From assembly GCF_018612875.1 (NCBI RefSeq), contig NZ_JAGGRI010000019.1, positions 40,940 through 104,939 on the forward strand: DNA of 64,000 nt. The letters are read 5' to 3'. Of this stretch, positions 1-64,000 are shown piece after piece (position 1 is the first letter of the stretch; each line of letters opens with the position of its first letter). Source of the stretch: Lysobacter sp. ISL-50. GTDB lineage: Bacteria > Pseudomonadota > Gammaproteobacteria > Xanthomonadales > Xanthomonadaceae. The position numbers and the translations under genes were made by a program. The notes under the pieces are model-generated. The model was not told the origin of the DNA. It made no database searches and was given only the letters and a program-made list of their open reading frames with translations.

Positions 1-251
1 TTCAGGCCCGACGCCTTTGGCTCAGTTCGCCGCGATCGGAGAAGAAAGCATCGGGCCTGAAGGCCCTCCCACAACAGCGGCGTGCTTGAGAACACATAGT
101 CGCTGTTGACTTGGGCAGGAAGAAGAAACCTCGGGAGCGGCGCTACAACAGTGAACAGCGATGCAACTGTGGGAGGGCCTTCAGGCCCGATGCCTTTGGC
201 TCAGTTCGCCGCGATCGGAGAAGAAAGCATCGGGCCTGAAGGCCCTCCTAC
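1..251. repeat. Duplicated hairpin repeat of the GGGAGGG/CCTTCAGGCCC family
   Basis: A unit of about 72 bases occurs twice as direct copies (1-72 and 180-251). Each unit is a long imperfect hairpin. In the second copy a 22-base left arm at 172-193 pairs with 227-248, and in the first copy the right arm is at 48-69. The loop holds a conserved spacer beginning CTTTGGCTCAGTTCGCC. Related GGGGCTGAAGCCCCTCCCAC elements lie at 49983-50096 and inside imuA near 20085-20174. No gene is visible here. Confidence 0.8.
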
Positions 252-265
252 AAAAACGGCGAGCT

Positions 266-1018
266 TTAGAACACGTAGCCGCCATTCACGCGCAGCACCT
301 GCGAGTTCACCCAACTGCCATCGGGACCGGCCAGGAAAGAAACGGCCGAGGCGATTTCATCCGGCGTGCCCAAACGCTCCAGCGGCGCCAATGAGCTGAA
401 ATGCGCGATCTGCTCCTCGGTCTTGCCGTTGAGAAACAACTCGGTCGCGACCGGGCCCGGAGCGACCGCGTTGACGGTGATGCCGCGGCCGCGCAGTTCG
501 TTGGCGAGTACGTGCACCAGGCCTTCGACGCCGGCCTTGGAGGCGATGTACGGGCCGTAGTTCGGGAAGGCCTTGCCGATCACGCTGGTCGATACCGCGA
601 TGATCCGGCCGCCTTCGCCCAGGTGCTGCGCGGCCTGGCCCAGGACGATGAAACTGCCGCGCAGGTTGGTGGCGATCACGCGGTCGAACTCGGCCAGATC
701 GCCGCCCTGGATCGGCACGTACGGCATCACGCCGGCGCTGTTGACGACCACGTCGAGGCGGCCGAAGGTTTCTTTCGCGAAGGCGAACACGCGCTGCATG
801 GCGTCGGCGTCGGCGACATCGCCCTGGATCGCGGCGGCGCGGCCGCCGGCGTTGTGGATTTCGGCGACCAGCGCATCGGCCGCGGCGGTGTTGCCGGCGT
901 AGTTGACGACCACGGCGTAGCCGTCGGCGATCAGGCGCAGGGCGATGGCGCGGCCGATGCCGCGCGAGGCGCCGGTGACGAGGGCGGTCTTGGCAGTGGG
1001 GGCGGTATGGGCGGTCAT
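266..1018 (-). CDS. SDR family NAD(P)-dependent oxidoreductase
   Basis: Classical short-chain dehydrogenase/reductase of 250 residues, the usual family length, probably a cytosolic NAD(P)H-linked carbonyl reductase or alcohol dehydrogenase. The cofactor-binding TGASRGIG is at residues 15-22, NSAG at 93-96, Ser143/Ser145 and the catalytic Y157-x-x-x-K161 follow, and the NAVAPGP motif comes after them. The start at 1018 is preceded by an AAGGAG ribosome site; an in-frame upstream extension lacks such support. It is divergent from a LysR regulator at 1182, a common arrangement in which the regulator controls the reductase. The substrate cannot be told from sequence. Confidence 0.93.
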   Translation of the reverse strand: MTAHTAPTAKTALVTGASRGIGRAIALRLIADGYAVVVNYAGNTAAADALVAEIHNAGGRAAAIQGDVADADAMQRVFAFAKETFGRLDVVVNSAGVMPYVPIQGGDLAEFDRVIATNLRGSFIVLGQAAQHLGEGGRIIAVSTSVIGKAFPNYGPYIASKAGVEGLVHVLANELRGRGITVNAVAPGPVATELFLNGKTEEQIAHFSSLAPLERLGTPDEIASAVSFLAGPDGSWVNSQVLRVNGGYVF

Positions 1019-1128
1019 GGCGGACTCCTTGGCGGGTGGGCGGTTGAGGGCGGGCGAGGGAGGCGGGTGGCCTCCGGTTTCGCTGTGGGGCCAGTCTGCG
1101 TGTTGGTCGGCGCTGGATAAACCAGCGT

Positions 1129-1146
1129 GAATTGGCAATACAATTC
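1129..1146. promoter_or_regulatory. Candidate LysR operator between SDR and LysR genes
   Basis: The divergent intergenic region holds the dyad GAATTG-N6-CAATTC at 1129-1146, inside a wider TTGGC (1132-1136) and GCCAA (1154-1158) symmetry. It is the only AT-rich patch between the two starts and suits a LysR-type binding site. Function is inferred from position and symmetry alone. Confidence 0.4.
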
Positions 1147-1181
1147 AATAATCGCCAACAATCGAGCCCCCGGAGCCCGCC

Positions 1182-2096
1182 ATGGACCGTTTCGAGGCCC
1201 TGCGCCTGTTCACCCGCATCGTCGAGCTGGGCAGCTTCACCCGCGCCGCCGCCGTGCTGGATGTGCCCAAGGCCACCGCCACCCACGCGATCAAGGAACT
1301 GGAAGCGCGCCTGGGCGTGCGCCTGCTCGACCGAACCACCCGGCAAGTGCGGCCGACCCTGGACGGGCAGGCCTATTACGACCGCTGCGTGCACGTGCTG
1401 GCCGAACTCGACGACGCCGAATCGGCCTTGAGCGCGGTCGCCAGCAATCCGCGCGGCACCTTGCGACTGGATCTGCACGGCACCCACGCCACCGGCATCA
1501 TCCTGCCGCGCATCAACGAATTCCGCGGACGCTATCCGCAGATCGACCTGGAAATCAGCAGCGGCGACCGTCTGGTCGATCTGGTGCGCGAAGGCATCGA
1601 CTGCGTGGTGCGCTCGGGCGTGCCACGCGATTCCTCGCTGGTGGCCAAACGCTTGGCGACGATGCCGGAAGTGGTCTGCGCCAGCCCCGAGTATCTGCAG
1701 TACTTCGGCACGCCGCGTCATCCCGACGAGTTGTCGGCGCATCAGGCGGTCGGCTTCTTCGCCAGCAATCGCGATCTGCGGTATCCGTTTGAACTCACGG
1801 TCGACGGGCGATTGCGCGAATACCAGCTCAACTCGTGGATATCGGTCAACGACGCCGCCTGCTATGTCGCCGCGGCCCTGCGCGGCTGCGGCCTGATTCA
1901 ACTGCCGCTGCACGGCGTCGAGCAGCACATCCGCGAAGGCCGGCTGGTCGAGGTGCTGCACGACTACGCCAGCCCGGGCGTGCCGGTGTCGGTGCTGTAT
2001 CCGCAGCACCGGCAGTTGTCGCCGCGAGTGCGGGTGTTCGTGGATTGGGTGGCGGGCGTGTTCGCGGACAAGTTCGGCGCCGACGCGCCGGCCTGA
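1182..2096 (+). CDS. LysR family transcriptional regulator (divergent from SDR)
   Basis: A 304-residue LysR-type regulator of normal length. The N-terminal winged helix-turn-helix covers about residues 1-60 (FTRAAAVLDVPKATATHAIK, then the wing LGVRLLDRTTRQV). A periplasmic-binding-like effector domain follows from about residue 90, with the GVPRDSSLVAKRL segment common in the CrgA/DmlR-like branch. The start is an ATG just after a CCCGGAG stretch. It probably controls the divergent reductase gene and itself through the dyad at 1129-1146. The ligand is unknown. Confidence 0.93.
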   Translation: MDRFEALRLFTRIVELGSFTRAAAVLDVPKATATHAIKELEARLGVRLLDRTTRQVRPTLDGQAYYDRCVHVLAELDDAESALSAVASNPRGTLRLDLHGTHATGIILPRINEFRGRYPQIDLEISSGDRLVDLVREGIDCVVRSGVPRDSSLVAKRLATMPEVVCASPEYLQYFGTPRHPDELSAHQAVGFFASNRDLRYPFELTVDGRLREYQLNSWISVNDAACYVAAALRGCGLIQLPLHGVEQHIREGRLVEVLHDYASPGVPVSVLYPQHRQLSPRVRVFVDWVAGVFADKFGADAPA

Positions 2097-2190
2097 GCGC
2101 AACCGGGCTCGCTACAATCGCAAGGCCGGCCGCCTTGCGCCGGCGCGTCGCATCGATGTCGAACACCGCTCACTCCGGGAGACGCCGAAG

Positions 2191-3063
2191 GTGAAATCGC
2201 AGCTGTCCCTGCCGCAGATCCGCGCCTTCTGCGCCCTGGCCCAGCATCGCAGCTTCAAGGCCGCGGCCGAGTCGCTCGGCGTGTCGCAGCCGACCATCGT
2301 CAGCCAGATCGCCAGCATCGAAGACGCGTATCAGACCAAGTTGTTCCAGCGCCAGCGCGAGAACAATCGCCTGACCGACATCGGCGTCGCCTTGCTCGCG
2401 CCGTTGCGCGCGGCGCTGGATCAGCTGCGCGAGGCCGAATTCATCCTGCTCTCGCACATCACGGCGCAGACCGGCGAGCTCAACGTGGTCGCGGTCAATC
2501 CGGTGCGCACCTCCAACCTGATCCGCGAGTTCCGCAGGCTGTTTCCGAACATCCGCGTCAACGTCAGCTTCGTCGCCTCCGACAAGGCGCAGGGCCTGAT
2601 CGACCGCGAAGCGGTGGATGTGGGATTTTTCGTGCAATCCGAAGGCCGGCCGGGCCAGCAGGCGTTTCATTTCTACAGCTACGAATTGATGGCGATAGTG
2701 CCGGCGGAGCACCGGTTGGCGCATAAGCCGACCTGGTCGATCCAGGATTTCGCCGGCGAGGAACTGGTGATCCGCGAACCCGGTTCGCTGACCCGCAAGA
2801 TGTTTCTGGCGGCGCTGGAGAGCGCGGGAATCGAGCCGCGCATCGCCTATGAGCTGGGCAGCCGCGAATCGGTGCGCGAAGCGGTGGCGCAAGGGCTGGG
2901 CGTGTCGATGGTCGCCGAGGACGAGCACACACCGCACGAGCGCATCGTCGCCAGGAAGATTATCGATGCCAATCTGCGCGCGGACAGCAGCTTGGTGGTG
3001 CTCAACAAGCACCTGGGTTCGCCGCAGGTGAAAGCCCTGATCGAACTGATCCGGCGGCGCTAG
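2191..3063 (+). CDS. LysR family transcriptional regulator
   Basis: A second LysR-type regulator, 290 residues, with the N-terminal HTH at about 1-60 (LPQIRAFCALAQHRSFKAAA, SLGVSQPTIVSQIASIE) and a type 2 periplasmic-binding effector domain after residue 90. Translation is taken from GTG at 2191, which has GGGAGA eight bases upstream; no ATG in frame preserves the HTH. It belongs to a different branch from the regulator just upstream, the CysB/Cbl-like set with a FQRQ wing. Its target is not evident because the next gene is 295 bases away and unrelated. Confidence 0.9.
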   Translation: MKSQLSLPQIRAFCALAQHRSFKAAAESLGVSQPTIVSQIASIEDAYQTKLFQRQRENNRLTDIGVALLAPLRAALDQLREAEFILLSHITAQTGELNVVAVNPVRTSNLIREFRRLFPNIRVNVSFVASDKAQGLIDREAVDVGFFVQSEGRPGQQAFHFYSYELMAIVPAEHRLAHKPTWSIQDFAGEELVIREPGSLTRKMFLAALESAGIEPRIAYELGSRESVREAVAQGLGVSMVAEDEHTPHERIVARKIIDANLRADSSLVVLNKHLGSPQVKALIELIRRR

Positions 3064-3358
3064 CGGGCGGACGAGCCGGTCGCGCGAGCGCGGACGTTGC
3101 CGTTCTCGCATTTGCGATCGATGCCGACGCCGATGGCGCATTTGGTTTCCTTCGCGATCGTCGAGATCGCATCGCGAAACGCGTTTGATTCGACGCGTTC
3201 AATGCATGCTTAGAACAGGTCTAATCTGATCGGCGGTCGATTGTCATCGATCTTCCTTGAAGTACTCTTGCGGCCGAATCGATCTTGGTTTGTTGGGCGA
3301 GATCGATCCGATCGATGTTTGGTCGCCGCACGTCGTCCTTCAAGTCACGAGGCTTCTC

Positions 3359-4786
3359 ATGAAGATGCAGTCATCCGCGTTCGCGTTGCTAGCGCTGTTC
3401 GTTTCCGGCGCGGCCTGCGCGCAATCGCTGGAGCGTTTCGCCGTTACCGCCAACGCGGCCATTCCCGGCTACAACGTGCAGCGCCTGACCAACGTCAGCA
3501 CCGAGCAGTGCGCGAACACGTGCCTGGATACCGCGCACGCTTCGTGGTGCGTGTCGTTCGATTACGACAAGACCCAGAATCAGTGCGACCTGAGCGACAA
3601 GCGCGCCTCGCAGGTGGCTTTGAAGACCGACTATCCCAACCATCCTTACGATCACTACAGCCTCAAGGTCGATGCGCTGGCTTCGTTCGAACCGACCGCG
3701 AACGCGGCGATCTCGGGCTACAACCGCGAGCAGCTCACCGCGGTGACGCCGCAGGCCTGCGCCGAAGCGTGCTCGTTGTCGTCGCGCGCGTCCTGGTGCC
3801 GTTCGTTCGATTACAACAAGACCGCGTCGAGCTGCGACCTCAGCGACAAGCGCGCGAGCGACGTCGGCGGATTGAAGACCGACTATCCGGGCAATCCCTA
3901 CGACTACTACAACCGCCGCGTGGTCAACGGCACGCCCAACCCGATTCCCGGCGACCGGCATGTGCTGTTGATCGGCATCGACGGCCTGCGCGGCGACGCC
4001 GTGCTGTGCGACGGTTGCGCCAAGCCGCCGACGCTGTCGGCGCTGATGAACGGCGGCGCGTACCACAGCAACGTGCTGGCCGGCGGCTCGCAGTCGACCC
4101 TGAGCGGCCCGGGTTGGGGCAGCGTGTTCACCGGTTTCTGGGCGAGCCAGCATGGAGTGACCTCGAACGACATCACCTTGCCGCTGAAGAAGCCGCACGT
4201 GTTCGACCTGATCAAGCAGGCCTATCCGACCGCGACCACCGCGGTGGTCGCCGACTGGGCCAATCTCACCGCCAACCTGCGGCCGGCGAGCGTGGACCAG
4301 GTGTACGTCAACGCGTCCAAGAATTCGCAGCAGGCCACCGACGCGGTGATCCAGTGGCTGGATCAGACCCACGCGCCGACCGCGATCTTCTACTACCTGC
4401 ACAACGTGGACATCCACACCTGTTGCTACGATCCGGCCAACGCGACCTATCAGCAGAAGCTGCTGGCCGAGGACGCGCAGATCAAGCAGGTGCTCGACGC
4501 GCTGACGCGGCGGCCGAACTATCTCAACGAAGAATGGCTGATCGTGGTCGCCTCCGATCACGGCGGCCTGAACACTGGGCACGGCGGGCAGAGCGCGCAG
4601 GAGCACGACGCGCTGCTGGTGCTCAACAACCGCTATGGGAATCCGAGCCGGACGCCGTATTGCTCGGGCGACCTGACCTCAACGCCGATGCCGCAGATCG
4701 ACGGGGCGACGCCGCATATTCTCGACTTCCTGGGTCTTCCCAATCCCACCGCCGGGGTCAAGTCGCCGGTGTGCGGAAGCCACTGA
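3359..4786 (+). CDS. Secreted PAN-domain alkaline-phosphatase-superfamily phosphodiesterase
   Basis: A 475-residue exported protein. A signal peptide ends near A21. Two PAN/apple-like repeats cover about 27-104 and 110-188, each with four cysteines at identical spacing (C51, C55, C64, C76 and C134, C138, C147, C159) and the shared phrase CDLSDKRAS. The C-terminal half resembles nucleotide pyrophosphatase/phosphodiesterases of the alkaline phosphatase fold: metal ligands D208 (GIDGLRGD), D351/H353 (NVDIH), D400-H401 (ASDHGG) and H408, with the nucleophile expected among S245-S255. The PAN repeats probably bind carbohydrate or protein at the cell surface. The ATG at 3359 is chosen because it directly precedes the signal peptide. 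The substrate is unknown. Confidence 0.82.
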   Translation: MKMQSSAFALLALFVSGAACAQSLERFAVTANAAIPGYNVQRLTNVSTEQCANTCLDTAHASWCVSFDYDKTQNQCDLSDKRASQVALKTDYPNHPYDHYSLKVDALASFEPTANAAISGYNREQLTAVTPQACAEACSLSSRASWCRSFDYNKTASSCDLSDKRASDVGGLKTDYPGNPYDYYNRRVVNGTPNPIPGDRHVLLIGIDGLRGDAVLCDGCAKPPTLSALMNGGAYHSNVLAGGSQSTLSGPGWGSVFTGFWASQHGVTSNDITLPLKKPHVFDLIKQAYPTATTAVVADWANLTANLRPASVDQVYVNASKNSQQATDAVIQWLDQTHAPTAIFYYLHNVDIHTCCYDPANATYQQKLLAEDAQIKQVLDALTRRPNYLNEEWLIVVASDHGGLNTGHGGQSAQEHDALLVLNNRYGNPSRTPYCSGDLTSTPMPQIDGATPHILDFLGLPNPTAGVKSPVCGSH

Positions 4787-5311
4787 GCAGGGCCGGCGAG
4801 CGACGCCGCGCGGCCCAGCGCGCATGGCGGCCGCGATTTCGCAAGGCGCGACGTCGATCGCTGCAACGGCATCCTCTCCCGCTCGCGGGAGAGGAGCAGG
4901 GCGCGAGCACTTTCGCGCGGAACTCCACCGATAACTCATCGCGTTCGGACACGCGGCGCGTGCCATCACCGCGAGCATTCAATTGCGCGCGAATCCGGGG
5001 TTCGCGAGTCGCCGCCCCAGCGGCCTTGGCGGGAAGCGAAGCGGATCGACACGATCCGACGAAGCATGAGATGCCGATCGACCGGACTGCATCGTGTTCC
5101 CCATCGCCGATGTCGCTGGTCGTTGCCGGTAGGACGAGTCTGAAAATCCATGAAGCGTGTTTTCGATCGCGGGAATCCGCTTGGCCTTGCGGACAAATCT
5201 GTGTTCGCACCGGTGCGTTCTCGGTCCAATGGCTTGTCTTCGCCGGCCGGCGAAGGCGGCGCGCCGGCATCGATGCCGGCGTGTCACCAAGACAACCGAA
5301 AAAGGATTCTC
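4787..5311. other. Gene-free stretch with one small hairpin repeat
   Basis: No convincing coding frame is seen: in-frame stretches here lack ribosome sites and recognisable protein features. The only structure is the hairpin at 4873-4894. The leader of the gene at 5312 lies at the right end. Confidence 0.5.
4873..4894. repeat. Short palindromic repeat CCTCTCCCGC-TC-GCGGGAGAGG
   Basis: Perfect 10-base arms with a two-base loop. Near-identical hairpins sit at 6111-6134 and 63719-63742, always outside genes, which fits a dispersed REP-like family. It has no T-tract, so it is not an ordinary intrinsic terminator. Confidence 0.6.
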
Positions 5312-5932
5312 ATGAACGCAAAACGCTTCCTCCCCCTGGCCATGCTGTCGACGCTCGCGCTGGCCCCGTTGTCGTCGGCCTGCGCCCACGACGATCCCAT
5401 CGTGAACCGTGCCGAGACCGATCTGACCTCGAACTACGAAGGGCTTTATACCCAGCGTCTGGAGCGGCTCGCATCGGGCGAGTCGAAAGAAACCCATTGG
5501 GTAATCGCCAACAACGCGCTGGATTGCAACAACGTGGTGCTGCAAAGGCTCTCGCAAGGTTGGGATTATCCCGACGACCTCAAGACGCAAGACCTCTGCC
5601 CGGCGTCGCGCGGAGCGATCAGCGAGATGACGGGTGTCGCCGCGATCGGCTCGCCCGGCTCGGGAACTGCAGGCCCGTCGGAAATATGGATCGGTGAGAT
5701 CGTCCGCAAGCCTGAGCCGGGCGACACCCTTGCGCAGGCGAAGGCCTGGGTGGTGAGTAACAGCAAAACCGGCGTCGAGTATTTCCTGACCAGCGACCAG
5801 ATGTCGGGGAAGTGGCGGTACGATGCCCGGCCCGAGGACTATGTGTCGTTCGGAGGGATGACCGGACTCGTGCTTCGAAGCACCCGGACCCAGGGTACGT
5901 TGATGGTCGATCACCGGCAGATCGGACAATAA
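5312..5932 (+). CDS. Secreted protein of unknown function
   Basis: A 206-residue protein with a cleavable signal peptide (MNAKRFLPLAMLSTLALAPL, cleavage probably near residue 25). A cysteine at 24 gives only a weak lipobox because Ser, not Leu, is at -3. The ATG at 5312 follows an AAAGGA ribosome site; a longer in-frame version would hide the signal peptide. I do not recognise the mature protein. It holds two further cysteines, a WVIANNALDC segment and an IWIGEIVRKPEPGD segment, suggesting a small globular envelope or secreted domain. It may share a transcript with the gene at 3359, but the gap is large. Confidence 0.65.
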   Translation: MNAKRFLPLAMLSTLALAPLSSACAHDDPIVNRAETDLTSNYEGLYTQRLERLASGESKETHWVIANNALDCNNVVLQRLSQGWDYPDDLKTQDLCPASRGAISEMTGVAAIGSPGSGTAGPSEIWIGEIVRKPEPGDTLAQAKAWVVSNSKTGVEYFLTSDQMSGKWRYDARPEDYVSFGGMTGLVLRSTRTQGTLMVDHRQIGQ

Positions 5933-6110
5933 GGCAGGCGCTGTTCTGACCGGCGGCGACCGCCGGTCGCATCCGGGCGAAACCCGTGCCCCGGAAGCGG
6001 AACGCCACGGCGCCGGACAGAATCGCACGCGTTCTTTTCCTGCTGGCGGGAGAAAGCGCGGGTAGTCGCATCATGCAGGAGCGGTCGCGCTTGCGGCGCC
6101 CTCACCCCAG

Positions 6111-6134
6111 CCCTCTCCCGCCAGCGGGAGAGGG
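6111..6134. repeat. Short palindromic repeat CCCTCTCCCGC-CA-GCGGGAGAGGG
   Basis: Perfect 11-base arms and a two-base loop, between the ends of convergent genes 5312-5932 and 6170-7603. Same family as 4873-4894 and 63719-63742. It could give mild bidirectional 3'-end protection; that is inference. Confidence 0.6.
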
Positions 6135-6169
6135 CGTCGGCTTTCGTCGCATCGAATGCGTCGTCGCGC

Positions 6170-7603
6170 TCAGTCGATCAAGTCCTTCGCATACTGCACC
6201 AGGCGATCGATCAGGTCCGGCTCATCGGCCGGCGAGGGCCGCGCCGCCGTGCGCAAGCGCTGCTGCAGCGCCGGCGCCGGTTTCGCCAAGGTGCCGAAAT
6301 CGCGCACCAGGCCCAACGGCGCGTAGCCGCTGTAGCCGGGGAACACCGGCGCGAGGTTGGTGTGGCCCATGCGTTTGAACAGAATCTCCGACAGCACCCG
6401 GCGGTGATCGGTGGTCACCGGCACGTCGCCGAAATGCGGCGAGAGAATTTCCGGGTCCAGGCCCGACCACGAACCGTAGAAGCGCCGGCCGTTGACCGGC
6501 CCGCCCAGCACCAGCACCGGATTGCCGTAGCCGTGGTCGGTGCCGCCGTTGGCGTTGGCGCGCACGCGCCGGCCGAATTCGGACTGCACCACCACGGTCA
6601 CGCGCGAGGCGTGGCCGCTGGCGTCGAGCGCGGCGTAGAACGCCGACAAGGCCTGCGAGAGTTCGGCGATCTTGTTCTGGTAGTAGTGATAGCCGCTGCC
6701 GGCGGTGCCCTGGCCGTCGTGGGTGTCCCAACCGCCCAGGTCGAGGGTGGCGTAGTGCAGGCCGAGATTGAACTGGATCGATTGCGCGATCGTCCACAAC
6801 TGCTGGGCGAAACCGCTGGTCGGCCAGCCGGCCGGCAACGCGGCGTAGGTTTGTTGCGCGACCACCTTGAGCGCGCTGTCGGCGCGCTGGCCGCCCAGTT
6901 CCAGCGGCGTGCTGCCGCCCCACAGACTCGCCAGGGTTTCGTTGAGGCCCTTGAACCCGGCCGGCGAATCCGGACGAATCTTCTGCCACGACCAGGCACC
7001 GGCGTTGAGGGCGAAGTCGGACGGGCTGCCCATGGTCAGCGCCTGCACCGATCCCAGCAATCCGGCCGGTTGACGCGAAGCGACGCCGAGCGCGGGAATT
7101 TTTTCCGTGCCGTTGAGATTGGGTTGCGCGTTCATCGCCCGCGCCAGCCAGCCGCTGCCGATGCCTTGCTGGCCCGGCGTGCCCAGGTCGATGTAGAGCT
7201 GCGCGTCGAAGTGGCTGCGGGTCACGCTGGTCAGCAGGCCGCAGGCATGCACGATGCCCAGGTGGCCGGCGTTCCACAGATCGCGCAGTCCGCTCGCCGA
7301 CGGATGCAGGCCGAAACCGGTGCCGGCGCCGCTGGCCAGCGTCAGCGGCAGTGCGCCGTAGGTGCCGGTCGCGGCGATGGCCAGACTCGGCCGGGCCTGT
7401 TCGTAGAAACCGCGGTCGGCGCCGTCGATCGGCACCACCAGATTCAAGCCGTCCAGGCCGCCGCGCAGGAACAGATGCACGACGGTGTCGTGGCCATTGG
7501 CCGCGGCGAAGGCGGCGTTGGAGAACAGCAGGGACGGGCCGCCCACCGCGCCGATGGCGGCGGTGGCGCAGGTGCCTTTGAGGAAATCGCGTCGGGTGGT
7601 CAT
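6170..7603 (-). CDS. DUF1501 family protein with Tat signal
   Basis: A 477-residue protein with a twin-arginine signal at its N-terminus (TTRRDFLKG, then a hydrophobic run to about residue 33), so it is exported folded. The mature part carries DUF1501 hallmarks: LFLRGGLDGLNLVVP early and, near the C-terminus, a WDTHDGQG motif and SEFGRRVRANANGGTDHG, which resemble metal-site motifs of alkaline-phosphatase-like proteins. It starts 14 bases after the stop of the DUF1800 gene, so the two form an operon. These families are nearly always paired in Proteobacteria and Planctomycetes, with no firmly established biochemical role. The divergent TonB-dependent receptor suggests a shared surface uptake or degradation task. 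Confidence 0.9.
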   Translation of the reverse strand: MTTRRDFLKGTCATAAIGAVGGPSLLFSNAAFAAANGHDTVVHLFLRGGLDGLNLVVPIDGADRGFYEQARPSLAIAATGTYGALPLTLASGAGTGFGLHPSASGLRDLWNAGHLGIVHACGLLTSVTRSHFDAQLYIDLGTPGQQGIGSGWLARAMNAQPNLNGTEKIPALGVASRQPAGLLGSVQALTMGSPSDFALNAGAWSWQKIRPDSPAGFKGLNETLASLWGGSTPLELGGQRADSALKVVAQQTYAALPAGWPTSGFAQQLWTIAQSIQFNLGLHYATLDLGGWDTHDGQGTAGSGYHYYQNKIAELSQALSAFYAALDASGHASRVTVVVQSEFGRRVRANANGGTDHGYGNPVLVLGGPVNGRRFYGSWSGLDPEILSPHFGDVPVTTDHRRVLSEILFKRMGHTNLAPVFPGYSGYAPLGLVRDFGTLAKPAPALQQRLRTAARPSPADEPDLIDRLVQYAKDLID

Positions 7604-7617
7604 GTCGGCGTCCTGGC

Positions 7618-9387
7618 TTAGCGGCTGAGGAATTCGGGCGACATCAGGATCAGCGACACCATGCTGCGCAGCCGCTCCTGGTTGTAATGCCGTTTGAGAT
7701 CGCTGCCGGCCCAGCCGTTGGTGTCGGTGATGACATAAGTGGCCGGATCGCCGTTCTGGGCCATGAACGCGATCAGCGTCTGCCGGCGCGCCGCGGTCGG
7801 CAGATAACCCAGGATGCGTAGACACCAGAAATCGACCAGCTTGGTCGCGGTCCACGACGGCACTTTGTTTCGCGTGGTCGCCAGGATCGGCATCAGCGGC
7901 ACGCCGCTCTCGCTGGTTTCGGTGACCCAGTTGAGCAGCCGCCAGGTCATCGCGTAACTGCTGGAACCCGACCACGCCTCGCGCACGTCCGGATAACCGT
8001 TCGGCGCCGGCCAGTCGTAGGGCGAGTGACCGGTGAAGCCCATCAGCCAGTTGAATTCGTCGCTCTTCTGATTGGCGACGGCGATGGTCCAGTCGCTGCC
8101 GACCGTGCGCATCGCCGCGGCCACCGCTTCAAACGGACGCCGCGCTTTCGCGCCCCAGGTCTGCATGAAAACGCTGGAGTTGAGGACGTGGCGCAGGACC
8201 TTGGCGATCTGATCCGGCGCCTGCCAGTTCTGCCGGAATATCCGCGCGGCGCTGGTCACCAGCGCAGGGTCGGGCGTGTCGCTGACGAAGCGGCGGATAA
8301 TCTTCTTGCAGATGAAACGCGCCACGCCCGGATGGCTGGCCAAGCGGTCGAGTACATCGCGACCGTCCTTGAGCGCCGGCTGTTCCGGATACAGCATGCG
8401 GCCGAGCAGGAACTTCGGACCCGCGTCGTGCCAGGCCTGGCGATAGACGAAGCTGCCGTCGTTCTCGGTCGGATATTCCCAGTGGCCGTTCTTCACCGAC
8501 CAGCCGGTGAAGGCTGACGCGGTCTCGTATACGTCGATGTCGGTGTAGCCGGCGGGATAATTCGGATCCTCGGCATCCGGCGGGACCTGGAACGGGTCCA
8601 TGAAACCCAGGTAATGCTCGGCGCCCAGGGTGTGCAGTTCCAGCAGTTCGCGGGCGAAGTTTTCGTTCGGGCCGGCGCGGGTGTTGTCGGCGTTGTCGAG
8701 GAAGTAGAGCATCGAGGTGCTCTTGGCGACCTGTTCGAGCATCGCGCGGAAATTGCCGAACGCCTGCGGCCGCAGCACGTCGCGCTGGTAATGCACGAAC
8801 ACCGGGCCGGCGTCGTAGTCGCTGGCCATGACATTGAAGTGGTCGTGCCAGAAATTGACCATCACCTCGTGCAACTGGCGCTTGGAGTGGACCGCGCGCA
8901 CCAGTGCCGCGCGCTGCGCTTCCACGGCCGGGCGCATGCGGATTTCATACGCGGGATCGGGCTTGACGTGATCGGCCCACAACTGGGTCAAGGATTTGCC
9001 CAGGGTGGTGTAACCGGCGTTGGTCAGGCGCGTTTCCACCGCGCTGTCGTCGATGTTGGCCCAGTCGAGCTGCCAATCGACGTAATTGGCCAGGCGCTGC
9101 GCGTCGGTGGTGCCGAGCGCGTTGAATTCCGCGATCGACTGCGTCGTCGCGCCATAGCTCAGATTGCCGAGCACGCGGATCCAGAACGGCGGGCGCGGCA
9201 GGTCTTTCGGCAAGACCGTCACCGGCGCGGCATGCAGGTCGGGGGAGGCGAGCGGGGCGGTGCCGCTGGCGCCGTCGAGCTTGGCGCGCGCGGCCTTGGA
9301 CGGCGTGCCGCGACCGAGCGCGCCGTAGCGCTGCAGCAGATGCTGGCGCAAGGCGGCCTGTTCGGAAGCGGAGAGGGAGCGGGTCAT
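7618..9387 (-). CDS. DUF1800 family protein
   Basis: A 589-residue protein with typical DUF1800 motifs: NFWHDHFNV and NENFARELLELHTLG in the middle, TGWSVKNG, and FWCLRILGYLPTAARR followed by SLILMSPEFLSR at the very end. The start at 9387 has an AAGGAG site seven bases upstream. No clear signal peptide is visible, unlike its Tat-exported partner at 6170-7603. First gene of a two-gene operon with the DUF1501 protein. The biochemical function of the family is not established. Confidence 0.9.
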   Translation of the reverse strand: MTRSLSASEQAALRQHLLQRYGALGRGTPSKAARAKLDGASGTAPLASPDLHAAPVTVLPKDLPRPPFWIRVLGNLSYGATTQSIAEFNALGTTDAQRLANYVDWQLDWANIDDSAVETRLTNAGYTTLGKSLTQLWADHVKPDPAYEIRMRPAVEAQRAALVRAVHSKRQLHEVMVNFWHDHFNVMASDYDAGPVFVHYQRDVLRPQAFGNFRAMLEQVAKSTSMLYFLDNADNTRAGPNENFARELLELHTLGAEHYLGFMDPFQVPPDAEDPNYPAGYTDIDVYETASAFTGWSVKNGHWEYPTENDGSFVYRQAWHDAGPKFLLGRMLYPEQPALKDGRDVLDRLASHPGVARFICKKIIRRFVSDTPDPALVTSAARIFRQNWQAPDQIAKVLRHVLNSSVFMQTWGAKARRPFEAVAAAMRTVGSDWTIAVANQKSDEFNWLMGFTGHSPYDWPAPNGYPDVREAWSGSSSYAMTWRLLNWVTETSESGVPLMPILATTRNKVPSWTATKLVDFWCLRILGYLPTAARRQTLIAFMAQNGDPATYVITDTNGWAGSDLKRHYNQERLRSMVSLILMSPEFLSR

Positions 9388-9877
9388 GGCGCACTCCTTG
9401 GTGAGCTGGCGGGTAGGCGGGCAGGAGGAGCGCGAGCTTATGCGCCCGGACAAGCGCTAAAGCCCAGGTTGCGTCACAGATCCTCGCGGCCGCGGATGAA
9501 CCGCGTCACTGTTCGCGCGTGCGTCTTCGCGCGGCCTGCACAATGCGCGTCACAGGTATCGGGCTATGCGTGGAAGCGGTCACGCGCATAACGCGAGCAC
9601 GGTGTCATCGCTTGCGTGCGCTTTACCGATTTTGTCCGTTCGCGCGTCGCCGCCGCCCCTGTGTCGCCGCCGCCAATGCGTGCAGATGCGCACAAGCCCA
9701 CTGCGGCGCAGGCCGTAGACTCTTGCGACGCGGCGCAAATTCCCGGTCGCCATAAGCAGATGCGCCGCCTTCATTTCTGGTTGTGCGCCGCAACAACAAA
9801 GATGGCATGAAAGCCGTGCCGCGCCTGCCGGGGAATGCGCGCAGCGCGCACGGCGCCCCCACCGTCAAGGATCTTCC
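9388..9877. promoter_or_regulatory. Divergent control region with three GCGTCACWG repeats
   Basis: This 490-base region separates the DUF1800 operon from the TonB-dependent receptor gene. No gene is seen. Three direct copies of GCGTCAC(A/T)G occur at 9471-9479, 9503-9511 and 9547-9555, all nearer the DUF1800 start. They may be activator or repressor half-sites; no regulator gene is adjacent. The receptor's ribosome site AAGGA is at the right end. Confidence 0.35.
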
Positions 9878-12640
9878 ATGCAAGCTGTCATACGGCTGCG
9901 ACGCCGTCCGTTGTCCGTCGTTCTCGCGCTGAGCCTGTCGGCGCTGACCGCGTCCGCGCAGGCCGCGGCCGCCGACGCCGAGCCCGCGCCGGGCGACAAA
10001 CCCGCGACCTTGCTCGATCAAGTGGTGGTCACCGGCTCGCGCATCCCGCGCGCCAGCCTGGAAGGGCCGTCGCCGGTCACCGTGATCAGCGGCGAAGAGA
10101 TCGACAAGCAGGGATTTCGCAGCGCGTTCGACGCGCTCGCCGCGTTGAGCCAGAACACCGGCGTGGTGCAGGGCGAGGACTACGGCAATACCTTCACGCC
10201 GGCGGCCAACGTCATCAACCTGCGCGGCTTGGGCCCCAATCACACCCTGGTGTTGATCAACGGCCGGCGCCAGGCCGATTACCCGCTGGCCTACGAAGGC
10301 TCGGTCAACGTCGTCAATCTGGCCAATATTCCCAGCGCCCTGATCGAACGCATCGAAGTGCTCGGCGGCGGCGCCTCGGCGGTGTACGGCTCCGACGCGG
10401 TCGCCGGCGTGGTCAATTTCATTCTCAAGAAGAAATTCGAAGGCACCCAGCTCAACCTGCGCGTGGGCGGCACCGAACACGGCGGCGGGCAGAATCAGCG
10501 ACTGCAGGCGGTCAGCGGTTATTCCAGCGATCGCTTCGACGCGGTTTACGGCGTCGAGCTTTCGCACCGTCAGGCGATCTGGGGCGACCAGCGCGACTTC
10601 ATGGATTCGCTGCTGGACAACCCGAGCGGCGACGCGGTGCTGGCGACCCAGGTCGGCTACCGCCGCAACGCGCGCACTAACGGGTATATCGATCCGGGCG
10701 CGGCCTGCGGCGGCTTGTCCGGGCTTTATCACGGCTCCACTTTCCGCGCCAACAACTCGCGCCAGGGCTGGTACTGCGGCAGCAATCAAGCCTCGCCGGC
10801 GTTCTGGACGCTGCAGACGCAGAAGAAGAACGCCGACGCCTACGGCCTGCTGACCTGGCATCTGAGCGATCGCACCGAGTTGTTCGCCGACGTGCAACTG
10901 GGTCTGGCCAGCATCGAGAACAACACCCGCGCGCCGAGCTGGACTTCGGACAACAACTACTTCCTCAATCAGGCCAGCGGCCTCAACGAGATCTGGTATC
11001 GCCGCATCGCGCCGGAAGAAATCGGTTCGGCCCACGCCAACAACAACCGTTTCCTGGAGCGTTCGTGGGCGTTCTCGCTCGGTGCGCGCGGTGCGCTCGG
11101 CGACAGCGACTGGAATTACGAGCTGGCCTACAACCACGGCCGCAACGAAAATCGCACCAAGCGCCGCCAACTCCTGGCCGGCATCAACGAGTTCTATCTC
11201 GGCCCGCGCCTGGGCACCACCGCGGCCGGGATCGGCATCTACAACCCCGATCCGGCGCGCCTGTACCAGCCACTGAGCCCGGCCGACTACCAGCGCCTGA
11301 CCGGCTTCCACGAAGGCGTCAACGCCGCCTGGATCCAGAACCTGAGCTTCAGCGTCAACGGCAACCTGTTCGATCTGCCGGCCGGCACGGTCGGCTTCGC
11401 CGGCGTGCTCGAAGCCGGCACCCAGGGTTACAGCAACCGGCCCGACCCGCGCCTGGGCGACGGCACGTTCTGGAACACCAGCGCCGGCTCGCGCGCCAGC
11501 GGCGATCGCGATCGCTACGCCATCGGCGCGGAGATCAACGTACCGATCTTCAGCACGCTGACCGCTTCGGCGGCCGCGCGTTACGACGAATTCCGCTTCG
11601 CCGGACGCAAATCGGGCAAGGCGACCTGGAACGCGGGACTGGAATTCCGCCCGACCGATACCTTGTTGGTTCGCGCCACCGCCGCCACCAGCTTCCGCGC
11701 GCCGGACATGAACTACATCTTCGCCGCCGAAACCCGCGGCTATAATCCGGGCATGACCGATTACTGGCGCTGCCGCAGCGCCGGCCAGCCTTACGACAAT
11801 TGCGATTTCACCGATCTGGCCATCGACTACACCAGCTCGGGCAACCCCGGGCTGAAGCCGGAAAACGGCACGTCCTACGGCCTGGGCGTGGTGTGGTCGC
11901 CGTCGCAGCACTTCGATCTGTCGCTGGATTACTACAGCATCCGCCTGGAGGACGAAGTCACCAACCTCAGCAGCAGCCGCATCCTGCGCGAAGAAGCCGA
12001 TTGCCGCCTCGGACGCACCCTGGGCGGCGAGCCGCGCGACATCAATTCGCCCAATTGCCGCGAGGCCTTGAGCCGGGTGATCCGCAATCCGTCCGACGCG
12101 CCGGTGCAGCCCGATCAGGTGCGTCGCGTGCTGGTCAACGCCATCAACGCCGCCTCCGAGCGCACCGACGGCATCGACCTGAAGAGCAACCTGCGCTGGA
12201 GCGCGGGCCGCTTCGGCGACTTCGCCGCGCGCGTGGCCTACACCCTGGTGATCAAGCACGACTACCGGCAATTCGCCGACGATCCGACGATCGACCTGCG
12301 CAACACCCTGGACCCGCTGGAAGCCGGCGACTGGCGCAGCAAGGTCAACACCGGCGTGACCTGGACGATCGGCCCGTGGAGCACCAACCTCACCGCGCTG
12401 CGTTACGGCAGCCTGCCCAACAGCGACGGCAGCGGCCGCTACGGCCCGTATACGCGCTACAACGGCAGCGTGTCGTACAACTTCAACGACAAATCCACGC
12501 TGTCGCTGGTCGTGAACAACCTGCGCGACTCCAACCCGCCGCAGGACCGCAACAACGGCGGCTGGCCGTTCTATCCGGTCGGCAATTACGATCCTTACGG
12601 GCGCCAGTTCTGGTTGGAGTACAACCACGAGTTCCGTTGA
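9878..12640 (+). CDS. TonB-dependent receptor
   Basis: A 920-residue outer-membrane receptor. A signal peptide ends near the AQAAAADA stretch (about residues 27-34), then LLDQVVVTGSRIP marks the start of the plug. The plug runs to about residue 190 and includes VINLRGLGPNHTLVLINGRR and GASAVYGSDAVAGVVNFILK, typical of the large-substrate (oar/carbohydrate/peptide) TBDRs abundant in Xanthomonadaceae. A 22-strand barrel follows. The protein ends in YNHEFR, one residue past the usual terminal aromatic. The AAGGA site precedes the ATG. The substrate is unknown; the divergent DUF1501/DUF1800 pair is the only contextual clue. Confidence 0.93.
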   Translation: MQAVIRLRRRPLSVVLALSLSALTASAQAAAADAEPAPGDKPATLLDQVVVTGSRIPRASLEGPSPVTVISGEEIDKQGFRSAFDALAALSQNTGVVQGEDYGNTFTPAANVINLRGLGPNHTLVLINGRRQADYPLAYEGSVNVVNLANIPSALIERIEVLGGGASAVYGSDAVAGVVNFILKKKFEGTQLNLRVGGTEHGGGQNQRLQAVSGYSSDRFDAVYGVELSHRQAIWGDQRDFMDSLLDNPSGDAVLATQVGYRRNARTNGYIDPGAACGGLSGLYHGSTFRANNSRQGWYCGSNQASPAFWTLQTQKKNADAYGLLTWHLSDRTELFADVQLGLASIENNTRAPSWTSDNNYFLNQASGLNEIWYRRIAPEEIGSAHANNNRFLERSWAFSLGARGALGDSDWNYELAYNHGRNENRTKRRQLLAGINEFYLGPRLGTTAAGIGIYNPDPARLYQPLSPADYQRLTGFHEGVNAAWIQNLSFSVNGNLFDLPAGTVGFAGVLEAGTQGYSNRPDPRLGDGTFWNTSAGSRASGDRDRYAIGAEINVPIFSTLTASAAARYDEFRFAGRKSGKATWNAGLEFRPTDTLLVRATAATSFRAPDMNYIFAAETRGYNPGMTDYWRCRSAGQPYDNCDFTDLAIDYTSSGNPGLKPENGTSYGLGVVWSPSQHFDLSLDYYSIRLEDEVTNLSSSRILREEADCRLGRTLGGEPRDINSPNCREALSRVIRNPSDAPVQPDQVRRVLVNAINAASERTDGIDLKSNLRWSAGRFGDFAARVAYTLVIKHDYRQFADDPTIDLRNTLDPLEAGDWRSKVNTGVTWTIGPWSTNLTALRYGSLPNSDGSGRYGPYTRYNGSVSYNFNDKSTLSLVVNNLRDSNPPQDRNNGGWPFYPVGNYDPYGRQFWLEYNHEFR

Positions 12641-12665
12641 CGGCGAACAGGTTTCGATCCAGCCG

Positions 12666-12694
12666 GGAGCGGCTTGTCCGCTCCTGGTCTTTTT
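12666..12694 (+). terminator. Intrinsic terminator of the TonB receptor gene
   Basis: Stem GGAGCGG (12666-12672) / CCGCTCC (12678-12684) with a five-base loop, followed by TGGTCTTTTT, 25 bases after the receptor stop codon. Confidence 0.75.
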
Positions 12695-12729
12695 CATGAA
12701 GACGGATCGCGTAGTGACGGCGGCGAAAG

Positions 12730-12760
12730 AGAAAGCGGGCCTGAGCCCGCTTTCTTTTTT
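12730..12760 (+). terminator. Second, stronger terminator (partly bidirectional)
   Basis: Ten-base perfect stem GAAAGCGGGC (12731-12740) / GCCCGCTTTC (12745-12754), tetraloop CTGA, then six T. It backs up the first terminator and, read from the other side, can also end the convergent gene at 12782-13213. Confidence 0.85.
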
Positions 12761-12781
12761 GCGATCGGTAACCGCGAAACC

Positions 12782-13213
12782 TTACAGCGGCGAATTGATC
12801 TGCACATCGCGGCTCAGCGTCCGCGCGATGCCGGTGGCCAGATCGGTATAGGTGACGTTGACCACGTCCACGATCGGCTGGCCGCCGCGATAGGTCGTGC
12901 GGCAGCTCTTGGTCGTGCACGGCAACACCAGGCCGTTGTCGTTGGTCCACACGAAACTGTAGTTGCCGGCCGGCAGATTGCGGATGTCGAAATCCGCGCT
13001 GTAGCTGCTGGCGCCCTGGTAGAAGGTCGAGCAGTTGCCCAGGTTGCCCGGCGGCGGCGGTTGCGTGTTCGGGCCGACGAAGCAGTACAGCACCGGACCC
13101 AGCGGCAATGCCTGCGCGCCGGCCGCGGGCGCGGCGCGGGCCGGGCCCATGCCGGCGAGGGCGAGCGCGCCGCACAGCAGGGCGTTCATCAAAATCCATC
13201 CATTTGATTTCAT
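12782..13213 (-). CDS. Small secreted protein of unknown function
   Basis: A 143-residue protein with a signal peptide (KSNGWILMNALLCGALALAG, cleavage near ARA-AP). The mature domain has four cysteines (YCFVG, NCSTF, LPCTTKSC) that could form two disulfides, and beta-rich phrasing such as RNLPAGNYSFVWTNDNGL. It was not matched to a family. The start at 13213 puts the signal peptide at the N-terminus; an upstream in-frame Met at 13243 is less likely. Convergent with the TonB receptor and monocistronic. Confidence 0.65.
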   Translation of the reverse strand: MKSNGWILMNALLCGALALAGMGPARAAPAAGAQALPLGPVLYCFVGPNTQPPPPGNLGNCSTFYQGASSYSADFDIRNLPAGNYSFVWTNDNGLVLPCTTKSCRTTYRGGQPIVDVVNVTYTDLATGIARTLSRDVQINSPL

Positions 13214-13467
13214 GACGTACATTCCTGTGTATCGCCAGACCATCCTGGCCGGTCGAGGATAGCGCCGCGCCGTCGCGACGCGCGCGACCTGTCGGTTTTG
13301 ACAGGCGCTGGCGCGCGCCAGGCCCGCGCGCCGACGCCGACTTGACCCGGACGCATCGCCCAGCGTCGCAGCGCAGCATGCCGGCGCGCGGATGCGTCGC
13401 GCGGTCGCGGCGGCCCCGTCGGCCCGGGCGGTGCGATAATCGGCCTTCGTCTCCCGCGGACCGCCCC

Positions 13468-14700
13468 GTGCTGCAACTGCTGATCTACCTGCGATACCTG
13501 TCGGTGGCCGGGCAGATGCTGACCGTGGTGTTCGTGGTCCAGCGCCTGAACCTGCCGATCCCGGCCGAACCGCTGCTGTCGATCTCCACCGGCCTGCTCG
13601 CGTTCAACGTGCTCAGCCACTGGTGGTGGCTGGCCCATCGCGACGCCGGCCCGCGCGCGCTGGTGTTGCAGTTGCTGGTCGATCAGCTGGCGCTGACCGC
13701 GCTGCTGTATTACTCCGGCGGCCCGGCCAATCCGTTCGTGTCGCTGTATCTGGTGCCGGTGGCGCTGGCGGCGATCGGCCTGGACATCGCGCCCATGCTC
13801 GGCCTGACCGTGCTGACCGCGGCGTTGTACACCTGGCTGATGCGCCATCACGTGGACTTGCCGCATATCCACGGCAGCGACTTCCAACTGCACGTGACCG
13901 GGATGTGGGTGAACTTCCTGCTCTCGGCCGGCATCATGGTGGTGGTGCTGAGCCGCTTCATGACCATCGTGCGCGATCAGCGCCGCAGCCTGTCGGAAGC
14001 GCGCGAGCGCGCGATCCGCGACGAATCGCTGTCGGCGCTGGGTTCGCTCGCCGCCGGCACCGCGCACGAATTGAACACGCCGCTGGCGACGATGGGCCTG
14101 CTGGTGGACGACTGGATGGCCAGCGAACAATCGCCGCCGCGCGAAGACATCGAACTGCTGCGCTCGCAACTGGCGCATTGCCGCGATCACGTGCGCGCGC
14201 TGGCCGAGATGGCGCGCCGCGGCGCCGCCGGCGAAACCACGCTGGAAGACGCGGACGGCTTCGTGCACGCCTGCGTCGATCGCTGGCGCCTGCTGCGGCC
14301 GAACGCGACCGCGGTGTTCCGTCCCGGCGCGCCCGAGCGCAAGGTGCGCGTGGACGCGGGCCTGCCGCAGGCCTTGATCAACCTGATCAACAACGCCGCC
14401 GACGCCAATGCCGCGCGCGGCGTCGATGCGCCGGTCGAGGTGACGACCCAGGCGCGCGAGAACTGGCTGACCGTGTCCATCCTCGATCGCGGCGCGGGGC
14501 CGGCGCAGATCGCCGCGCGTCCGCGCCTGGACAACGAAGGGCAGGGGCTCGGCATCGGCCTGATGATTTCCAAGGCCGGCATCGAGCGCAGCCGCGGCCG
14601 GGTGCGGCAGGTGGAACGCGAAGGCGGCGGTTGCGTGACCGAGGTCGATCTGCCGTTCGCCGCGCCGTCGTCGTCGCCCGCCGCGCAGGCGACGCCATGA
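13468..14700 (+). CDS. regB: RegB/PrrB-type redox sensor histidine kinase
   Basis: Membrane histidine kinase, 410 residues from GTG 13468. About six hydrophobic segments form the N-terminal half and include the heptad GGPANPF (residues 84-90), the GGxxNPF quinone-site signature of RegB/PrrB/RoxS. The H-box is AHELNTPLAT with H200, and C238 (LAHCRDHVRAL) sits where RegB carries its redox-active cysteine about 40 residues after the histidine. An HATPase domain with NLINNAADA and GLGIGL follows. ATG 13378 or TTG 13342 would add an Arg-rich tail; GTG is preferred because a GCGATAATCGGCC promoter-like patch lies just before it. Coupled to the response regulator by an ATGA overlap. By family knowledge it senses respiratory quinone redox state. 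Confidence 0.85.
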   Translation: MLQLLIYLRYLSVAGQMLTVVFVVQRLNLPIPAEPLLSISTGLLAFNVLSHWWWLAHRDAGPRALVLQLLVDQLALTALLYYSGGPANPFVSLYLVPVALAAIGLDIAPMLGLTVLTAALYTWLMRHHVDLPHIHGSDFQLHVTGMWVNFLLSAGIMVVVLSRFMTIVRDQRRSLSEARERAIRDESLSALGSLAAGTAHELNTPLATMGLLVDDWMASEQSPPREDIELLRSQLAHCRDHVRALAEMARRGAAGETTLEDADGFVHACVDRWRLLRPNATAVFRPGAPERKVRVDAGLPQALINLINNAADANAARGVDAPVEVTTQARENWLTVSILDRGAGPAQIAARPRLDNEGQGLGIGLMISKAGIERSRGRVRQVEREGGGCVTEVDLPFAAPSSSPAAQATP

Positions 14701-15245
14701 GCCTGCCCGCGCGCATGCTGCTGATCGACGACGATCTGGCGTTCTGCCAGGTGCTCGCGCGCATGCTCGCGCGCCGCGGCGTCGAGGTGCGGGCGCGTCA
14801 CGACGCGGCCAGCGCGTTGGCCGCGCTGGAGGATTTCGTCGCCGACGGCATCGTCCTGGATCTCAAGCTCGGCGCCGACAACGGCCTGCTGTTGATTCAC
14901 GATCTGCGCGCGCGCTGTCCGCGGGCGCGGATCGTGCTCGCCACCGGTTACGCCAGCATCGCCACCGCGGTCGATGCGATGCGCCGCGGCGCCTGGAACT
15001 ATCTGCCCAAGCCGTTCGACATCGACGCGCTGGCGCAGGCGTTCGAATCGCCGTCGCCGCAGGCGCCGCCGCCGGAACCGCCGGCCGAGCCGCCGTCGCT
15101 GCGGCGCCAGGGTTGGGAGCACATGCAGCGCGTGCTGGCCGAATGCGGCGGCAACGTTTCCGCGGCGGCGCGCATGCTCGGCGTGGACCGGCGCACCCTG
15201 CAGCGCAAACTGGCGAAGCGGCCGGTGCGCGAGCGGCCGGAGTAG
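14697..15245 (+). CDS. regA: RegA/PrrA/ActR-type response regulator
   Basis: A 182-residue two-component regulator. The receiver domain has the acidic pocket D11-D12, phosphoacceptor D55 (VLDLKLG), T83 (ATGYAS) and K105 (LPKPFD). A proline-rich linker of PPPEPPAEPP type leads to a Fis-type HTH whose WEHMQRVLAECGGNVSAAAR and LGVDRRTLQRKLAKR closely match RegA/PrrA/ActR. Its ATG overlaps the kinase stop, so the two are translated together. Family members switch respiration, fixation and redox genes according to electron-transport state. Targets here are not visible. Confidence 0.9.
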   Translation: MSLPARMLLIDDDLAFCQVLARMLARRGVEVRARHDAASALAALEDFVADGIVLDLKLGADNGLLLIHDLRARCPRARIVLATGYASIATAVDAMRRGAWNYLPKPFDIDALAQAFESPSPQAPPPEPPAEPPSLRRQGWEHMQRVLAECGGNVSAAARMLGVDRRTLQRKLAKRPVRERPE

Positions 15246-15348
15246 GGCCGGCGCGTTATCGGCGCGGTGTTCGCCGTCGCCTCGCGCGGCGTGAAGCGCA
15301 TGAGTCGATACGCGGCGCGCTGAAAAATCCGGATCGCGCCGGTTGCGG

Positions 15349-18300
15349 TCAATGGAAATCGCGCGAATGCGTCGTCAGCGAACCCAGCAGCGGCGTCAGG
15401 TCTTCCATGCGCGAAGCGATGATGTGCTGGACGCCGTCCACGCGTTCCAGGCGCCCGTCGATCGCCATCAGCCGCGACTCGACCAGCACGCGGCGCTGGC
15501 GCTGGGCCAGGTCGCGCCAGACCACCGCGTTGACCATGCCGTCCTCGTCTTCCAGGCTCAGGAAGGTCACCCCGCTGGAGGTTTCCGGATGCTGGCGCAC
15601 CGTCACCAGGCCGGCGAAGCGCACCCGCGCACCGTGTTCGACCTTGGCCAGTTGCGACGAACGCCGGCAACGCCGCGCATGCAGCGCGCTGCGCAACAGC
15701 GACAAGGGATGCCGTCCGAGCGTCGTGCCGAGCAAAGCGTAGTCGGCCTGCACGTCCTCGCCCGCGCTCGGCAGCGGCAGCGATACCGGCGCTTCGTCGC
15801 GCGCCACGCCCGCGAACAGCGGCAGTTGCGTATCCACCCCGGCGACCGCCCAGCGCGCGCGATGGCGATGGCCGGCGAGCGCGCGCAACGCGCCCGCGTC
15901 GGCGAGCAGGGCGCGCCCGCGCGCATCGATCGCGGCGCGCGCGCACAGGTCCTCGACATCGCGCCACGGCGCCCGCGCGCGCGCATCCGAGATGCGATCG
16001 GCCGAGGCTTCGTCGAAGCCGTTGATCAGGCGCAGGCCCATGCGGATCGCGTGCGGATGCTTGCCGCGGCCGCCCGGCGCGGCTTCCAGCGTGCAGTCCC
16101 AATCGCTGTAGCGCACGTCCACCGGCAGCACCGTGACGCCGTTGCGGCGCACGTCCTGCAGGATCTGGCCGTGGGTGTAGAAGCCCATCGGCATCGAATT
16201 GATGATGCCGCAGGCGAACGCGGCCGGGTGATAGTGCTTCAGCCAACAGCTGACGTAGGCGATCAGGGCGAAGCTGGCGGCGTGCGATTCGGGAAAGCCG
16301 TAGCTGCCGAAGCCCTTGATCTGTTCGAAGATGCGGTGGGCGAAGTCTTCCGTGTATTTGCCGTCTTTCAGCATCCCTTGGCGCAACCGCTCGCGATGGG
16401 GCTCCAGCCCGCCGTGGCGTTTCCAGGCGGCCATCGAGCGGCGCAACTGATCGGCTTCGCCGGGTGTGTAACCAGCGGCGACAATCGCGATCTGCATTAC
16501 CTGCTCCTGGAACAGGGGTATGCCGAGCGTTCGCTTGAGCACGTCCCTCAGCTCTTCGGAAGGATATTCGATCGTTTCCGGATCTTGTTTGCGCCTGAGC
16601 AGATACGGATTGACCATATCGCCCTGAATCGGCCCCGGCCGCACGATCGCGATCTCGATGACCAGATCGTAGAAATTCCGCGGCCGCAGCCGCGGCAGCA
16701 TCGACATCTGTGCGCGCGATTCGATCTGGAACACGCCGACGGTGTCGGCCTTGCAGATCATGGCGTAGACGTCCTTGTCGTCGCCGAGCCGCGAAATGGA
16801 GTCCATGGTGATCGTGCCGTGGCCCTGGTCCTCCAGCGACTTGAGGATCTTGCGAACGGCCGTGAGCATGCCCAGCGCCAGGCAATCGACCTTGATGATC
16901 TGCATCGCATCCAGATCGTCCTTGTCCCACTGCACCACGGTTCTGTCGTCCATCGCAGCGTTCTCGACCGGGACCAGGGTGTGCAAGGGATGCTCGGATA
17001 TGACGAAGCCGCCCGGGTGTTGCGACAGATGGCGCGGGAAGTTGTTCTTGACCAGTTGCGAACTCAGCGACAGCACGTTGCGCAGCAGCGCCGATTGCGT
17101 ATCGAAACCGCGTTCGTGCAACTGATCGGGCTCCGGGACATCTTCGCTCCAGCGATCCAGCATCCGCGACAATTCCGCGATCTGATCCTGCGGCATGCCC
17201 AGCGCGGCGGCGACGCTGCGCACGGCGCTGCGCCCGCGATAGCTGATGGCCACCGCGGTCAGGGCCGCGCGATGGCGGCCGTAGCGATTGAAGACGTACT
17301 GGAGGATTTCCTCGCGGCGTTCGTGCTCGAAGTCGACGTCGATATCCGGCGGTTCGTTGCGTTCCACCGACATGAAGCGCTCGAACAGCATCTCCATCCG
17401 GTCCGGAGAGGTCTCGGTGATGCCCAGGACATAGCAGACCAGCGAATTGGCGGCCGAACCGCGGCCCTGGCACAGGATGTCCAGCGAACGGGCGTGGTTG
17501 ACGATGTCGTGGACGGTCAGGAAGAAGGATTCGTATTCCAGCGTGGCGATGACCCGCAGTTCGTGCGCGAGTTGCTTGAGGTGCTTGCGCCTGGCGCCGC
17601 CGGGCCAGCGTTGCCGGACGCCTTGGATGACCATGGCGCGCAGCAGGGATTTCGCGCTGTGGCCGGCCGGCACGAGTTCGTGCGGGTACTGATACTTGAG
17701 GTCGCGTTTGAGATCGAACCCGGCGCAGCGTTGGGCGATCTTCATCGTTTCGGCCAGCATCCGCGCCGGATAGATCGCCTGCAGCGCCTTGCGGATGCGC
17801 AGATGCCGTTCGCCGTTGGGAAACAGCAGATCCCCGGCCGCGGCGACGGTGGTGTGATGGCGCACCGCGGTCAACACGTCCTGCAGCGGACGGCGCGCGC
17901 GTTCGTGCATATGCACGTCGCCCGCCGCCACCGGCGGCAGGCCGTGGCGGGCGGCCAGCGCGGTGAGTCGCGCCAATCGCGCGTCGTCATCGGGGCCGCG
18001 ATGCAGTTCGACCGCGAGCCAGAGCCGGTCGCCGAAATGCGTCTGCAACCACGCGGCATGGGCGTCGTCGTGTTCGTCGTTGCCGGGTATCCACAGCGCG
18101 AGCAGATGAGCGCTGCGTTCGCGGAAATCATCCGGCAAGCTGAGATATTCGCCTTTTTTCGCGCGCCTGCGCGCCTGCGTGATCAAGCCGCACAGATCGG
18201 TGTAGCCGGCCATGTCGGTCGCCAGCAAGACGATCTTCGGCCCCTCGTGCACGCGGATTTCGCTGCCGACGATCAGGGCCAGCCCGGTGCGTTGCCCGGC

Positions 18301-18504
18301 CTGCCAGGCGCGGACGATGCCGGCGAGCGAGCATTCGTCGGTAATGGCCAGCGCGCGATAGCCGAGCGCCTTGGCCCGGTCGAACAATTCATCCGCGACC
18401 GATGCGCCGCGCTGGAAACTGAAAGCCGACAGGCAATGCAGTTCGGCGTAGTCCGGCAAGGGCTCGGCCGTGGCGAGTGCGCGCGCGTGCGGCGGAAGGT
18501 TCAT
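15349..18504 (-). CDS. dnaE2: Error-prone DNA polymerase DnaE2
   Basis: A 1051-residue C-family polymerase alpha subunit of the DnaE2 (ImuC) class. The N-terminal PHP domain begins [17 protein letters not shown] and shows the degenerate metal site typical of DnaE2. The polymerase core contains [15 protein letters not shown] and [16 protein letters not shown], with the acidic residues of the active site, followed by (HhH)2 and OB domains at the C-terminus. The start ATG overlaps the imuB stop (ATGA). As last gene of lexA-imuA-imuB-dnaE2 it performs damage-induced translesion synthesis with ImuA and ImuB after LexA cleavage. Confidence 0.95.
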
Positions 18505-19952
18505 GCGAACCAGCCGTGCAGCATCAGCGGGCCGTCGCCGCCGGCGTCGCGATACGCCCAGGCGCGCTGGCCGCGGACGGTTTCGACCAGGTAGTAATCG
18601 CGGCGCACATCGTCCTGGTCCCACCAGCCCGATTCGATGCGCTCGGGGCCGGCGAGGATGCGCGCGACCGGTTCGCGCAGCGGTTCGGGCGCGGCCAGCA
18701 GCCAGCCGGGGCGGGTCGCTCCGGTCGCAACGCTCGGCGCGGCGGGTTTGTTCGAACGCGGCGCGTCGCCGACCACGCGGCGCCAGGCGCGTTCGGGGCG
18801 ATGATCGGGATGCAGCGCCAGTCCGTGCACGTCGTCGTCGCCGAGCCGCGCGCGCAGGCGTTCGCGCAACTGCGCCCAGGGCAGGGCTTGCTGCGGGCGC
18901 GGGTCGAACAGGTCGCGGCGCGCCGGCACGAACGGCGGCAGTTCTTCCGCGAGCAGGCGCAGGCCGACCACCGGCGCGGGCAGTTGCGCGTGCTGCAATC
19001 GCCCGCGCGCCAGTTCGAACAGCATCGCCGCCTCGCGCTCGGGCGCGAGCAGGCCGACCGCGATTTCGCTGTCGGCGATGCGTTCGCGATGGGCATGGTG
19101 CTCGTGTTCGAGAAGCAGCTTGAAACGCGCCACGCCGCCGTCGCGGCCGGACAGGTACGCGGACAGGTCGGCGGTGAGGCGGCGCAGCGGAAACAGCAGG
19201 GCCAGGCTGGATTCGACTTCGTGGCCCAGTTCGATGCGCGCGTCGAACACGTCCGCCGGCTGGAAATACGTCATCGGCGGCGAGGCTTCGCCGCGCAGCG
19301 CGTCGAGCCGGGTCAGCACGTCCTGGCCGAAACGCCGCGCCAGCGGCGCGCGCGGCAGGGCGAACACCGCGCCGAGCTTGCGCAGGCCCATGCGCTGCAG
19401 GGCCTGCACGACGGCGGCGTCGAGGCCGCATCGCTCGATCGGCATCTTCGCCAGCGCGCTCGGCAGCATGTCGTCGTCGAAGAACAATCCGTCGGCGAGG
19501 TTGGTCAGCGCGCGGGCGGCGTGCGGGTTCGGCGCGGCGGCCATGCGGTAGCGGAAACCGAGTTCGCGCAGTTCCTCGCCCAGGCGCTTGTGCAGCTGCG
19601 GCCACAGGCCGAACAGCTTCCGGCTGCGGCCGATCTCCAGGACGATGGCGTGGGCGAACTCGGTACTGACCTGCGAGCTGTAGCGATAGGCCCAGGCCGC
19701 GAGCAGGTTGCGCGCGTGTTCGACCGCCTGCGGGTCGTGTTCGACCATCTGGAAGCCATCAACGATGGCGTGCGCGGCGATCAGCGACATCCCCGGCTTG
19801 AGGCCGAGCGCGCGCGCGGCGGCGTTGACCGCATGCAGGCGGCGGCGCGCGTGTGGGCCATCGACCAGCACCAGCGGGCGCTCGGGATGCGGGTGATTGC
19901 GAAGGACCACGTCCATCGCCATTTGCGGCAGCAGCAGGCAGGCCCAGCGCAT
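18501..19952 (-). CDS. imuB: Y-family polymerase-like protein ImuB
   Basis: A 483-residue DinP/UmuC-like protein. It begins [17 protein letters not shown] and keeps the Y-family fold ([32 protein letters not shown]), but the usual catalytic acidic pair is not evident, as is typical of ImuB, which serves as a beta-clamp adaptor rather than a polymerase. The stop overlaps the dnaE2 start and a 10-base gap separates it from imuA. The start at 19952 is chosen by family length; a longer in-frame version would overlap imuA. It bridges DnaE2 and ImuA in the SOS mutasome. Confidence 0.93.
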
Positions 19953-19962
19953 GGCGATGGAC

Positions 19963-20937
19963 TCAGCGCGGGGCCGCCGGAGCGGGCGGGGGCGGTGCGA
20001 TGGGGAGGATCGAGATCGGGGCTTCCGCGATAGGTGGCGCGGGGGCGGGGCTTTCGGGTGGGGGCGTGGCGTCTGAGCGGAAGGCGTCGGGGCTGAAGCC
20101 CCTCCCACGAAAGACTTCGGGGCTTAAGTCCCTCCCTCGAAAGACTTCGGGGCTGAAGCTCCTCGCGGGAAACACGATGGCCGAGCGCTCGGCCGGGACG
20201 ACTGCGCCGATCGCGCCGCGTTCGCGCGCAAGCCGCGGCGGCGTCGGCTCATTTGCAGCGGTGGCGAAGGGAATCGGCTTTGTCGGCACATTGCCGCCGC
20301 GACACTTGAGCACGCGCAACTGCCGCGGCGAGGCGTCGATGGCGATGCGCAGCGCGGCCGGCGACGGGTTCAACGCGGCCTTGCTGTCGCGCAGGGCGAA
20401 GCCCAGGCATTGCCCGGTTTCGGCCGCGACCTGCAGCCGCCGCAAGGCGCGATCGTCCGCGCGCTGCGGCCAGCACAGCACCGCCGCGCATGCGCCCGAA
20501 CGCAGGCATTGCTCGGCCGCCCACAAGGCGTCGCGGCCGCGGGCGCGGATCACCTGCAATCGCGACAAGGCCACGCCGGCATCGCGCCAGGCCGGCGCGT
20601 ACGGCTCGAATGGCGGATCGATCAGCACGACCATGCCGCCGCCGTCGAACGCATGCGAGGCCTGCGCGCGCGCGGACTTCGCCGGCATGGCCTGCGCTTG
20701 CGGCGGCCCGCCTTGCGACAGCCGCGCCAGCGCCGGCCACATCAGTTGCAACTCGCCCACGCCGTGCGTCGGCAGCAGCAGTTCGGTCAGCGAAGCCTCG
20801 GGCCAGCCGCCGGTGGGCAGGGCGGCGTCGAGCGCGGCGTGGCCGGTCGGCTGCGAGGACGGCGCCAGATTCGCCGGCTGGCCGCGCCACAGCTGGCGGC
20901 TGCTGATCAGGGTTTCCAGTGCGATCAGTTTGCTCAT
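19963..20937 (-). CDS. imuA: Translesion synthesis-associated protein ImuA
   Basis: A 324-residue RecA-like accessory factor, second gene of the SOS operon, starting eight bases after the lexA stop. The N-terminal two thirds match ImuA (PTGHAALDAALPTGGWPEAS, LTELLLPTHGVGELQLM, VVLIDPPFEPYAPAW). The C-terminal part is odd: residues about 255-285 form a three-fold decapeptide repeat around FSPEVFRGR, encoded by a DNA repeat of the kind found between genes elsewhere in this window, and the tail is Pro/Ala-rich. This looks like an extra low-complexity extension beyond the conserved fold. Confidence 0.9.
   Translation of the reverse strand: MSKLIALETLISSRQLWRGQPANLAPSSQPTGHAALDAALPTGGWPEASLTELLLPTHGVGELQLMWPALARLSQGGPPQAQAMPAKSARAQASHAFDGGGMVVLIDPPFEPYAPAWRDAGVALSRLQVIRARGRDALWAAEQCLRSGACAAVLCWPQRADDRALRRLQVAAETGQCLGFALRDSKAALNPSPAALRIAIDASPRQLRVLKCRGGNVPTKPIPFATAANEPTPPRLARERGAIGAVVPAERSAIVFPARSFSPEVFRGRDLSPEVFRGRGFSPDAFRSDATPPPESPAPAPPIAEAPISILPIAPPPPAPAAPR
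20085..20174. repeat. Intergenic-type repeat captured inside imuA
   Basis: Three imperfect 30-base copies built on CGGGGCTGAAGCCCCTCCCA (starting near 20085, 20115 and 20145). The same core forms the inverted repeat at 49983-50096. Here the 30-base period keeps the imuA frame open and encodes three decapeptides. Confidence 0.75.
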
Positions 20938-20945
20938 GGCCGCGC

Positions 20946-21653
20946 TCAGGCGCTGCGCACCAGACCGCAGTAGATGCCTTCGATGGCGAAGTCGGCATCG
21001 GCCGCGACGCGGATCGGTTCGTAATCGGGATTGCGCGGCAGCAGGGCGATGCCGTCGGCGTCGATGCGCAGGCGCTTGATGGTGATTTCATCGCCGATGC
21101 GCGCGACCACCACCTGGCCGCTGCGCGCATCGCGGGTGCGGTGCACGGCGACCAGATCGCCGTCGAAGATGCCGTCCTCGCGCATCGAGTCGCCCTTCAC
21201 CCGCAGCAGATAGTCCGGGCGCGGCGAGAACAGCAGGCGGTCGATCAGCACATGGGTGTCGGCGTCGGGATCGGCGCCGATCGGGGAACCCGCGGCGACC
21301 CGGCCGAGGATCGGCAGGGACAGGCGGCTGTCGTCGTTGGCGGCGGGGGAGGCGAAGGCCGGATGCCGGTTCGGCTCGGCGGTCGAGGCCCGCGGCGGCG
21401 CGTCGATCGGTTCGCCCTGCGGCAGCCCGATCTGCAGCAGGCCCGCCTGCAGCAGGCGAATCCCGCGCGCGCGCCCCGGCAGCAGTTCGATCAGCCCCTG
21501 CGCCTGCAAGGCCTGCAGGTGATAGCCGGCGGAGCGGTTCTGGCGAAAACCCAGGTGCGCGGCGATCTCCTGCTGCGACGGCGGCAGGCCCTCGGCGGCG
21601 ATGCGCTCGTGCAGGTAGATCAGCAGGGCGCGGCGGAGGTCGGTCAGGCTCAT
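20946..21653 (-). CDS. lexA: LexA SOS repressor (LexA2 type)
   Basis: A 235-residue LexA. The winged HTH (about 1-70) reads LPPSQQEIAAHLGFRQNRSA. The self-cleavage site is A121-G122 (GRVAAGSP), with catalytic S156 (VKGDSMREDG) and K193 (ITIKRLRI) at standard spacing. A longer Ala/Pro-rich hinge separates the domains. First gene of lexA-imuA-imuB-dnaE2, the arrangement known for the second LexA of xanthomonads, so it represses its own mutagenesis operon. The perfect palindrome directly before its ATG is the likely operator. Confidence 0.94.
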   Translation of the reverse strand: MSLTDLRRALLIYLHERIAAEGLPPSQQEIAAHLGFRQNRSAGYHLQALQAQGLIELLPGRARGIRLLQAGLLQIGLPQGEPIDAPPRASTAEPNRHPAFASPAANDDSRLSLPILGRVAAGSPIGADPDADTHVLIDRLLFSPRPDYLLRVKGDSMREDGIFDGDLVAVHRTRDARSGQVVVARIGDEITIKRLRIDADGIALLPRNPDYEPIRVAADADFAIEGIYCGLVRSA

Positions 21654-21654
21654 G

Positions 21655-21668
21655 TACTAATATTAGTA
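21655..21668. promoter_or_regulatory. LexA-like operator overlapping the lexA start region
   Basis: The perfect 14-base palindrome TACTAATATTAGTA ends one base before the lexA ATG (21653, minus strand). Its half-site resembles the TTAG-N6-TACTA motif described for Xanthomonadaceae LexA. No Shine-Dalgarno sequence lies before the ATG. The TAATAT inside the palindrome could be a -10 box six bases from the start codon, which would make the transcript leaderless or nearly so. Confidence 0.7.
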
Positions 21669-21874
21669 ATAAAATGGCCGGTGTGCAGCTTGGGCGTGGA
21701 CGGTCTCGCCGATTGAGACACGGCCTACGGCGCATAAATCGCTCACAAAGTTCGCGTAAATTATTGAAATAAAGCGACTTGTCGGCCAGGCCGCGCGTCG
21801 CCGCGATCCGCGCCGCGCGCACAAGCCGACCAACGGTCGCTGCGACCCATTGACTCACCCCGGTTCGTTCTTTA

Positions 21875-21894
21875 ATTTCTGTCTAAACAGAAAT
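21875..21894. promoter_or_regulatory. Palindromic operator 1 upstream of the GbsR-like gene
   Basis: Perfect eight-base arms, ATTTCTGT-CTAA-ACAGAAAT, ending 11 bases before the regulator ATG at 21906. A closely related dyad lies at 22607-22624 before the downstream operon. The position, overlapping the leader, fits autorepression. Confidence 0.6.
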
Positions 21895-21905
21895 AAGAGA
21901 AGTCC

Positions 21906-22577
21906 ATGGCGCTCAGCCCGCTCCAAGAACGTTTCATCCTGCACTGGGGCGAGATGGGCAGCCGTTGGGGCGTCAACCGCACCGTCGCCCAGATCCACGC
22001 CCTGCTGTTCCTGAGCGAGCGTGCGATCACCGCCGACGAGATCTGCGAAACCCTCAATCTGGCGCGTTCCAACGTCAGCACCAGCCTCAAGGAATTGCAG
22101 GGCTGGAACCTGGCGCGGGTCAGTCACGTGCTGGGCGATCGCCGCGACCACTTCGAAACCTACAAGGACGTGTGGGACATCTTCCGCGCCGTGGTCCAGG
22201 AGCGGCGCCGGCGCGAGATCGAGCCGACCCTGAGCATGCTGCGCACGGCCGTGCTCGACAGCGACAACGCCGCGGTGGCGCCGGACCAGAACGATCCGCG
22301 CGACCGCCGCACCCTGGAACGCATGCGCGAAGTGCTGGAGTTCATGGAGACCGGCACCAGTTGGATCGACGAAATGAACCGCCTCGATCCCAAGACCCTG
22401 ATCAAGCTGCTGAAGATGGGCGCGCGCATCCAGCAATTCGTGCGCGGCCCGGTCAAGCCGCTGCCGCAGCCGCAGCCCGGCGAGAGCGGCGGGGTGCTGT
22501 TCGAAGACGACGACGCCCAGGCCGAGGCCGAAATCCAACGCGAAACCCGATCCCAGCCCGGCGAACGCGCGTCCTGA
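21906..22577 (+). CDS. GbsR/MarR-type transcriptional regulator
   Basis: A 223-residue winged-HTH repressor of the GbsR family. The N-terminal RFILHWGEMGSRWGVNRTVA, the HTH RAITADEICETLNLARSNVS and ELQGWNLARVSHVLGDRRDH are diagnostic, and VWDIFRAVVQERRRREI follows. An acidic, low-complexity tail of about 40 residues extends past the usual end. The palindrome at 21875-21894 lies just upstream and a related site at 22607-22624 precedes the next gene 65 bases downstream, so it probably controls itself and the DCC/epimerase/DUF4166 operon. Some GbsR members sense choline; no ligand is evident here. Confidence 0.88.
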   Translation: MALSPLQERFILHWGEMGSRWGVNRTVAQIHALLFLSERAITADEICETLNLARSNVSTSLKELQGWNLARVSHVLGDRRDHFETYKDVWDIFRAVVQERRRREIEPTLSMLRTAVLDSDNAAVAPDQNDPRDRRTLERMREVLEFMETGTSWIDEMNRLDPKTLIKLLKMGARIQQFVRGPVKPLPQPQPGESGGVLFEDDDAQAEAEIQRETRSQPGERAS

Positions 22578-22606
22578 GCGCTCGCCAGTATTTTTTTGCC
22601 CGCAAG

Positions 22607-22624
22607 TTTCTGTAATTACCGAAA
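22607..22624. promoter_or_regulatory. Palindromic operator 2 upstream of the DCC-epimerase operon
   Basis: TTTCTGTAATTACCGAAA is a dyad with one mismatch that shares the TTTCTGT half-site with the operator at 21875-21894. It lies 18 bases before the ATG at 22643, in an AT-rich patch that also holds the promoter. Confidence 0.6.
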
Positions 22625-22642
22625 TAACTGTAGGAGAAGATC

Positions 22643-23092
22643 ATGAGCAGCGAATCCATCCCGGGCCGGCTCGCGAACGCACAAGTCATCGCCCTGTACG
22701 ACCGCGCCTGTCCGCTGTGCCGCGCCGAGATGCACCGGCTCAAGGCCGGCGACCGCCACGACCGGCTGCGTCTGGTCGATATCGCCGACCCGCGCTTCGA
22801 CGCCGCGCAATGGGGCTTCGAACTCGACGCGCTGCGCAATTCGCTGCACGTGCGCGCCGCCGACGGCGAATGGCGCATCGGCGTGCCCGGCATCGCCGAG
22901 GCCTATCGCGCGGTCGGCCTGGGCTGGCTGACCTGGCCGTTGCGCGTGCCCGGCGCCGGCCGCCTGGCGGCGCGCGCGTACCGCTGGATCGCGCCGAACC
23001 GGCATCGCGTATCGCGCTGGCTGGGGTATCGCGAAGCCGGCCAGGACGCCGCGCCGCATTGCGACGACGGCCATTGCCCCACGCATTACTAA
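22643..23092 (+). CDS. DCC (DUF393) thiol-disulfide oxidoreductase family protein
   Basis: A 149-residue protein of the DUF393/DCC family, a thioredoxin-like group. The motif is YDRACPLC with the CxxC pair C23/C26, and a later C-terminal CDDGHC adds two more cysteines. The ATG has AGGAG seven bases upstream. The family is predicted to be thiol-disulfide active but is little studied. First gene of an operon with a membrane-epimerase fusion and a DUF4166 protein, behind a GbsR-type operator. Confidence 0.88.
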   Translation: MSSESIPGRLANAQVIALYDRACPLCRAEMHRLKAGDRHDRLRLVDIADPRFDAAQWGFELDALRNSLHVRAADGEWRIGVPGIAEAYRAVGLGWLTWPLRVPGAGRLAARAYRWIAPNRHRVSRWLGYREAGQDAAPHCDDGHCPTHY

Positions 23093-23104
23093 GGCAGGCG
23101 CGCC

Positions 23105-24619
23105 ATGGAACGCTTGTTCATCGCTTTACTGCTGCTGCAGGTCGCGCTGGGCGCGATCGACACCATCGCCCATCACGAACTGATGGAAAAGCTCGCCAAC
23201 CGGCGCAGCGCCGCGCTGGAGTTGAAGCTGCATTCGGCGCGCGGCTTCGTGTACGGATTGCTGTTCCTGGTATTCGCCTGGATCAAGCCGCAAGGCGCGT
23301 GGTTGGCGGCGGTGTGGGCGCTGGTGCTGATCGAAGTCGGCATCACCTTGTGGGACTTCGTGGTCGAAGACGCCACCCGTCTGTTGCCCAGCACCGAGCG
23401 CGTGCTGCACACCATCCTGGCCGTCAACGGCGGCGCGATGTTCGCCGTGTACGCATTGGCGACCCGCGCCGACTGGTCCGCGCCGAGCGCCTTGCTTGCG
23501 AATTCGCACGGGTGGGCTTCGTGGGCGCTGACCGCCGCGGCGATCGGCATCGCCGTGTCGGCGCTGCGCGACGGATTGGCCGCGCGCGCCAACGCCGCGC
23601 AGCCGGCGCCGCGCGCCTTGCTGGCCGGGCATCCGCAGACCGGATTCCTGCTCAGCGGCGGCACCGGTTTCATCGGCACCGCGCTGGTCGAAGGATTGCT
23701 GGCCGGCGGGCATCGCGTCACCGTGCTCAGCCGCGATCCGCGCCGCGCCGCGCTGCGTTTCGGCGGCCGCGCGCGCTGCATCGCCGACACCGCCGAGTTG
23801 CGCGACGACGAAGCCATCGACGTGGTGATCAATCTCGCCGGCGCGCCGGTGGTCGGTCCGCGCTGGTCGCCGGCCCGCAAGCGCGCGCTGCTGACCAGCC
23901 GCATCGACACCACCGACGGCTTGCGCGCCTGGTGCGAGCGCTCGCAACGCAAGCCGGAACTGTGGCTGCAGGCCAGTGCGGTCGGCCTCTACGGCGCGCA
24001 TGCGCTGAGCGCGCCGGAACTGCGCGATCCGCCGCCGGTGCGCGGCGATTTCCCCAGCGAACTGTGCGTGGCGTGGGAGCGCGCCGCGACCAAGGTGTCC
24101 GCGCTTGGCGTGCGCGTGGCGACGATGCGCCTGGGGCTGGTCCTGCATCGCAGCGGCGGTCTGCTGCCGATGCTGTCGTTGGCCGCATCGCTCGGCGGCG
24201 CGGCGCGGCTCGGCGACGGCCGCCAATGGTTCGCCTGGATACACCTGGACGATGTGCTGGGTTTCGTCGAGCAAGCGGTCGAACACGTCGGCATCCGCGG
24301 CCCCTACAACCTGGTCGCGCCCGGCGGTTGCACCCAGGCCGAGTTCACCCGCGCGCTGGCGCGGTCGCTGCATCGTCCCGCCTTCATGCGCATGCCGGCC
24401 GCGCCGCTGCGCCTGGCGCTGGGCGAGATGGCGACGATGCTGCTCGACGGCCCCGTGGTCGCGCCGCAGCGCCTGCTCGATCAGCGCTTTCGCTTTCTCC
24501 ATCCCGACCTGGACAGCGCCTTGAGCGCCGCGCACGCCGGTTTGGCCATCAATCCGCGTTCTTTCTATTCGGGTGAAGGACACCCAAAGGACCAACATGG
24601 AACTGTTGCATCCCACTGA
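23105..24619 (+). CDS. Membrane domain fused to a TIGR01777 NAD(P)-epimerase
   Basis: A 504-residue fusion. About residues 1-155 hold four hydrophobic segments of DoxX-like character (ERLFIALLLLQVALGAIDTI, YGLLFLVFAWI, LAAVWALVLIEVGITLW, HTILAVNGGAMFAVYAL). From residue 180 a TIGR01777/YfcH-type SDR epimerase follows, with GGTGFIG at 185-191, INLAGAPV, the TSRIDTTDGL segment, ASAVGLYG and a HLDDV motif. The fusion anchors an otherwise soluble nucleotide-sugar-epimerase-like enzyme at the membrane. The next gene starts inside its 3' end, so the products are co-translated. The substrate is unknown. Confidence 0.87.
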   Translation: MERLFIALLLLQVALGAIDTIAHHELMEKLANRRSAALELKLHSARGFVYGLLFLVFAWIKPQGAWLAAVWALVLIEVGITLWDFVVEDATRLLPSTERVLHTILAVNGGAMFAVYALATRADWSAPSALLANSHGWASWALTAAAIGIAVSALRDGLAARANAAQPAPRALLAGHPQTGFLLSGGTGFIGTALVEGLLAGGHRVTVLSRDPRRAALRFGGRARCIADTAELRDDEAIDVVINLAGAPVVGPRWSPARKRALLTSRIDTTDGLRAWCERSQRKPELWLQASAVGLYGAHALSAPELRDPPPVRGDFPSELCVAWERAATKVSALGVRVATMRLGLVLHRSGGLLPMLSLAASLGGAARLGDGRQWFAWIHLDDVLGFVEQAVEHVGIRGPYNLVAPGGCTQAEFTRALARSLHRPAFMRMPAAPLRLALGEMATMLLDGPVVAPQRLLDQRFRFLHPDLDSALSAAHAGLAINPRSFYSGEGHPKDQHGTVASH

Positions 24620-25313
24620 CCTGCCTCGCGACAGCAGCGAAGGCGCCAGCATCGCCGGCGGACGTGCCGGTTCCGGCGGCAAACCGCGTGGCGAGCCGGC
24701 CGCGCACGATCTGGCCGCGCTGTTGCGCGCGGCGCTCGGCGCGCGCTGGTCGCTGCTGCATCCGCATATCCAGGCGCGTTTCGAACTCCTGCCCGGGCAG
24801 GCCCAGGCCGAGTACGTCGGCAACATGCATCAAGTGCGCTGCACCTGGCTGGGCGGCGTGTTCGCGCGGCTGATCCGGCATGCGCGCATCCTGCCGCACC
24901 ACAACGCCGACGAAGTGCCGTTCCGTTTCGACGTGCGGCCGATGACGCGCGGACTGGGCTGGATCAAGACCCGGACCTATCACTTCGTCGATGAAGTCTT
25001 CAGTTTCCGCTCGCGCATGATCCTGGGCGACAACGGCGAACTGCTGGAGCATTTCGGCGGCGGCCTGGGCATGCGCGTGCGCCTGGAGGTGTTGCCGAAC
25101 CGGCTGGTGTTCGTGGACGACGGCTATTTCCTGCATTGGCGCGGCTTGCGCCTGCCGCTGCCCAAGCCGTTATGGCCGGGCCGTTTCGTGCTGGTGCATC
25201 GCGATCTGGACGCGGAACATTTCGAAGTCGGCATCGACGTCGTGCATCCGTGGTTCGGGCCGCTGTTTCATCAGGACGGCAGTTTCGAAAGGATGCGGGC
25301 GCAGGAGGTTTGA
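24597..25313 (+). CDS. DUF4166 domain protein
   Basis: A 238-residue protein of family DUF4166, recognised from LHPHIQARFELLPGQAQAEY, VPFRFDVRPMTRGLGWIKTR and the closing VVHPWFGPLFHQDGSF. In other bacteria DUF4166 is often fused or adjacent to TIGR01777 epimerase domains, which agrees with this operon. The ATG at 24597 has AAAGGA six bases upstream and lies inside the end of the epimerase gene (23-base overlap). An in-frame GTG at 24573 is possible but less well placed. No enzymatic residues can be assigned. Confidence 0.85.
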   Translation: MELLHPTDLPRDSSEGASIAGGRAGSGGKPRGEPAAHDLAALLRAALGARWSLLHPHIQARFELLPGQAQAEYVGNMHQVRCTWLGGVFARLIRHARILPHHNADEVPFRFDVRPMTRGLGWIKTRTYHFVDEVFSFRSRMILGDNGELLEHFGGGLGMRVRLEVLPNRLVFVDDGYFLHWRGLRLPLPKPLWPGRFVLVHRDLDAEHFEVGIDVVHPWFGPLFHQDGSFERMRAQEV

Positions 25314-25449
25314 GTGTCGACGCGATGGAGTGCGTCGTGGTGCGGGTGGGGCAGGGATGCGGGATCAGGGAGGATCGCGGCGGGCAGGGATGCGGTGCAG
25401 GGAGGGCGATGGGCCAGGGATGGCCGGAGGTGCCTTTGGCGTCATTTCC

Positions 25450-26085
25450 CCAGAACCTCATTCCCGCGAAGGCGGGCTCCGCTCCACTTCGGCGGAGCCG
25501 AACATCCAGAGACTTAAGCGCCATCTCTCCAGAACGTCATTCCCGCGAAGGCGGGAATCCAGAGACTTAAGCGCCATCTCTCAAGACCGTCATTCCCGCG
25601 AACGCGGGAATCCAGTGACTTCAGCGCCATCCCTCAAGGCCGTCATTCCCGCGAACGCGGGAATCCAGAGACTTCAGCGTTATCTTTCCAGTCCGCCATT
25701 CCCGCGAAGGCGGGAATCCAGTGACTTAAGCGCCATCTCTCAAGACCGTCATTCCCGCGAACGCGGGAATCCAGTGACTTCAGCGCCATCCCTCAAGGCC
25801 GTCATTCCCGCGAACGCGGGAATCCAGAGACTTCAGCGTTATCTTTCCAGTCCGTCATTCCCGCGAACGCGAGAATCCAGTGACTTCAAACGTTCTCGCC
25901 CGAAAGGCCCTGGATTCCCGCGTTCGCGGGAATGACGGTAGGTAGGTGCGCGGTTTCCGAGTCCCGCGAGTCCCGCGAGTCCCGGTCCGAACCCGGCCTC
26001 GAAAACGTTCTCGCACGAAAGGCACTGGATGTTCGGCTCCGCCGAAGTAGAGCGGAGCCCGCGTTCGCGGGATGACGGAAGGTGG
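25450..26085. repeat. Tandem and inverted array of the CATTCCCGCG repeat
   Basis: About ten copies of a 53-base unit whose core is the hairpin CATTCCCGCGAACGCGGGAA, followed by TCCAGTGACTTCAGCGCCAT or a variant. Three units make a 159-base higher-order repeat present twice in tandem (25564-25722 and 25723-25881). Some copies are inverted (about 25912-25936). The first copy (25468-25515) and the last (26027-26078, inverted) are a long form with an extra CTCCGC/GCGGAG hairpin in the centre. Reading frames stay open by periodicity only. The flanks 25314-25449 and 26086-26174 show no gene. Confidence 0.9.
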
Positions 26086-26174
26086 GTGTGCGGCTTCTGA
26101 GTTCCGTGTGCTTCGATGCAGAACTCGAATCCCAACCCGAACCTCCGAACCCGAATCAAAATCCCACCCGCCCC

Positions 26175-26651
26175 TCAAGGCGCCCGAAACACCACGTTGT
26201 ACTGAAACTTCCGCCCCGTAGTCGCCCGCAGCTTCTTCGCATCGCGATGCTCCGGATTGATCAACGCGTTGTACTCCTCCGGCACGATCACCGACGGCAC
26301 CAGCAAGATCGCCGACGCGCCGCTGTTCAACCATTGCGAGCCGATCCGCACGCTGGCCACGCCGGCCGGGACCGCGTCCCAACCGCCCGGCAAGTCCTGC
26401 GGCGTCATCTGGACGCGCGCCTTCCACACCGCCGCCGGCACTTCGATCGACACCACGTGCCGGTTCAACGGCAGGCCGTGCGAATCCACATACGCCGCGG
26501 TCTCCAGCGCCGCCAACGCCAGCGAGGTGGCGGTGTACAGCACGCGCTGGCCGTCGTCGTTCCAACGGCCGGGGAATTTGGCCGCGCCCGCGCCGCTCAG
26601 ATCGTCGGCGCGATAAGCGCGGGTTTCGCCGGCGATACGCCAAAGTTTCAT
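26175..26651 (-). CDS. RES family toxin
   Basis: A 158-residue RES-domain protein. The start is KLWRIAGETRAYRADDLSG, followed by AAKFPGRWN (R29-W30-N31) and VLYTATSLALAALE with E50, the conserved Arg, Tyr and Glu of RES toxins, and the serine region SAILLVPSVIVPEEYNALIN, a family landmark. RES toxins of Xre-RES/MbcTA/ParST type deplete NAD+ or modify targets by ADP-ribosyl chemistry. It is preceded by the Xre-type antitoxin gene, with a 76-base gap that is wider than usual. Confidence 0.92.
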   Translation of the reverse strand: MKLWRIAGETRAYRADDLSGAGAAKFPGRWNDDGQRVLYTATSLALAALETAAYVDSHGLPLNRHVVSIEVPAAVWKARVQMTPQDLPGGWDAVPAGVASVRIGSQWLNSGASAILLVPSVIVPEEYNALINPEHRDAKKLRATTGRKFQYNVVFRAP

Positions 26652-26727
26652 GTTTGCGGCCTCATCCCTGCGGCAATGGATCGGATCGGCGAAACACCGC
26701 TCATGCGGTTGCGCTCAAGGCGGCGCA

Positions 26728-27366
26728 CTACTGATACGCACCGCTTTCCAGCGAACCCAGCAGACGCGCGACCACGCTCAGGCCGGTCGGCGTGTCCAGC
26801 AGGTCGGCCGGCTTCTGTCCGCCCAGGGCGGCTTGCGGCTGCTCGATCCAACTGCCGAGCCACTTGGCCCAATCGAAGTCGCGCGCGTCCGGCGCGGTGC
26901 TGTCCTTGAGCATGGCTTCGGCGATGCCGAGCAGATGCATCACCCCCAGCGCGGCCTGTCCGCTTGCGCCGGTGATGCGCGCGTGCTGCGCGGCCTTGCT
27001 TTCGGCGGTGGCCTTGGCGATGCCCAGGATGTTGAACATCCTCACCGCGGACAGATCCATGCTGGTCGCCATGTGCTTGACCACCTGCGCGGGCACGCCT
27101 TCGCGCTCGGCCTCCACGCGTTGCAACGGGCTGGCGCTGCGCAGGTAGGCGACGTAGCCGTTGAGCGTGGCCGGCGCGTTGTAGGCCTGCAAGGGCGAGG
27201 GCTCCTTGACCGATACGCCGTGCTTGTTCCGCGCCGGCTTGGGGTAGGCGTGTTCCTGCGCATCGAGCCGGCTTTCGCGCAGCGCGGGCTTGCCGCGGCC
27301 GGCGGATTTCGCGGTCGGCTTGGTCCCGGCCTTGGCCGGCGGGGGCGTCTTGGCGGCTTTGCTCAT
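26728..27366 (-). CDS. Xre/MbcA/ParS-type antitoxin
   Basis: A 212-residue antitoxin partner of the RES toxin. The C-terminal domain is the MbcA/ParS toxin-binding type: VMHLLGIAEAMLKD, DFDWAKWLGSWIEQPQAALG, then KPADLLDTPTGLSVVARLLG and the near-terminal GAYQ. The central helical region (RVEAEREGVPAQVVKHMATS) matches the Xre-like domain. It is longer than most relatives because of about 60 extra N-terminal residues rich in Lys, Ala and Pro. The start at 27366 lacks a strong Shine-Dalgarno. An imperfect dyad at 27410-27434 upstream may be its operator. Confidence 0.88.
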   Translation of the reverse strand: MSKAAKTPPPAKAGTKPTAKSAGRGKPALRESRLDAQEHAYPKPARNKHGVSVKEPSPLQAYNAPATLNGYVAYLRSASPLQRVEAEREGVPAQVVKHMATSMDLSAVRMFNILGIAKATAESKAAQHARITGASGQAALGVMHLLGIAEAMLKDSTAPDARDFDWAKWLGSWIEQPQAALGGQKPADLLDTPTGLSVVARLLGSLESGAYQ

Positions 27367-27409
27367 GGCGGGTGGCCCTGTCCGTTGTGTCCTGATCTGG
27401 ACTGATCGT

Positions 27410-27434
27410 AGCACAAAAATATACGAAATGTGCT
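27410..27434. promoter_or_regulatory. Candidate operator of the RES/Xre locus
   Basis: AGCACA (27410-27415) and TGTGCT (27429-27434) form inverted six-base arms around an AT-rich centre, 44 bases upstream of the antitoxin start. The AT-rich centre probably also contains the -10 element. Autoregulation by the antitoxin is usual for this TA class; binding here is inferred. Confidence 0.5.
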
Positions 27435-27633
27435 GGGTGTCCCAGGCCGGGCCAGTGGGCCTGCATCCATTCGCGGGCCCTGCGACGGAGTTGGGCGATG
27501 CTGTCGCCGTGCCCGCGCGGCCGATCCGCCGAGAGCAAATAGCCCATTTGCGATTGCTATGCTGCGCGTCTCCGGCGCCGTGCATCCAACCGCCCTGGCC
27601 GGCACCGCACCTCGTCCATCGTTAGGAGACAAC

Positions 27634-28068
27634 ATGAATCGCAATTCGCGGATCTTCGGATCGTGCCTGGGCCTGATCCTGGCCGCGGTCCCGCCTGCCC
27701 ATGCGCAGAAAGACCGCCAGGTCTACGAAGACGCGCTCGCGCGCTCGGCCGACATGTGTCCCGACCATTCCGCCGAGCGCACCCGCGCCGGAGTCATGGC
27801 CGTCCCGGCCGCCACCTTGAAGGTGCTGGAGGAGTTCGACGTCGCCCTGTGCCCGGACCGCCGCCTCGACAGCACCACGCCGGTGGTCTGGTACGGCGTG
27901 CAGAACGTGTTCGCCTGGAACCCGTCGGTGAAGGGCGCGCCCAAGGTGATGGCGACCCAGGCCGCCGCCTACGCGCGCAGCGAGGAGTTCCCGCAGACCA
28001 CGGTGGTATGGAAGGCGAACGGCAAGCTGGCCGAAGGCGCGCTGGTGCCGTCGTTCCGCAAGCGTTGA
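27634..28068 (+). CDS. Small secreted protein of unknown function
   Basis: A 144-residue protein with a clear signal peptide (NRNSRIFGSCLGLILAAVPP, cleavage at AHA-Q) and a TTAGGAGA ribosome site before the ATG. The mature part has two cysteines (MCPDHSAER, ALCPDRRLD) likely to form a disulfide, and a VVWYGVQNVFAWNPS segment. No family is recognised. It stands alone, divergent from the antitoxin gene, and is followed by a hairpin terminator. Confidence 0.68.
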   Translation: MNRNSRIFGSCLGLILAAVPPAHAQKDRQVYEDALARSADMCPDHSAERTRAGVMAVPAATLKVLEEFDVALCPDRRLDSTTPVVWYGVQNVFAWNPSVKGAPKVMATQAAAYARSEEFPQTTVVWKANGKLAEGALVPSFRKR

Positions 28069-28175
28069 GGGCTTGATCGCGCGGCGGCCGGCTTGAGGCT
28101 GCCGGCCGTGGGGCCGCCGCGGACGTTCGCAAGCATCCATCTGTAAGCCGCCGGGCAGTCAAGCAGCGAGAAGAC

Positions 28176-28197
28176 AGGCCGGCGCTCGCCGGCCTTT
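28176..28197 (+). terminator. Probable intrinsic terminator
   Basis: Eight-base stem AGGCCGGC (28176-28183) / GCCGGCCT (28188-28195) with loop GCTC, followed by a short T run only. It lies about 110 bases past the gene ending at 28068. Confidence 0.5.
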
Positions 28198-28703
28198 GCG
28201 CATGGCGCGATCGAATCCGGCGCATCGACGACTGCATGGCCTGGCCGCAAACGCCAGCGCAGCCAGGCACGCCAGCCCGAGCGGCCGTCATCGAATCGTG
28301 AACGACAGCCACACCGACGGCGCCGACCGCGCCGCCGCCAACGGAATTTTTATTCTCTCGCCGACGCCGTCCTCGTATCGTCGCGTGCATTCGTCGCGTC
28401 GATGATCGAGCGCATCGGCGCGGCGCGCGCGGACGTTCGACGGCGTCGCCGACGCGCGAATCGATAAGCGATGTCGACTGTTTTCCGATCGTCCACGGCG
28501 TCGCGATTCGCGACAGAAGCGGGCGAGGGCGCCGTGAAGCGCGCAATCGCGTGTCGCCGCGATCCGCCGTGTTCGCCGCCGCGCCTGAACGAAGGCCGGC
28601 GAGCGCACACGACGGGCATCGCGCGCGCGGAACTCGCTCTATCGTTCTCGTTCCGATGCTTGCGGCCCGGCGCATGTTTCAGGCCATCACCCCCGAAGGA
28701 TGA
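28198..28703. other. Gene-free stretch
   Basis: High-GC sequence with short overlapping frames on both strands but no ribosome site, signal sequence or family motif in any of them. It contains the leader of the gene at 28704 at its right edge. No distinct repeat is seen. Confidence 0.45.
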
Positions 28704-29723
28704 ATGAACAAAGCCGCTCCTCCGCAAGATGCCCTGCTGCATGCGAGCGCTTTGCTGATCGCCGTCGCGGTGACGATGTTCGCCGGCGGGCTGTTGCTCG
28801 ACGCGTCAGTACCGGCGCCGACGCAACCGGCCATGGATGTAATCCTGATCGAGCGCGTGCCGCCATCGGCGAGCGCAACGCCGGTTGATCCGCCGAGCGA
28901 GCCGGACTTCGTACCCGTACCCACGCCACGCGACCGCCCGCACGCGCCTGCGCCGGCGAGCGTCGCCGCGAACACGCCCGGGCCCGTGCAGCCGCAGTCG
29001 CCGCCGCCGCGCAAGCAAACCGCGGCAAACACGCCACCGCCCACGACGACCAGCCGTCTGTACAACGCCGATGGCCGCGTCGCCCTGCCGGAATCCGATC
29101 CGATGCGCGCGCCGCCCGGCCGCGCGCCGGGCGATCCGGACGATCCCAAATTCGTAGCCGCCAAGAACATCTTCGAACGCCGCAATCCGATCGACGTGCC
29201 GCCGACCGGATTCGAATCGGATTGGGCCACCGAAGGCACCCTCGGCAAGGCCTTACTGGGCAAGGCGACCAAGCGGCTGCAGAAAATCGCCGACGCGATG
29301 CCATTCAAGCGCGACATCCAGCAGGCGCGCGCGCGGCCGCCGCCGCCGGTGCGGTTCAATCCGGCGCTGCACGAGCGGCCCTCGGACCTGGGCAGCGAAG
29401 CTACCGGCGATGCCTACAAGGCCGCGCCGATCGCGTTCGAGCCCGCGCCGGGCCTGCTGGGTGAGGCCAGCCGCCGTATCCGTCAGGCGATCGGCGAAGT
29501 CGAAGCCGCCCACGGCGGTTGCGAGCGCAAACGGCTGCGCGAGTTGCTGGCGCCGGCCATCGTGCGCGTGGACGAGCTTCAGCGCATCGAGCGCGCGATG
29601 GCGAGCGGCGTCGATCCGATCCGCGCCGAACAACTGCTGCCGCGCTCGGCCGACATGGCTTACGACCAGGCGCGCCGGGCGATCTGGTACGCGAAACAGC
29701 AATTGGCGACGTGCGCGAGCTGA
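28704..29723 (+). CDS. Membrane-anchored proline-rich protein
   Basis: A 339-residue protein with an N-terminal membrane anchor (about residues 13-33, ASALLIAVAVTMFAGGLLLD), a Pro-rich spacer of TonB-like composition (about 55-115), then a charged domain. The far end (residues 250-339) is helical with the cysteine pair GGCERKRLRELL and LATCAS. The topology resembles TonB or energy-transducing linkers, but no TonB C-terminal domain is present. Function unknown; it probably spans the periplasm. The start is set by the membrane segment; only a weak AAGGA lies upstream. Confidence 0.65.
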   Translation: MNKAAPPQDALLHASALLIAVAVTMFAGGLLLDASVPAPTQPAMDVILIERVPPSASATPVDPPSEPDFVPVPTPRDRPHAPAPASVAANTPGPVQPQSPPPRKQTAANTPPPTTTSRLYNADGRVALPESDPMRAPPGRAPGDPDDPKFVAAKNIFERRNPIDVPPTGFESDWATEGTLGKALLGKATKRLQKIADAMPFKRDIQQARARPPPPVRFNPALHERPSDLGSEATGDAYKAAPIAFEPAPGLLGEASRRIRQAIGEVEAAHGGCERKRLRELLAPAIVRVDELQRIERAMASGVDPIRAEQLLPRSADMAYDQARRAIWYAKQQLATCAS

Positions 29724-29742
29724 TCCGGACGGCTTGATCGAG

Positions 29743-29768
29743 CGCCGACGATATCGGCGATTTGTTTG
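29743..29768 (+). terminator. Possible terminator
   Basis: Six-base stem CGCCGA (29743-29748) / TCGGCG (29754-29759), then ATTTGTTTG. Twenty bases past the stop codon of the preceding gene. Confidence 0.45.
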
Positions 29769-30139
29769 TTCGCCGCGTTGCAGTTTGCGATGGGGTTGCG
29801 GCGTTGAAGCGCGCATCGCCGACGCGTGCGATGCAAGCGCAGTCGGTGCCGGGCGCATCGTCCGAACCACCGGCGTCTGCGTGATCGCAACGATGGCGGC
29901 ATTGAGCCGGCGCCGCAACGAAGCGATGAATACGCGCGATTCAGGCATTCGATGCGGCAACGCTCGCATCGTCAATCGATGTGACTGTTTTGCTCACGAT
30001 GCATGCCATCGCATCGCTTTGTGATCCGCGTGGTGAATCCACCACCGTTCGAGCCGCGTCGATGACTTGACGCCGGCCCGCATCGAGCGCTTGCGTCCGA
30101 TCTGAACGAACGCAAGCGATGCGTCCGCCGCGATGCGGC
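29769..30139. other. Gene-free stretch before the cobalamin riboswitch
   Basis: Nothing coding is recognisable. The sequence is slightly less GC-rich than its neighbours and leads into the riboswitch promoter. Confidence 0.5.
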
Positions 30140-30169
30140 TTGTCCGCCCAGGGCCGCAAGCACTACACT
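30140..30169 (+). promoter_or_regulatory. Predicted promoter of the riboswitch-controlled transcript
   Basis: TTGTCC (30140-30145) and TACACT (30164-30169) are separated by 18 bases and sit just before the riboswitch P1 stem at 30174, as expected for a sigma-70 promoter that starts transcription at the aptamer. Confidence 0.5.
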
Positions 30170-30173
30170 TCGC

Positions 30174-30374
30174 CCGCCACAGGTGCCTTGCACGCCGGTC
30201 CATACCGGCGCGCAGGGTGAAACGGGAAGTCGGTGCGGACGCGATCGTCCAATTCCGACGCTGCCCCCGCAACGGTAGGCGAGAACACCCGACGTTGACC
30301 ACTGCGCTCGCGCGGGAAGGTGTCGGGGTGATGCTTCGGCGTCGCTCGCAAGCCCGGAGACCGGCCCGTGGCGG
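30174..30374 (+). promoter_or_regulatory. Cobalamin (B12) riboswitch
   Basis: All conserved blocks of the cobalamin aptamer are present in order: P1 strand CCGCCAC (30174-30180), AGGTGCC (30181-30187), GGTGAAACGGGAAGTCGGTG (30216-30235), the B12 box CCGACGCTGCCCCCGCAACG (30255-30274), AAGCCCGGAGACCGGCC (30350-30366), and the closing P1 strand GTGGCGG (30368-30374). A further hairpin GGACATC-GGGA-GATGTCC (30373-30390) follows directly and may be the expression platform. The first gene downstream on this strand is mmsA at 30515, 140 bases away. No B12 transport or synthesis gene is in the window. Confidence 0.95.
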
Positions 30375-30514
30375 ACATCGGGAGATGTCCTCCTCGAGTG
30401 TTGCGGCGGGCAACCGGACGGGCTGATTCGATGCGGCGTGCGTTCGCCATCGTTTCGTCTTGTCGCGCGTCTCCGCGGCCCTCGCTTTCGCGGGTGTGCG
30501 ATACGGAGACCACC

Positions 30515-32038
30515 ATGAACGATATGCATCGCGTTGCGACCGAGGTCGCGACGGTCAAGCTTTTGATCGACGGCGAATTCGTCGAATCCCGCAGCACGCA
30601 GTGGCGCGACGTCGTCAATCCGGCCACGCAGGCGGTGCTGGCGCGCGTGCCGATGGCCACGGCCGGGGAAGTGGACGCGGCGGTGGCTTCGGCCGCGCGC
30701 GCGTTCAAGACCTGGCGCAAGACCCCGATCGGCGCGCGTGCGCGCATCTTCCTGAAATATCAGCAGCTGATCCGCGAGCACATGAGCGAGCTCGCCGCGA
30801 TCCTGACTTCCGAACAGGGCAAGACCTTGCCCGACGCGGAAGGCGACGTGTTCCGCGGCCTGGAAGTGGTCGAGCACGCCGCGGCGATCGGCAATCTGCA
30901 ACTGGGCGAGCTGGCCAACAACGTCGCCGGCGGCGTCGACACCTACACCTTGCTGCAACCGCTGGGCGTGTGCGCGGGCATCACTCCGTTCAATTTTCCG
31001 GCGATGATTCCGCTGTGGATGTTCCCGATGGCCATCGCCACCGGCAACACCTTCGTGCTCAAACCGTCCGAGCAGGACCCGCTGGTGACCATGCGCCTGG
31101 TCGAACTGGCGCTGCAGGCCGGCGTGCCCAAGGGCGTGCTCAACGTCGTCCACGGCGGCGAGGACGTGGTCAACGCGATCTGCGATCACGCCGATATCCG
31201 CGCGGTGTCGTTCGTCGGTTCGACCAAGGTCGGCACCCATGTGTATCGCCGCGCCTCGCTCGCCGGCAAGCGTGTGCAATGCATGATGGGCGCGAAGAAT
31301 CACGCCATCGTGCTGCCCGACGCGAGCAAGGAACAAACCCTCAACGCCATGGCCGGCGCCGCCTTCGGCGCGGCCGGGCAGCGCTGCATGGCCGCGTCCA
31401 CCGCGGTGCTGGTCGGCGAAGCGCGGCAGTGGATTCCGGATCTGGTCGCCAAGGCGCGCACGCTCAAGGTCAACGCCGGCACCGAGCCGGGCACCGACGT
31501 GGGCCCGGTGATTTCCTGCGCCGCGCGCGAACGCGTCGAAAGCCTGATCGCCTCGGGCGTGGAGCAGGGCGCGGTGCTGGAACTCGACGGCCGCAATCCC
31601 GCAGTGCCGGGCTATCAGCAAGGCAATTTCGTCGGCCCGACGATCTTCTCCGGCGTCGAGCCGGGCATGCGCATCTACCAGGAGGAAATTTTCGGGCCGG
31701 TGCTGGTGATCCTCGGCGTGGACACGCTGGATGAGGCGATCGCGCTGATCAACGCCAATCCCAACGGCAACGGCACCGCGATCTTCACCCAGTCCGGCGC
31801 CGCCGCGCGCAGGTTCCAGGAAGAGATCGACGTCGGTCAGGTCGGCATCAACGTGCCGATCCCGGTGCCGGTGCCGCTGTTCTCGTTCACCGGCTCGCGC
31901 GCCTCCAAGCTCGGCGACCTGGGCCCGTACGGCAAGCAGGTGGTGACCTTCTACACCCAGACCAAGACCGTCACCGCGCGCTGGTTCGACGACGAAACCC
32001 TGGGGCACGGCGTCAACACCACGATCAGTCTCAAGTGA
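30515..32038 (+). CDS. mmsA: Methylmalonate-semialdehyde dehydrogenase (CoA-acylating)
   Basis: A 507-residue aldehyde dehydrogenase that converts methylmalonate semialdehyde, NAD+ and CoA to propionyl-CoA, the last step of valine breakdown. It has [14 protein letters not shown] (N160), the MMSDH-specific [10 protein letters not shown] in place of the usual ELGGK (so no general-base Glu), and catalytic C291 (GAAGQRCMA). The ATG at 30515 follows ACGGAGAC; an in-frame upstream extension of 28 codons lacks support. First gene of a tightly coupled valine operon downstream of a cobalamin riboswitch. Confidence 0.95.
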
Positions 32039-33228
32039 TGGCCGCGGTCATGGACTGGCAGGCCGCGCCGCTGGTGCCGACCGGCCTGAGCGAAGAACAG
32101 GCCGCGTACCGCGATGCGGCGCGCGACTTCGCTCTGGCCCGGCTCGCGCCGCATGCGGCGCATTGGGACGCGCAAGGAATCTTTCCGCGCGAAGCCATCG
32201 CCCAGGCCGGCGAATTGGGCTTTTGCGGGCTGTACGTGGACGAAGCCGCCGGCGGCTCGGGCTTGAGCCGGCTGGACGCGGCGATCGTGTTCGAGGAACT
32301 GGCCGCGGTCGATTCGTCCACCGCGGCCTTCATCAGCATCCACAACATGGCGACCTGGATGCTGACCGCGCACGCCAGCGACGCGATGCGCGAGGCATGG
32401 GGCCCGGCCCTGGCCAGCGGACGCAGTCTGGCCTCGTATTGCCTGACCGAACCGGGCGCGGGATCGGATGCGGCCTCGCTGAAAACCCGCGCCGTGCGCG
32501 ACGGCGACGACTACGTGCTCAATGGCGCAAAGGCCTTCATTTCCGGCGCCGGCGCCACCGACATGCTGGTGGTGATGGCGCGCACCGGCGGCGACGGCGC
32601 GCGCGGCATCAGCGCGTTCGCGGTCGCCGCCGACAGCGCCGGCATCGCCTACGGTCGCAAGGAAGAAAAGCTGGGCTGGAACAGCCAGCCCACGCGTGGC
32701 ATCAGCTTCGAGAACGTGCGCGTGCCGGCGCGCAATCTGCTCGGACGCGAAGGCGACGGCTTCAAGATCGCGATGAAGGGGCTCGACGGCGGCCGCATCA
32801 ACATCGCCAGCTGCTCGCTCGGCGCGGCCCAGGGTGCCCTGGACGCGGCCCGGCGCTACATGGGCGAACGCCGCCAGTTCGGCAAGAAACTCGCCGAATT
32901 CCAGGCGCTGCAGTTCAAGCTCGCCGACATGGCCACGCAGTTGATCGCCTCGCGGCAGATGGTGCATACCGCCGCGCGCAAGATCGACGCCGGCAGCAGC
33001 GATGCCACGGTGTGGTGCGCGATGGCCAAGCGCTTCGCCACCGACGCCGGCTTCGCCGTGTGCAACGACGCGCTGCAGATCCACGGCGGCTACGGCTACA
33101 TCCGCGAATACCCGATCGAGCGTCTGCTGCGCGACTGCCGCGTGCATCAGATTCTGGAAGGCACCAACGAAATCATGCGCGTGATCATCGCGCGCCATCT
33201 GCTCAACAGCGACGAGGAATTGCGATGA
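32038..33228 (+). CDS. Acyl-CoA dehydrogenase (isobutyryl-CoA dehydrogenase type)
   Basis: A 396-residue FAD flavoprotein of the acyl-CoA dehydrogenase family. Typical motifs are SYCLTEPGAGSDA (134-146), FISGAGATD, the EERRQFGKK-like segment at 277-284, ALQIHGGYGYI (346-355) and the catalytic E374 in ILEGTNEIMR. The position between mmsA and the HIBYL-CoA hydrolase points to isobutyryl-CoA oxidation to methacrylyl-CoA. The ATG overlaps the mmsA stop (TGATG); a second Met 12 bases in is also possible. Electrons would go to ETF. Confidence 0.93.
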   Translation: MAAVMDWQAAPLVPTGLSEEQAAYRDAARDFALARLAPHAAHWDAQGIFPREAIAQAGELGFCGLYVDEAAGGSGLSRLDAAIVFEELAAVDSSTAAFISIHNMATWMLTAHASDAMREAWGPALASGRSLASYCLTEPGAGSDAASLKTRAVRDGDDYVLNGAKAFISGAGATDMLVVMARTGGDGARGISAFAVAADSAGIAYGRKEEKLGWNSQPTRGISFENVRVPARNLLGREGDGFKIAMKGLDGGRINIASCSLGAAQGALDAARRYMGERRQFGKKLAEFQALQFKLADMATQLIASRQMVHTAARKIDAGSSDATVWCAMAKRFATDAGFAVCNDALQIHGGYGYIREYPIERLLRDCRVHQILEGTNEIMRVIIARHLLNSDEELR

Positions 33229-34019
33229 GTCTTGCCGACACCGTCTACACCGGCCTGAAGCTGGAGATCGACGGCCATACCGCCGTGGTCACCCTGAGCA
33301 ATCCGCCGGCCAACACCTGGACCCGCGACAGCCTCGCCGCCTTGCGCGATCTGGTCCGCGACCTGGACCGCGAGCGCGCTATCTACGCCCTGGTGATCAC
33401 CGGCGAAGGCGAGAAATTCTTCTCGGCCGGCGCCGATCTCAAGCAGTTCGCCGGCGGCGACAAGGCCCTGGCGCGCGACGCGGCGCGCCGCTTCGGCGAG
33501 GCCTTCGAAGCGCTGAGCGCATTCCGCGGCGTGTCGATCGCGGCGATCAACGGCTACGCGATGGGCGGCGGGCTCGAATGCGCGCTGGCCTGCGATCTGC
33601 GCATCGTCGAGGAACAAGCGCAACTGGCATTGCCGGAAGCGACGGTCGGCCTGTTGCCCTGCGCGGGCGGCACCCAGAACCTGCCGCGTCTGGTCGGCGA
33701 AGGTTGGGCCAAGCGGATGATGCTGCTCGGCGAGCGCGTCGATGCGGCGACCGCGCTGCGCATCGGTCTGGTCGAGGAAGTGGTCGGCAAGGGCGAAGCC
33801 AAGACGCGCGCGCTGGCCTGGGCCAAGCAGGCCGAGAAGCAGAGCCCGACCAGCGTCACCGCGTGCAAGGCGCTGGTGCAGGCGACGCGCTCGCAGTCGC
33901 ATGCGACCGCGCTGGTGAGTGAGCGCGAAGCGTTCGTGGATCTGTTCGACAGCGCCGATCAGGTCGAAGGCGTCGCGGCGTTCCTGGAAAAGCGCGCGGC
34001 GCAATGGAAGAACGCATGA
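33225..34019 (+). CDS. Enoyl-CoA hydratase (methacrylyl-CoA hydration)
   Basis: A 264-residue crotonase-fold protein. The oxyanion region is FSAGADLKQF (67-76) and GYAMGGGLECALACD (110-124), and the two catalytic glutamates are at E118 and E138 (LPEATVGLLPCAGGTQ). In this operon it should hydrate methacrylyl-CoA to 3-hydroxyisobutyryl-CoA, although many family members are broad. It overlaps both neighbours by ATGA, so the enzymes are made together. Confidence 0.92.
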   Translation: MSLADTVYTGLKLEIDGHTAVVTLSNPPANTWTRDSLAALRDLVRDLDRERAIYALVITGEGEKFFSAGADLKQFAGGDKALARDAARRFGEAFEALSAFRGVSIAAINGYAMGGGLECALACDLRIVEEQAQLALPEATVGLLPCAGGTQNLPRLVGEGWAKRMMLLGERVDAATALRIGLVEEVVGKGEAKTRALAWAKQAEKQSPTSVTACKALVQATRSQSHATALVSEREAFVDLFDSADQVEGVAAFLEKRAAQWKNA

Positions 34020-35206
34020 ACGCCTCGATCCAGCCCGCGCCGGTCAGCGAAACCGCCGCGCCGTCGCCGGTTTTGTTCGAACAACACGCGGCCGCCAATG
34101 GCCGCCGCATCGGCATCGCCACCCTCAACGCCGCGGCGACCTTGAACGGTCTGTCGCTGCAGATGGCCGAGTTGCTCGACGAGCAACTGCGGCTTTGGGC
34201 CGAGGACGACGCGATCGCGCTGGTCGTGCTGCAAGGCGCGGGCGAAAAAGCCTTCTGCGCCGGCGGCGATCTGCACGGGCTGTATCGCGGCATGCGCGAA
34301 TACCAGGCCGGCGGTGGCGGCGATATTCGCAACAACCGTCAGGCCAGCGAGTTCTTCCGCACCGAATACCGGCTCGACTATCGCATTCACCGCTACCCCA
34401 AACCCTTGCTGTGCTGGGGGCACGGGATAGTGATGGGCGGCGGCATCGGCTTGATGGCCGGCGCCAGCCATCGCGTGGTCAGCGAGCGCTCGCGGCTGGC
34501 GTTTCCGGAGATCACCGTCGGCCTGTATCCGGATGTCGGCGGCAGCTGGTTGCTCAATCGCGTGCCGGCGCGCGCCGGGCTGTTCCTGGCATTGACCGGC
34601 GCACCCTTGAATGCCGGCGACGCGATCTACGCCGGCCTCGCCGATCACCACGTACCCCAAGCGCGGCGCGCGGCGGTGTTGGCGCAGTTGAGCGATGAAG
34701 TGTGGTCGGGCGAGGCGGGGCACGATCGCCAGCGCCTGACCGCACTGCTGCAGGCGCACAGCGAACCCGCGCCGGCCGGACCGTTGCAACAGCACGCGGC
34801 CTTGATCGAGCGTTTGTGCGAGGGCGAGGATCTGGCCAGCATCGTCGCGCGCATCCAGGCGCTGGATGGCGACGATACGTGGTTAGCCGGTGCCGCCAAA
34901 ACGCTGGCCGCGGGCGCACCCGGGTCGGCGCGGCTGGGCTTCGAGCTGCAACAGCGCGCGGCCGGGCTGTCGCTGGCCGATACCTTCCGCCTGGAATATC
35001 TGGTCTCGCTGCGATGCGCCGCGCACGGCGATTTCGCCGAAGGCATCCGCGCCTTGCTGATCGACAAGGACCGCGCCCCGCGCTGGAATCCGCCGACGCT
35101 GGAGCAAGCCAGCGCGGATTGGGCCGCGCAGTTCTTCATCGCGCCGTGGCCGCACGGCGAACATCCGCTGTCCGATCTCGGCGTTTCCACGGAGGCCTAC
35201 GCATGA
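34016..35206 (+). CDS. 3-hydroxyisobutyryl-CoA hydrolase
   Basis: A 396-residue crotonase-superfamily protein, longer than hydratases, as in HIBCH. It has AFCAGGDLHGLY, WGHGIVMGGGIGLMAGASHR, FPEITVGLYPDVGGSW and the C-terminal LEYLVSLRCAAHGDFAEGIR, all HIBCH landmarks. It releases 3-hydroxyisobutyrate from its CoA ester, pulling toxic methacrylyl-CoA forward. Starts within the previous gene's stop and overlaps mmsB by ATGA. Confidence 0.94.
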   Translation: MNASIQPAPVSETAAPSPVLFEQHAAANGRRIGIATLNAAATLNGLSLQMAELLDEQLRLWAEDDAIALVVLQGAGEKAFCAGGDLHGLYRGMREYQAGGGGDIRNNRQASEFFRTEYRLDYRIHRYPKPLLCWGHGIVMGGGIGLMAGASHRVVSERSRLAFPEITVGLYPDVGGSWLLNRVPARAGLFLALTGAPLNAGDAIYAGLADHHVPQARRAAVLAQLSDEVWSGEAGHDRQRLTALLQAHSEPAPAGPLQQHAALIERLCEGEDLASIVARIQALDGDDTWLAGAAKTLAAGAPGSARLGFELQQRAAGLSLADTFRLEYLVSLRCAAHGDFAEGIRALLIDKDRAPRWNPPTLEQASADWAAQFFIAPWPHGEHPLSDLGVSTEAYA

Positions 35207-36093
35207 GCCGCATCGCATTCATCGGTCTGGGCAACATGGGCGGGCCGATGGCGGCCAATCTGCTCAAGGCCGGATACTCCGTGCACGTGTTCGATCTGTC
35301 CTCCGCGGCGGTCGCGAGCGCGGTCGCGGCCGGCGCCGCCGCCGCGGCGAACGCGGCCGACGCGGTGGCCGGCGCGCAGATCGTGATCTCGATGCTGCCG
35401 GCCAGTCGCCATGTTGAAGGCCTGTATCTGGGCGACAGCGGATTGCTGGCGCTGATCGAGCCCGGCGCGTTGATCATCGACTGCAGCACCATCGCCCCGG
35501 CATCGGCGCAGAAAGTCGCGCAGGCGGCGAACGCGCGCGGCGTGGACATGATCGATGCGCCGGTATCCGGCGGCACCGCCGGCGCCGCGGCCGGCACGCT
35601 GACCTTCATCGTCGGCGGCGAAGCGGCTGCGCTGGAACGCGCGCGCGAGGTGCTGCAGGCGATGGGCAAGAACATCTTCCACGTCGGCGCCAACGGCGCG
35701 GGGCAGGTCGCCAAGCTGTGCAACAACATGGCGCTGGGCGTGATCATGGCCGCGACCGGCGAAGCGCTGGCGCTGGGCGTCGCGCACGGCCTCGACCCGA
35801 AGGTGCTGTCGCAGATGATGGCGGTCAGCACAAGCCGCAGCTGGGCCACCGAAGTGTGCAATCCCTGGCCGGACGTGCTCGACAACGCGCCGGCTTCGCG
35901 CGGCTACAGCGGCGGTTTCGGCAACGACCTGATGCTGAAAGACCTGGGCCTGGCGGCGGAAGCGGCGATGGGCATCGGCGCCTCGATTCCGCTCGGCGAG
36001 CTGGCGCGCAATCTGTACGCGATGAACAGCCAGGCCGGCCGCGGCGGCCTGGATTTCTCCAGCGTGGTCAAGCTGGTCGCGAAGGACGCATGA
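35203..36093 (+). CDS. mmsB: 3-hydroxyisobutyrate dehydrogenase
   Basis: A 296-residue beta-hydroxyacid dehydrogenase. The Rossmann motif [15 protein letters not shown] is at 6-20, the substrate motif [11 protein letters not shown] at 118-128, and catalytic K171 in GQVAKLCNN. It oxidises 3-hydroxyisobutyrate with NAD+ to methylmalonate semialdehyde, the substrate of MmsA, so the operon makes a complete route from isobutyryl-CoA to propionyl-CoA. Coupled by overlap upstream and to queH downstream. Confidence 0.95.
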
Positions 36094-36749
36094 GCGCGCC
36101 GCGCAAACCGCTGCAACTGCCCGGCGGCGACAAGCTGCTGCTGCACTCGTGCTGCGCGCCATGCTCGGGCGAGTTGATGGAGGCCTTCGTGGTCGCCGGC
36201 ATCGACTACTCGGTGTTCTTCTACAACCCGAACATCCATCCGATCAAGGAATACGAACTGCGCAAGGAAGAGAACATCCGCTTCGCGCAGAAACACGGCG
36301 TGCCCTTCATCGATGCCGACTACGACACCGACCGCTGGTTCGCCCGAGCCAAGGGCATGGAGAACGAACCCGAACGCGGCATCCGCTGCACCATGTGCTT
36401 CGACATGCGCTTCGAACGCACCGCGCTGTACGCGCACGAGCACGGCTTCCCGGTGATGACCACCTCGCTGGGGATTTCGCGCTGGAAGAACATGGCGCAG
36501 ATCAACGACAGCGGCCAGCGCGCGGTCGCGCCGTACCCGGGCCTGTCGTACTGGGACTACAACAGGCGCAAGGACGGCGGCAGCCAGCGCATGATTCAGA
36601 TCGGCAAGCGCGAACGTTTCTACCAGCAGGAATACTGCGGCTGCGTGTACTCGCTGCGCGACACCAACCGCCATCGCAAGGCGCAGGGGCGCGAGCGCAT
36701 CCAGTTAGGCGTGATGTTCTACGGCGAGGACCCGCCCGCGGGCGATTGA
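36090..36749 (+). CDS. queH: Epoxyqueuosine reductase QueH
   Basis: A 219-residue QueH (formerly DUF208). The cysteine pattern [11 protein letters not shown] at 19-29, RCTMCFDMR in the middle and EYCGCVYSL near the end supplies ligands for a [4Fe-4S] cluster and an adjacent metal. It performs the final reduction of epoxyqueuosine to queuosine in tRNA wobble positions, a non-orthologous replacement of the cobalamin-dependent QueG. Its ATG overlaps the mmsB stop, so it is expressed with the valine enzymes despite the unrelated function. Confidence 0.93.
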
Positions 36750-36780
36750 ACCCGGGCCCGGGACGGACAAGGAGGCGGGA

Positions 36781-37008
36781 ATGGGCAAGCCGACGTACTA
36801 CGTCGAAGTCGTGCGCGCCGGACGCGAGCAGGACCACCACGATTACTGGGTGCTCGGCCGCCGCGCCAAGCATTCGGGCGAGCCCTTGAACGCGGAGGAA
36901 GTCAGCTTCGTGGAAGCGGTGCGGGCCAGCAATCGGCGTGAAGCGGTGGTGTTGGTCGGGCGCAAGTATCCGGGGCATGCGATCGCGGGGATGGTCGCCA
37001 AAGTCTGA
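36781..37008 (+). CDS. Small conserved-looking protein, unknown
   Basis: A 75-residue basic protein preceded by a strong AAGGAGG site, 31 bases after queH, so probably the last gene of that transcript. It starts GKPTYYVEVVRAGREQDHHD and ends AIAGMVAKV. No signal peptide or membrane segment. Family not recognised; composition and ribosome site support a real gene. Confidence 0.65.
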   Translation: MGKPTYYVEVVRAGREQDHHDYWVLGRRAKHSGEPLNAEEVSFVEAVRASNRREAVVLVGRKYPGHAIAGMVAKV

Positions 37009-37064
37009 TCGCGCGGATTGACGGCTTGCGATGCGATGCAAGCGCGCGAAACCCGCAAACACAA

Positions 37065-37096
37065 GAAAGGCCGGAAGCGATTCCGGCCTTTCCTGC
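37065..37096. terminator. Bidirectional intrinsic terminator
   Basis: Twelve-base perfect stem GAAAGGCCGGAA (37065-37076) / TTCCGGCCTTTC (37081-37092), loop GCGA. It ends the valine/queH transcript and can serve the convergent gene ending at 37177. Confidence 0.8.
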
Positions 37097-37176
37097 GTTT
37101 TCGGTTCTGTGTATTCCTGCCTCGACCCGACCCCGGCGATAACCGGGGCCCGGCCTGACTCAGCGTGGCGTGGTTC

Positions 37177-39693
37177 TTATTGCGCTGCCTTGGAAAGCGT
37201 GGAAGGCGAAACCGAGCAATGGCCCGGGCCGGTGGTGCCTTCGTTGTAGGAGCCGAGAATGCCGGCCAGGTTGATCGCGGTGTCGCGTGCCGGTCCCTTC
37301 GGCGCCGCGCTGCTGCGTCCGGTGAACCACGCGGTCGCCTGCGCGATCGCGCTGCTTACCTGGGTCGGAGCGCTCGTGCCCGACTCGACATTCAGACGCG
37401 CCGCCATGTATTGGTGCGCCAGGATGTAGTAAGCGTTGCCGCCCTTCGGCGGAGTCCAGAACACGGCGTACCACGTCTGTCCGGAGCTGAAGAACAGCGT
37501 GTTCTCGCCGATCACCGCCCAGGTCGCGTCGTAAGGCGCGGGGCCGTATTGCGAGTGCGTCTTCCAATAGCCCAGGGTGTAGGTGCAACCGGCGTTCGCG
37601 CACAGTTCCGGCACGCGCACGCTCAGCACCGCCTCGTCGCTCTTGTTCGCGCCGTTGTCGGTCGCGAGCGTGAGGACGTTGGGCACCATGAACTCGCAGC
37701 TGTTGCCCGCGCCGGTCTGGCCCGGTGGCAGCCACGAAGCGAACACGTCCAGGCTGCGCACCATGTCCGGATCGGGATCGACGTCGCCGGTCGCATAGCG
37801 CACGAAGCTGCCGCACAACAGCGGTTGCACGGTCCAGCCGAAACCGGTGCCGAGATTCAATCCGGCGGTGCCGTTGAACAGATCGGTCAGCAACACGCAA
37901 CGATCGGTTTCGACATTCGGATCGCCATACGCCAGGGCCGCCTGATTGGAGTCGTAGGCTTGCAGCCCGCAGTCGCTGGTGGCGCCGTTGGCGTCGTAGC
38001 ACTGCCGCACTCGCTGGATGCTGGCTTGGTTATACCCGTCCAGCTTGCCGCTCAGCGCGGCTTGGTACGCGCAGTGCAGCGAAGTCGGTCCTTGCGCGTC
38101 GCAGGTCGGCGATACCGACTGCGTCGTGCCGCCGGCGAAATGCAGAACGTCGCTGGGGGCGCTCGGACTGAACACGGGCGTGACATCGGCGGGCCAGTTG
38201 ACCTGGATGTCGCCGGACACGGCGAAGCCGCTCTCCGATTCGATGCCGCGGGTCGCGGCGAGCCGGTACACGGTCTCGTAGTTGCCGCCGGTATTCAGCG
38301 TGACATCGACATCGTCGCACAGGTAATTGCCGGCGTAATCGCCGCTGGCGATCGGGTCGGCCAGGCATCCCTGCATTCCGGTGACCTTGGCATCCGCCGG
38401 CGAAACCACGATGTGCTTGTCCGCGCTCCAGCCGTAGTCGCGGTCGTAGCGTGTTTGCGCGGTCTTGGAGATCGAGACCGTGCGGCAGGCCACGTTGACG
38501 CTGGCGGAGTCGCTCGCTGTCGCACTGGTGTTCGCGCCGGTGCTCCAACTGCCGGTGGCTGTGTTGTTGTGCGAGCCGCCGTCGGCGTTGCACGCGAACG
38601 GCTGCGGCCGTCCATAGGTCCATACATAGCCGGCGTCGCCGAGGGCGAAGCTGTGATCCACCGCGCCGGGCAGCATGGAGTCGTCGACGGAGAAGCTGTC
38701 GCCGTAGCTTTCCGCGGGGTTAGCCGGAATGGTGAAGGCCGCCGTGGCGGTGAAGGTGTAGTTCTGCGCGCTGCCGGGGCTGCCCCCGCTGCTGCCGTCG
38801 TCGCTGCAACCGCAACTGCCGTTGCGTTGGGTGGTGATGCCGGCCGCGTTGACGCCGCCGCTCGCGTTGAGCAGGAACGGATGGCTCAGGCTGCTCAGCT
38901 CGAAGGCGTAGCTGCACGAAAGGATGACCTTCTGCGGATTGGGCGCCGGCTTCGTGCAGTCCAGCGTGTCGGTATCGCCGCCTTGCGCGGTCCATTGAAG
39001 CGCGAACTGATTCGGCGCGTTGCCGAACTGCATGGTGTCGACCACCGCGGTGGCTTTCCAGCCGAAGCCGAAAGGATCCTTGACGGTGATGGTGCCGGAC
39101 ACGCGGTAAATCCCGCGGGTCAGCGGCGTGGCGGTGACGGTGTATTCGACCTGATGGCTGTCGCCGTCGAACATGGTGATCTGCTCGGGCGTGACGCGCT
39201 TGTCGATGCTCCAGTCGGTATAGCGTTTCCAGCTCGCGTCGGCGGTTTTCTCGCCGCTGGGCTTGGGCAGGAAGCAGAACGCGACATGGCTGACGCCGGC
39301 CGGTTCGCCGCTGCCGTTGTCGGGCGAGTACAGATTGATGTCGCTGGATACGGCTGGGTCGTAGCGGAACACGTTGTAGGCGTTACCGCCCTTGACCACG
39401 ATGTAGTCCATCGGCACGGTCGCGTTGAAGCCGATGTACTGGTTCTGTCCCGAAGGGGTGTAGTTGAAGGTGATGTTCTGGCCGGGCAGGCCGAGGTTGT
39501 AGCTTTGGCCGTCGATGGGCGCGCTGCCGGTGCTGTAGCCCAGCCCCTGCCAGGTGCCGACGCCGGGCAGGTCGTCGCATGAAGTGAAATTGCCGGGGTA
39601 GGTGGTCGGTTGCACCGACGAGGCCCAGGCCCCGGAAGATGCCAGCAGCAGCGCCGCGGTGAGCAGCGGACGCCAACGTCGTTGGGTGGACAT
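37177..39693 (-). CDS. Large secreted repeat-containing surface protein
   Basis: An 838-residue protein with a signal peptide ending near residue 24 (SSGAWA-SS) and more than 20 cysteines. Two copies of an Ig-like domain recur, each with a W-S-x-D-K opening and a V-S-G-x-I-x-V core (about residues 165-230 and 420-510), a pattern seen in DUF11-like surface proteins. The C-terminal part has CTYTLGYWKTHSQYGPAPYD and ILAHQYMAARLNVESG, a module I associate with exported proteins of Actinobacteria and Bacteroidetes. No sorting signal or anchor is visible. GGAG lies seven bases before the ATG. Function unknown; possible adhesin or matrix protein. Confidence 0.75.
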   Translation of the reverse strand: MSTQRRWRPLLTAALLLASSGAWASSVQPTTYPGNFTSCDDLPGVGTWQGLGYSTGSAPIDGQSYNLGLPGQNITFNYTPSGQNQYIGFNATVPMDYIVVKGGNAYNVFRYDPAVSSDINLYSPDNGSGEPAGVSHVAFCFLPKPSGEKTADASWKRYTDWSIDKRVTPEQITMFDGDSHQVEYTVTATPLTRGIYRVSGTITVKDPFGFGWKATAVVDTMQFGNAPNQFALQWTAQGGDTDTLDCTKPAPNPQKVILSCSYAFELSSLSHPFLLNASGGVNAAGITTQRNGSCGCSDDGSSGGSPGSAQNYTFTATAAFTIPANPAESYGDSFSVDDSMLPGAVDHSFALGDAGYVWTYGRPQPFACNADGGSHNNTATGSWSTGANTSATASDSASVNVACRTVSISKTAQTRYDRDYGWSADKHIVVSPADAKVTGMQGCLADPIASGDYAGNYLCDDVDVTLNTGGNYETVYRLAATRGIESESGFAVSGDIQVNWPADVTPVFSPSAPSDVLHFAGGTTQSVSPTCDAQGPTSLHCAYQAALSGKLDGYNQASIQRVRQCYDANGATSDCGLQAYDSNQAALAYGDPNVETDRCVLLTDLFNGTAGLNLGTGFGWTVQPLLCGSFVRYATGDVDPDPDMVRSLDVFASWLPPGQTGAGNSCEFMVPNVLTLATDNGANKSDEAVLSVRVPELCANAGCTYTLGYWKTHSQYGPAPYDATWAVIGENTLFFSSGQTWYAVFWTPPKGGNAYYILAHQYMAARLNVESGTSAPTQVSSAIAQATAWFTGRSSAAPKGPARDTAINLAGILGSYNEGTTGPGHCSVSPSTLSKAAQ

Positions 39694-39940
39694 GTCAGAA
39701 CTCCATGAGCGGGGCGTGATCGCCCGGTCGATGCGCTCGGTAGCTCGGCCGTGCCGGCGTGGGACCGGTACCCGGAGGCTTTGCGACGCCGGCTTTCGCC
39801 GGGTGTGCCTTTTTCGAGTCCTGTGTGATTGCGCGTGCCTCTTCCCCGATGCACGTCGTAACGCGGCCGTCGTGGTTCAAACGTTCGTGAACACGGTCTG
39901 CGTTGGAGGCGAATATACGCTTGCCGCTGGTTTTTGCCAT

Positions 39941-39962
39941 GTTTCAAGGGCGAAACGTTTCG
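39941..39962. promoter_or_regulatory. Overlapping palindromes upstream of the secreted protein
   Basis: GTTTCAAGGGCGAAAC (39941-39956) and the perfect CGAAACGTTTCG (39951-39962) share a half-site. The central-CG form resembles LacI-family operators. On the minus strand a TATATT (39911-39916) lies just downstream, a possible -10 for the gene starting at 39693, with a leader near 200 bases. No LacI gene is present. The rest of 39694-40070 shows no gene. Confidence 0.4.
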
Positions 39963-40070
39963 GGCCGGCTTTGAGGTCGGCTCTGCTAGTGCCGATGCGG
40001 ATATCGGCCGGTGCGATCGGGCGGCGCGCCTATGCGGACTTCAGCGGTTCCTGGCGGATCACGGGCGCAC

Positions 40071-40105
40071 AAAAAAGGCCGGAGACCTTCGAAAGGTTTC
40101 CAGCC
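40071..40105 (-). terminator. tmRNA terminator
   Basis: On the minus strand a 13-pair hairpin with one mismatch (arms 40077-40089 and 40093-40105) is followed by six U (40071-40076), 28 bases past the tmRNA 3' end. Confidence 0.85.
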
Positions 40106-40132
40106 TGTCTTGGACCCTTGCGGATCAGGTGA

Positions 40133-40486
40133 TGGTGGAGGTGGGCGGAATCGAACCGCCGTCCGAAGGCACTCCATCCCCGGCACTACATGCTTAGCGC
40201 TCCGTTAGATCTCGCCCCCGAACAGCACGGCGCGCAAAGCGCATCCGAGGACCAGCCTGTTATGTGTTGATCAGGTGCTGACAGGCAGCCACTCCCGACG
40301 ATTCCGTGATAATGACTCTACGCTGCGAGCACGGACACAAGCAGTTTCGAGGCTTACGCCTTAAGCGGCGAGAGCGTAGTTGTCGTCGTTGGCAACTAAA
40401 AGTTTGCAGCTGGATTTACGAGGAAAGCTACCCCCTCGGCATGCACCAGGCGATTTCGCGACCCCCGTCGAAGCCAGTGCACCCCC
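40133..40486 (-). ncRNA. ssrA: tmRNA (transfer-messenger RNA)
   Basis: A 354-base one-piece tmRNA. The 5' end GGGGGTGCACTGGCTTCGAC (from 40486) pairs through GGGGGUG with CACCUCC next to the 3' terminal ACCA (40133), and the T-arm reads GGTTCGATTCC. The tag frame at 40361-40393 encodes ANDDNYALAA followed by TAA. With SmpB (45030-45542) it rescues stalled ribosomes and marks the nascent peptide for ClpXP/ClpAP. A promoter and a terminator flank it. Confidence 0.97.
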
Positions 40487-40514
40487 GGGGACAGCAATAC
40501 TCGCTGACCGGGTC

Positions 40515-40542
40515 AGTATAGGGTCTGCGGCCGCGTTCACAA
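40515..40542 (-). promoter_or_regulatory. tmRNA promoter
   Basis: On the minus strand TTGTGA (40542-40537), a 16-base spacer and TATACT (40520-40515), giving a start about 20 bases before the mature 5' end, which RNase P would trim. Confidence 0.75.
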
Positions 40543-40771
40543 GCCTTGCGGCTGAACCTGTATGGCTGGCGTTCGATCCATGCGTGCGCGACGCGCCGGC
40601 AAAGGCGCGGGTCGGCGGCGAGCGAATTCAGTCGCTACGCCCGCAGGGGCGAAAGCGCCGGCGCACCAGCGCCCGGGCTTCGGCATCCGGAGCGCATCGA
40701 ACAAATCCCGCGCACAACCTTCCCGGCGCGATCGCCGCGCTACTCAGGCAGTGCGACACCCCCCAAGCGAA

Positions 40772-41143
40772 TCAGTTGCCGTCAAGCAACTCGATCAACG
40801 CCCGGCGCTTCTTGCGCGAGAGCTTGCGCATCAGGCCCATCAGCCGCAGCTCGTCGGGATCGCTGTATTTGGCCGCGTTTTCGCGCACCGACAGCGATTT
40901 GCCTTCGATGGTGCCGCGGCCGGTGGCGAGCCATTCGAAGCTGACGTGCTGCTGCACCGCGATCTGCAGCATGCGCTCCAGCTCGGGCAGGGCCAGGCCC
41001 ACCAGCCATTTGCGCGCGGTTTCGCGGCTGACGTCGTAGTAGGCGGAAAGGGCACCGGTGCGGGCCCGGCCTTTGGCGAATCCGGAGAAGTCCAAGGCCT
41101 GGTGCAATCGGTTGGCGAATTCTTGATGGGGCGCGTTAGTCAT
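40772..41143 (-). CDS. Phage-repressor-like HTH protein
   Basis: A 123-residue DNA-binding protein. A Cro/C1-type HTH is suggested by RARTGALSAYYDVSRETARK and WLVGLALPELERMLQIAV, followed by HVSFEWLATGRGT, a phrase common at the end of repressor N-domains. There is no peptidase domain for self-cleavage, so it is a short repressor. ATG 41143 is chosen because the HTH domain starts soon after. Divergent from a small HTH gene at 41335, a layout reminiscent of phage CI/Cro switches. The target is inferred to be the intervening promoter region. Confidence 0.75.
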   Translation of the reverse strand: MTNAPHQEFANRLHQALDFSGFAKGRARTGALSAYYDVSRETARKWLVGLALPELERMLQIAVQQHVSFEWLATGRGTIEGKSLSVRENAAKYSDPDELRLMGLMRKLSRKKRRALIELLDGN

Positions 41144-41334
41144 AGGTCTCGCCGGAGCATCCTGCAGGGCTGAAACATGGGCGCTCGCTCGTTGCCCCTG
41201 GGCCGTGGGCCGGGCTCGGATAGCGCAACTCATTGTTGCGTATCCCCTCGTAAAAAGATCACTCTTTTTACTCGTTGAAAAGAGCAATTTCAGATGGTAG
41301 TTTTGCTGGGCATGGATGCCGAAGGAGCAGGGTT

Positions 41335-41745
41335 ATGGAACGACTCGATCGATTTGATGGCAGTACCCGGGCGGATGGGCGGCGGCGGATGCGGGAGCCG
41401 CGACTGGCGGCTTCACGGCAGGATCCGCAAACCGTAAACCGCATCACGATCGCGGACGAATCGCAGGTCGAAAGTGGCGTGGAATCGCGACGACGAGGTG
41501 CTAGCGGCGGTCCGGGCGGAGGGCGCAAGCCGGTCAAGCCGGGCAACCCGATCGAACGCTACATCGCCTGTTTCGCCACCGCGCGCGCCGCCGCCGGGGC
41601 GGCCGGGGTCTCGACCGCGATGCTGCGGCGCATGCGCAGCCACGGCTTCGTCTCCACCCGCCGGCGCGCCCTGTTGATGGCGCAGGCCTGCGGCTTCAAG
41701 GTCAAGCCGGCCGAGCTGCTGGCGCTGACGCCGGGAGTTTCGTGA
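41335..41745 (+). CDS. Small basic HTH-like protein, Cro-like
   Basis: A 136-residue protein. The first 75 residues are Arg-rich and low in complexity; the last 60 look like a YdaS/Cro-type HTH (IERYIACFATARAAAGAAGV, MLRRMRSHGFVSTRRRALLM). GGAG precedes the ATG. Divergent from the repressor-like gene and coupled to the next gene by a TGATG overlap. Possibly the activator or antirepressor half of a prophage-derived switch; function not established. Confidence 0.6.
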   Translation: MERLDRFDGSTRADGRRRMREPRLAASRQDPQTVNRITIADESQVESGVESRRRGASGGPGGGRKPVKPGNPIERYIACFATARAAAGAAGVSTAMLRRMRSHGFVSTRRRALLMAQACGFKVKPAELLALTPGVS

Positions 41746-42104
41746 TGGCCGGCGTGAACGCGGCGACGGCCGTGGCCGCGGCGCTGCCGGGCGTGGCGGC
41801 GGTGCCGTGGTCGTCGTGGCTGTTGTTCGGCTTCCTGATCGTGACGATCGCCGGAGCCGTCGCCGGCTGCTCGTACCTGGCCTGGCGCACGCCCACGCGC
41901 GAGCGCCTGGCGCAGCGGGCCGATCGCAACGGCCGCGCCTTGCTCGAACTGGCCGACGAGATCGAGGAACACCTGCTGATGCAGCAATTGTCCGGGGCGT
42001 CGATACAGGCCCAGCGGCATTGGCCGCGGCTGTGCCGGCGTCTGGCGATGGAGCATCTGGAGTGCATCAACCGCCTGATGCTGGAGAACGTGCCGCGCGA
42101 GTGA
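41745..42104 (+). CDS. Small single-pass membrane protein
   Basis: A 119-residue protein with one membrane span (about 23-46, SSWLLFGFLIVTIAGAVAG) and a cytoplasmic helical part (LLELADEIEEHLLMQQLSGA). The ATG overlaps the stop of the HTH gene. No family is recognised. It is translationally coupled to its neighbour, so they probably act together. Confidence 0.65.
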   Translation: MAGVNAATAVAAALPGVAAVPWSSWLLFGFLIVTIAGAVAGCSYLAWRTPTRERLAQRADRNGRALLELADEIEEHLLMQQLSGASIQAQRHWPRLCRRLAMEHLECINRLMLENVPRE

Positions 42105-42167
42105 GTCGCGCGCGGCGCAGGGCGGCGTGAATGCGGTCTGCGCGACACGACTAGTATGCTAAGCCGG

Positions 42168-44405
42168 ATGACGACGACCGATCCGGCCGCCCCAGCGCCT
42201 TCGCCGAACGACTCCGGCCCTTTGCCGGATTACGCCGATGTGTCCGGGCTGATGCCGCGCCGCGGCTATCTGCTGGCTTTCATCGTGTTCATCGTCGCCC
42301 TGGTGCTGGTGTTCACCGCCTGGCGGGTGGCGCGCGAGCGCGAGCAGCGCGCGGCGCAGGCCGAATTCGTCGGCCGCACCGTGCAGGTCACCGAGCTGGT
42401 CCAGCAGCGCCTGGTCAATTACGAACTGGTCGCGCGCGGCGGCGTGTCGCTGTTCGCTTCGGTGCAGCGGCCGACCGCGGCGCAGTGGAAAGCCTATGTG
42501 GAGGGCATGAACCTGCAGCGGCGCTTTCCGGCGACGCTGGGCCTGGGCTTCACCGGTTACGTGCCGCAGCGCTTGCTGACGCAGTTGCAGAGCGAATGGC
42601 GCGATGCCGGCTACGGCCTGCTGACGGTGCGGCCGTTCGGCCAGCGCGAAATCTACGGGCCGATCCTGTTCCTGGAGCCCAAGACCGCGGCCAATATCGA
42701 AGCCATCGGCTACGACATGTTCGCCGAACCCACCCGGCACGCGGCGATGGAAGCGGCGCTGGAGTCGGGGCAGGCGCGGCTGTCGGGCAAGATCGAACTG
42801 ATCCAGGACAAGTACGACGGCACCAAGAGCACCGGCCTGATCCTGGTGCTGCCGGTGTACCTGGGCGGCGGCCGTCCGCAAAGTCCCAGCCTGCGCCGCG
42901 CCGAGATGCAGGGCTGGGTGTATGTGCCGTTCCGGATGGAGCAGTTTGTCGAGACCTCGCTCGGCGACACCCACCGCGACATGCGCTTTCGCATCTTCGA
43001 CGAACGCGGCGGTCGCGACACCTTGTTGTTCGCGCCGCCCGGGCCCAAGCCGGAGCAGCCGGCGGCGTTCGTGCACAAGGTGACGTTCGAGGTGTACGGA
43101 CGCACCTGGCGGATCGAATACGAATCGCCGCCGATCGAGCAGGCGGTGCCGCGCATGGAAAACCTGCGCAACATGTTCGCGCTCGGCATTTTCAGCTCGC
43201 TGTTGCTGTACGGCATCGCCCTGGTGCTGGCGCATACCGAGTCGCGTGCGCGCCAGATCGCGCTGCGCATGACCGAGGACTTCCGCCGCAGCGAGGCGCG
43301 TTTCCGCAGCGCGATGCAGTATTCGGCGATCGGCAAGGCGCTGCTGGACAGCGAGGGGCGCATCGTCGATGCCAATCCCGCGCTGTCTTCGATTGTCGGG
43401 CTGGCGCTGCCGCAATTGCTCGATCAGCGTTTCGACAGCCTGCTGGAAGACGAGGACGGCGAACCGGCGGCGCGCGGCGGCGAAGAGGGCGACGGCGCCG
43501 GCGTGCATCGCGCGACCCGGCGCCTGCGTCGACTGCACGGCGTCGCGCGTCAGGTGCAGCTGACGTATTCGCCGGTGCCGGGCAAGGTCGGCCAGGACAT
43601 CACCGGTCTGGTCCAGGTCGAGGACGTCACCGAGCGCCTGCGCGCGGAAGCGCGCGTGCATGCGCTCAACCGCACGCTGGAAGCGCGGGTGGCGCTGCGC
43701 ACGCGCGAGCTCAGTCAGGCCAATCAGGAGCTGGAGGCGTTCGCTTACAGCGTTTCGCACGATCTGCGCGCGCCGTTGCGCGCGATCGACGGTTTCAGTC
43801 GCATTCTCGGCGAGAAGTACGCGGATCGTTTCGACGAGGCCGGTAGCGGTTATCTGGCGCGGGTGCGCAAGGCGGCCGCGCGCATGGGCGATCTGATCGA
43901 CGCGCTGTTGAAGATGTCGCGCCTGACCCGCAGCGAGCTCAAGCACGAGAGCGTGGACTTGAGCCGCTTCGCCAATGAGTTGATCGAAGAGCTGCGCATG
44001 GGCGACAGCCAGCGCGCGGTCGAGGTGCGGATCGAGCCGGGCCTGCAGGTGATCGGCGATGCGCCGTTGCTGCGCAATCTGCTCGGCAATCTGCTTGGCA
44101 ACGCATGGAAGTTCACTCGCGATCGGTCGCCGGCGGTGATCGAGTTCGGCACGGTCGAGGCTTCGGGCGGGCGCGAATTCTTCGTTCGCGACAACGGCAC
44201 CGGGTTTCCGCAGGCTTATGTGGACAAGCTGTTCCGGCCGTTCCAGCGTCTGCACAGCGTGGAGGATTTCGCGGGCCACGGCATTGGTCTGGCGTCGGTC
44301 AAGCGGATTGTCGAGCGGCACGGCGGGAGCATTCGCGCCGAAGGGCGGGAAGGCGAGGGCGCTACGTTTTATTTCACCTTGCCCGGTGGTGGGCCAGGCG
44401 GTTGA
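42168..44405 (+). CDS. CHASE-PAS hybrid-type sensor histidine kinase
   Basis: A 745-residue membrane histidine kinase. A first membrane segment (about 33-53) and a second (about 335-355) flank a periplasmic CHASE domain (LGLGFTGYVPQRLL, ILFLEPKTAANIEAIGYDMF, LVLPVYLGGGRP). A PAS domain follows (MQYSAIGKALLDSEGRIVDA), then HisKA with H531 (YSVSHDLRAPLRAIDGFSRI) and HATPase with NAWKF, DNGTGF and GHGIGLASVKRIV, the bacteriophytochrome-like kinase branch. ATG 42168 is preferred over 42156 because TAGTAT at 42152-42157 looks like a -10 box. No response regulator is adjacent, so its partner is elsewhere. CHASE domains bind small extracellular ligands. Confidence 0.9.
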   Translation: MTTTDPAAPAPSPNDSGPLPDYADVSGLMPRRGYLLAFIVFIVALVLVFTAWRVAREREQRAAQAEFVGRTVQVTELVQQRLVNYELVARGGVSLFASVQRPTAAQWKAYVEGMNLQRRFPATLGLGFTGYVPQRLLTQLQSEWRDAGYGLLTVRPFGQREIYGPILFLEPKTAANIEAIGYDMFAEPTRHAAMEAALESGQARLSGKIELIQDKYDGTKSTGLILVLPVYLGGGRPQSPSLRRAEMQGWVYVPFRMEQFVETSLGDTHRDMRFRIFDERGGRDTLLFAPPGPKPEQPAAFVHKVTFEVYGRTWRIEYESPPIEQAVPRMENLRNMFALGIFSSLLLYGIALVLAHTESRARQIALRMTEDFRRSEARFRSAMQYSAIGKALLDSEGRIVDANPALSSIVGLALPQLLDQRFDSLLEDEDGEPAARGGEEGDGAGVHRATRRLRRLHGVARQVQLTYSPVPGKVGQDITGLVQVEDVTERLRAEARVHALNRTLEARVALRTRELSQANQELEAFAYSVSHDLRAPLRAIDGFSRILGEKYADRFDEAGSGYLARVRKAAARMGDLIDALLKMSRLTRSELKHESVDLSRFANELIEELRMGDSQRAVEVRIEPGLQVIGDAPLLRNLLGNLLGNAWKFTRDRSPAVIEFGTVEASGGREFFVRDNGTGFPQAYVDKLFRPFQRLHSVEDFAGHGIGLASVKRIVERHGGSIRAEGREGEGATFYFTLPGGGPGG

Positions 44406-44411
44406 ATCCAT

Positions 44412-44984
44412 CAGGGCCGTCATTCCCGCGAACGCGGGAATCCAGGGCCTTTCGTGCGAGAACGTTTGAAGTCGCTGGATGTTTGGCTCCGCCGAAGTAA
44501 AGCGGAGCCCGCGTTCGCGGGAATGACGACCTGGAGGGAAGGCGCTGAAGTCTCGGTCGCAACAACCAGACCCACACATTCTTACCTACCGTCATTCCCG
44601 CGAACGCGGGAATCCAGTGCCTTTCGTGCGAGAACCTTTGAAGTCGCTGGATTCCCGCGTCCGCGGGAATGACGGACTTGAGAGATGACGCTGAAGTCTC
44701 TGGATTCCCGCCTTCGCGGGAATGACGGTCTGGGGGAAGACGCTGAAGCCCTTATCGCAACAACCAGACTCGCGCATTCTTACCTACCGCCATTCCCGCG
44801 AACGCGGGAATCCAGGGCCTTTCGCGCGAGAACGTTTGAAGTCGCTGGATGTTCGGCTCCGCCGAAGTAAAGCGGAGCCCGCGTCCGCGGGAATGACGGC
44901 CTGGAAGAATGGCGCTGAGTCTCTGGATGTTCGGCTCCGCCGAAGTAAAGCGGAGCCCGCATTCGCGGGAATGACGATCTTAGG
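44412..44984. repeat. Dispersed CATTCCCGCG repeat cluster
   Basis: Eight copies in both orientations fill the gap between the histidine kinase and smpB. Short-form copies lie near 44418-44445, 44591-44618, 44650-44676, 44700-44728 and 44789-44817. Long-form copies with the CGGCTCCGCCG/CGGAGCC insert are near 44478-44527, 44848-44898 and 44926-44976. A linker CTTTCGTGCGAGAACGTTTG recurs between copies. No gene is present. Confidence 0.9.
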
Positions 44985-45029
44985 AGACGCGCCGCAAGCA
45001 ACCCGCGGCGCAATACCGTTCCCGACCCC

Positions 45030-45542
45030 TCAAGCGTCGCGATTATGCCGCCGCATCACCCGCTGCTTCTCGCGCGCCCAATCGCGCTCCTTGCTGGCGT
45101 CGCGCTTGTCGTGGGTCTGCTTGCCCTTCGCCAGATGGATCTCGGCCTTGACCTTGTTGCCCTTCCAGTACAACGAGGTGGGCACCACGGTGTAGCCGTC
45201 GCGCTGGATGCGGCCGATGAGGTTGTCGATCTCGTGCTTGTGCAGCAGCAGCTTGCGGGTGCGCCGCTCCACGGCCACGACATGGGTCGAGGCCTGGATC
45301 AGCGGGTTGATCTGCGCGCCGATCAGGAACAGCTCGCCATGCAGGACGACCGCATAGGCATCGGTGATGTTGGCGCGTCCGGCGCGGATGGACTTGAGCT
45401 CCCAGCCTTCCAGGACCAGACCGGCCTCGAAGCGTTCCTCCAGGTGGTATTCGTGGCGGGCGCGCTTGTTTTGCGCGATGGTCCCGCCGGCGCCGCCCTT
45501 TCCTTTATCCTTACCGGCCTTGTTGTTCGTATTGTTAGCCAT
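45030..45542 (-). CDS. smpB: SsrA-binding protein SmpB
   Basis: A 170-residue SmpB with a Lys/Gly-rich N-terminal extension (about 1-25). The OB-fold core has [38 protein letters not shown] and the C-terminal [20 protein letters not shown] tail that inserts into the mRNA channel. It delivers tmRNA to stalled ribosomes; the tmRNA gene is only 4.5 kb away, separated by the HTH module, the CHASE kinase and repeats. Divergent from ratA. Confidence 0.96.
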
Positions 45543-45771
45543 GCGCCATTGTCTCCGATCCGAAGGCGGTTTGCGTAGCCGTCGCTGGGTTGGTTGGAGG
45601 TCCGCGGGGTTGGGGTGGGGGGCTCGGCCTTTCGCTGCGGTCGATTCGGGTCGGGAGGCGATGGGGGGCGTGGTCCGGTTCTTTACCTCTTCGGGGCGAT
45701 TCGAGGCGGCCGAGCCCAGGCGGCTTCGGTTAGCTTGAAATCCGCGCTGCGATCCTCATTGCGATAGCCAC

Positions 45772-46236
45772 ATGCCCACGATCCGTCGTTCCGCCCTGGT
45801 AGAGCACTCCGCCGCGCGCATGTTCGCGCTGGTCAACGATGTCGGCGCGTATCCGCGCCGCTTCGACTGGTGCGAGCACGCGCAGATTCTCGAAGCCGAC
45901 GATCAGCACATGGTCGCGCGCCTGGATCTGGGCCTGGGCGCGCTGCGCACCTGGTTCACCACCCACAACACGCTCACTCCGCCGCATCACATCGAGTTGA
46001 AGCTGGTCGATGGGCCGTTCCGCAAACTTGGCGGGCGCTGGGAATTCCATGCGCTGGACGAGTCGGCGTGCAAGGTCACCCTGACCTTGGAATTCGAGCC
46101 GGCGGTGAAGCTGCTGGGCCCGGCGATGGCGCTGGGCTTCCAGAGCCTGGCCGATCGCATGGTCGATGACTTCGTCCGCGTGGCCGATCGCGGCGCCGAA
46201 CCGGGCACGCCCGTGGCGGGCGGCGCGACGGCGTGA
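45772..46236 (+). CDS. ratA: RatA/Coq10-family START-domain protein
   Basis: A 154-residue START/polyketide-cyclase-like protein of the RatA/PasT/COQ10 family (TIRRSALVEHSAARMFALVN at the N-terminus, FHALDESACKVTLTLEFE and LADRMVDDFVRVAD later). E. coli RatA was described as inhibiting 70S assembly, while its eukaryotic homologue supports ubiquinone function, so the role here is open. The divergent smpB and following rnfH are the conserved neighbours seen in gammaproteobacteria. Confidence 0.92.
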   Translation: MPTIRRSALVEHSAARMFALVNDVGAYPRRFDWCEHAQILEADDQHMVARLDLGLGALRTWFTTHNTLTPPHHIELKLVDGPFRKLGGRWEFHALDESACKVTLTLEFEPAVKLLGPAMALGFQSLADRMVDDFVRVADRGAEPGTPVAGGATA

Positions 46237-46499
46237 AGGTCGAGGTCGTCCGCGCCTGGCCGCGCCGGTTCGAGTCGGTAGGGCTGGAACTGGGCGAGGG
46301 CGCCACGCTCGCCGAGGCGGTGGCCGCGGCCGGGTTCCAGGACGATGCGCAGATCGCCGGTTATGCCGTGTTCGGGGTCAGGGCCGCGGCCGATACCCGC
46401 CTGCGCGACGGCGACCGGGTCGAATTGCTGCGCGCGCTGCAGATCGATCCCAAGGACGCGCGGCGGCGCCGCGCGGCGGATCGTCCCATCAAGAAATAA
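46233..46499 (+). CDS. rnfH: RnfH family ubiquitin-like protein
   Basis: An 88-residue beta-grasp protein of the RnfH/UPF0125 family (VEVVRAWPRRFESVGLELGE, ELLRALQIDPKDARRRRA). It starts with GTG overlapping the ratA stop, so the pair is translationally coupled, the same ratA-ratB order as in E. coli. Function is not well established. Confidence 0.9.
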   Translation: MKVEVVRAWPRRFESVGLELGEGATLAEAVAAAGFQDDAQIAGYAVFGVRAAADTRLRDGDRVELLRALQIDPKDARRRRAADRPIKK

Positions 46500-46544
46500 G
46501 CACCAAGCGCCCGCGTTGCGGGCCGCTGAGGCGTCGGGACCGGC

Positions 46545-46952
46545 TCAACCGCCGCGGCGGCGGCGCTTGTCCTTGTCTTTTTCCTTGGCCAGGTTGCGGC
46601 CGAACTGCTTGACCGAGGCCTTGGCGATCTGCTCGTCCTGCTCGGGGAAGTAGTCGCCTTCCCACTTGGTCAGAGCGTCGTTTTCGAACCACAGGGTGAG
46701 GTTCTTGCGGCTGGTGTGGCCGAGGCGGTCCACGCGCTGGGTCGAGGTGTAGTCCCAGCGGTTCTGGTGGAACGGGTCCTCGATCGACGGCGTGCCGATC
46801 AGCACCTGCACCTGCTGCTTGCTCATGCCGGTCTGGAGCTGATCGACGGCGGTCTTCTCGAGCAGATTGCCCTGGTAGATCGGCTGCTTGTAGATGATGC
46901 CGCAGCCGGCGGTGAGCAGGGAGATCGAGAGAACGAGCAGGAGCTTACGCAT
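46545..46952 (-). CDS. bamE: Outer membrane assembly lipoprotein BamE
   Basis: A 135-residue lipoprotein. The signal peptide ends in lipobox LLTAGC, giving an acylated Cys near residue 18. The BamE core has GNLLEKTAVDQLQTGMSKQQ, VQVLIGTPSIEDPFHQNRWD and FENDALTKWEGD. A basic tail (KEKDKDKRRRRGG) is added. BamE supports outer-membrane protein insertion by BamA. Convergent with rnfH and divergent from fur, a conserved arrangement. Confidence 0.94.
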   Translation of the reverse strand: MRKLLLVLSISLLTAGCGIIYKQPIYQGNLLEKTAVDQLQTGMSKQQVQVLIGTPSIEDPFHQNRWDYTSTQRVDRLGHTSRKNLTLWFENDALTKWEGDYFPEQDEQIAKASVKQFGRNLAKEKDKDKRRRRGG

Positions 46953-47163
46953 CGTATAGGGGTCTGCGGCAGTCGAAGGCAACGGGGCCGATGATACACT
47001 GAAGCCCGACCCCACCAAGGGCGGAAACCGGCGCGCGGCCACCCCTCGCGTTCATCCGCCATTCCGGCCCGCCCGCCCGATGCGCCCTCGCGGCGACGGC
47101 CAGCCGGTCATTACCCAGGGACGGCGCAGGCCGCCGGACCGAATCAGCTCAAGGGACATCCCC

Positions 47164-47565
47164 ATGGAATCGCAGGACCTGCGCAACGCCGGACTCAAGG
47201 TCACCCATCCGCGCATGCGGATCCTGGAACTGCTCGAGCAGTCCAAGCCGCGCCACATGACCGCGGAAGACATCTATCGCATGTTGCTGGAGAAGGGCGA
47301 GGACATCGGCCTGGCCACGGTCTACCGCGTGCTGACCCAGTTCGAATCCGCCGGCCTGGTGCTCAAGCACAACTTCGAGGCCGGACAGTCGGTGTACGAG
47401 CTCGATCGCGGCCATCACCACGATCACATGGTCGATATCGACAGCGGCAAGATCATCGAGTTCGAAAGCGTCGAGATCGAGGAACTGCAGCGCAAGATCG
47501 CGGCCTCGCACGGGTACGTGATCGAGGAGCATTCGCTGGTGTTGTACGTGCGTAAGAAGCGCTGA
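47164..47565 (+). CDS. fur: Ferric uptake regulator Fur
   Basis: A 133-residue Fur. The winged HTH holds HMTAEDIYRMLLEKGEDIGL and ATVYRVLTQFESAGLV; the dimerisation domain has the metal-binding DRGHHHDHMVDIDSGKIIEF. As in other xanthomonads and pseudomonads the CxxC structural zinc site is absent. The start at 47164 matches family length; an upstream in-frame extension is unsupported. It represses iron uptake genes with Fe2+. Monocistronic, with its own terminator. Confidence 0.95.
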   Translation: MESQDLRNAGLKVTHPRMRILELLEQSKPRHMTAEDIYRMLLEKGEDIGLATVYRVLTQFESAGLVLKHNFEAGQSVYELDRGHHHDHMVDIDSGKIIEFESVEIEELQRKIAASHGYVIEEHSLVLYVRKKR

Positions 47566-47621
47566 TTGCCCGGATTTGGGATTCGCTCAGGCGAGGCTGG
47601 TTCGGTCGTATTGGAATGCAG

Positions 47622-47654
47622 GAAGGCCCGCCATTGGCGGGCCTTCGGCTTTTT
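47622..47654 (+). terminator. fur terminator
   Basis: Eleven-base perfect stem GAAGGCCCGCC (47622-47632) / GGCGGGCCTTC (47636-47646), three-base loop, then GGCTTTTT. Confidence 0.88.
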
Positions 47655-47697
47655 GCGGGCTGGGTGGCGATCTCTGGGAACCCATTTCCTTCCAGAT

Positions 47698-47942
47698 CGT
47701 CATTCCCGCGAAGGCGGGCTCCGCTTTACTTCGGCGGAGCCGAACATCCAGAGACTTCAGCGCCATCTTTCCAGGCCGTCATTCCCGCGAAGGCGGGAAT
47801 CCAGCGACTTCAGCGCCATCTTTCCAGACCGTCATTCCCGCGAACGCGGGAATCCAGCGACTTCAAGCGTTCTCGCACGAAAGGCACTGGATGTTCGGCT
47901 CCGCCGAAGTAAAGCGGAGCCCGCGTTCGCGGGAATGACGGT
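47698..47942. repeat. Dispersed CATTCCCGCG repeat cluster
   Basis: Four copies between fur and recN: a long form at 47698-47752, two short forms near 47778-47804 and 47831-47858, and an inverted long form near 47889-47940. Same family as 25450-26085 and 44412-44984. The rest of 47655-48118 has no recognisable gene; from 47970 it contains short CTCAGACC-type word repeats. Confidence 0.88.
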
Positions 47943-48118
47943 AGGTGGGGGCGTTGTTTCGGGTATCAGGCGTTGGGGCCTCAGGCTCAGACCTCAGACC
48001 CAAGTCTCAGGATCAGCCTCAGACCCAAGCCGCCTGACTCCGAATTTCAAACTCAGACCACCCAGGAATCAGGTCAGGGACTCGAACTCACGAGTTCCAA
48101 ACTCACGAGCCCCAAACC

Positions 48119-49801
48119 TCAAACCACATCCGCCAGCAACCGCTTGGCCGCCGCGCGCACTTCCTTCGTAAGCTCGATACCGCCCAGCATCCGCGCCAGT
48201 TCCTCTTCGCGCTGCTTGGATATCAGCAACTGCACCGCGCTCTGGGTCACGCCCTCGCTGGCGGCCTTGCTGACGCGATAGTGGGCGTGGCCCTGAGCCG
48301 CGACCTGGGCGAGATGGGTCACGCACAGCACCTGGCGGCTGCCGCCCAGGGCGCGCAGTTTCTGGCCGACGATCTCGGCGACCGCGCCGCCGATGCCGGA
48401 ATCGACTTCGTCGAACACCATCGTCGGCACCGCGTCCAAACCGAACGCGGCGACTTCGATCGCCAGCGAGATGCGCGACAGTTCGCCGCCGGAGGCGACC
48501 TTGCGCAGCGGCCGCGCCGGCTGGCCGGGGTTGGCCGCGACCATGAATTCGATGCGCTCGCCGCCCAGCGGGTCGGGGCGGTCGTCTTCGACGGTTTCGA
48601 TGGCGACGTCGAAGCGGCCGCCGCCCATGCCGAGTTCGCCGATCAGCTCGGTGGTCCGGGCCGACAGCGACTTGGCCGCGTCGCGGCGCGACTGGCTCAG
48701 GGCGTCGGCGGACTTGCGCCAGATCTGGCGCGCGGTGTCGATCTCGACGTCGAGTTTTTCCAGGCGCACACCGGCGCCGCGCAGTTGTTCGAGTTCTTCC
48801 GCGATGCCGTCGCGGGTCGCGGCCAGTTGCTCCGGAGCGACGCGGTGCTTGCGCGCCAGTTCGTGCAGGCGGCCGATCTTGCTTTCGATCTGTTCGAACG
48901 CGGCCGGGTCCAGGTCGAGATCGTCGCGGACGCGGTCGAGCAGGGACAGCGCTTCGTCGATCTGGATCGCGGCGTTGTCGAGCAGGGCATCGACGTCGCG
49001 CAGGCGCGATTCGTGCTCGGCCACGCGCTGAAGTTCGCCGCGCACCTGTTGCAGGGTGCGGGTCAGCGACGGGCCTTCGTCGCCGCCGATGCGCGCGAAC
49101 GCGGTCTCGCAGGCGGCGATCAGGCCGGCGGCGTGGGCGTGGCGGCGATGGTCGGCGGTGAGCTTGTTCAGCGCCTCGGGGTCGAGCGTCTCGCGTTCGA
49201 GTTCGGCGTGCTGGTGTTCGAGCCAGCCGATGCGGTCGGAGACGTCGCCCTGGGCGAACAGGGTGTCGCGTTCGCGCAGCAGCGCGCTCCACTCGCGCGC
49301 GGCGCGGGCGACCGGCTCGCGCACGCCGTCGTTGCGGGCGTAGGCGTCGAGCAGATCGAGCTGGCTGGACTTGGCCATCAGCGCCTGGTGTTCGTGCTGG
49401 CCGTGGATTTCGACCAGCCGGGAGGTCAGGTCCGCCAGTTGGTTCAAGGTCACCGGACGGCCGTTGACCCAGGCGCGCGAGCCGCCGTCGGCGCGGATGA
49501 CCCGGCGGATCTGGCAGACCGGCGCGTCGCCGTCGCCGGTTTCGTCGAGTTCGTTTTCGCGCAGCCAGGCGGCGGCGAGCGGGGCGTCGTCGAGGGTGAA
49601 GTCGGCGACCAGTTCGGCGCGGTCGGCGCCGTGGCGGACCACGCCGCTGTCGGCGCGCAGGCCGCTGAGCAGCCCCAGGGCATCGACCAGCAGGGATTTA
49701 CCGGCGCCGGTTTCGCCGGAGATCACGGTAAGGCCAGGACCGAAGCTGAGCTCGGCGGCGCTGACGACGGCGAATTGCTTGAGCGAGAGATGGGCGAGCA
49801 T
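48119..49801 (-). CDS. recN: DNA repair protein RecN
   Basis: A 560-residue SMC-like ATPase. It begins LAHLSLKQFAVVSAAELSFG with Walker A GETGAGKS at 29-36, a long coiled coil in the middle, ABC signature KVASGGELSRISLAIEVAAF and Walker B TMVFDEVDSGIGGAVAE, followed by the H-loop TH in VLCVTHLAQVA. RecN is an early SOS and double-strand-break repair factor. No clear LexA box is seen upstream. Transcribed alone, divergent from the hrcA cluster. Confidence 0.95.
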   Translation of the reverse strand: MLAHLSLKQFAVVSAAELSFGPGLTVISGETGAGKSLLVDALGLLSGLRADSGVVRHGADRAELVADFTLDDAPLAAAWLRENELDETGDGDAPVCQIRRVIRADGGSRAWVNGRPVTLNQLADLTSRLVEIHGQHEHQALMAKSSQLDLLDAYARNDGVREPVARAAREWSALLRERDTLFAQGDVSDRIGWLEHQHAELERETLDPEALNKLTADHRRHAHAAGLIAACETAFARIGGDEGPSLTRTLQQVRGELQRVAEHESRLRDVDALLDNAAIQIDEALSLLDRVRDDLDLDPAAFEQIESKIGRLHELARKHRVAPEQLAATRDGIAEELEQLRGAGVRLEKLDVEIDTARQIWRKSADALSQSRRDAAKSLSARTTELIGELGMGGGRFDVAIETVEDDRPDPLGGERIEFMVAANPGQPARPLRKVASGGELSRISLAIEVAAFGLDAVPTMVFDEVDSGIGGAVAEIVGQKLRALGGSRQVLCVTHLAQVAAQGHAHYRVSKAASEGVTQSAVQLLISKQREEELARMLGGIELTKEVRAAAKRLLADVV

Positions 49802-49982
49802 GCGGCGGCGATTGTGCCTGGGCAGGGTGGTGGCTGGGAATGGCGGCGGGGGCGAGCGTAGGGGGTGGGTGGATCAAAAGGTGAGATCGGGTCGCGGTGC
49901 CGGCGCAGTGTGGGGGTTAATTCTTACCCGGGCAGGCTCGAATCTTGATGCCGATTGAAACCCGAAGGCCTGCGCGGTGCCT

Positions 49983-50096
49983 GAGGTCTTTTGTGGGAGG
50001 GGCTTTCAGCCCCGACTGCTTCAACTTGCCGCGCAGCTTCTGGAAGTGCCGTTGCTTCGGGTGTCGGGGCTGAAAGCCCCTCCCACAAAAGACCTC
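49983..50096. repeat. Perfect 34-base inverted repeat (GGGGCTGAAGCCCC family)
   Basis: Arms at 49983-50016 and 50063-50096 are exact inverted copies of 34 bases with a 46-base spacer. Each arm contains GGGGCT-TTCAGCCCC type micro-palindromes. The element lies in the recN-hrcA intergenic region (49802-50181), which holds no other feature apart from the hrcA leader. The family reappears inside imuA and, in a GGGCC variant, at 1-251. Confidence 0.85.
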
Positions 50097-50181
50097 GGGG
50101 CTTCATCCTCGATCCGGGTCCTCATTCCTCACTCTCAACTAACCCTTGCGCCCCCACCTCCACGCGCCTATATCCATCCCC

Positions 50182-51234
50182 ATGAGCCGCCGACCGCCCG
50201 ATCCCAGCCTCGACCCGCGCGCGCGGCAATTGCTGCGCACGCTGATCGGCCGCTATATCCACAGCGGCGAGCCGGTCGGGTCGCAGACGCTGGCCCGGCA
50301 CGCCGGGCTCGACGTCAGCGCGGCGACGATCCGCAACATCCTGTCCGACCTGGAAGACGCCGGCCTGCTCAGCGCGCCGCATTCCTCCGCCGGACGCATC
50401 CCGACTTCGCAGGGCTACCGGCTGTTCGTCGATTCGCTGCTGCAGGTGCGGCCGCTGCCGGACGGCGAGGTCGCGCGGCTGCGCAGCGAGCTGCCGTCGG
50501 GCACCGGCACCCAGGCCTTGCTCGGCAGCGCCTCCGAGCTGCTGTCGGCGATGACCCATTTCGTCGGCGTGGTCAGCGTGCCCAAGCGCGAGCAGTTCGC
50601 GTTCCGGCGCATCGATTTCGTGCCGCTCGACGCGCAGCGAGTGTTGGCGATCCTGGTCTTCGCCGACCAGGACGTGCAGAACCGCATCATCCAGACCCGC
50701 CGCCCGTACGAAGCCGGCGAGCTGGAGCGGGTCGGCAACTACCTCAACGCCCATTTCGCCGGCCGCCCGGTGGCCGAGATCCGCGCCACCTTGCTGCTGG
50801 AACTGCGCAACGCCCAGTCCGAGATGCAGACGCTGCTGGCGCAGTCGGTGGAACTGGCCGAGCAGGTGCTGGCCCCGGACAGCGACGACATGGTCCTGGC
50901 CGGGCAGACCCGGCTGATGGGCGTGCAGGAGCTGGCCGACCTGGACCGGCTGCGCGAGCTGTTCGAAGCGTTCGCGCGCAAACGCGAGATCCTGCAATTG
51001 CTCGAACGCACCGTGCAGGCGCCGGGCGTGCGCATCTTCATCGGCGAGGAAACCGGGCTGGCGCCGCTGGAAGGCGTATCGCTGGTGACCGCGCCGTACA
51101 CCGCCGGCGGACGGGTGCTGGGCGTGCTCGGGGTGATCGGGCCGACCCGCATGGCCTACGACCGGGTGATCCCGGTGGTGCAGGCCGCCGCCGATGCGCT
51201 GGGCGATGCGTTTCACACCACCGAAGCCGAGTAA
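50182..51234 (+). CDS. hrcA: Heat-inducible transcription repressor HrcA
   Basis: A 350-residue HrcA. The N-terminal winged HTH begins SLDPRARQLLRTLIGRYIHS and has SAATIRNILSDLEDAGLL plus the conserved HSSAGRIPT. The GAF-like and dimerisation domains follow, ending YDRVIPVVQAAADALGDAF. The ATG at 50182 is taken over an upstream TTG 12 codons earlier. It binds CIRCE with help from GroE; no CIRCE element is seen before hrcA, grpE or dnaK here, so its targets are probably groESL elsewhere. Confidence 0.95.
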   Translation: MSRRPPDPSLDPRARQLLRTLIGRYIHSGEPVGSQTLARHAGLDVSAATIRNILSDLEDAGLLSAPHSSAGRIPTSQGYRLFVDSLLQVRPLPDGEVARLRSELPSGTGTQALLGSASELLSAMTHFVGVVSVPKREQFAFRRIDFVPLDAQRVLAILVFADQDVQNRIIQTRRPYEAGELERVGNYLNAHFAGRPVAEIRATLLLELRNAQSEMQTLLAQSVELAEQVLAPDSDDMVLAGQTRLMGVQELADLDRLRELFEAFARKREILQLLERTVQAPGVRIFIGEETGLAPLEGVSLVTAPYTAGGRVLGVLGVIGPTRMAYDRVIPVVQAAADALGDAFHTTEAE

Positions 51235-51348
51235 GCCACCGTCTTCGCGTCCGCGGCCGCGCCCCGGCCCGCGCCCGAATTGTCCCGAAACCGCCCCCGC
51301 AGGTCGCAACTGAGCGCCGATCCCGTACGATCGCCGCAGATCCCGGCA

Positions 51349-51376
51349 CTTGAATGCCCCCGTGCCGGCCCCATAG
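51349..51376 (+). promoter_or_regulatory. Sigma-32 type heat-shock promoter of grpE
   Basis: CTTGAA (51349-51354), a 14-base spacer and CCCCATAG (51369-51376), a close match to the RpoH consensus, about 35 bases upstream of the grpE ATG. Confidence 0.8.
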
Positions 51377-51410
51377 CTGGCCCTGTCGCGGAAAACCGCC
51401 AGGAACCAGC

Positions 51411-51926
51411 ATGAGCCAAAACGATCCCAACCCCGACTTGAACCTCGACGCCCAGGACCCGGCGCCGGTCGCCGAGCTGTCCGAGGTCGAGACCCTGCGC
51501 GCCGAGCTGAACAAGCTGCGCGAGGACTCGCTGCGCGAACGCGCTGAACTCGACAACCAGCGCAAGCGCGTGGCCCGCGACGTCGAGATGGCGCGCAAAT
51601 TCGCCAACGAGCGCCTGCTCGGCGCCTTGCTGCCGGTGATCGACAGCCTGGAAGCCGGCCTGGCCGTGGCCGGCAACGAGGCCGGCGCGCTGCGCGAAGG
51701 CATGGAGCTGACCCTGCGCCAGCTGCTCAAGGTGGCCGACGACAACGGCCTGGTCGCGGTCGATCCCACCGGCCAGCCCTTCAATCCGGAGCATCACCAG
51801 GCCATGAGCATGGTGCCGGCGCCGGGCGTCGCCCCGAATCACGTGGTCCAGGTCTACCAGAAGGGCTGGCTGCTCAACGACCGCCTGCTGCGCCCGGCCC
51901 TGGTCGTGGTCGCCCAGGACGGCTGA
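51411..51926 (+). CDS. grpE: Nucleotide exchange factor GrpE
   Basis: A 171-residue GrpE. An acidic N-terminus leads into the long coiled coil ([40 protein letters not shown]), then the beta domain with [32 protein letters not shown] and VVV near the end. It releases ADP from DnaK. The ATG has AGGAA upstream. Order hrcA-grpE-dnaK-dnaJ is conserved, with a sigma-32 type promoter immediately upstream. Confidence 0.96.
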
Positions 51927-52022
51927 ATCGCAAGACGCATCCGCGCCGCGGCGGGGGCCGTGAGGGCGTGGATCGCGGGCTTCACCCAAGGCAACACCCG
52001 TTGAGGCGAACGGGCACGGGCG

Positions 52023-52051
52023 CTTGAACTGCCCGGCACCGGGCCCCAAAT
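52023..52051 (+). promoter_or_regulatory. Sigma-32 type heat-shock promoter of dnaK
   Basis: CTTGAA (52023-52028), a 15-base spacer and CCCCAAAT (52044-52051), about 70 bases before the dnaK ATG. Spacing is one base longer than at grpE, so slightly weaker as a match. Confidence 0.65.
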
Positions 52052-52121
52052 AGCGAACATCGGCGGCCTGCAGCACCACGCGCCGCCCCCAACATTCAAG
52101 CATTGAGAGAGGGAGCTACAC

Positions 52122-54040
<1,919 letters not shown>

Positions 54041-54129
54041 GCCGGGAATTGGGAATGGGGAATCGGGAATCGTGGTGTGGCTTGAGCATGCGGCCCGCTA
54101 CCGACCCGGTTCCCCGTTCTTCTAACCGC

Positions 54130-54163
54130 AGCCGGCGACGGTCCAGACCGATCGCCGGCTTTT
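54130..54163 (+). terminator. dnaK terminator
   Basis: Nine-base stem AGCCGGCGA (54130-54138) / TCGCCGGCT (54152-54160) with an inner CGGTC/GACCG helix, then TTT. It lies between dnaK and dnaJ, so dnaJ may need read-through or its own promoter. Nearby GGGAATCGGGAATC and GATTTCCGATTCCCG words (54055-54072, 54187-54201) are mutual inverted repeats. Confidence 0.75.
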
Positions 54164-54203
54164 GCTCCAACGATTACCAATTCTCGATTTCCGATTCCCG
54201 CCC

Positions 54204-55337
54204 ATGAGCAAACGCGACTACTACGAAGTGCTGGGCGTTGCGCGCAACGCCAGCGACGACGACCTCAAGAAGGCCTATCGCCGCTGCGCGATGAAACATC
54301 ATCCGGACCGCAATCCGGGCGACTCGGCCGCCGAGGCCGCGTTCAAGGAATGCAAGGAGGCCTACGAGATCCTGGCCGACGCCAACAAGCGCCGCGCCTA
54401 CGACCAGCACGGCCATGCCGCGTTCGAACACGGCATGGGCGGCAACGGCGGCGGCGGTCCCGGTTTCGCCGACATGGGCGATATCTTCGGCGACATCTTC
54501 GGCAATATTTTCGGCGGAGGCGGCGGCGGAGCGCGCGGCCCGCGTCGCGGCGCCGACATCGGCTACGTGATGGAGCTGTCGCTGGAAGAAGCGGTCGGCG
54601 GCGTCGAGAAGCAGATCGAAATCCCGACCCTGGACGCGTGCGAGAGCTGCAAGGGCAGCGGCTCGTCCGACGGCAAGGTCGAGACCTGCACTACCTGCAA
54701 CGGTCGCGGCCAGGTGCGGTTCCAGCGCGGCATCTTCTCGATGCAGCAGGCCTGCCCGCATTGCAACGGCCGCGGCCAGACCATCGCCAATCCCTGCGGC
54801 GACTGTCACGGCCAGGGCCGGATCGAGCGCACCAAGACCTTGTCGGTGAAGATTCCGGCCGGCGTGGACAACGGCGACCGCATCCGCCTGACCGGCGAAG
54901 GCGAGGCCGGCCCGGCCGGTTCGCCGCCGGGCGACCTGTACGTGGAAGTGCGCGTGCGCGAGCACGACATCTTCCAGCGCGACGGCGACGATCTGCATTG
55001 CGATGTGCCGATCCGCATCTCGCAGGCCGCGTTGGGCGACATCATCCGCGTGCCGACCCTGGGCGGCGAAGTCGAGCTGCGCATTCCCTTCGAAACCCAG
55101 AGCGGCAAGCTGTTCCGTCTGCGCGACAAGGGCGTCAAGTCGGTGCGCAGCCGCAAGACCGGCGACCTGTACTGCCGCGTCGTGGTCGAGACCCCGGTCA
55201 ATCTCACTCCCGAACAGCGCGAACTGTTGGAGAAGTTCGAAGCCACCTTCGTCGGCGAGGGTGCGCGTAAGCATTCCCCCCGTTCCTCGACCTTCCTCGA
55301 TGGGGTCAAGGGATTTTGGGACCGGATGACGTCTTGA
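54204..55337 (+). CDS. dnaJ: Chaperone DnaJ (Hsp40)
   Basis: A 377-residue class A Hsp40. The J domain ([23 protein letters not shown] in [10 protein letters not shown]), a Gly/Phe region ([13 protein letters not shown]), four zinc repeats ([32 protein letters not shown]) and the C-terminal substrate domains are all complete. It stimulates DnaK ATPase and delivers substrates. Followed by a terminator, after which the conserved neighbour dapB is displaced by 7.6 kb. Confidence 0.98.
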
Positions 55338-55386
55338 GCGTCGATTGCTTCTTATGCCGGCCGGCCTGAACGACCGGCTTGAATGA

Positions 55387-55416
55387 AAAAAGGGGGCTTC
55401 GGCTCCCTTTTTCTTT
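55387..55416 (+). terminator. dnaJ terminator
   Basis: Stem AAAAAGGGGGC (55387-55397) / GCTCCCTTTTT (55402-55412) with one G-U pair and loop TTCG, then TCTTT. Confidence 0.85.
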
Positions 55417-55702
55417 GCCCGCGAATATGTCCACGATACAAAGGCGATCGCAACGTGGCCGGGTATCGTGCCAGCGTGGCATGCATCGATTTTCGATTGC
55501 GTGCGATCTTGATGCTTCAAGTGAGTCGTCAATAGTTGTTGTGCGCGTGAGGCATCCAAATAGCGTCTTACTCAAGATTGTCGTGAGTTAGAAGGTGACG
55601 ACCATCGAGTTTCTATTCCGCGCGATTTGCAAAAGCTCATGATCGGGAACTACGTTGGGGCTGAAGGCGATGCTTCTGCGAAAGGATTCGGGAGAATTTT
55701 CG
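55417..55702. other. AT-richer gene-free stretch before the calpain-like gene
   Basis: About 285 bases with visibly lower GC than the flanking chaperone genes and no recognisable gene. It probably carries the promoter of the gene at 55703. The composition change begins here and extends into that gene. Confidence 0.5.
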
Positions 55703-56785
55703 ATGTCTGATCCAAGATTCACTCAGGAAGATCTTTATGGACGAAGTGGCCGCCCTAAAGCGAGCGACATTCGCCAGGACGACATCAACGACTGCTATTT
55801 CTTGGCACCCTTGGGTGGATTGGCGCGAGCGCAGCCACAACGTTTTCAGGATGCGATTCGTTACGATTCCGAGAGCCAGACGTTTCAAGTCACGCTTTAC
55901 AAATCCGGCGCCTCCGGCCCCGAGCCGGTTGTTCTCACCGTTGACCAGGACGATATTGCCGACAATCTCAGCCGCAAGGGCGGGAGCACGGTCGACAATC
56001 GGCGTGGCCGGGATGGCCCGATTTGGCCGGCGGTCATGGAAACGGCCTATGCGGAACTGCAAGAGCAAGGCAGTCGCGACAGCAATTACGCCGCTATCGA
56101 TATGGGGCATCCCAGTGATGCGTTGTTTGCGCTGACTGGCGATCCTGGCGAAAATCTCGATCCGGCCGCTATGGCCGCGCTGGGGCCGAAAGGCGCATAC
56201 GAGCGGATGAATAACGCATTGGCTGAGGGGCGGCCGGTTACCGTAGGAACTTTTCCTGAGCCTCCTGGTTCCGCTCAGGACGGCCTTATGGAACCTCATA
56301 TGTATATGGTTGAAGGTGTTCGGCGCAGGGGCGACGACATACTGCTCGATCTGCGCAATCCATACGCCCACAACCGAGCGCTCGAGGGGCGCGATACCAA
56401 TCGCGCGAGCATGACGATTACGCTTGAATCGGTAACGCGAGAGGATATGCCCGGGCTTTACGTCAACATCGGCCCCGCCGCTCAGCTCACGCGAGAAAAG
56501 TCGATGCCTTCGCACGAATCGGGTCATGCTGCTCCGCCCGCATCCGGGCCTTCGGAAGGACTGCCGTCGACTGGCAACCGTCACGTCGATGCACTGCTGT
56601 CGTCGCTTGGCGACCCGGTGAAACTCAAGCAGGCCATGCAGTCGTTGTACGATTCGCCCGGCGGACAAACGATTCGTGCCGAAAATCGGGCGAACTACGA
56701 AGCGCAGGCGCAGAGCGAGGCGCCGTCAGCGCCACAACCTGAGGCACAATCGCCGCAAGTCGCGGCCCCGCTAATGCGTCGGTGA
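55703..56785 (+). CDS. Calpain-like (C2) cysteine protease
   Basis: A 360-residue protein with a calpain-type catalytic core. Q25 and C31 lie in DIRQDDINDCYFLAPLGGLA, followed by IWPAVMETAYAEL (107-119) and ALFALTG (140-146) as in calpains, H199 (EPHMYMVEGV) and N219 (LDLRNPYAH), completing the Cys-His-Asn triad. The C-terminal 90 residues are a flexible, Pro/Gln/Ala-rich tail after a short helical piece (RHVDALLSSLGDPVKLKQAM). GGGAG precedes the ATG at 55703. No signal peptide. Codon use is less GC-biased than in neighbours. A small secreted protein gene follows after nine bases and may be an inhibitor or immunity partner (inference). Confidence 0.82.
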   Translation: MSDPRFTQEDLYGRSGRPKASDIRQDDINDCYFLAPLGGLARAQPQRFQDAIRYDSESQTFQVTLYKSGASGPEPVVLTVDQDDIADNLSRKGGSTVDNRRGRDGPIWPAVMETAYAELQEQGSRDSNYAAIDMGHPSDALFALTGDPGENLDPAAMAALGPKGAYERMNNALAEGRPVTVGTFPEPPGSAQDGLMEPHMYMVEGVRRRGDDILLDLRNPYAHNRALEGRDTNRASMTITLESVTREDMPGLYVNIGPAAQLTREKSMPSHESGHAAPPASGPSEGLPSTGNRHVDALLSSLGDPVKLKQAMQSLYDSPGGQTIRAENRANYEAQAQSEAPSAPQPEAQSPQVAAPLMRR

Positions 56786-56794
56786 AGCATTGCC

Positions 56795-57328
56795 ATGTCC
56801 ATCTTTTTCCGATTCGCGATGTCAGGCCTGATGGCGCTGTCGGCGTCCTGCAGCCTCGCGCAGCCGCGTCCCGAGGAGCCCGCCGTGATCGAACGATTCG
56901 CCCCGCCTTCCGTCGCCGACCTCAAGCCCCTGCCGGCACAGGCGCAAGCGACGCGGCAACGCCAACTGCGCTCGGACGTGGAACAGGTGCTCGGCGGCGG
57001 TTTCGTGGTCCGCGCGCAGCACGGTTTCGTCTATGCGCCCGATGCCGTGGCCGGCGCGAGCGTGCGCAACCGTTTCAAGAGTGCAGTCGAAGCCGATCTG
57101 GGCGGGGTATGGCTGGATGCCGGACTGGGCGTCAACGAACGCATCGCTACCATGGTTTGGCGGCTCTCAGGTGAGTCGCCGCGTTATCTGGCATATGCCT
57201 GGTTCACTCACTCCGAGCCCGGCGAGAGCGAGGCGATGGTCGGAGTGTTCGAACTGGAAAAGAAAACAGGCGCCGCCGAGGACAAGCCGCATCCCAAGAC
57301 GGGGTTGTGGGGCGGCGGTGCAAGGTAA
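56795..57328 (+). CDS. Small exported protein paired with the calpain-like protease
   Basis: A 177-residue protein with an N-terminal export signal (FRFAMSGLMALSASCSLAQ; Cys near residue 19 gives a weak lipobox). The mature domain has GGGFVVRAQHGFVYAPD, VWRLSGESPRYLAYAWFTHS and MVGVFELEKK. No family is recognised. It begins nine bases after the protease stop, so the two are one operon. A periplasmic location would suit an inhibitor or immunity protein for an exported protease, but this is untested. Confidence 0.65.
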   Translation: MSIFFRFAMSGLMALSASCSLAQPRPEEPAVIERFAPPSVADLKPLPAQAQATRQRQLRSDVEQVLGGGFVVRAQHGFVYAPDAVAGASVRNRFKSAVEADLGGVWLDAGLGVNERIATMVWRLSGESPRYLAYAWFTHSEPGESEAMVGVFELEKKTGAAEDKPHPKTGLWGGGAR

Positions 57329-57442
57329 TCCGCGACGGCATCGCTTGTTGCGGTAGCGACGAGAGTTTTGCGAGAAAAGAGCGGCCCGCCGTATCGGCGA
57401 ACCGCTCTCGCTCACTGATCGATCGAACGCTCGATCCGGATT

Positions 57443-60130
57443 TCAGACCGACGGCCCCGCCTGACTCTGATGGCGTTGCGGGTTCTCTTGCGTGGGCTGC
57501 CGATCGCGCTGTTGGTTGAACGCCAGCGTTTCCCGCGCGGTTTCCTGTGTCGGCGGAACCGCTTCGTTGACGTTGACCGAGGCCTTGAATCCAGGCGTCG
57601 TGCCGGCCACCCACAAGGTATCGCCCGACATCTTCACGTTTTCGATCTTGGTCGCGTCGGGAATGCCGTCTTTCTTCGCCAGCAACATGGCGTGGGCGAC
57701 GTGATCGTCGGAGACTTGCGGCGGCGCGCCGCCGCGGATTTTCGCGAACATGGCTTGATCGGTCGACGGCAGCTGTTGCAGTGGGTTGCTCGCATGCTCC
57801 CTGGACTGGGGGCCGCCAGCCGGCGTCGCCGCGCCCTGGTTTTTTCCATCGGTCCTTGGCGCGGGTGCTTGACCATCCACGGCGGGTTTTTCCGCTTGCT
57901 TGATCTCCGCGGCGGTGGTGATGGCCTTGGGCACCATCTTGCTTTCGGACAGCAGCCCGTCGCGGCCGTCGTCCATCATCGTGACGATGGCGCTGCCCTG
58001 TCCTGGGCGCCCGGTCTTGGGATCGGGTTGCAAGGTCAGCGAATACGGGCGGCCGCCGCGATCGAGACCGTTGTGCGCATGAGTCTGCGCGACCGCGGCA
58101 GTAGCCGCGTCGATCTGCTCCGGCGTGCGGGCGACCCCGGCGTTGGCGTAGGCGCCGGCCACCATGCCGCGCATCGTCATCGGCTGCGGCAAGGTCGGAT
58201 GCGCCAGCGCTTCGGCGGCGACCGCGGACAATTCCTGCAATCCGACCCGTTGGCTTTGGTGGATGCCGTTCAATTCGTCGCGAACATTGCCGCTGGCCTG
58301 ATTGGTGCCGTAGATCATGCCCGGCGTCGTCCACTCGCCGTTCGCGCCGCGGGTGTAGGTGTCGCCGTCGGAAGCCTGCAGCGACTCGGTCTTGGCCGCG
58401 GCGTCCTTGATCGCCGCCGGCACGTCGCCGTTCTGCTTCCAGCCGAACTGGTTGTAAGCCACCTGATACCGCGCGGCGACCGCCGCGGGCGTGTTGGCGG
58501 CGTTCTCGGCGACGATCAGTTTCGCGCTCTGGTCCAATTCCGCCGCGCGCTGCGGGTTGGCGGTTTCGGTGTGGCTGACCTTGATCCCGTGCTCGAGATA
58601 GTCGGTGACGACTTCGCGTTTCCAGGCATGCGACTGCGCATCGCGGGTCCAATCGCCGCCGCCCAGACTGGGCGTGTCGGTTTTGCCGGGCGGGATCGAA
58701 TACGGGTCCTGCGGCTTGCGCGCATTGCTCAGGCCCAGTTCGTAAGAGGCGTTGGCCGACTTGTAGTTCAACTCGTTGGCCAGGACGTCGCCGGCCACGT
58801 ATCGCACCTTGCTGTAAGTCGCGGCCGCGTTGTCCGCGCCCACCGTCGTGCTGGCTTTGACCTGCTCGGTCTGCGCCACGCGCGTCCAGGTCGCTTTCTC
58901 GTCCTTGGGATCGCGGCTCCACTCGTTGCCGTCGCGGTCCTTCTGGGTGAAGACCCGGTCGATGTCTTTCTGCTGGGCCCATTTCTCGCCCCACACCGCG
59001 CCGCCGATGCCGCCGGCGATGCCGCCGATGGCGCCGGTGACGAGCGCGCCGGGACCGGTTTCCGAACCCGCCACCAGGCCGTAGCCGGCGCCGGCCAGAA
59101 AGCCGCCGGCGATGCCGCCGCCGATACCGCCGACATTGCGGCCGATGAAATGGGTGCGGGCCGATTCGGCGCCGGTGGTGTTGCCCTGCGACTCCAGCTT
59201 CATCACCTGATGGCCGGTGGTGACGAAGTCGTAGGCCAGCGCGGCCGCGCCGACCACCGCCGCGCCTTTCATGACCGTGCCCGGACGCAGGCCGCGGGCG
59301 ACGCCGGCGGCCTCGCCGGTGAGCGCGGCTTCGCCCACGCTCGCCGCCGGCGCGGTCAGACCGGTCGGCGCGCGGGCCAGGCCGGCGCCGCTGAGCTCGG
59401 CGGCGGGCGTGAATTTCGCCGCGTCGGCGCCGAGGCTGGCGACGGCTTCGCGCGACAGCGTGACCTTGGTGACCGCCGCGCCAGTGTTCTCCGGCGCCAC
59501 GAAAATGCCCTTGGGCGCGGCCTCGATGAATTGCGCCTGCACTTTCGGCAGCACCGCATCGGCGCCGCCCTTGGCGTAGAGCGTCTTCAACTCGGCCGTG
59601 GGCTGCCCGCCCAGGGTGCGGACATTGGGATTGTCGAGGACCGCCGGCAGTTCGACCTTGCCGAACACGCGCTCGATGTTGGCGTTGCTGGCGATGACCT
59701 TGATGTCGCCGCGCAGGGAACCGGCGAACTCATGCGAGGCCTCGCCCCACAACGAGCCTTCCAGCGAGGTCGCGCTGCGCGCGGCGGCGTTGGGATTGCC
59801 GTAGAGCAGGTCGCCCGCGGATTTTCCCGCCTGGGCCAGATCCTGTCCTTGCCCCATGAAGATGCGTTCGGCGGTGTCGCGGATCGCCTTCTCGACTTGC
59901 TTGTCGCCCAGGAACTGCGCGCGCGGCGTGTGGTTGATGATCGGCTCGCCGGTCTTGCTCGCCAGTTCCAGCGCGATGCTTTCCGACGACACGCTGCCCA
60001 CCGGGCGGCTGTAGAGAATGCCGCCTTCGCCCACCGCCTTGGCCGGGAATTCGCGCGCGATCGCCTGCACTTCCTCCAGCGACGCGGCCTTCCTGATCCG
60101 TCGTATCTGCTCGGAATAATCGTCGCTCAT
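57443..60130 (-). CDS. Putative type IV-secreted antibacterial effector (X-Tfe-like)
   Basis: An 895-residue multidomain protein without a signal peptide. Residues about 30-210 form an unassigned globular domain (GGILYSRPVGSVSSESIALE, INHTPRAQFLGD, LWGEASHEFAGSL). Residues 285-381 are a glycine-zipper hydrophobic block (GGIGGGIAGGFLAGAGYGLV). A Trp/Asn-rich middle follows. The C-terminal 107 residues (789-895) hold DQAMFAKIRGGAPPQVSDDH, LLAKKDGIPDATKIENV and AGTTPGFKASVNVNEAVPP, then a Gln-rich tail, which resembles the XVIPCD secretion domain of Xanthomonadaceae X-T4SS effectors. Its ATG overlaps the stop of the upstream small gene, the candidate immunity gene. No T4SS genes are in the window. 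Toxic activity is unknown. Confidence 0.72.
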   Translation of the reverse strand: MSDDYSEQIRRIRKAASLEEVQAIAREFPAKAVGEGGILYSRPVGSVSSESIALELASKTGEPIINHTPRAQFLGDKQVEKAIRDTAERIFMGQGQDLAQAGKSAGDLLYGNPNAAARSATSLEGSLWGEASHEFAGSLRGDIKVIASNANIERVFGKVELPAVLDNPNVRTLGGQPTAELKTLYAKGGADAVLPKVQAQFIEAAPKGIFVAPENTGAAVTKVTLSREAVASLGADAAKFTPAAELSGAGLARAPTGLTAPAASVGEAALTGEAAGVARGLRPGTVMKGAAVVGAAALAYDFVTTGHQVMKLESQGNTTGAESARTHFIGRNVGGIGGGIAGGFLAGAGYGLVAGSETGPGALVTGAIGGIAGGIGGAVWGEKWAQQKDIDRVFTQKDRDGNEWSRDPKDEKATWTRVAQTEQVKASTTVGADNAAATYSKVRYVAGDVLANELNYKSANASYELGLSNARKPQDPYSIPPGKTDTPSLGGGDWTRDAQSHAWKREVVTDYLEHGIKVSHTETANPQRAAELDQSAKLIVAENAANTPAAVAARYQVAYNQFGWKQNGDVPAAIKDAAAKTESLQASDGDTYTRGANGEWTTPGMIYGTNQASGNVRDELNGIHQSQRVGLQELSAVAAEALAHPTLPQPMTMRGMVAGAYANAGVARTPEQIDAATAAVAQTHAHNGLDRGGRPYSLTLQPDPKTGRPGQGSAIVTMMDDGRDGLLSESKMVPKAITTAAEIKQAEKPAVDGQAPAPRTDGKNQGAATPAGGPQSREHASNPLQQLPSTDQAMFAKIRGGAPPQVSDDHVAHAMLLAKKDGIPDATKIENVKMSGDTLWVAGTTPGFKASVNVNEAVPPTQETARETLAFNQQRDRQPTQENPQRHQSQAGPSV

Positions 60131-60552
60131 GACGCGTACTCCTCATCCTTGAGCAGCGCCCAACCGTCGCGGAAGATCACCTCGCCCATGAAGCGCGCGT
60201 TTGGATATTCCATCAGCAGGTGAGGGCGGTCGGCGTAGCGGGTGCCGGCGTCGATCAACTGCACGATCAGCGCATGGATGGCCGCGATCTGCGCGCCGGT
60301 GAAGGTGCGGCAGGCGTCGAGCATCGGAATGCCGACATCGTCGCTGCCGTAGCCGAACGACACCACTTCGATGTTGTAGTCGTTGTTGTTCGGCAGGAAA
60401 GCGCGGGCGATTTCGCCGAAGTATTCGGTGCCGGCCACTTCGACGGCGAAGGTCTCGTGACCTTGTTCGTCGGCGCCGCGCACGCCGCCGGAAAACCTCG
60501 CGCGCCCTTGGGGAAACTGCACCCAGTCGAACGGGGGATCAAAGGATTCCAT
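60127..60552 (-). CDS. Candidate cytoplasmic immunity protein for the effector
   Basis: A 141-residue acidic protein without signal peptide (ESFDPPFDWVQFPQGRARFS, EYFGEIARAFLPNNNDYNIE). It begins after a strong AAGGAG site and its stop overlaps the effector start as ATGA, the order immunity-then-effector common for X-T4SS pairs. No family is recognised. Lack of an export signal would predict a cytoplasmic target for the toxin. Confidence 0.65.
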   Translation of the reverse strand: MESFDPPFDWVQFPQGRARFSGGVRGADEQGHETFAVEVAGTEYFGEIARAFLPNNNDYNIEVVSFGYGSDDVGIPMLDACRTFTGAQIAAIHALIVQLIDAGTRYADRPHLLMEYPNARFMGEVIFRDGWALLKDEEYAS

Positions 60553-60890
60553 GCCTGCTTCTCCTTGGTAGGCCATCGAAAATTCCGGCTTCCGACGTAC
60601 GGACGGCTCATGGGTTGCGCCGGACCACGACAGGGATGATGCCACGCCCGTTCTCCGGCGACATCGGGGCGGCAGCGGCAAGGTGTCATCGTCGGCCCGC
60701 GCGACGATGGCCGTGGCCACGCCGGGTCGAAACGCCGTGGCTGCGCGGCGCCTTTCCGCCGACGGCACGGCGGCCCATGGGCTGCGCACGTATCTCAAAG
60801 TGCGAAGTGATGTGGTAGAACTTCTGCGCGCCCGCCAACCGGCGCAGCGGCCACGGCCGCTCACTCATACATGGATCAGGGGAAGAAGGG
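60553..60890. other. Divergent intergenic region without genes
   Basis: It separates the immunity/effector operon from the transglutaminase-like gene, so promoters for both must lie here. No clear -35/-10 pair or palindrome stands out. Confidence 0.45.
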
Positions 60891-62813
60891 ATGCACACCA
60901 CCACACTGCGGCTGTTCGCCGTCACCGCGCTGGCCCTGGCGAGCGCGTCCGCGCTGGCGCAGAGCGCCGCGCCGGCGAAAACCGCGCCCGCCGCCAAGGC
61001 CGAAGCCGCCGACCAAGCGCCGGCGCGGGCCGAGCGCCAGCACATCAGCTACACCGTCCAGGCCGACGGCTCCTACATCGAACAGCGCGAGTCCGCGCTG
61101 AAGGTGCTGCAGGCGCCGGCGATCGAACGCGCCAAGCACGAGTCGATCAGCTACAGCGCCAGCATCCAGACCCTGGAAGTGACCGAGGCCTACACCCGCA
61201 AGGCCGACGGCCGCCGCGTCGATGTGCCCAAGTCGAATTTCCAGGTCGAGACCAACGAAGGTCGCGCCGGCGGTGGGCCGGCGTTTTCCGACATCGCCAC
61301 CACCCGTCTGGTGTTTCCCGATGTCGAAGTCGGCGACACGGTGGTGGTCAACTACAAGCTGGTCGGCAAACAGCCGATGTTCGATCGCCAGTTCTCGGTG
61401 CTCGACAACGTCAGCGCGAATTCGTACCAGGGCGACTTGAAAGTCCGGATCGATACGCCGGCCAGCCTGTGGTCGCAGAACCGGACCTTCGGCGCGATGA
61501 AGCAGGTGCGCGATGAGACCGTCGGCGACCGCCATATCGTCGAATGGACGTACCAGAACCTGGCGCCGGCGAAAGACACGCGCCGCGATTATTCGGTTTA
61601 CAAGGTCGAGGACTTCCCCGGCTACGCGTTCTCGACCTTCCGCAACTACGGCCAGATCGCCGCCGCCTACGGCGAACGCGCGCTGCCCAAGGCCGCGCCG
61701 ACGCCGCGCGTGCGCAAGCTGGCGGACGAAATCGCCGCCGGCAAGAAAGATCAGCGCGAGGTGGCGAAGGCGCTGTACGAGTGGGTGTCCAGCAACATCC
61801 AGTACGCCGGCAACTGCATCGGCCTGGGCGCGGTGGTGCCGCGCGATCAGGAGTTCGTGCTCGACAACCGCATCGGCGACTGCAAGGACCACGCGACCTT
61901 GCTGCAGGCCTTGCTCGCGGCCAAGAACGTGCCGGCGACGCAGGCGCTGATCAATGCCGGCAACGTTTTCCAGCTGCCGGATATCCCGGTCGCCTCCAGC
62001 GTCAATCACGTGCTCAATTATCTGCCCGGGCTGGATATGTACGTGGACGCCACCGCCAAGGGCATTCCGTTCGGCGATCTGCCGATGGCGGTCGCCGGCA
62101 AGCCGGTGTTGCGCGTGGACCAGCCCGAACTGAAGGCCGCCACCGCGCCGTTCGCGTCCAAGCGCAATCGCCAGCGCATGGTCACCGATCTGATCGTGAG
62201 CGAAGACGGCTCGGTCAAGGGCAAGGTCGAGGTCGAGGTCGAGCTGGAAGGCCAGCCGGCGATCGAAACCCGCGCGGCGTTTCGCAAGCTGCGCGAGAAA
62301 GACTCGCAGCAGATGGTCAAGAAGTACTTCGAGGCCGGCGGCTTGAGCGCGGAAGGTTCGTTCACCCAGGACGATCCGCAGGCGTTGCTCGACAAGCATC
62401 GCTACAGCGCGCAGTTCGAGGTCAAGCAGATGCTGCCGGTGCCGGGCGCGTTCCCGGTGGCGCCGTTGTTCTTCAATCCCATGCCCGTGGCCACCTTCGC
62501 CGGCTCGGCGCAGTACGACGACAGCGTGTACGAAAGCGAAGGGCAGTGCATCGGCGGGCGTTCGGAGGAGATCTACCGGATCGAGTTTCCGGCGACGATG
62601 AAAGTCATCGCGGTGCCGCCGGATGCGCGCCAGGAATGGGAAGGTTCCAGCTACGAGGCCAAGTACACGCTCAAGGGCAATGTGCTGGAAGCGCGCCGGG
62701 TGATCGTGGACGCCAGCCAGGGGCCGGTGTGCACGCAGGCGCACAATCGCGGCTACCAGCAGTTCGCGAAGAAAGTGCTGCCCAATCTGAAGGCGCAGTT
62801 GGTCTATCAGTAA
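60891..62813 (+). CDS. Secreted DUF3857/transglutaminase-like protein
   Basis: A 640-residue exported protein. The signal peptide ends near ALA-QS (residue about 23), followed by an Ala-rich linker. The DUF3857 domain (about 50-240) has SYTVQADGSYIEQRESALKV and VVNYKLVGKQPMFDRQFS. A transglutaminase-like core (about 275-390) shows the catalytic Cys in NRIGDCKDHATLLQALL, His in SVNHVLNYLPG and Asp in MYVDATAKG, so the triad is intact. The remaining beta-rich domain is unassigned. Probably a periplasmic or outer-membrane-associated protease or amidotransferase-like enzyme. Confidence 0.88.
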   Translation: MHTTTLRLFAVTALALASASALAQSAAPAKTAPAAKAEAADQAPARAERQHISYTVQADGSYIEQRESALKVLQAPAIERAKHESISYSASIQTLEVTEAYTRKADGRRVDVPKSNFQVETNEGRAGGGPAFSDIATTRLVFPDVEVGDTVVVNYKLVGKQPMFDRQFSVLDNVSANSYQGDLKVRIDTPASLWSQNRTFGAMKQVRDETVGDRHIVEWTYQNLAPAKDTRRDYSVYKVEDFPGYAFSTFRNYGQIAAAYGERALPKAAPTPRVRKLADEIAAGKKDQREVAKALYEWVSSNIQYAGNCIGLGAVVPRDQEFVLDNRIGDCKDHATLLQALLAAKNVPATQALINAGNVFQLPDIPVASSVNHVLNYLPGLDMYVDATAKGIPFGDLPMAVAGKPVLRVDQPELKAATAPFASKRNRQRMVTDLIVSEDGSVKGKVEVEVELEGQPAIETRAAFRKLREKDSQQMVKKYFEAGGLSAEGSFTQDDPQALLDKHRYSAQFEVKQMLPVPGAFPVAPLFFNPMPVATFAGSAQYDDSVYESEGQCIGGRSEEIYRIEFPATMKVIAVPPDARQEWEGSSYEAKYTLKGNVLEARRVIVDASQGPVCTQAHNRGYQQFAKKVLPNLKAQLVYQ

Positions 62814-62932
62814 GCGCGGCGCGTGCCGGCGCGGGGCTTCGGCGATCGCGCGTTAAGGCAAGCCACGACCGGCGCCGCGCTTTTCGCGCGCGGCGCTTGT
62901 CGCCAAGGGCGCGCAGCGGCTAGCCTGCGCGC

Positions 62933-63670
62933 ATGAACGAGCCCACCAAGACCCCGGTCAGACTCCTCGTCCACGGCGCTTCCGGGCGCATGGGCCAGGC
63001 TTTGTTGCGATTGGCCGCCGAGCGCGCCGATCTGAACGTCGCCGCCGCGTACTCGCGATCCTCGCCGGCGCAGCGGGTGATCGACGGCGTCCCGCATTTC
63101 GCCACCGCCGAGTTGTCCGGTGCGCCCGAGTTCGACGTGGCCATCGACTTCAGCCTGCCGCAGGGCTTCGACCCGGTGCTGGCCTTGTGCGCGCAGCGCG
63201 GCAAGGCGCTGGTGTCGGGCACCACCGGCTTGAGTTCGGCGCAGAACACCGCGATCAACGACGCCGCATCGCGCATCGCGGTGGTGTGGGCGGCCAACTA
63301 CAGCCTGGGCGTGGCGGTGCTGACCGAACTGGTGCGCCGCGCCGCGGCGGCGTTGCCGGGCTGGGATTGCGACGTGATCGAAGCCCATCACACCCGCAAG
63401 CTCGACGCGCCGTCCGGCACCGCGCTGCACCTGGGCGCCGCCGCCGCGATCGGCCGCGGCGAAGAACCGCACTACGCCAGCCTGCGCGCCGGCGACATCG
63501 TCGGCGAGCACACGGTCCAGTTCGCCTCGGCCGGCGAGCGGCTGGAGCTGATTCATCGCGCGACCAATCGCGACATCTTCGCCCGCGGCGCGCTCGAAGC
63601 CGCCTTGCGCGTGGCGCACCAGGCGCCCGGCCGCTATGGCCTGGCGGAGCTGATGTTTCCGAATCTGTAA
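62933..63670 (+). CDS. dapB: 4-hydroxy-tetrahydrodipicolinate reductase
   Basis: A 245-residue DapB. The NAD(P)-binding motif VHGASGRMGQALL is at the start, VSGTTGLS and ANYSLGVAVL follow, and the catalytic signature EAHHTRKLDAPSGTAL carries the active-site His and Lys. The loop between the cofactor and substrate domains is slightly short, typical for xanthomonads. It makes tetrahydrodipicolinate for lysine and peptidoglycan. dnaJ-dapB-carA is the usual order in Xanthomonas; here 7.6 kb separate dnaJ and dapB. Confidence 0.96.
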   Translation: MNEPTKTPVRLLVHGASGRMGQALLRLAAERADLNVAAAYSRSSPAQRVIDGVPHFATAELSGAPEFDVAIDFSLPQGFDPVLALCAQRGKALVSGTTGLSSAQNTAINDAASRIAVVWAANYSLGVAVLTELVRRAAAALPGWDCDVIEAHHTRKLDAPSGTALHLGAAAAIGRGEEPHYASLRAGDIVGEHTVQFASAGERLELIHRATNRDIFARGALEAALRVAHQAPGRYGLAELMFPNL

Positions 63671-63718
63671 CCGCGCATGCCGGTGCATCGGGCTTCTGAC
63701 GGTCGCGGTGATTGGAGT

Positions 63719-63742
63719 CCTTCTCCCGCTCGCGGGAGAAGG
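63719..63742. repeat. Short palindromic repeat CCTTCTCCCGC-TC-GCGGGAGAAGG
   Basis: Perfect 11-base arms with a two-base loop after dapB; third copy of the family at 4873-4894 and 6111-6134. Confidence 0.6.
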
Positions 63743-63883
63743 TGCCCGGAGAGCCTGTCCCCCGAAGGCGGGGACGGATGACGGCCGCTCCAGGCCGGCG
63801 GCTTGCCACAAGCCGCGCGTGAATGTGAACGCCCAGAGGGCATGGCGGGGAGAGGGGGCGCCGTTTGCTGTGGAGCAAGAGCG

Positions 63884-63918
63884 AATCCCCCTTGATCCCC
63901 CTTTTTCAAAGGGGGAAA
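63884..63918. repeat. AATCCCCCTTGATCCCCCTTT hairpin repeat
   Basis: A stem TCCCCCTTT (63896-63904) / AAAGGGGGA (63908-63916) preceded by AATCCCCCTTGA. I have the impression that this word is common between genes in Xanthomonadaceae. No gene is seen from 63671 to the window end. Confidence 0.5.
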
Positions 63919-64000
63919 CAAAGCGGGTTTTCGGAGAGAGTGGAGAGATTTGCAGGGTGGGGGCTTCAAAAAGCGAGCGAATTCGAAGCGGGAAAGCAAC

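Follow-up and report, generated by a model that had tools for sequence, protein, structure and literature searches.

A cobalamin riboswitch upstream of a valine-catabolic operon in Lysobacter: a probable off-switch on B12-independent alternatives to IcmF and QueG

Why should a cobalamin riboswitch precede an operon for the catabolism of valine? The stretch of Lysobacter sp. ISL-50 DNA analysed here (the window; 64,000 nt) contains a cobalamin riboswitch upstream of mmsA, a placement that the preliminary description of this DNA considered unusual, and we agree. The preliminary description noted that the operon yields propionyl-CoA, that use of propionyl-CoA through methylmalonyl-CoA mutase needs B12, and that a classical off-switch would shut the route when B12 is plentiful, the reverse of expectation; as ways out it offered an on-switch, a methylcitrate route, or a riboswitch stranded by rearrangement. 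Our reading, to which we assign a probability of roughly 80%, is that the element is an AdoCbl off-switch on an operon of B12-independent alternatives, in which the mms genes and queH probably substitute for a pair of B12-dependent enzymes, IcmF and QueG. Because the operon can probably replace B12 enzymes, the cell likely shuts the operon when B12 is available, and an off-switch on B12-free stand-ins removes the paradox.

Aptamer and operon

The Rfam cobalamin model (RF00174; gathering score 31.5 bits) matches over its full length upstream of mmsA, on the same strand (Table 1). The complete aptamer of the preliminary description is thus confirmed in location, with ends slightly wider than the 30174-30374 given there. 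The interval between aptamer and mmsA is 131 nt, with no gene seen in it, and, as previously stated, a scan of selected flanking ORFs turned up no recognisable gene for B12 uptake or synthesis. The genome has four further riboswitches, upstream of two TonB receptors, metE, and nrdA.

The operon encodes enzymes for the whole five-step conversion of isobutyryl-CoA to propionyl-CoA; the substrate of the acyl-CoA dehydrogenase is assigned from the operon, since no NCBIfam model matches this protein over cut-off. The gene content described previously for 30515-36093 stands, but the operon does not end at 36093: a sixth gene, queH, had been overlooked, and its start lies within the mmsB stop codon. 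The QueH protein has no match in NCBIfam; epoxyqueuosine reduction is the function of the family according to its Pfam description, and would be the function of this protein. QueH works without B12 and is the counterpart of the B12-dependent QueG.

Table 1. Features of the riboswitch, leader, and operon (positions in the window).
Feature	Position	Strand	Basis
Cobalamin riboswitch aptamer (RF00174)	30164..30383	+	105.8 bits, E 1.8e-25, full model 1-189/189
L5 loop CCCCCGC, proposed kissing partner of P13 loop	30264..30270	+	aptamer alignment; putative
Strand X of proposed anti-sequestor (P13 5' side + loop)	30396..30406	+	pairs with Y
P13 hairpin GTTG-CGGCGGG-CAAC	30400..30414	+	pattern matched in 19/19 leaders
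Strand Y, overlaps anti-Shine-Dalgarno CTCCG (30471-30475)	30473..30483	+	pairs with X
mmsA Shine-Dalgarno CGGAG	30504..30508	+	sequence, folds; complementary to CTCCG 30471-30475
mmsA, CoA-acylating methylmalonate-semialdehyde dehydrogenase	30515..32038	+	TIGR01722 738.8 bits, cut-off 448.5; ATG start
acyl-CoA dehydrogenase, probably isobutyryl-CoA dehydrogenase	32035..33228	+	PF00441/PF02771/PF02770
enoyl-CoA hydratase (start provisional)	33240..34019	+	PF00378 189.8 bits; NF006566 445 bits
3-hydroxyisobutyryl-CoA hydrolase	34004..35206	+	NF004127 328.7 bits, cut-off 274; PF16113 369 bits
mmsB, 3-hydroxyisobutyrate dehydrogenase	35203..36093	+	TIGR01692 389.5 bits (longer ORF), cut-off 291.6; ATG 35203
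queH, epoxyqueuosine reductase, QueH family	36090..36749	+	PF02677 208.8 bits, cut-off 23.5
Terminator-like hairpin 3' of operon	37065..37092	+	1 found vs. 0.9 expected in shuffles

B12-dependent counterparts and their distribution

A PF01642 search identifies one full protein per genome in 20/20 genomes of the genus, plus a 56-position fragment in one. In the protein of Lysobacter sp. ISL-50, B12-binding, MeaB, and mutase domains lie in one chain, the best structure match is IcmF (PDB 4xc6; 1315 bits, vs. ~255 bits for human methylmalonyl-CoA mutase), and alignment places Phe in RMFAGEG and Gln in KEDQAQN at the positions of Tyr and Arg in human methylmalonyl-CoA mutase. This active-site pair, Phe/Gln vs. 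Tyr/Arg, separates IcmF from methylmalonyl-CoA mutase. Judged by the domain order and Phe/Gln pair that it has in common with 4xc6, the protein, known from sequence alone, is the fused isobutyryl-CoA mutase IcmF; its linker, at about residues 490-536, is missing from the Luteibacter protein. The same structure matches and residues led us to reject methylmalonyl-CoA mutase as the B12 link, and the PF01642 search found no methylmalonyl-CoA mutase in 20/20 genus genomes (identity checked for the protein of Lysobacter sp. ISL-50). The paradox depended on that enzyme. The suggestion that a methylcitrate route could matter holds up better: prpB scores over cut-off in 20/20 genus genomes, and prpC and prpE lie near prpB in Lysobacter sp. 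ISL-50. MetH and NrdJ score over cut-off in 20/20 genus genomes as well, and a TIGR00276 protein, which we take to be QueG, is present in 73/76 genomes, Lysobacter sp. ISL-50 among them.

Across the family, mmsA of this type occurs in 64/296 genomes. With the mmsA and IcmF counts taken as referring to the same 296 genomes, 18 have IcmF and mmsA, 46 have mmsA only, 229 have IcmF only, and 3 have neither (247 genomes named with IcmF, at E <1e-240 in 245/247 and more weakly in G279 and G294; 20 of the 49 without IcmF named, the others assigned from the list of matches), and each of the seven genera for which the sample shows no IcmF has mmsA. By this gene content, IcmF and mmsA are alternatives across the family. 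The riboswitch adjoins mmsA in 17/18 family genomes with IcmF vs. 1/46 without IcmF, as determined with Rfam, which replaced a motif prescreen that was too noisy; a tally of aptamers over 53 genomes applied more stringent filters, under which weak aptamers drop out. One exception, G195, has IcmF and mmsA and no riboswitch. The other, Stenotrophomonas mori, is the sole family genome with the riboswitch and without intact IcmF: it retains an N-terminal remnant of IcmF close to the same neighbour gene, keeps queH, and has a weaker aptamer (76.3 bits) and a lost X:Y pairing (see below), which suggests that decay of the riboswitch happens.

Outside the family, the riboswitch occurs together with IcmF in Luteibacter OK325 and in the betaproteobacterium Undibacterium crateris, each with an aptamer of 109.4 bits; in a Luteibacter MAG (GAK28), neither was seen. 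Rfam covered 78/80 named mmsA loci (all except L151 and L152), and the IcmF search covered 50/80. Among the 50 genomes searched, the riboswitch is present in 2/8 with IcmF vs. 1/42 without, such that 6/8 IcmF-bearing genomes outside the family have no riboswitch at mmsA. The association of riboswitch and IcmF is phylogenetically clustered, and Fisher tests on the family counts take no account of shared ancestry. An MmsA tree with 81 rows, constructed by a quick method from 31 of the 64 mmsA-bearing family genomes and 50 of the 80 named loci, has only 4 changes of riboswitch state. Among 5 independent IcmF contrasts, the riboswitch follows in about 2 and does not differ in about 3; among 3 riboswitch contrasts, IcmF follows in about 2.5. 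The samples are too small for any of these results to be significant.

The isobutyryl-CoA mutase reaction can run in either direction, and iso-branched fatty acids are abundant in these bacteria. Both points would fit an alternative in which IcmF acts mainly in reverse, converting n-butyryl-CoA to isobutyryl-CoA as primer for iso-branched fatty acids, and in which the off-switch prevents the mms enzymes from draining isobutyryl-CoA while IcmF is active; the operon comprises exactly the isobutyryl-CoA-consuming steps. We consider this alternative unlikely: the mutual replacement of IcmF and mms genes across genera suggests a common task, catabolism, but is not decisive.

The second counterpart raises the question whether queH is the main reason for keeping the riboswitch, with the mms genes as passengers. 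We checked adjacency, considering the position after mmsB only, in 41 of the 64 mmsA-bearing family genomes (18 with and 23 without the riboswitch), and find queH 3' of mmsB in 17/18 riboswitch-bearing operons vs. 0/23 riboswitch-free operons (the queH of G059 has a frame change near residue 108). This contrast, together with S. mori, would be expected if queH were the reason for the riboswitch. However, G001, Luteibacter OK325, and U. crateris have riboswitch and IcmF and no queH after mmsB; most riboswitch-free genomes also have a QueG-model protein, such that QueG alone does not require a riboswitch; and queH is the last gene, distant from the leader. We therefore regard a riboswitch kept chiefly for queH as quite improbable.

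Leader pairing and polarity

Two strands of the leader, X and Y, can pair with each other, and Y overlaps a sequence complementary to the mmsA Shine-Dalgarno sequence. For X:Y, the covariation score and the number of cells changed on both sides exceed those in all 500 shuffles, and 89.3% of positions are paired vs. 37-51% in slid controls; two of the five measures stand out less (32/500 and 53/500). These values lean toward a helix, since X and Y were chosen for their pairing, and the pair count covers 11 distinct rows, representing 15 leaders, with the four leaders of one genus (g7), in which the pairing is bulged, omitted. The X:Y duplex beats shuffles (p<0.05) in 13/19 leaders. The duplex of Shine-Dalgarno and anti-Shine-Dalgarno sequences beats shuffles in only 8/19 leaders, and forcing P13 alters predicted accessibility in only 3/19. 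Predicted Shine-Dalgarno accessibility shows no reduction relative to 12 riboswitch-free mmsA leaders (p 0.15; 11/23 control loci dropped because none of their starts had a recognisable Shine-Dalgarno sequence), and a consensus fold of the last ~76 bases before mmsA yields nothing beyond a hairpin of 5 pairs, which has no compensatory changes, perhaps because the position of the anti-Shine-Dalgarno stretch differs from group to group. L5 CCCGC (30266-30270) is complementary to GCGGG (30406-30410) in the P13 loop, which reads CGGYGGG in 19/19 leaders; from this complementarity we propose an L5-P13 (L5-L13) kissing contact. The conserved, covarying X:Y pairing points to off-switch polarity.

This polarity bears on the proposal of an on-switch, in which AdoCbl would activate the operon and propionyl-CoA would proceed via B12-dependent methylmalonyl-CoA mutase. 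Where that mutase exists, the path from valine through propionyl-CoA to succinyl-CoA does require B12. However, not only are methylmalonyl-CoA mutase lacking from the genus search and methylcitrate genes present, but the riboswitch is missing at mmsA in 13/13 genomes that have a methylmalonyl-CoA-mutase-like protein (a class told by score only, ~200 bits) and no IcmF; the X/Y layout predicts off; and elements of the same class precede metE and nrdA in this genome. An on-switch is not needed and, in our view, very unlikely. It is scarcely credible that the aptamer is a relic of decay or rearrangement with no regulatory effect on mmsA: S. mori suggests that decay happens, but in 18 family genomes the aptamer lies 125-163 nt from mmsA, the arrangement recurs in 11/11 genus genomes with mmsA, contradicting stranding by rearrangement, the Luteibacter and Undibacterium aptamers score highly, and the leader helix covaries.

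Proposed mechanism and relation to known systems

According to the off-switch reading, when B12 is scarce, X, which includes a strand of P13, would pair with Y, leaving the Shine-Dalgarno sequence free and the operon translated; valine-derived isobutyryl-CoA would be oxidised to propionyl-CoA, which would enter the methylcitrate pathway, and QueH would complete queuosine. When the presumptive ligand, AdoCbl, is bound, P13 would fold and kiss L5, Y would be free to pair around the Shine-Dalgarno sequence, and the operon would be silent; IcmF would convert isobutyryl-CoA to n-butyryl-CoA for beta-oxidation, and QueG would reduce epoxyqueuosine. With somewhat less assurance, we favour a fuller proposal: that the riboswitch picks the isobutyryl-CoA route (radical carbon-skeleton rearrangement by IcmF with B12, five-step oxidation to propionyl-CoA without B12), presumably to the benefit of the cell, that the same transcript swaps QueH for QueG, and that the switch was lost or decayed in lineages losing IcmF.

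On our best reading, the logic would be the same as that of metE/metH. The nrd genes beside NrdJ are likewise under off-control by a cobalamin riboswitch. Where metE accompanies MetH, the same aptamer family controls a B12-independent gene, and the B12-dependent counterpart is encoded elsewhere in the genome. The operon described here differs from the metE type in that it encodes a five-enzyme route with other chemistry and another product, rather than an isoenzyme, and in that it carries a second alternative, queH. Valine catabolism is controlled by MmsR- or LiuR-type regulators, for which mms genes are likewise targets; unlike the riboswitch, these are protein regulators and do not sense B12.

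Passages of PMC9600662 provide the metE/metH precedent for off-control by a B12 riboswitch. The regulons in the main text of Sun et al. 2013 (PMC3766115) include a category, 'isozymes of B12-dependent enzymes', that would fit the logic of the operon; in that main text 'methylmalonyl' and 'Xanthomonad' are absent, and 'valine' occurs once. A literature search, with most subscription papers and the queH link outside its scope, recognised no source for a link between a cobalamin riboswitch and mmsA; PMC11494915 and PMC7857532 mention mmsA as well as riboswitch and cobalamin terms, and their passages do not connect them.

If our reading is correct, the reach of cobalamin riboswitches would extend beyond single isoenzymes to an entire catabolic route and, in addition, a step of tRNA modification. 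The reading would also provide a genetic hint of the role of IcmF in these bacteria, namely valine catabolism, since the oppositely controlled operon looks like a B12-free replacement of IcmF. The reading predicts that valine carbon would exit via butyryl-CoA with B12 and via propionyl-CoA without B12.

The isobutyryl-CoA operon and its riboswitch

The Rfam cobalamin model matches the region ahead of mmsA over its full length, which fixes the aptamer boundaries and bears out the riboswitch proposed in the preliminary description. The operon members proposed there, up to mmsB, also stand, but not the proposed end at 36093, because a queH gene overlaps the mmsB stop codon. By profile matches, mmsA and the next four genes encode all steps from isobutyryl-CoA, the first substrate of the operon, to propionyl-CoA; for the acyl-CoA dehydrogenase, whose NCBIfam matches all fall under cut-off, the substrate is deduced from operon context. 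None of the operon genes encodes a branched-chain keto acid dehydrogenase, the source of isobutyryl-CoA, and therefore the isobutyryl-CoA branch alone lies behind the leader.

Features of the window, in order of position
Feature	Position	Strand	Remarks
ORF	26728-27585	-	Xre/MbcA/ParS antitoxin C-terminal domain; possibly half of a toxin-antitoxin pair
Cobalamin aptamer, full-length	30164-30383	+	Rfam, 105.8 bits (gathering score 31.5)
Leader strand X	30396-30406		5' strand of P13
Leader strand Y	30473-30483		can pair with X
mmsA	start 30515	+	first gene behind aptamer
Acyl-CoA dehydrogenase	32035-33228	+
Enoyl-CoA hydratase	33240-34019	+
3-Hydroxyisobutyryl-CoA hydrolase	34004-35206	+
mmsB, 3-hydroxyisobutyrate dehydrogenase	35203-36093	+
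queH, QueH-family epoxyqueuosine reductase	36090-36749	+	PF02677, 208.8 bits
Small ORF, 75 aa	36781-37009	+	between queH and hairpin; strong Shine-Dalgarno-like sequence; no Pfam match
Terminator-like hairpin	37065-37092	+	3' of queH
ORF, 838 aa	37177-39693	-	no Pfam match
c-di-GMP-I riboswitch aptamer	39736-39819	-	47.0 bits; just upstream of 838-aa ORF
tmRNA gene	40133-40486	-	199 bits

Leader pairing and predicted polarity

A P13 hairpin, with a loop (CGGYGGG) complementary to L5, is matched in 19 leaders, and its 5' strand, X, is able to pair instead with Y, which overlaps a stretch complementary to the Shine-Dalgarno sequence. Because X:Y and P13 are mutually exclusive, P13 stabilised by bound B12 should break X:Y and release Y, which would cover the Shine-Dalgarno region and turn the operon off. 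In a covariation test with 11 distinct leaders and 500 shuffles, for which X and Y had been selected by their pairing, 89.3% of cells were paired (reached by 3 of 500 shuffles; slid controls, 37-51%), three pairs were changed on both sides (equalled by 32 of 500), 12 further pair types occurred (equalled by 53 of 500), and double-change cells and covariation score lay above all 500 shuffles. For 13 of the 19 leaders, X paired better with the true Y than with shuffled versions of it. Shine-Dalgarno:anti-Shine-Dalgarno pairing was better than shuffles in only 8 of 19, forced P13 altered predicted Shine-Dalgarno accessibility in only 3 of 19 (genomes G001 and G002, and Luteibacter), and accessibility did not differ from that in riboswitch-free leaders (p 0.15). 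We conclude that, on this pairing model, the leader should be off with B12.

Identity of the mutase and distribution of the two routes

The preliminary description saw a paradox in an off-switch ahead of an operon making propionyl-CoA, whose use through methylmalonyl-CoA mutase needs B12. All 20 genus genomes encode one full PF01642 protein (open frame of 1170-1275 residues), with an extra 56-position fragment only in G016. The protein of the genome containing the window combines B12-binding, MeaB GTPase and mutase domains, matches structures of fused isobutyryl-CoA mutase with 1315 bits vs. about 255 for human methylmalonyl-CoA mutase, and has Phe in RMFAGEG and Gln in KEDQAQN where the human enzyme has Tyr and Arg, a pair that we take to discriminate the two activities. 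By these sequence criteria the protein is the fused B12-dependent isobutyryl-CoA mutase, IcmF, and not methylmalonyl-CoA mutase. Of the two outlets suggested for propionyl-CoA, this genome yields no methylmalonyl-CoA mutase, its sole full PF01642 protein being IcmF, and does yield the clustered methylcitrate genes prpC, prpB and prpE (each of the 20 genus genomes has a prpB match above cut-off). Since the mutase is IcmF and the operon starts at isobutyryl-CoA, the paradox disappears: on this assignment, B12 serves a route that competes with the operon, not the operon's product.

Among 296 family genomes from 46 genera, IcmF occurs in 247 and MmsA in 64; both occur in 18 (53 expected by chance), MmsA alone in 46, IcmF alone in 229 and neither in 3 (38 expected), and all seven sampled genera without IcmF have MmsA. 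The two look, from this distribution, like alternative solutions to one task. The synteny of aptamer and mmsA is kept in 17 of the 18 genomes with both, at 125-163 nt (the other, G195, lacks the adjacent riboswitch), vs. one of the 46 with MmsA alone. Most genomes without a riboswitch at mmsA keep cobalamin riboswitches at other sites; at least one is above cut-off in 51 of 53 non-genus genomes with mmsA, under stricter filters that lose some weak matches.

Stenotrophomonas mori (genome G285, locus L092) carries the riboswitch at mmsA (76.3 bits) and retains queH, and nothing there matched the mutase beyond an IcmF N-terminal stub (64-residue match, 53% identical; locus L167, 3406-3597, +), near a gene whose homologue is near IcmF in loci L038, L170, L171, L172 and L168. 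We read the stub as recent IcmF loss. X:Y pairing is lost in this leader (energy -8.5, shuffle p 0.99).

An Rfam scan of 78 of 80 named mmsA loci, some from the family (e.g. Xanthomonas), found the riboswitch upstream of mmsA in three: S. mori, Luteibacter OK325 and the betaproteobacterium Undibacterium crateris. IcmF, sought in 50 genomes of such loci, is present in the latter two and, with no riboswitch at mmsA, in six (L090, L119, L134, L139, L143, L145). Neither was found in Luteibacter MAG GAK28, which may be incomplete, and the riboswitch was at mmsA in none of 13 genomes with a methylmalonyl-CoA-mutase-like protein and without IcmF. On an 81-row MmsA tree, IcmF changes eight times and the riboswitch four times; in five independent IcmF contrasts the riboswitch goes in the same direction in 2.2 on average, with no difference in 2.8, and in three riboswitch contrasts IcmF does so in 2.5, numbers too small for significance, so that Fisher values for the IcmF/riboswitch and IcmF/MmsA counts overstate the evidence.

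queH and B12-independent alternatives

queH directly follows mmsB in 17 of 18 riboswitch-bearing family operons (exception, G001; in G059 its frame changes near residue 108), in none of the 23 operons examined that lack the riboswitch (22 from genomes without IcmF, plus that of G195), and in neither the Luteibacter OK325 nor the U. crateris operon. TIGR00276, presumably QueG, the B12-dependent counterpart of QueH, is above cut-off in 73 of 76 genomes, including that containing the window. Thus all 20 riboswitch operons found (18 in the family, including S. mori, plus Luteibacter OK325 and U. crateris) have at least one B12-dependent counterpart by sequence, IcmF or QueG, in the same genome.

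The 5.9 Mb genome has five cobalamin riboswitches. Besides the one at mmsA, they precede a TonB B12 receptor (TIGR01779, 661.6 bits), another TonB receptor (followed further along, in the same orientation, by a protein with a cobalamin adenosyltransferase domain), metE, and the class I ribonucleotide reductase large subunit. Two of five therefore already front classical B12-independent alternatives; all 20 genus genomes have matches above cut-off to MetH and class II NrdJ. In other genomes, cobalamin riboswitches precede a CobN/Mg-chelatase-like protein in a genus member where mmsA was not found (G015, L222 1834-2071, -) and, as a partial match (model 46-168), a protein with a TonB receptor domain to which neither of two BtuB-like queries gave a match (G007, L218 9146-9293, +). 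Behind a further one (G018, locus L030 1501-1720, -; 98.9 bits), none of the proteins tried was recognised.

The mmsA-queH operon would follow the logic described for metE, which a B12 riboswitch controls in genomes that also encode MetH (PMC9600662): a B12 riboswitch on a B12-independent gene with a B12-dependent counterpart. The best explanation of the sequence evidence is an ordinary off-switch that differs from the usual ones in its cargo: an entire B12-independent isobutyryl-CoA route together with a B12-independent queuosine reductase.
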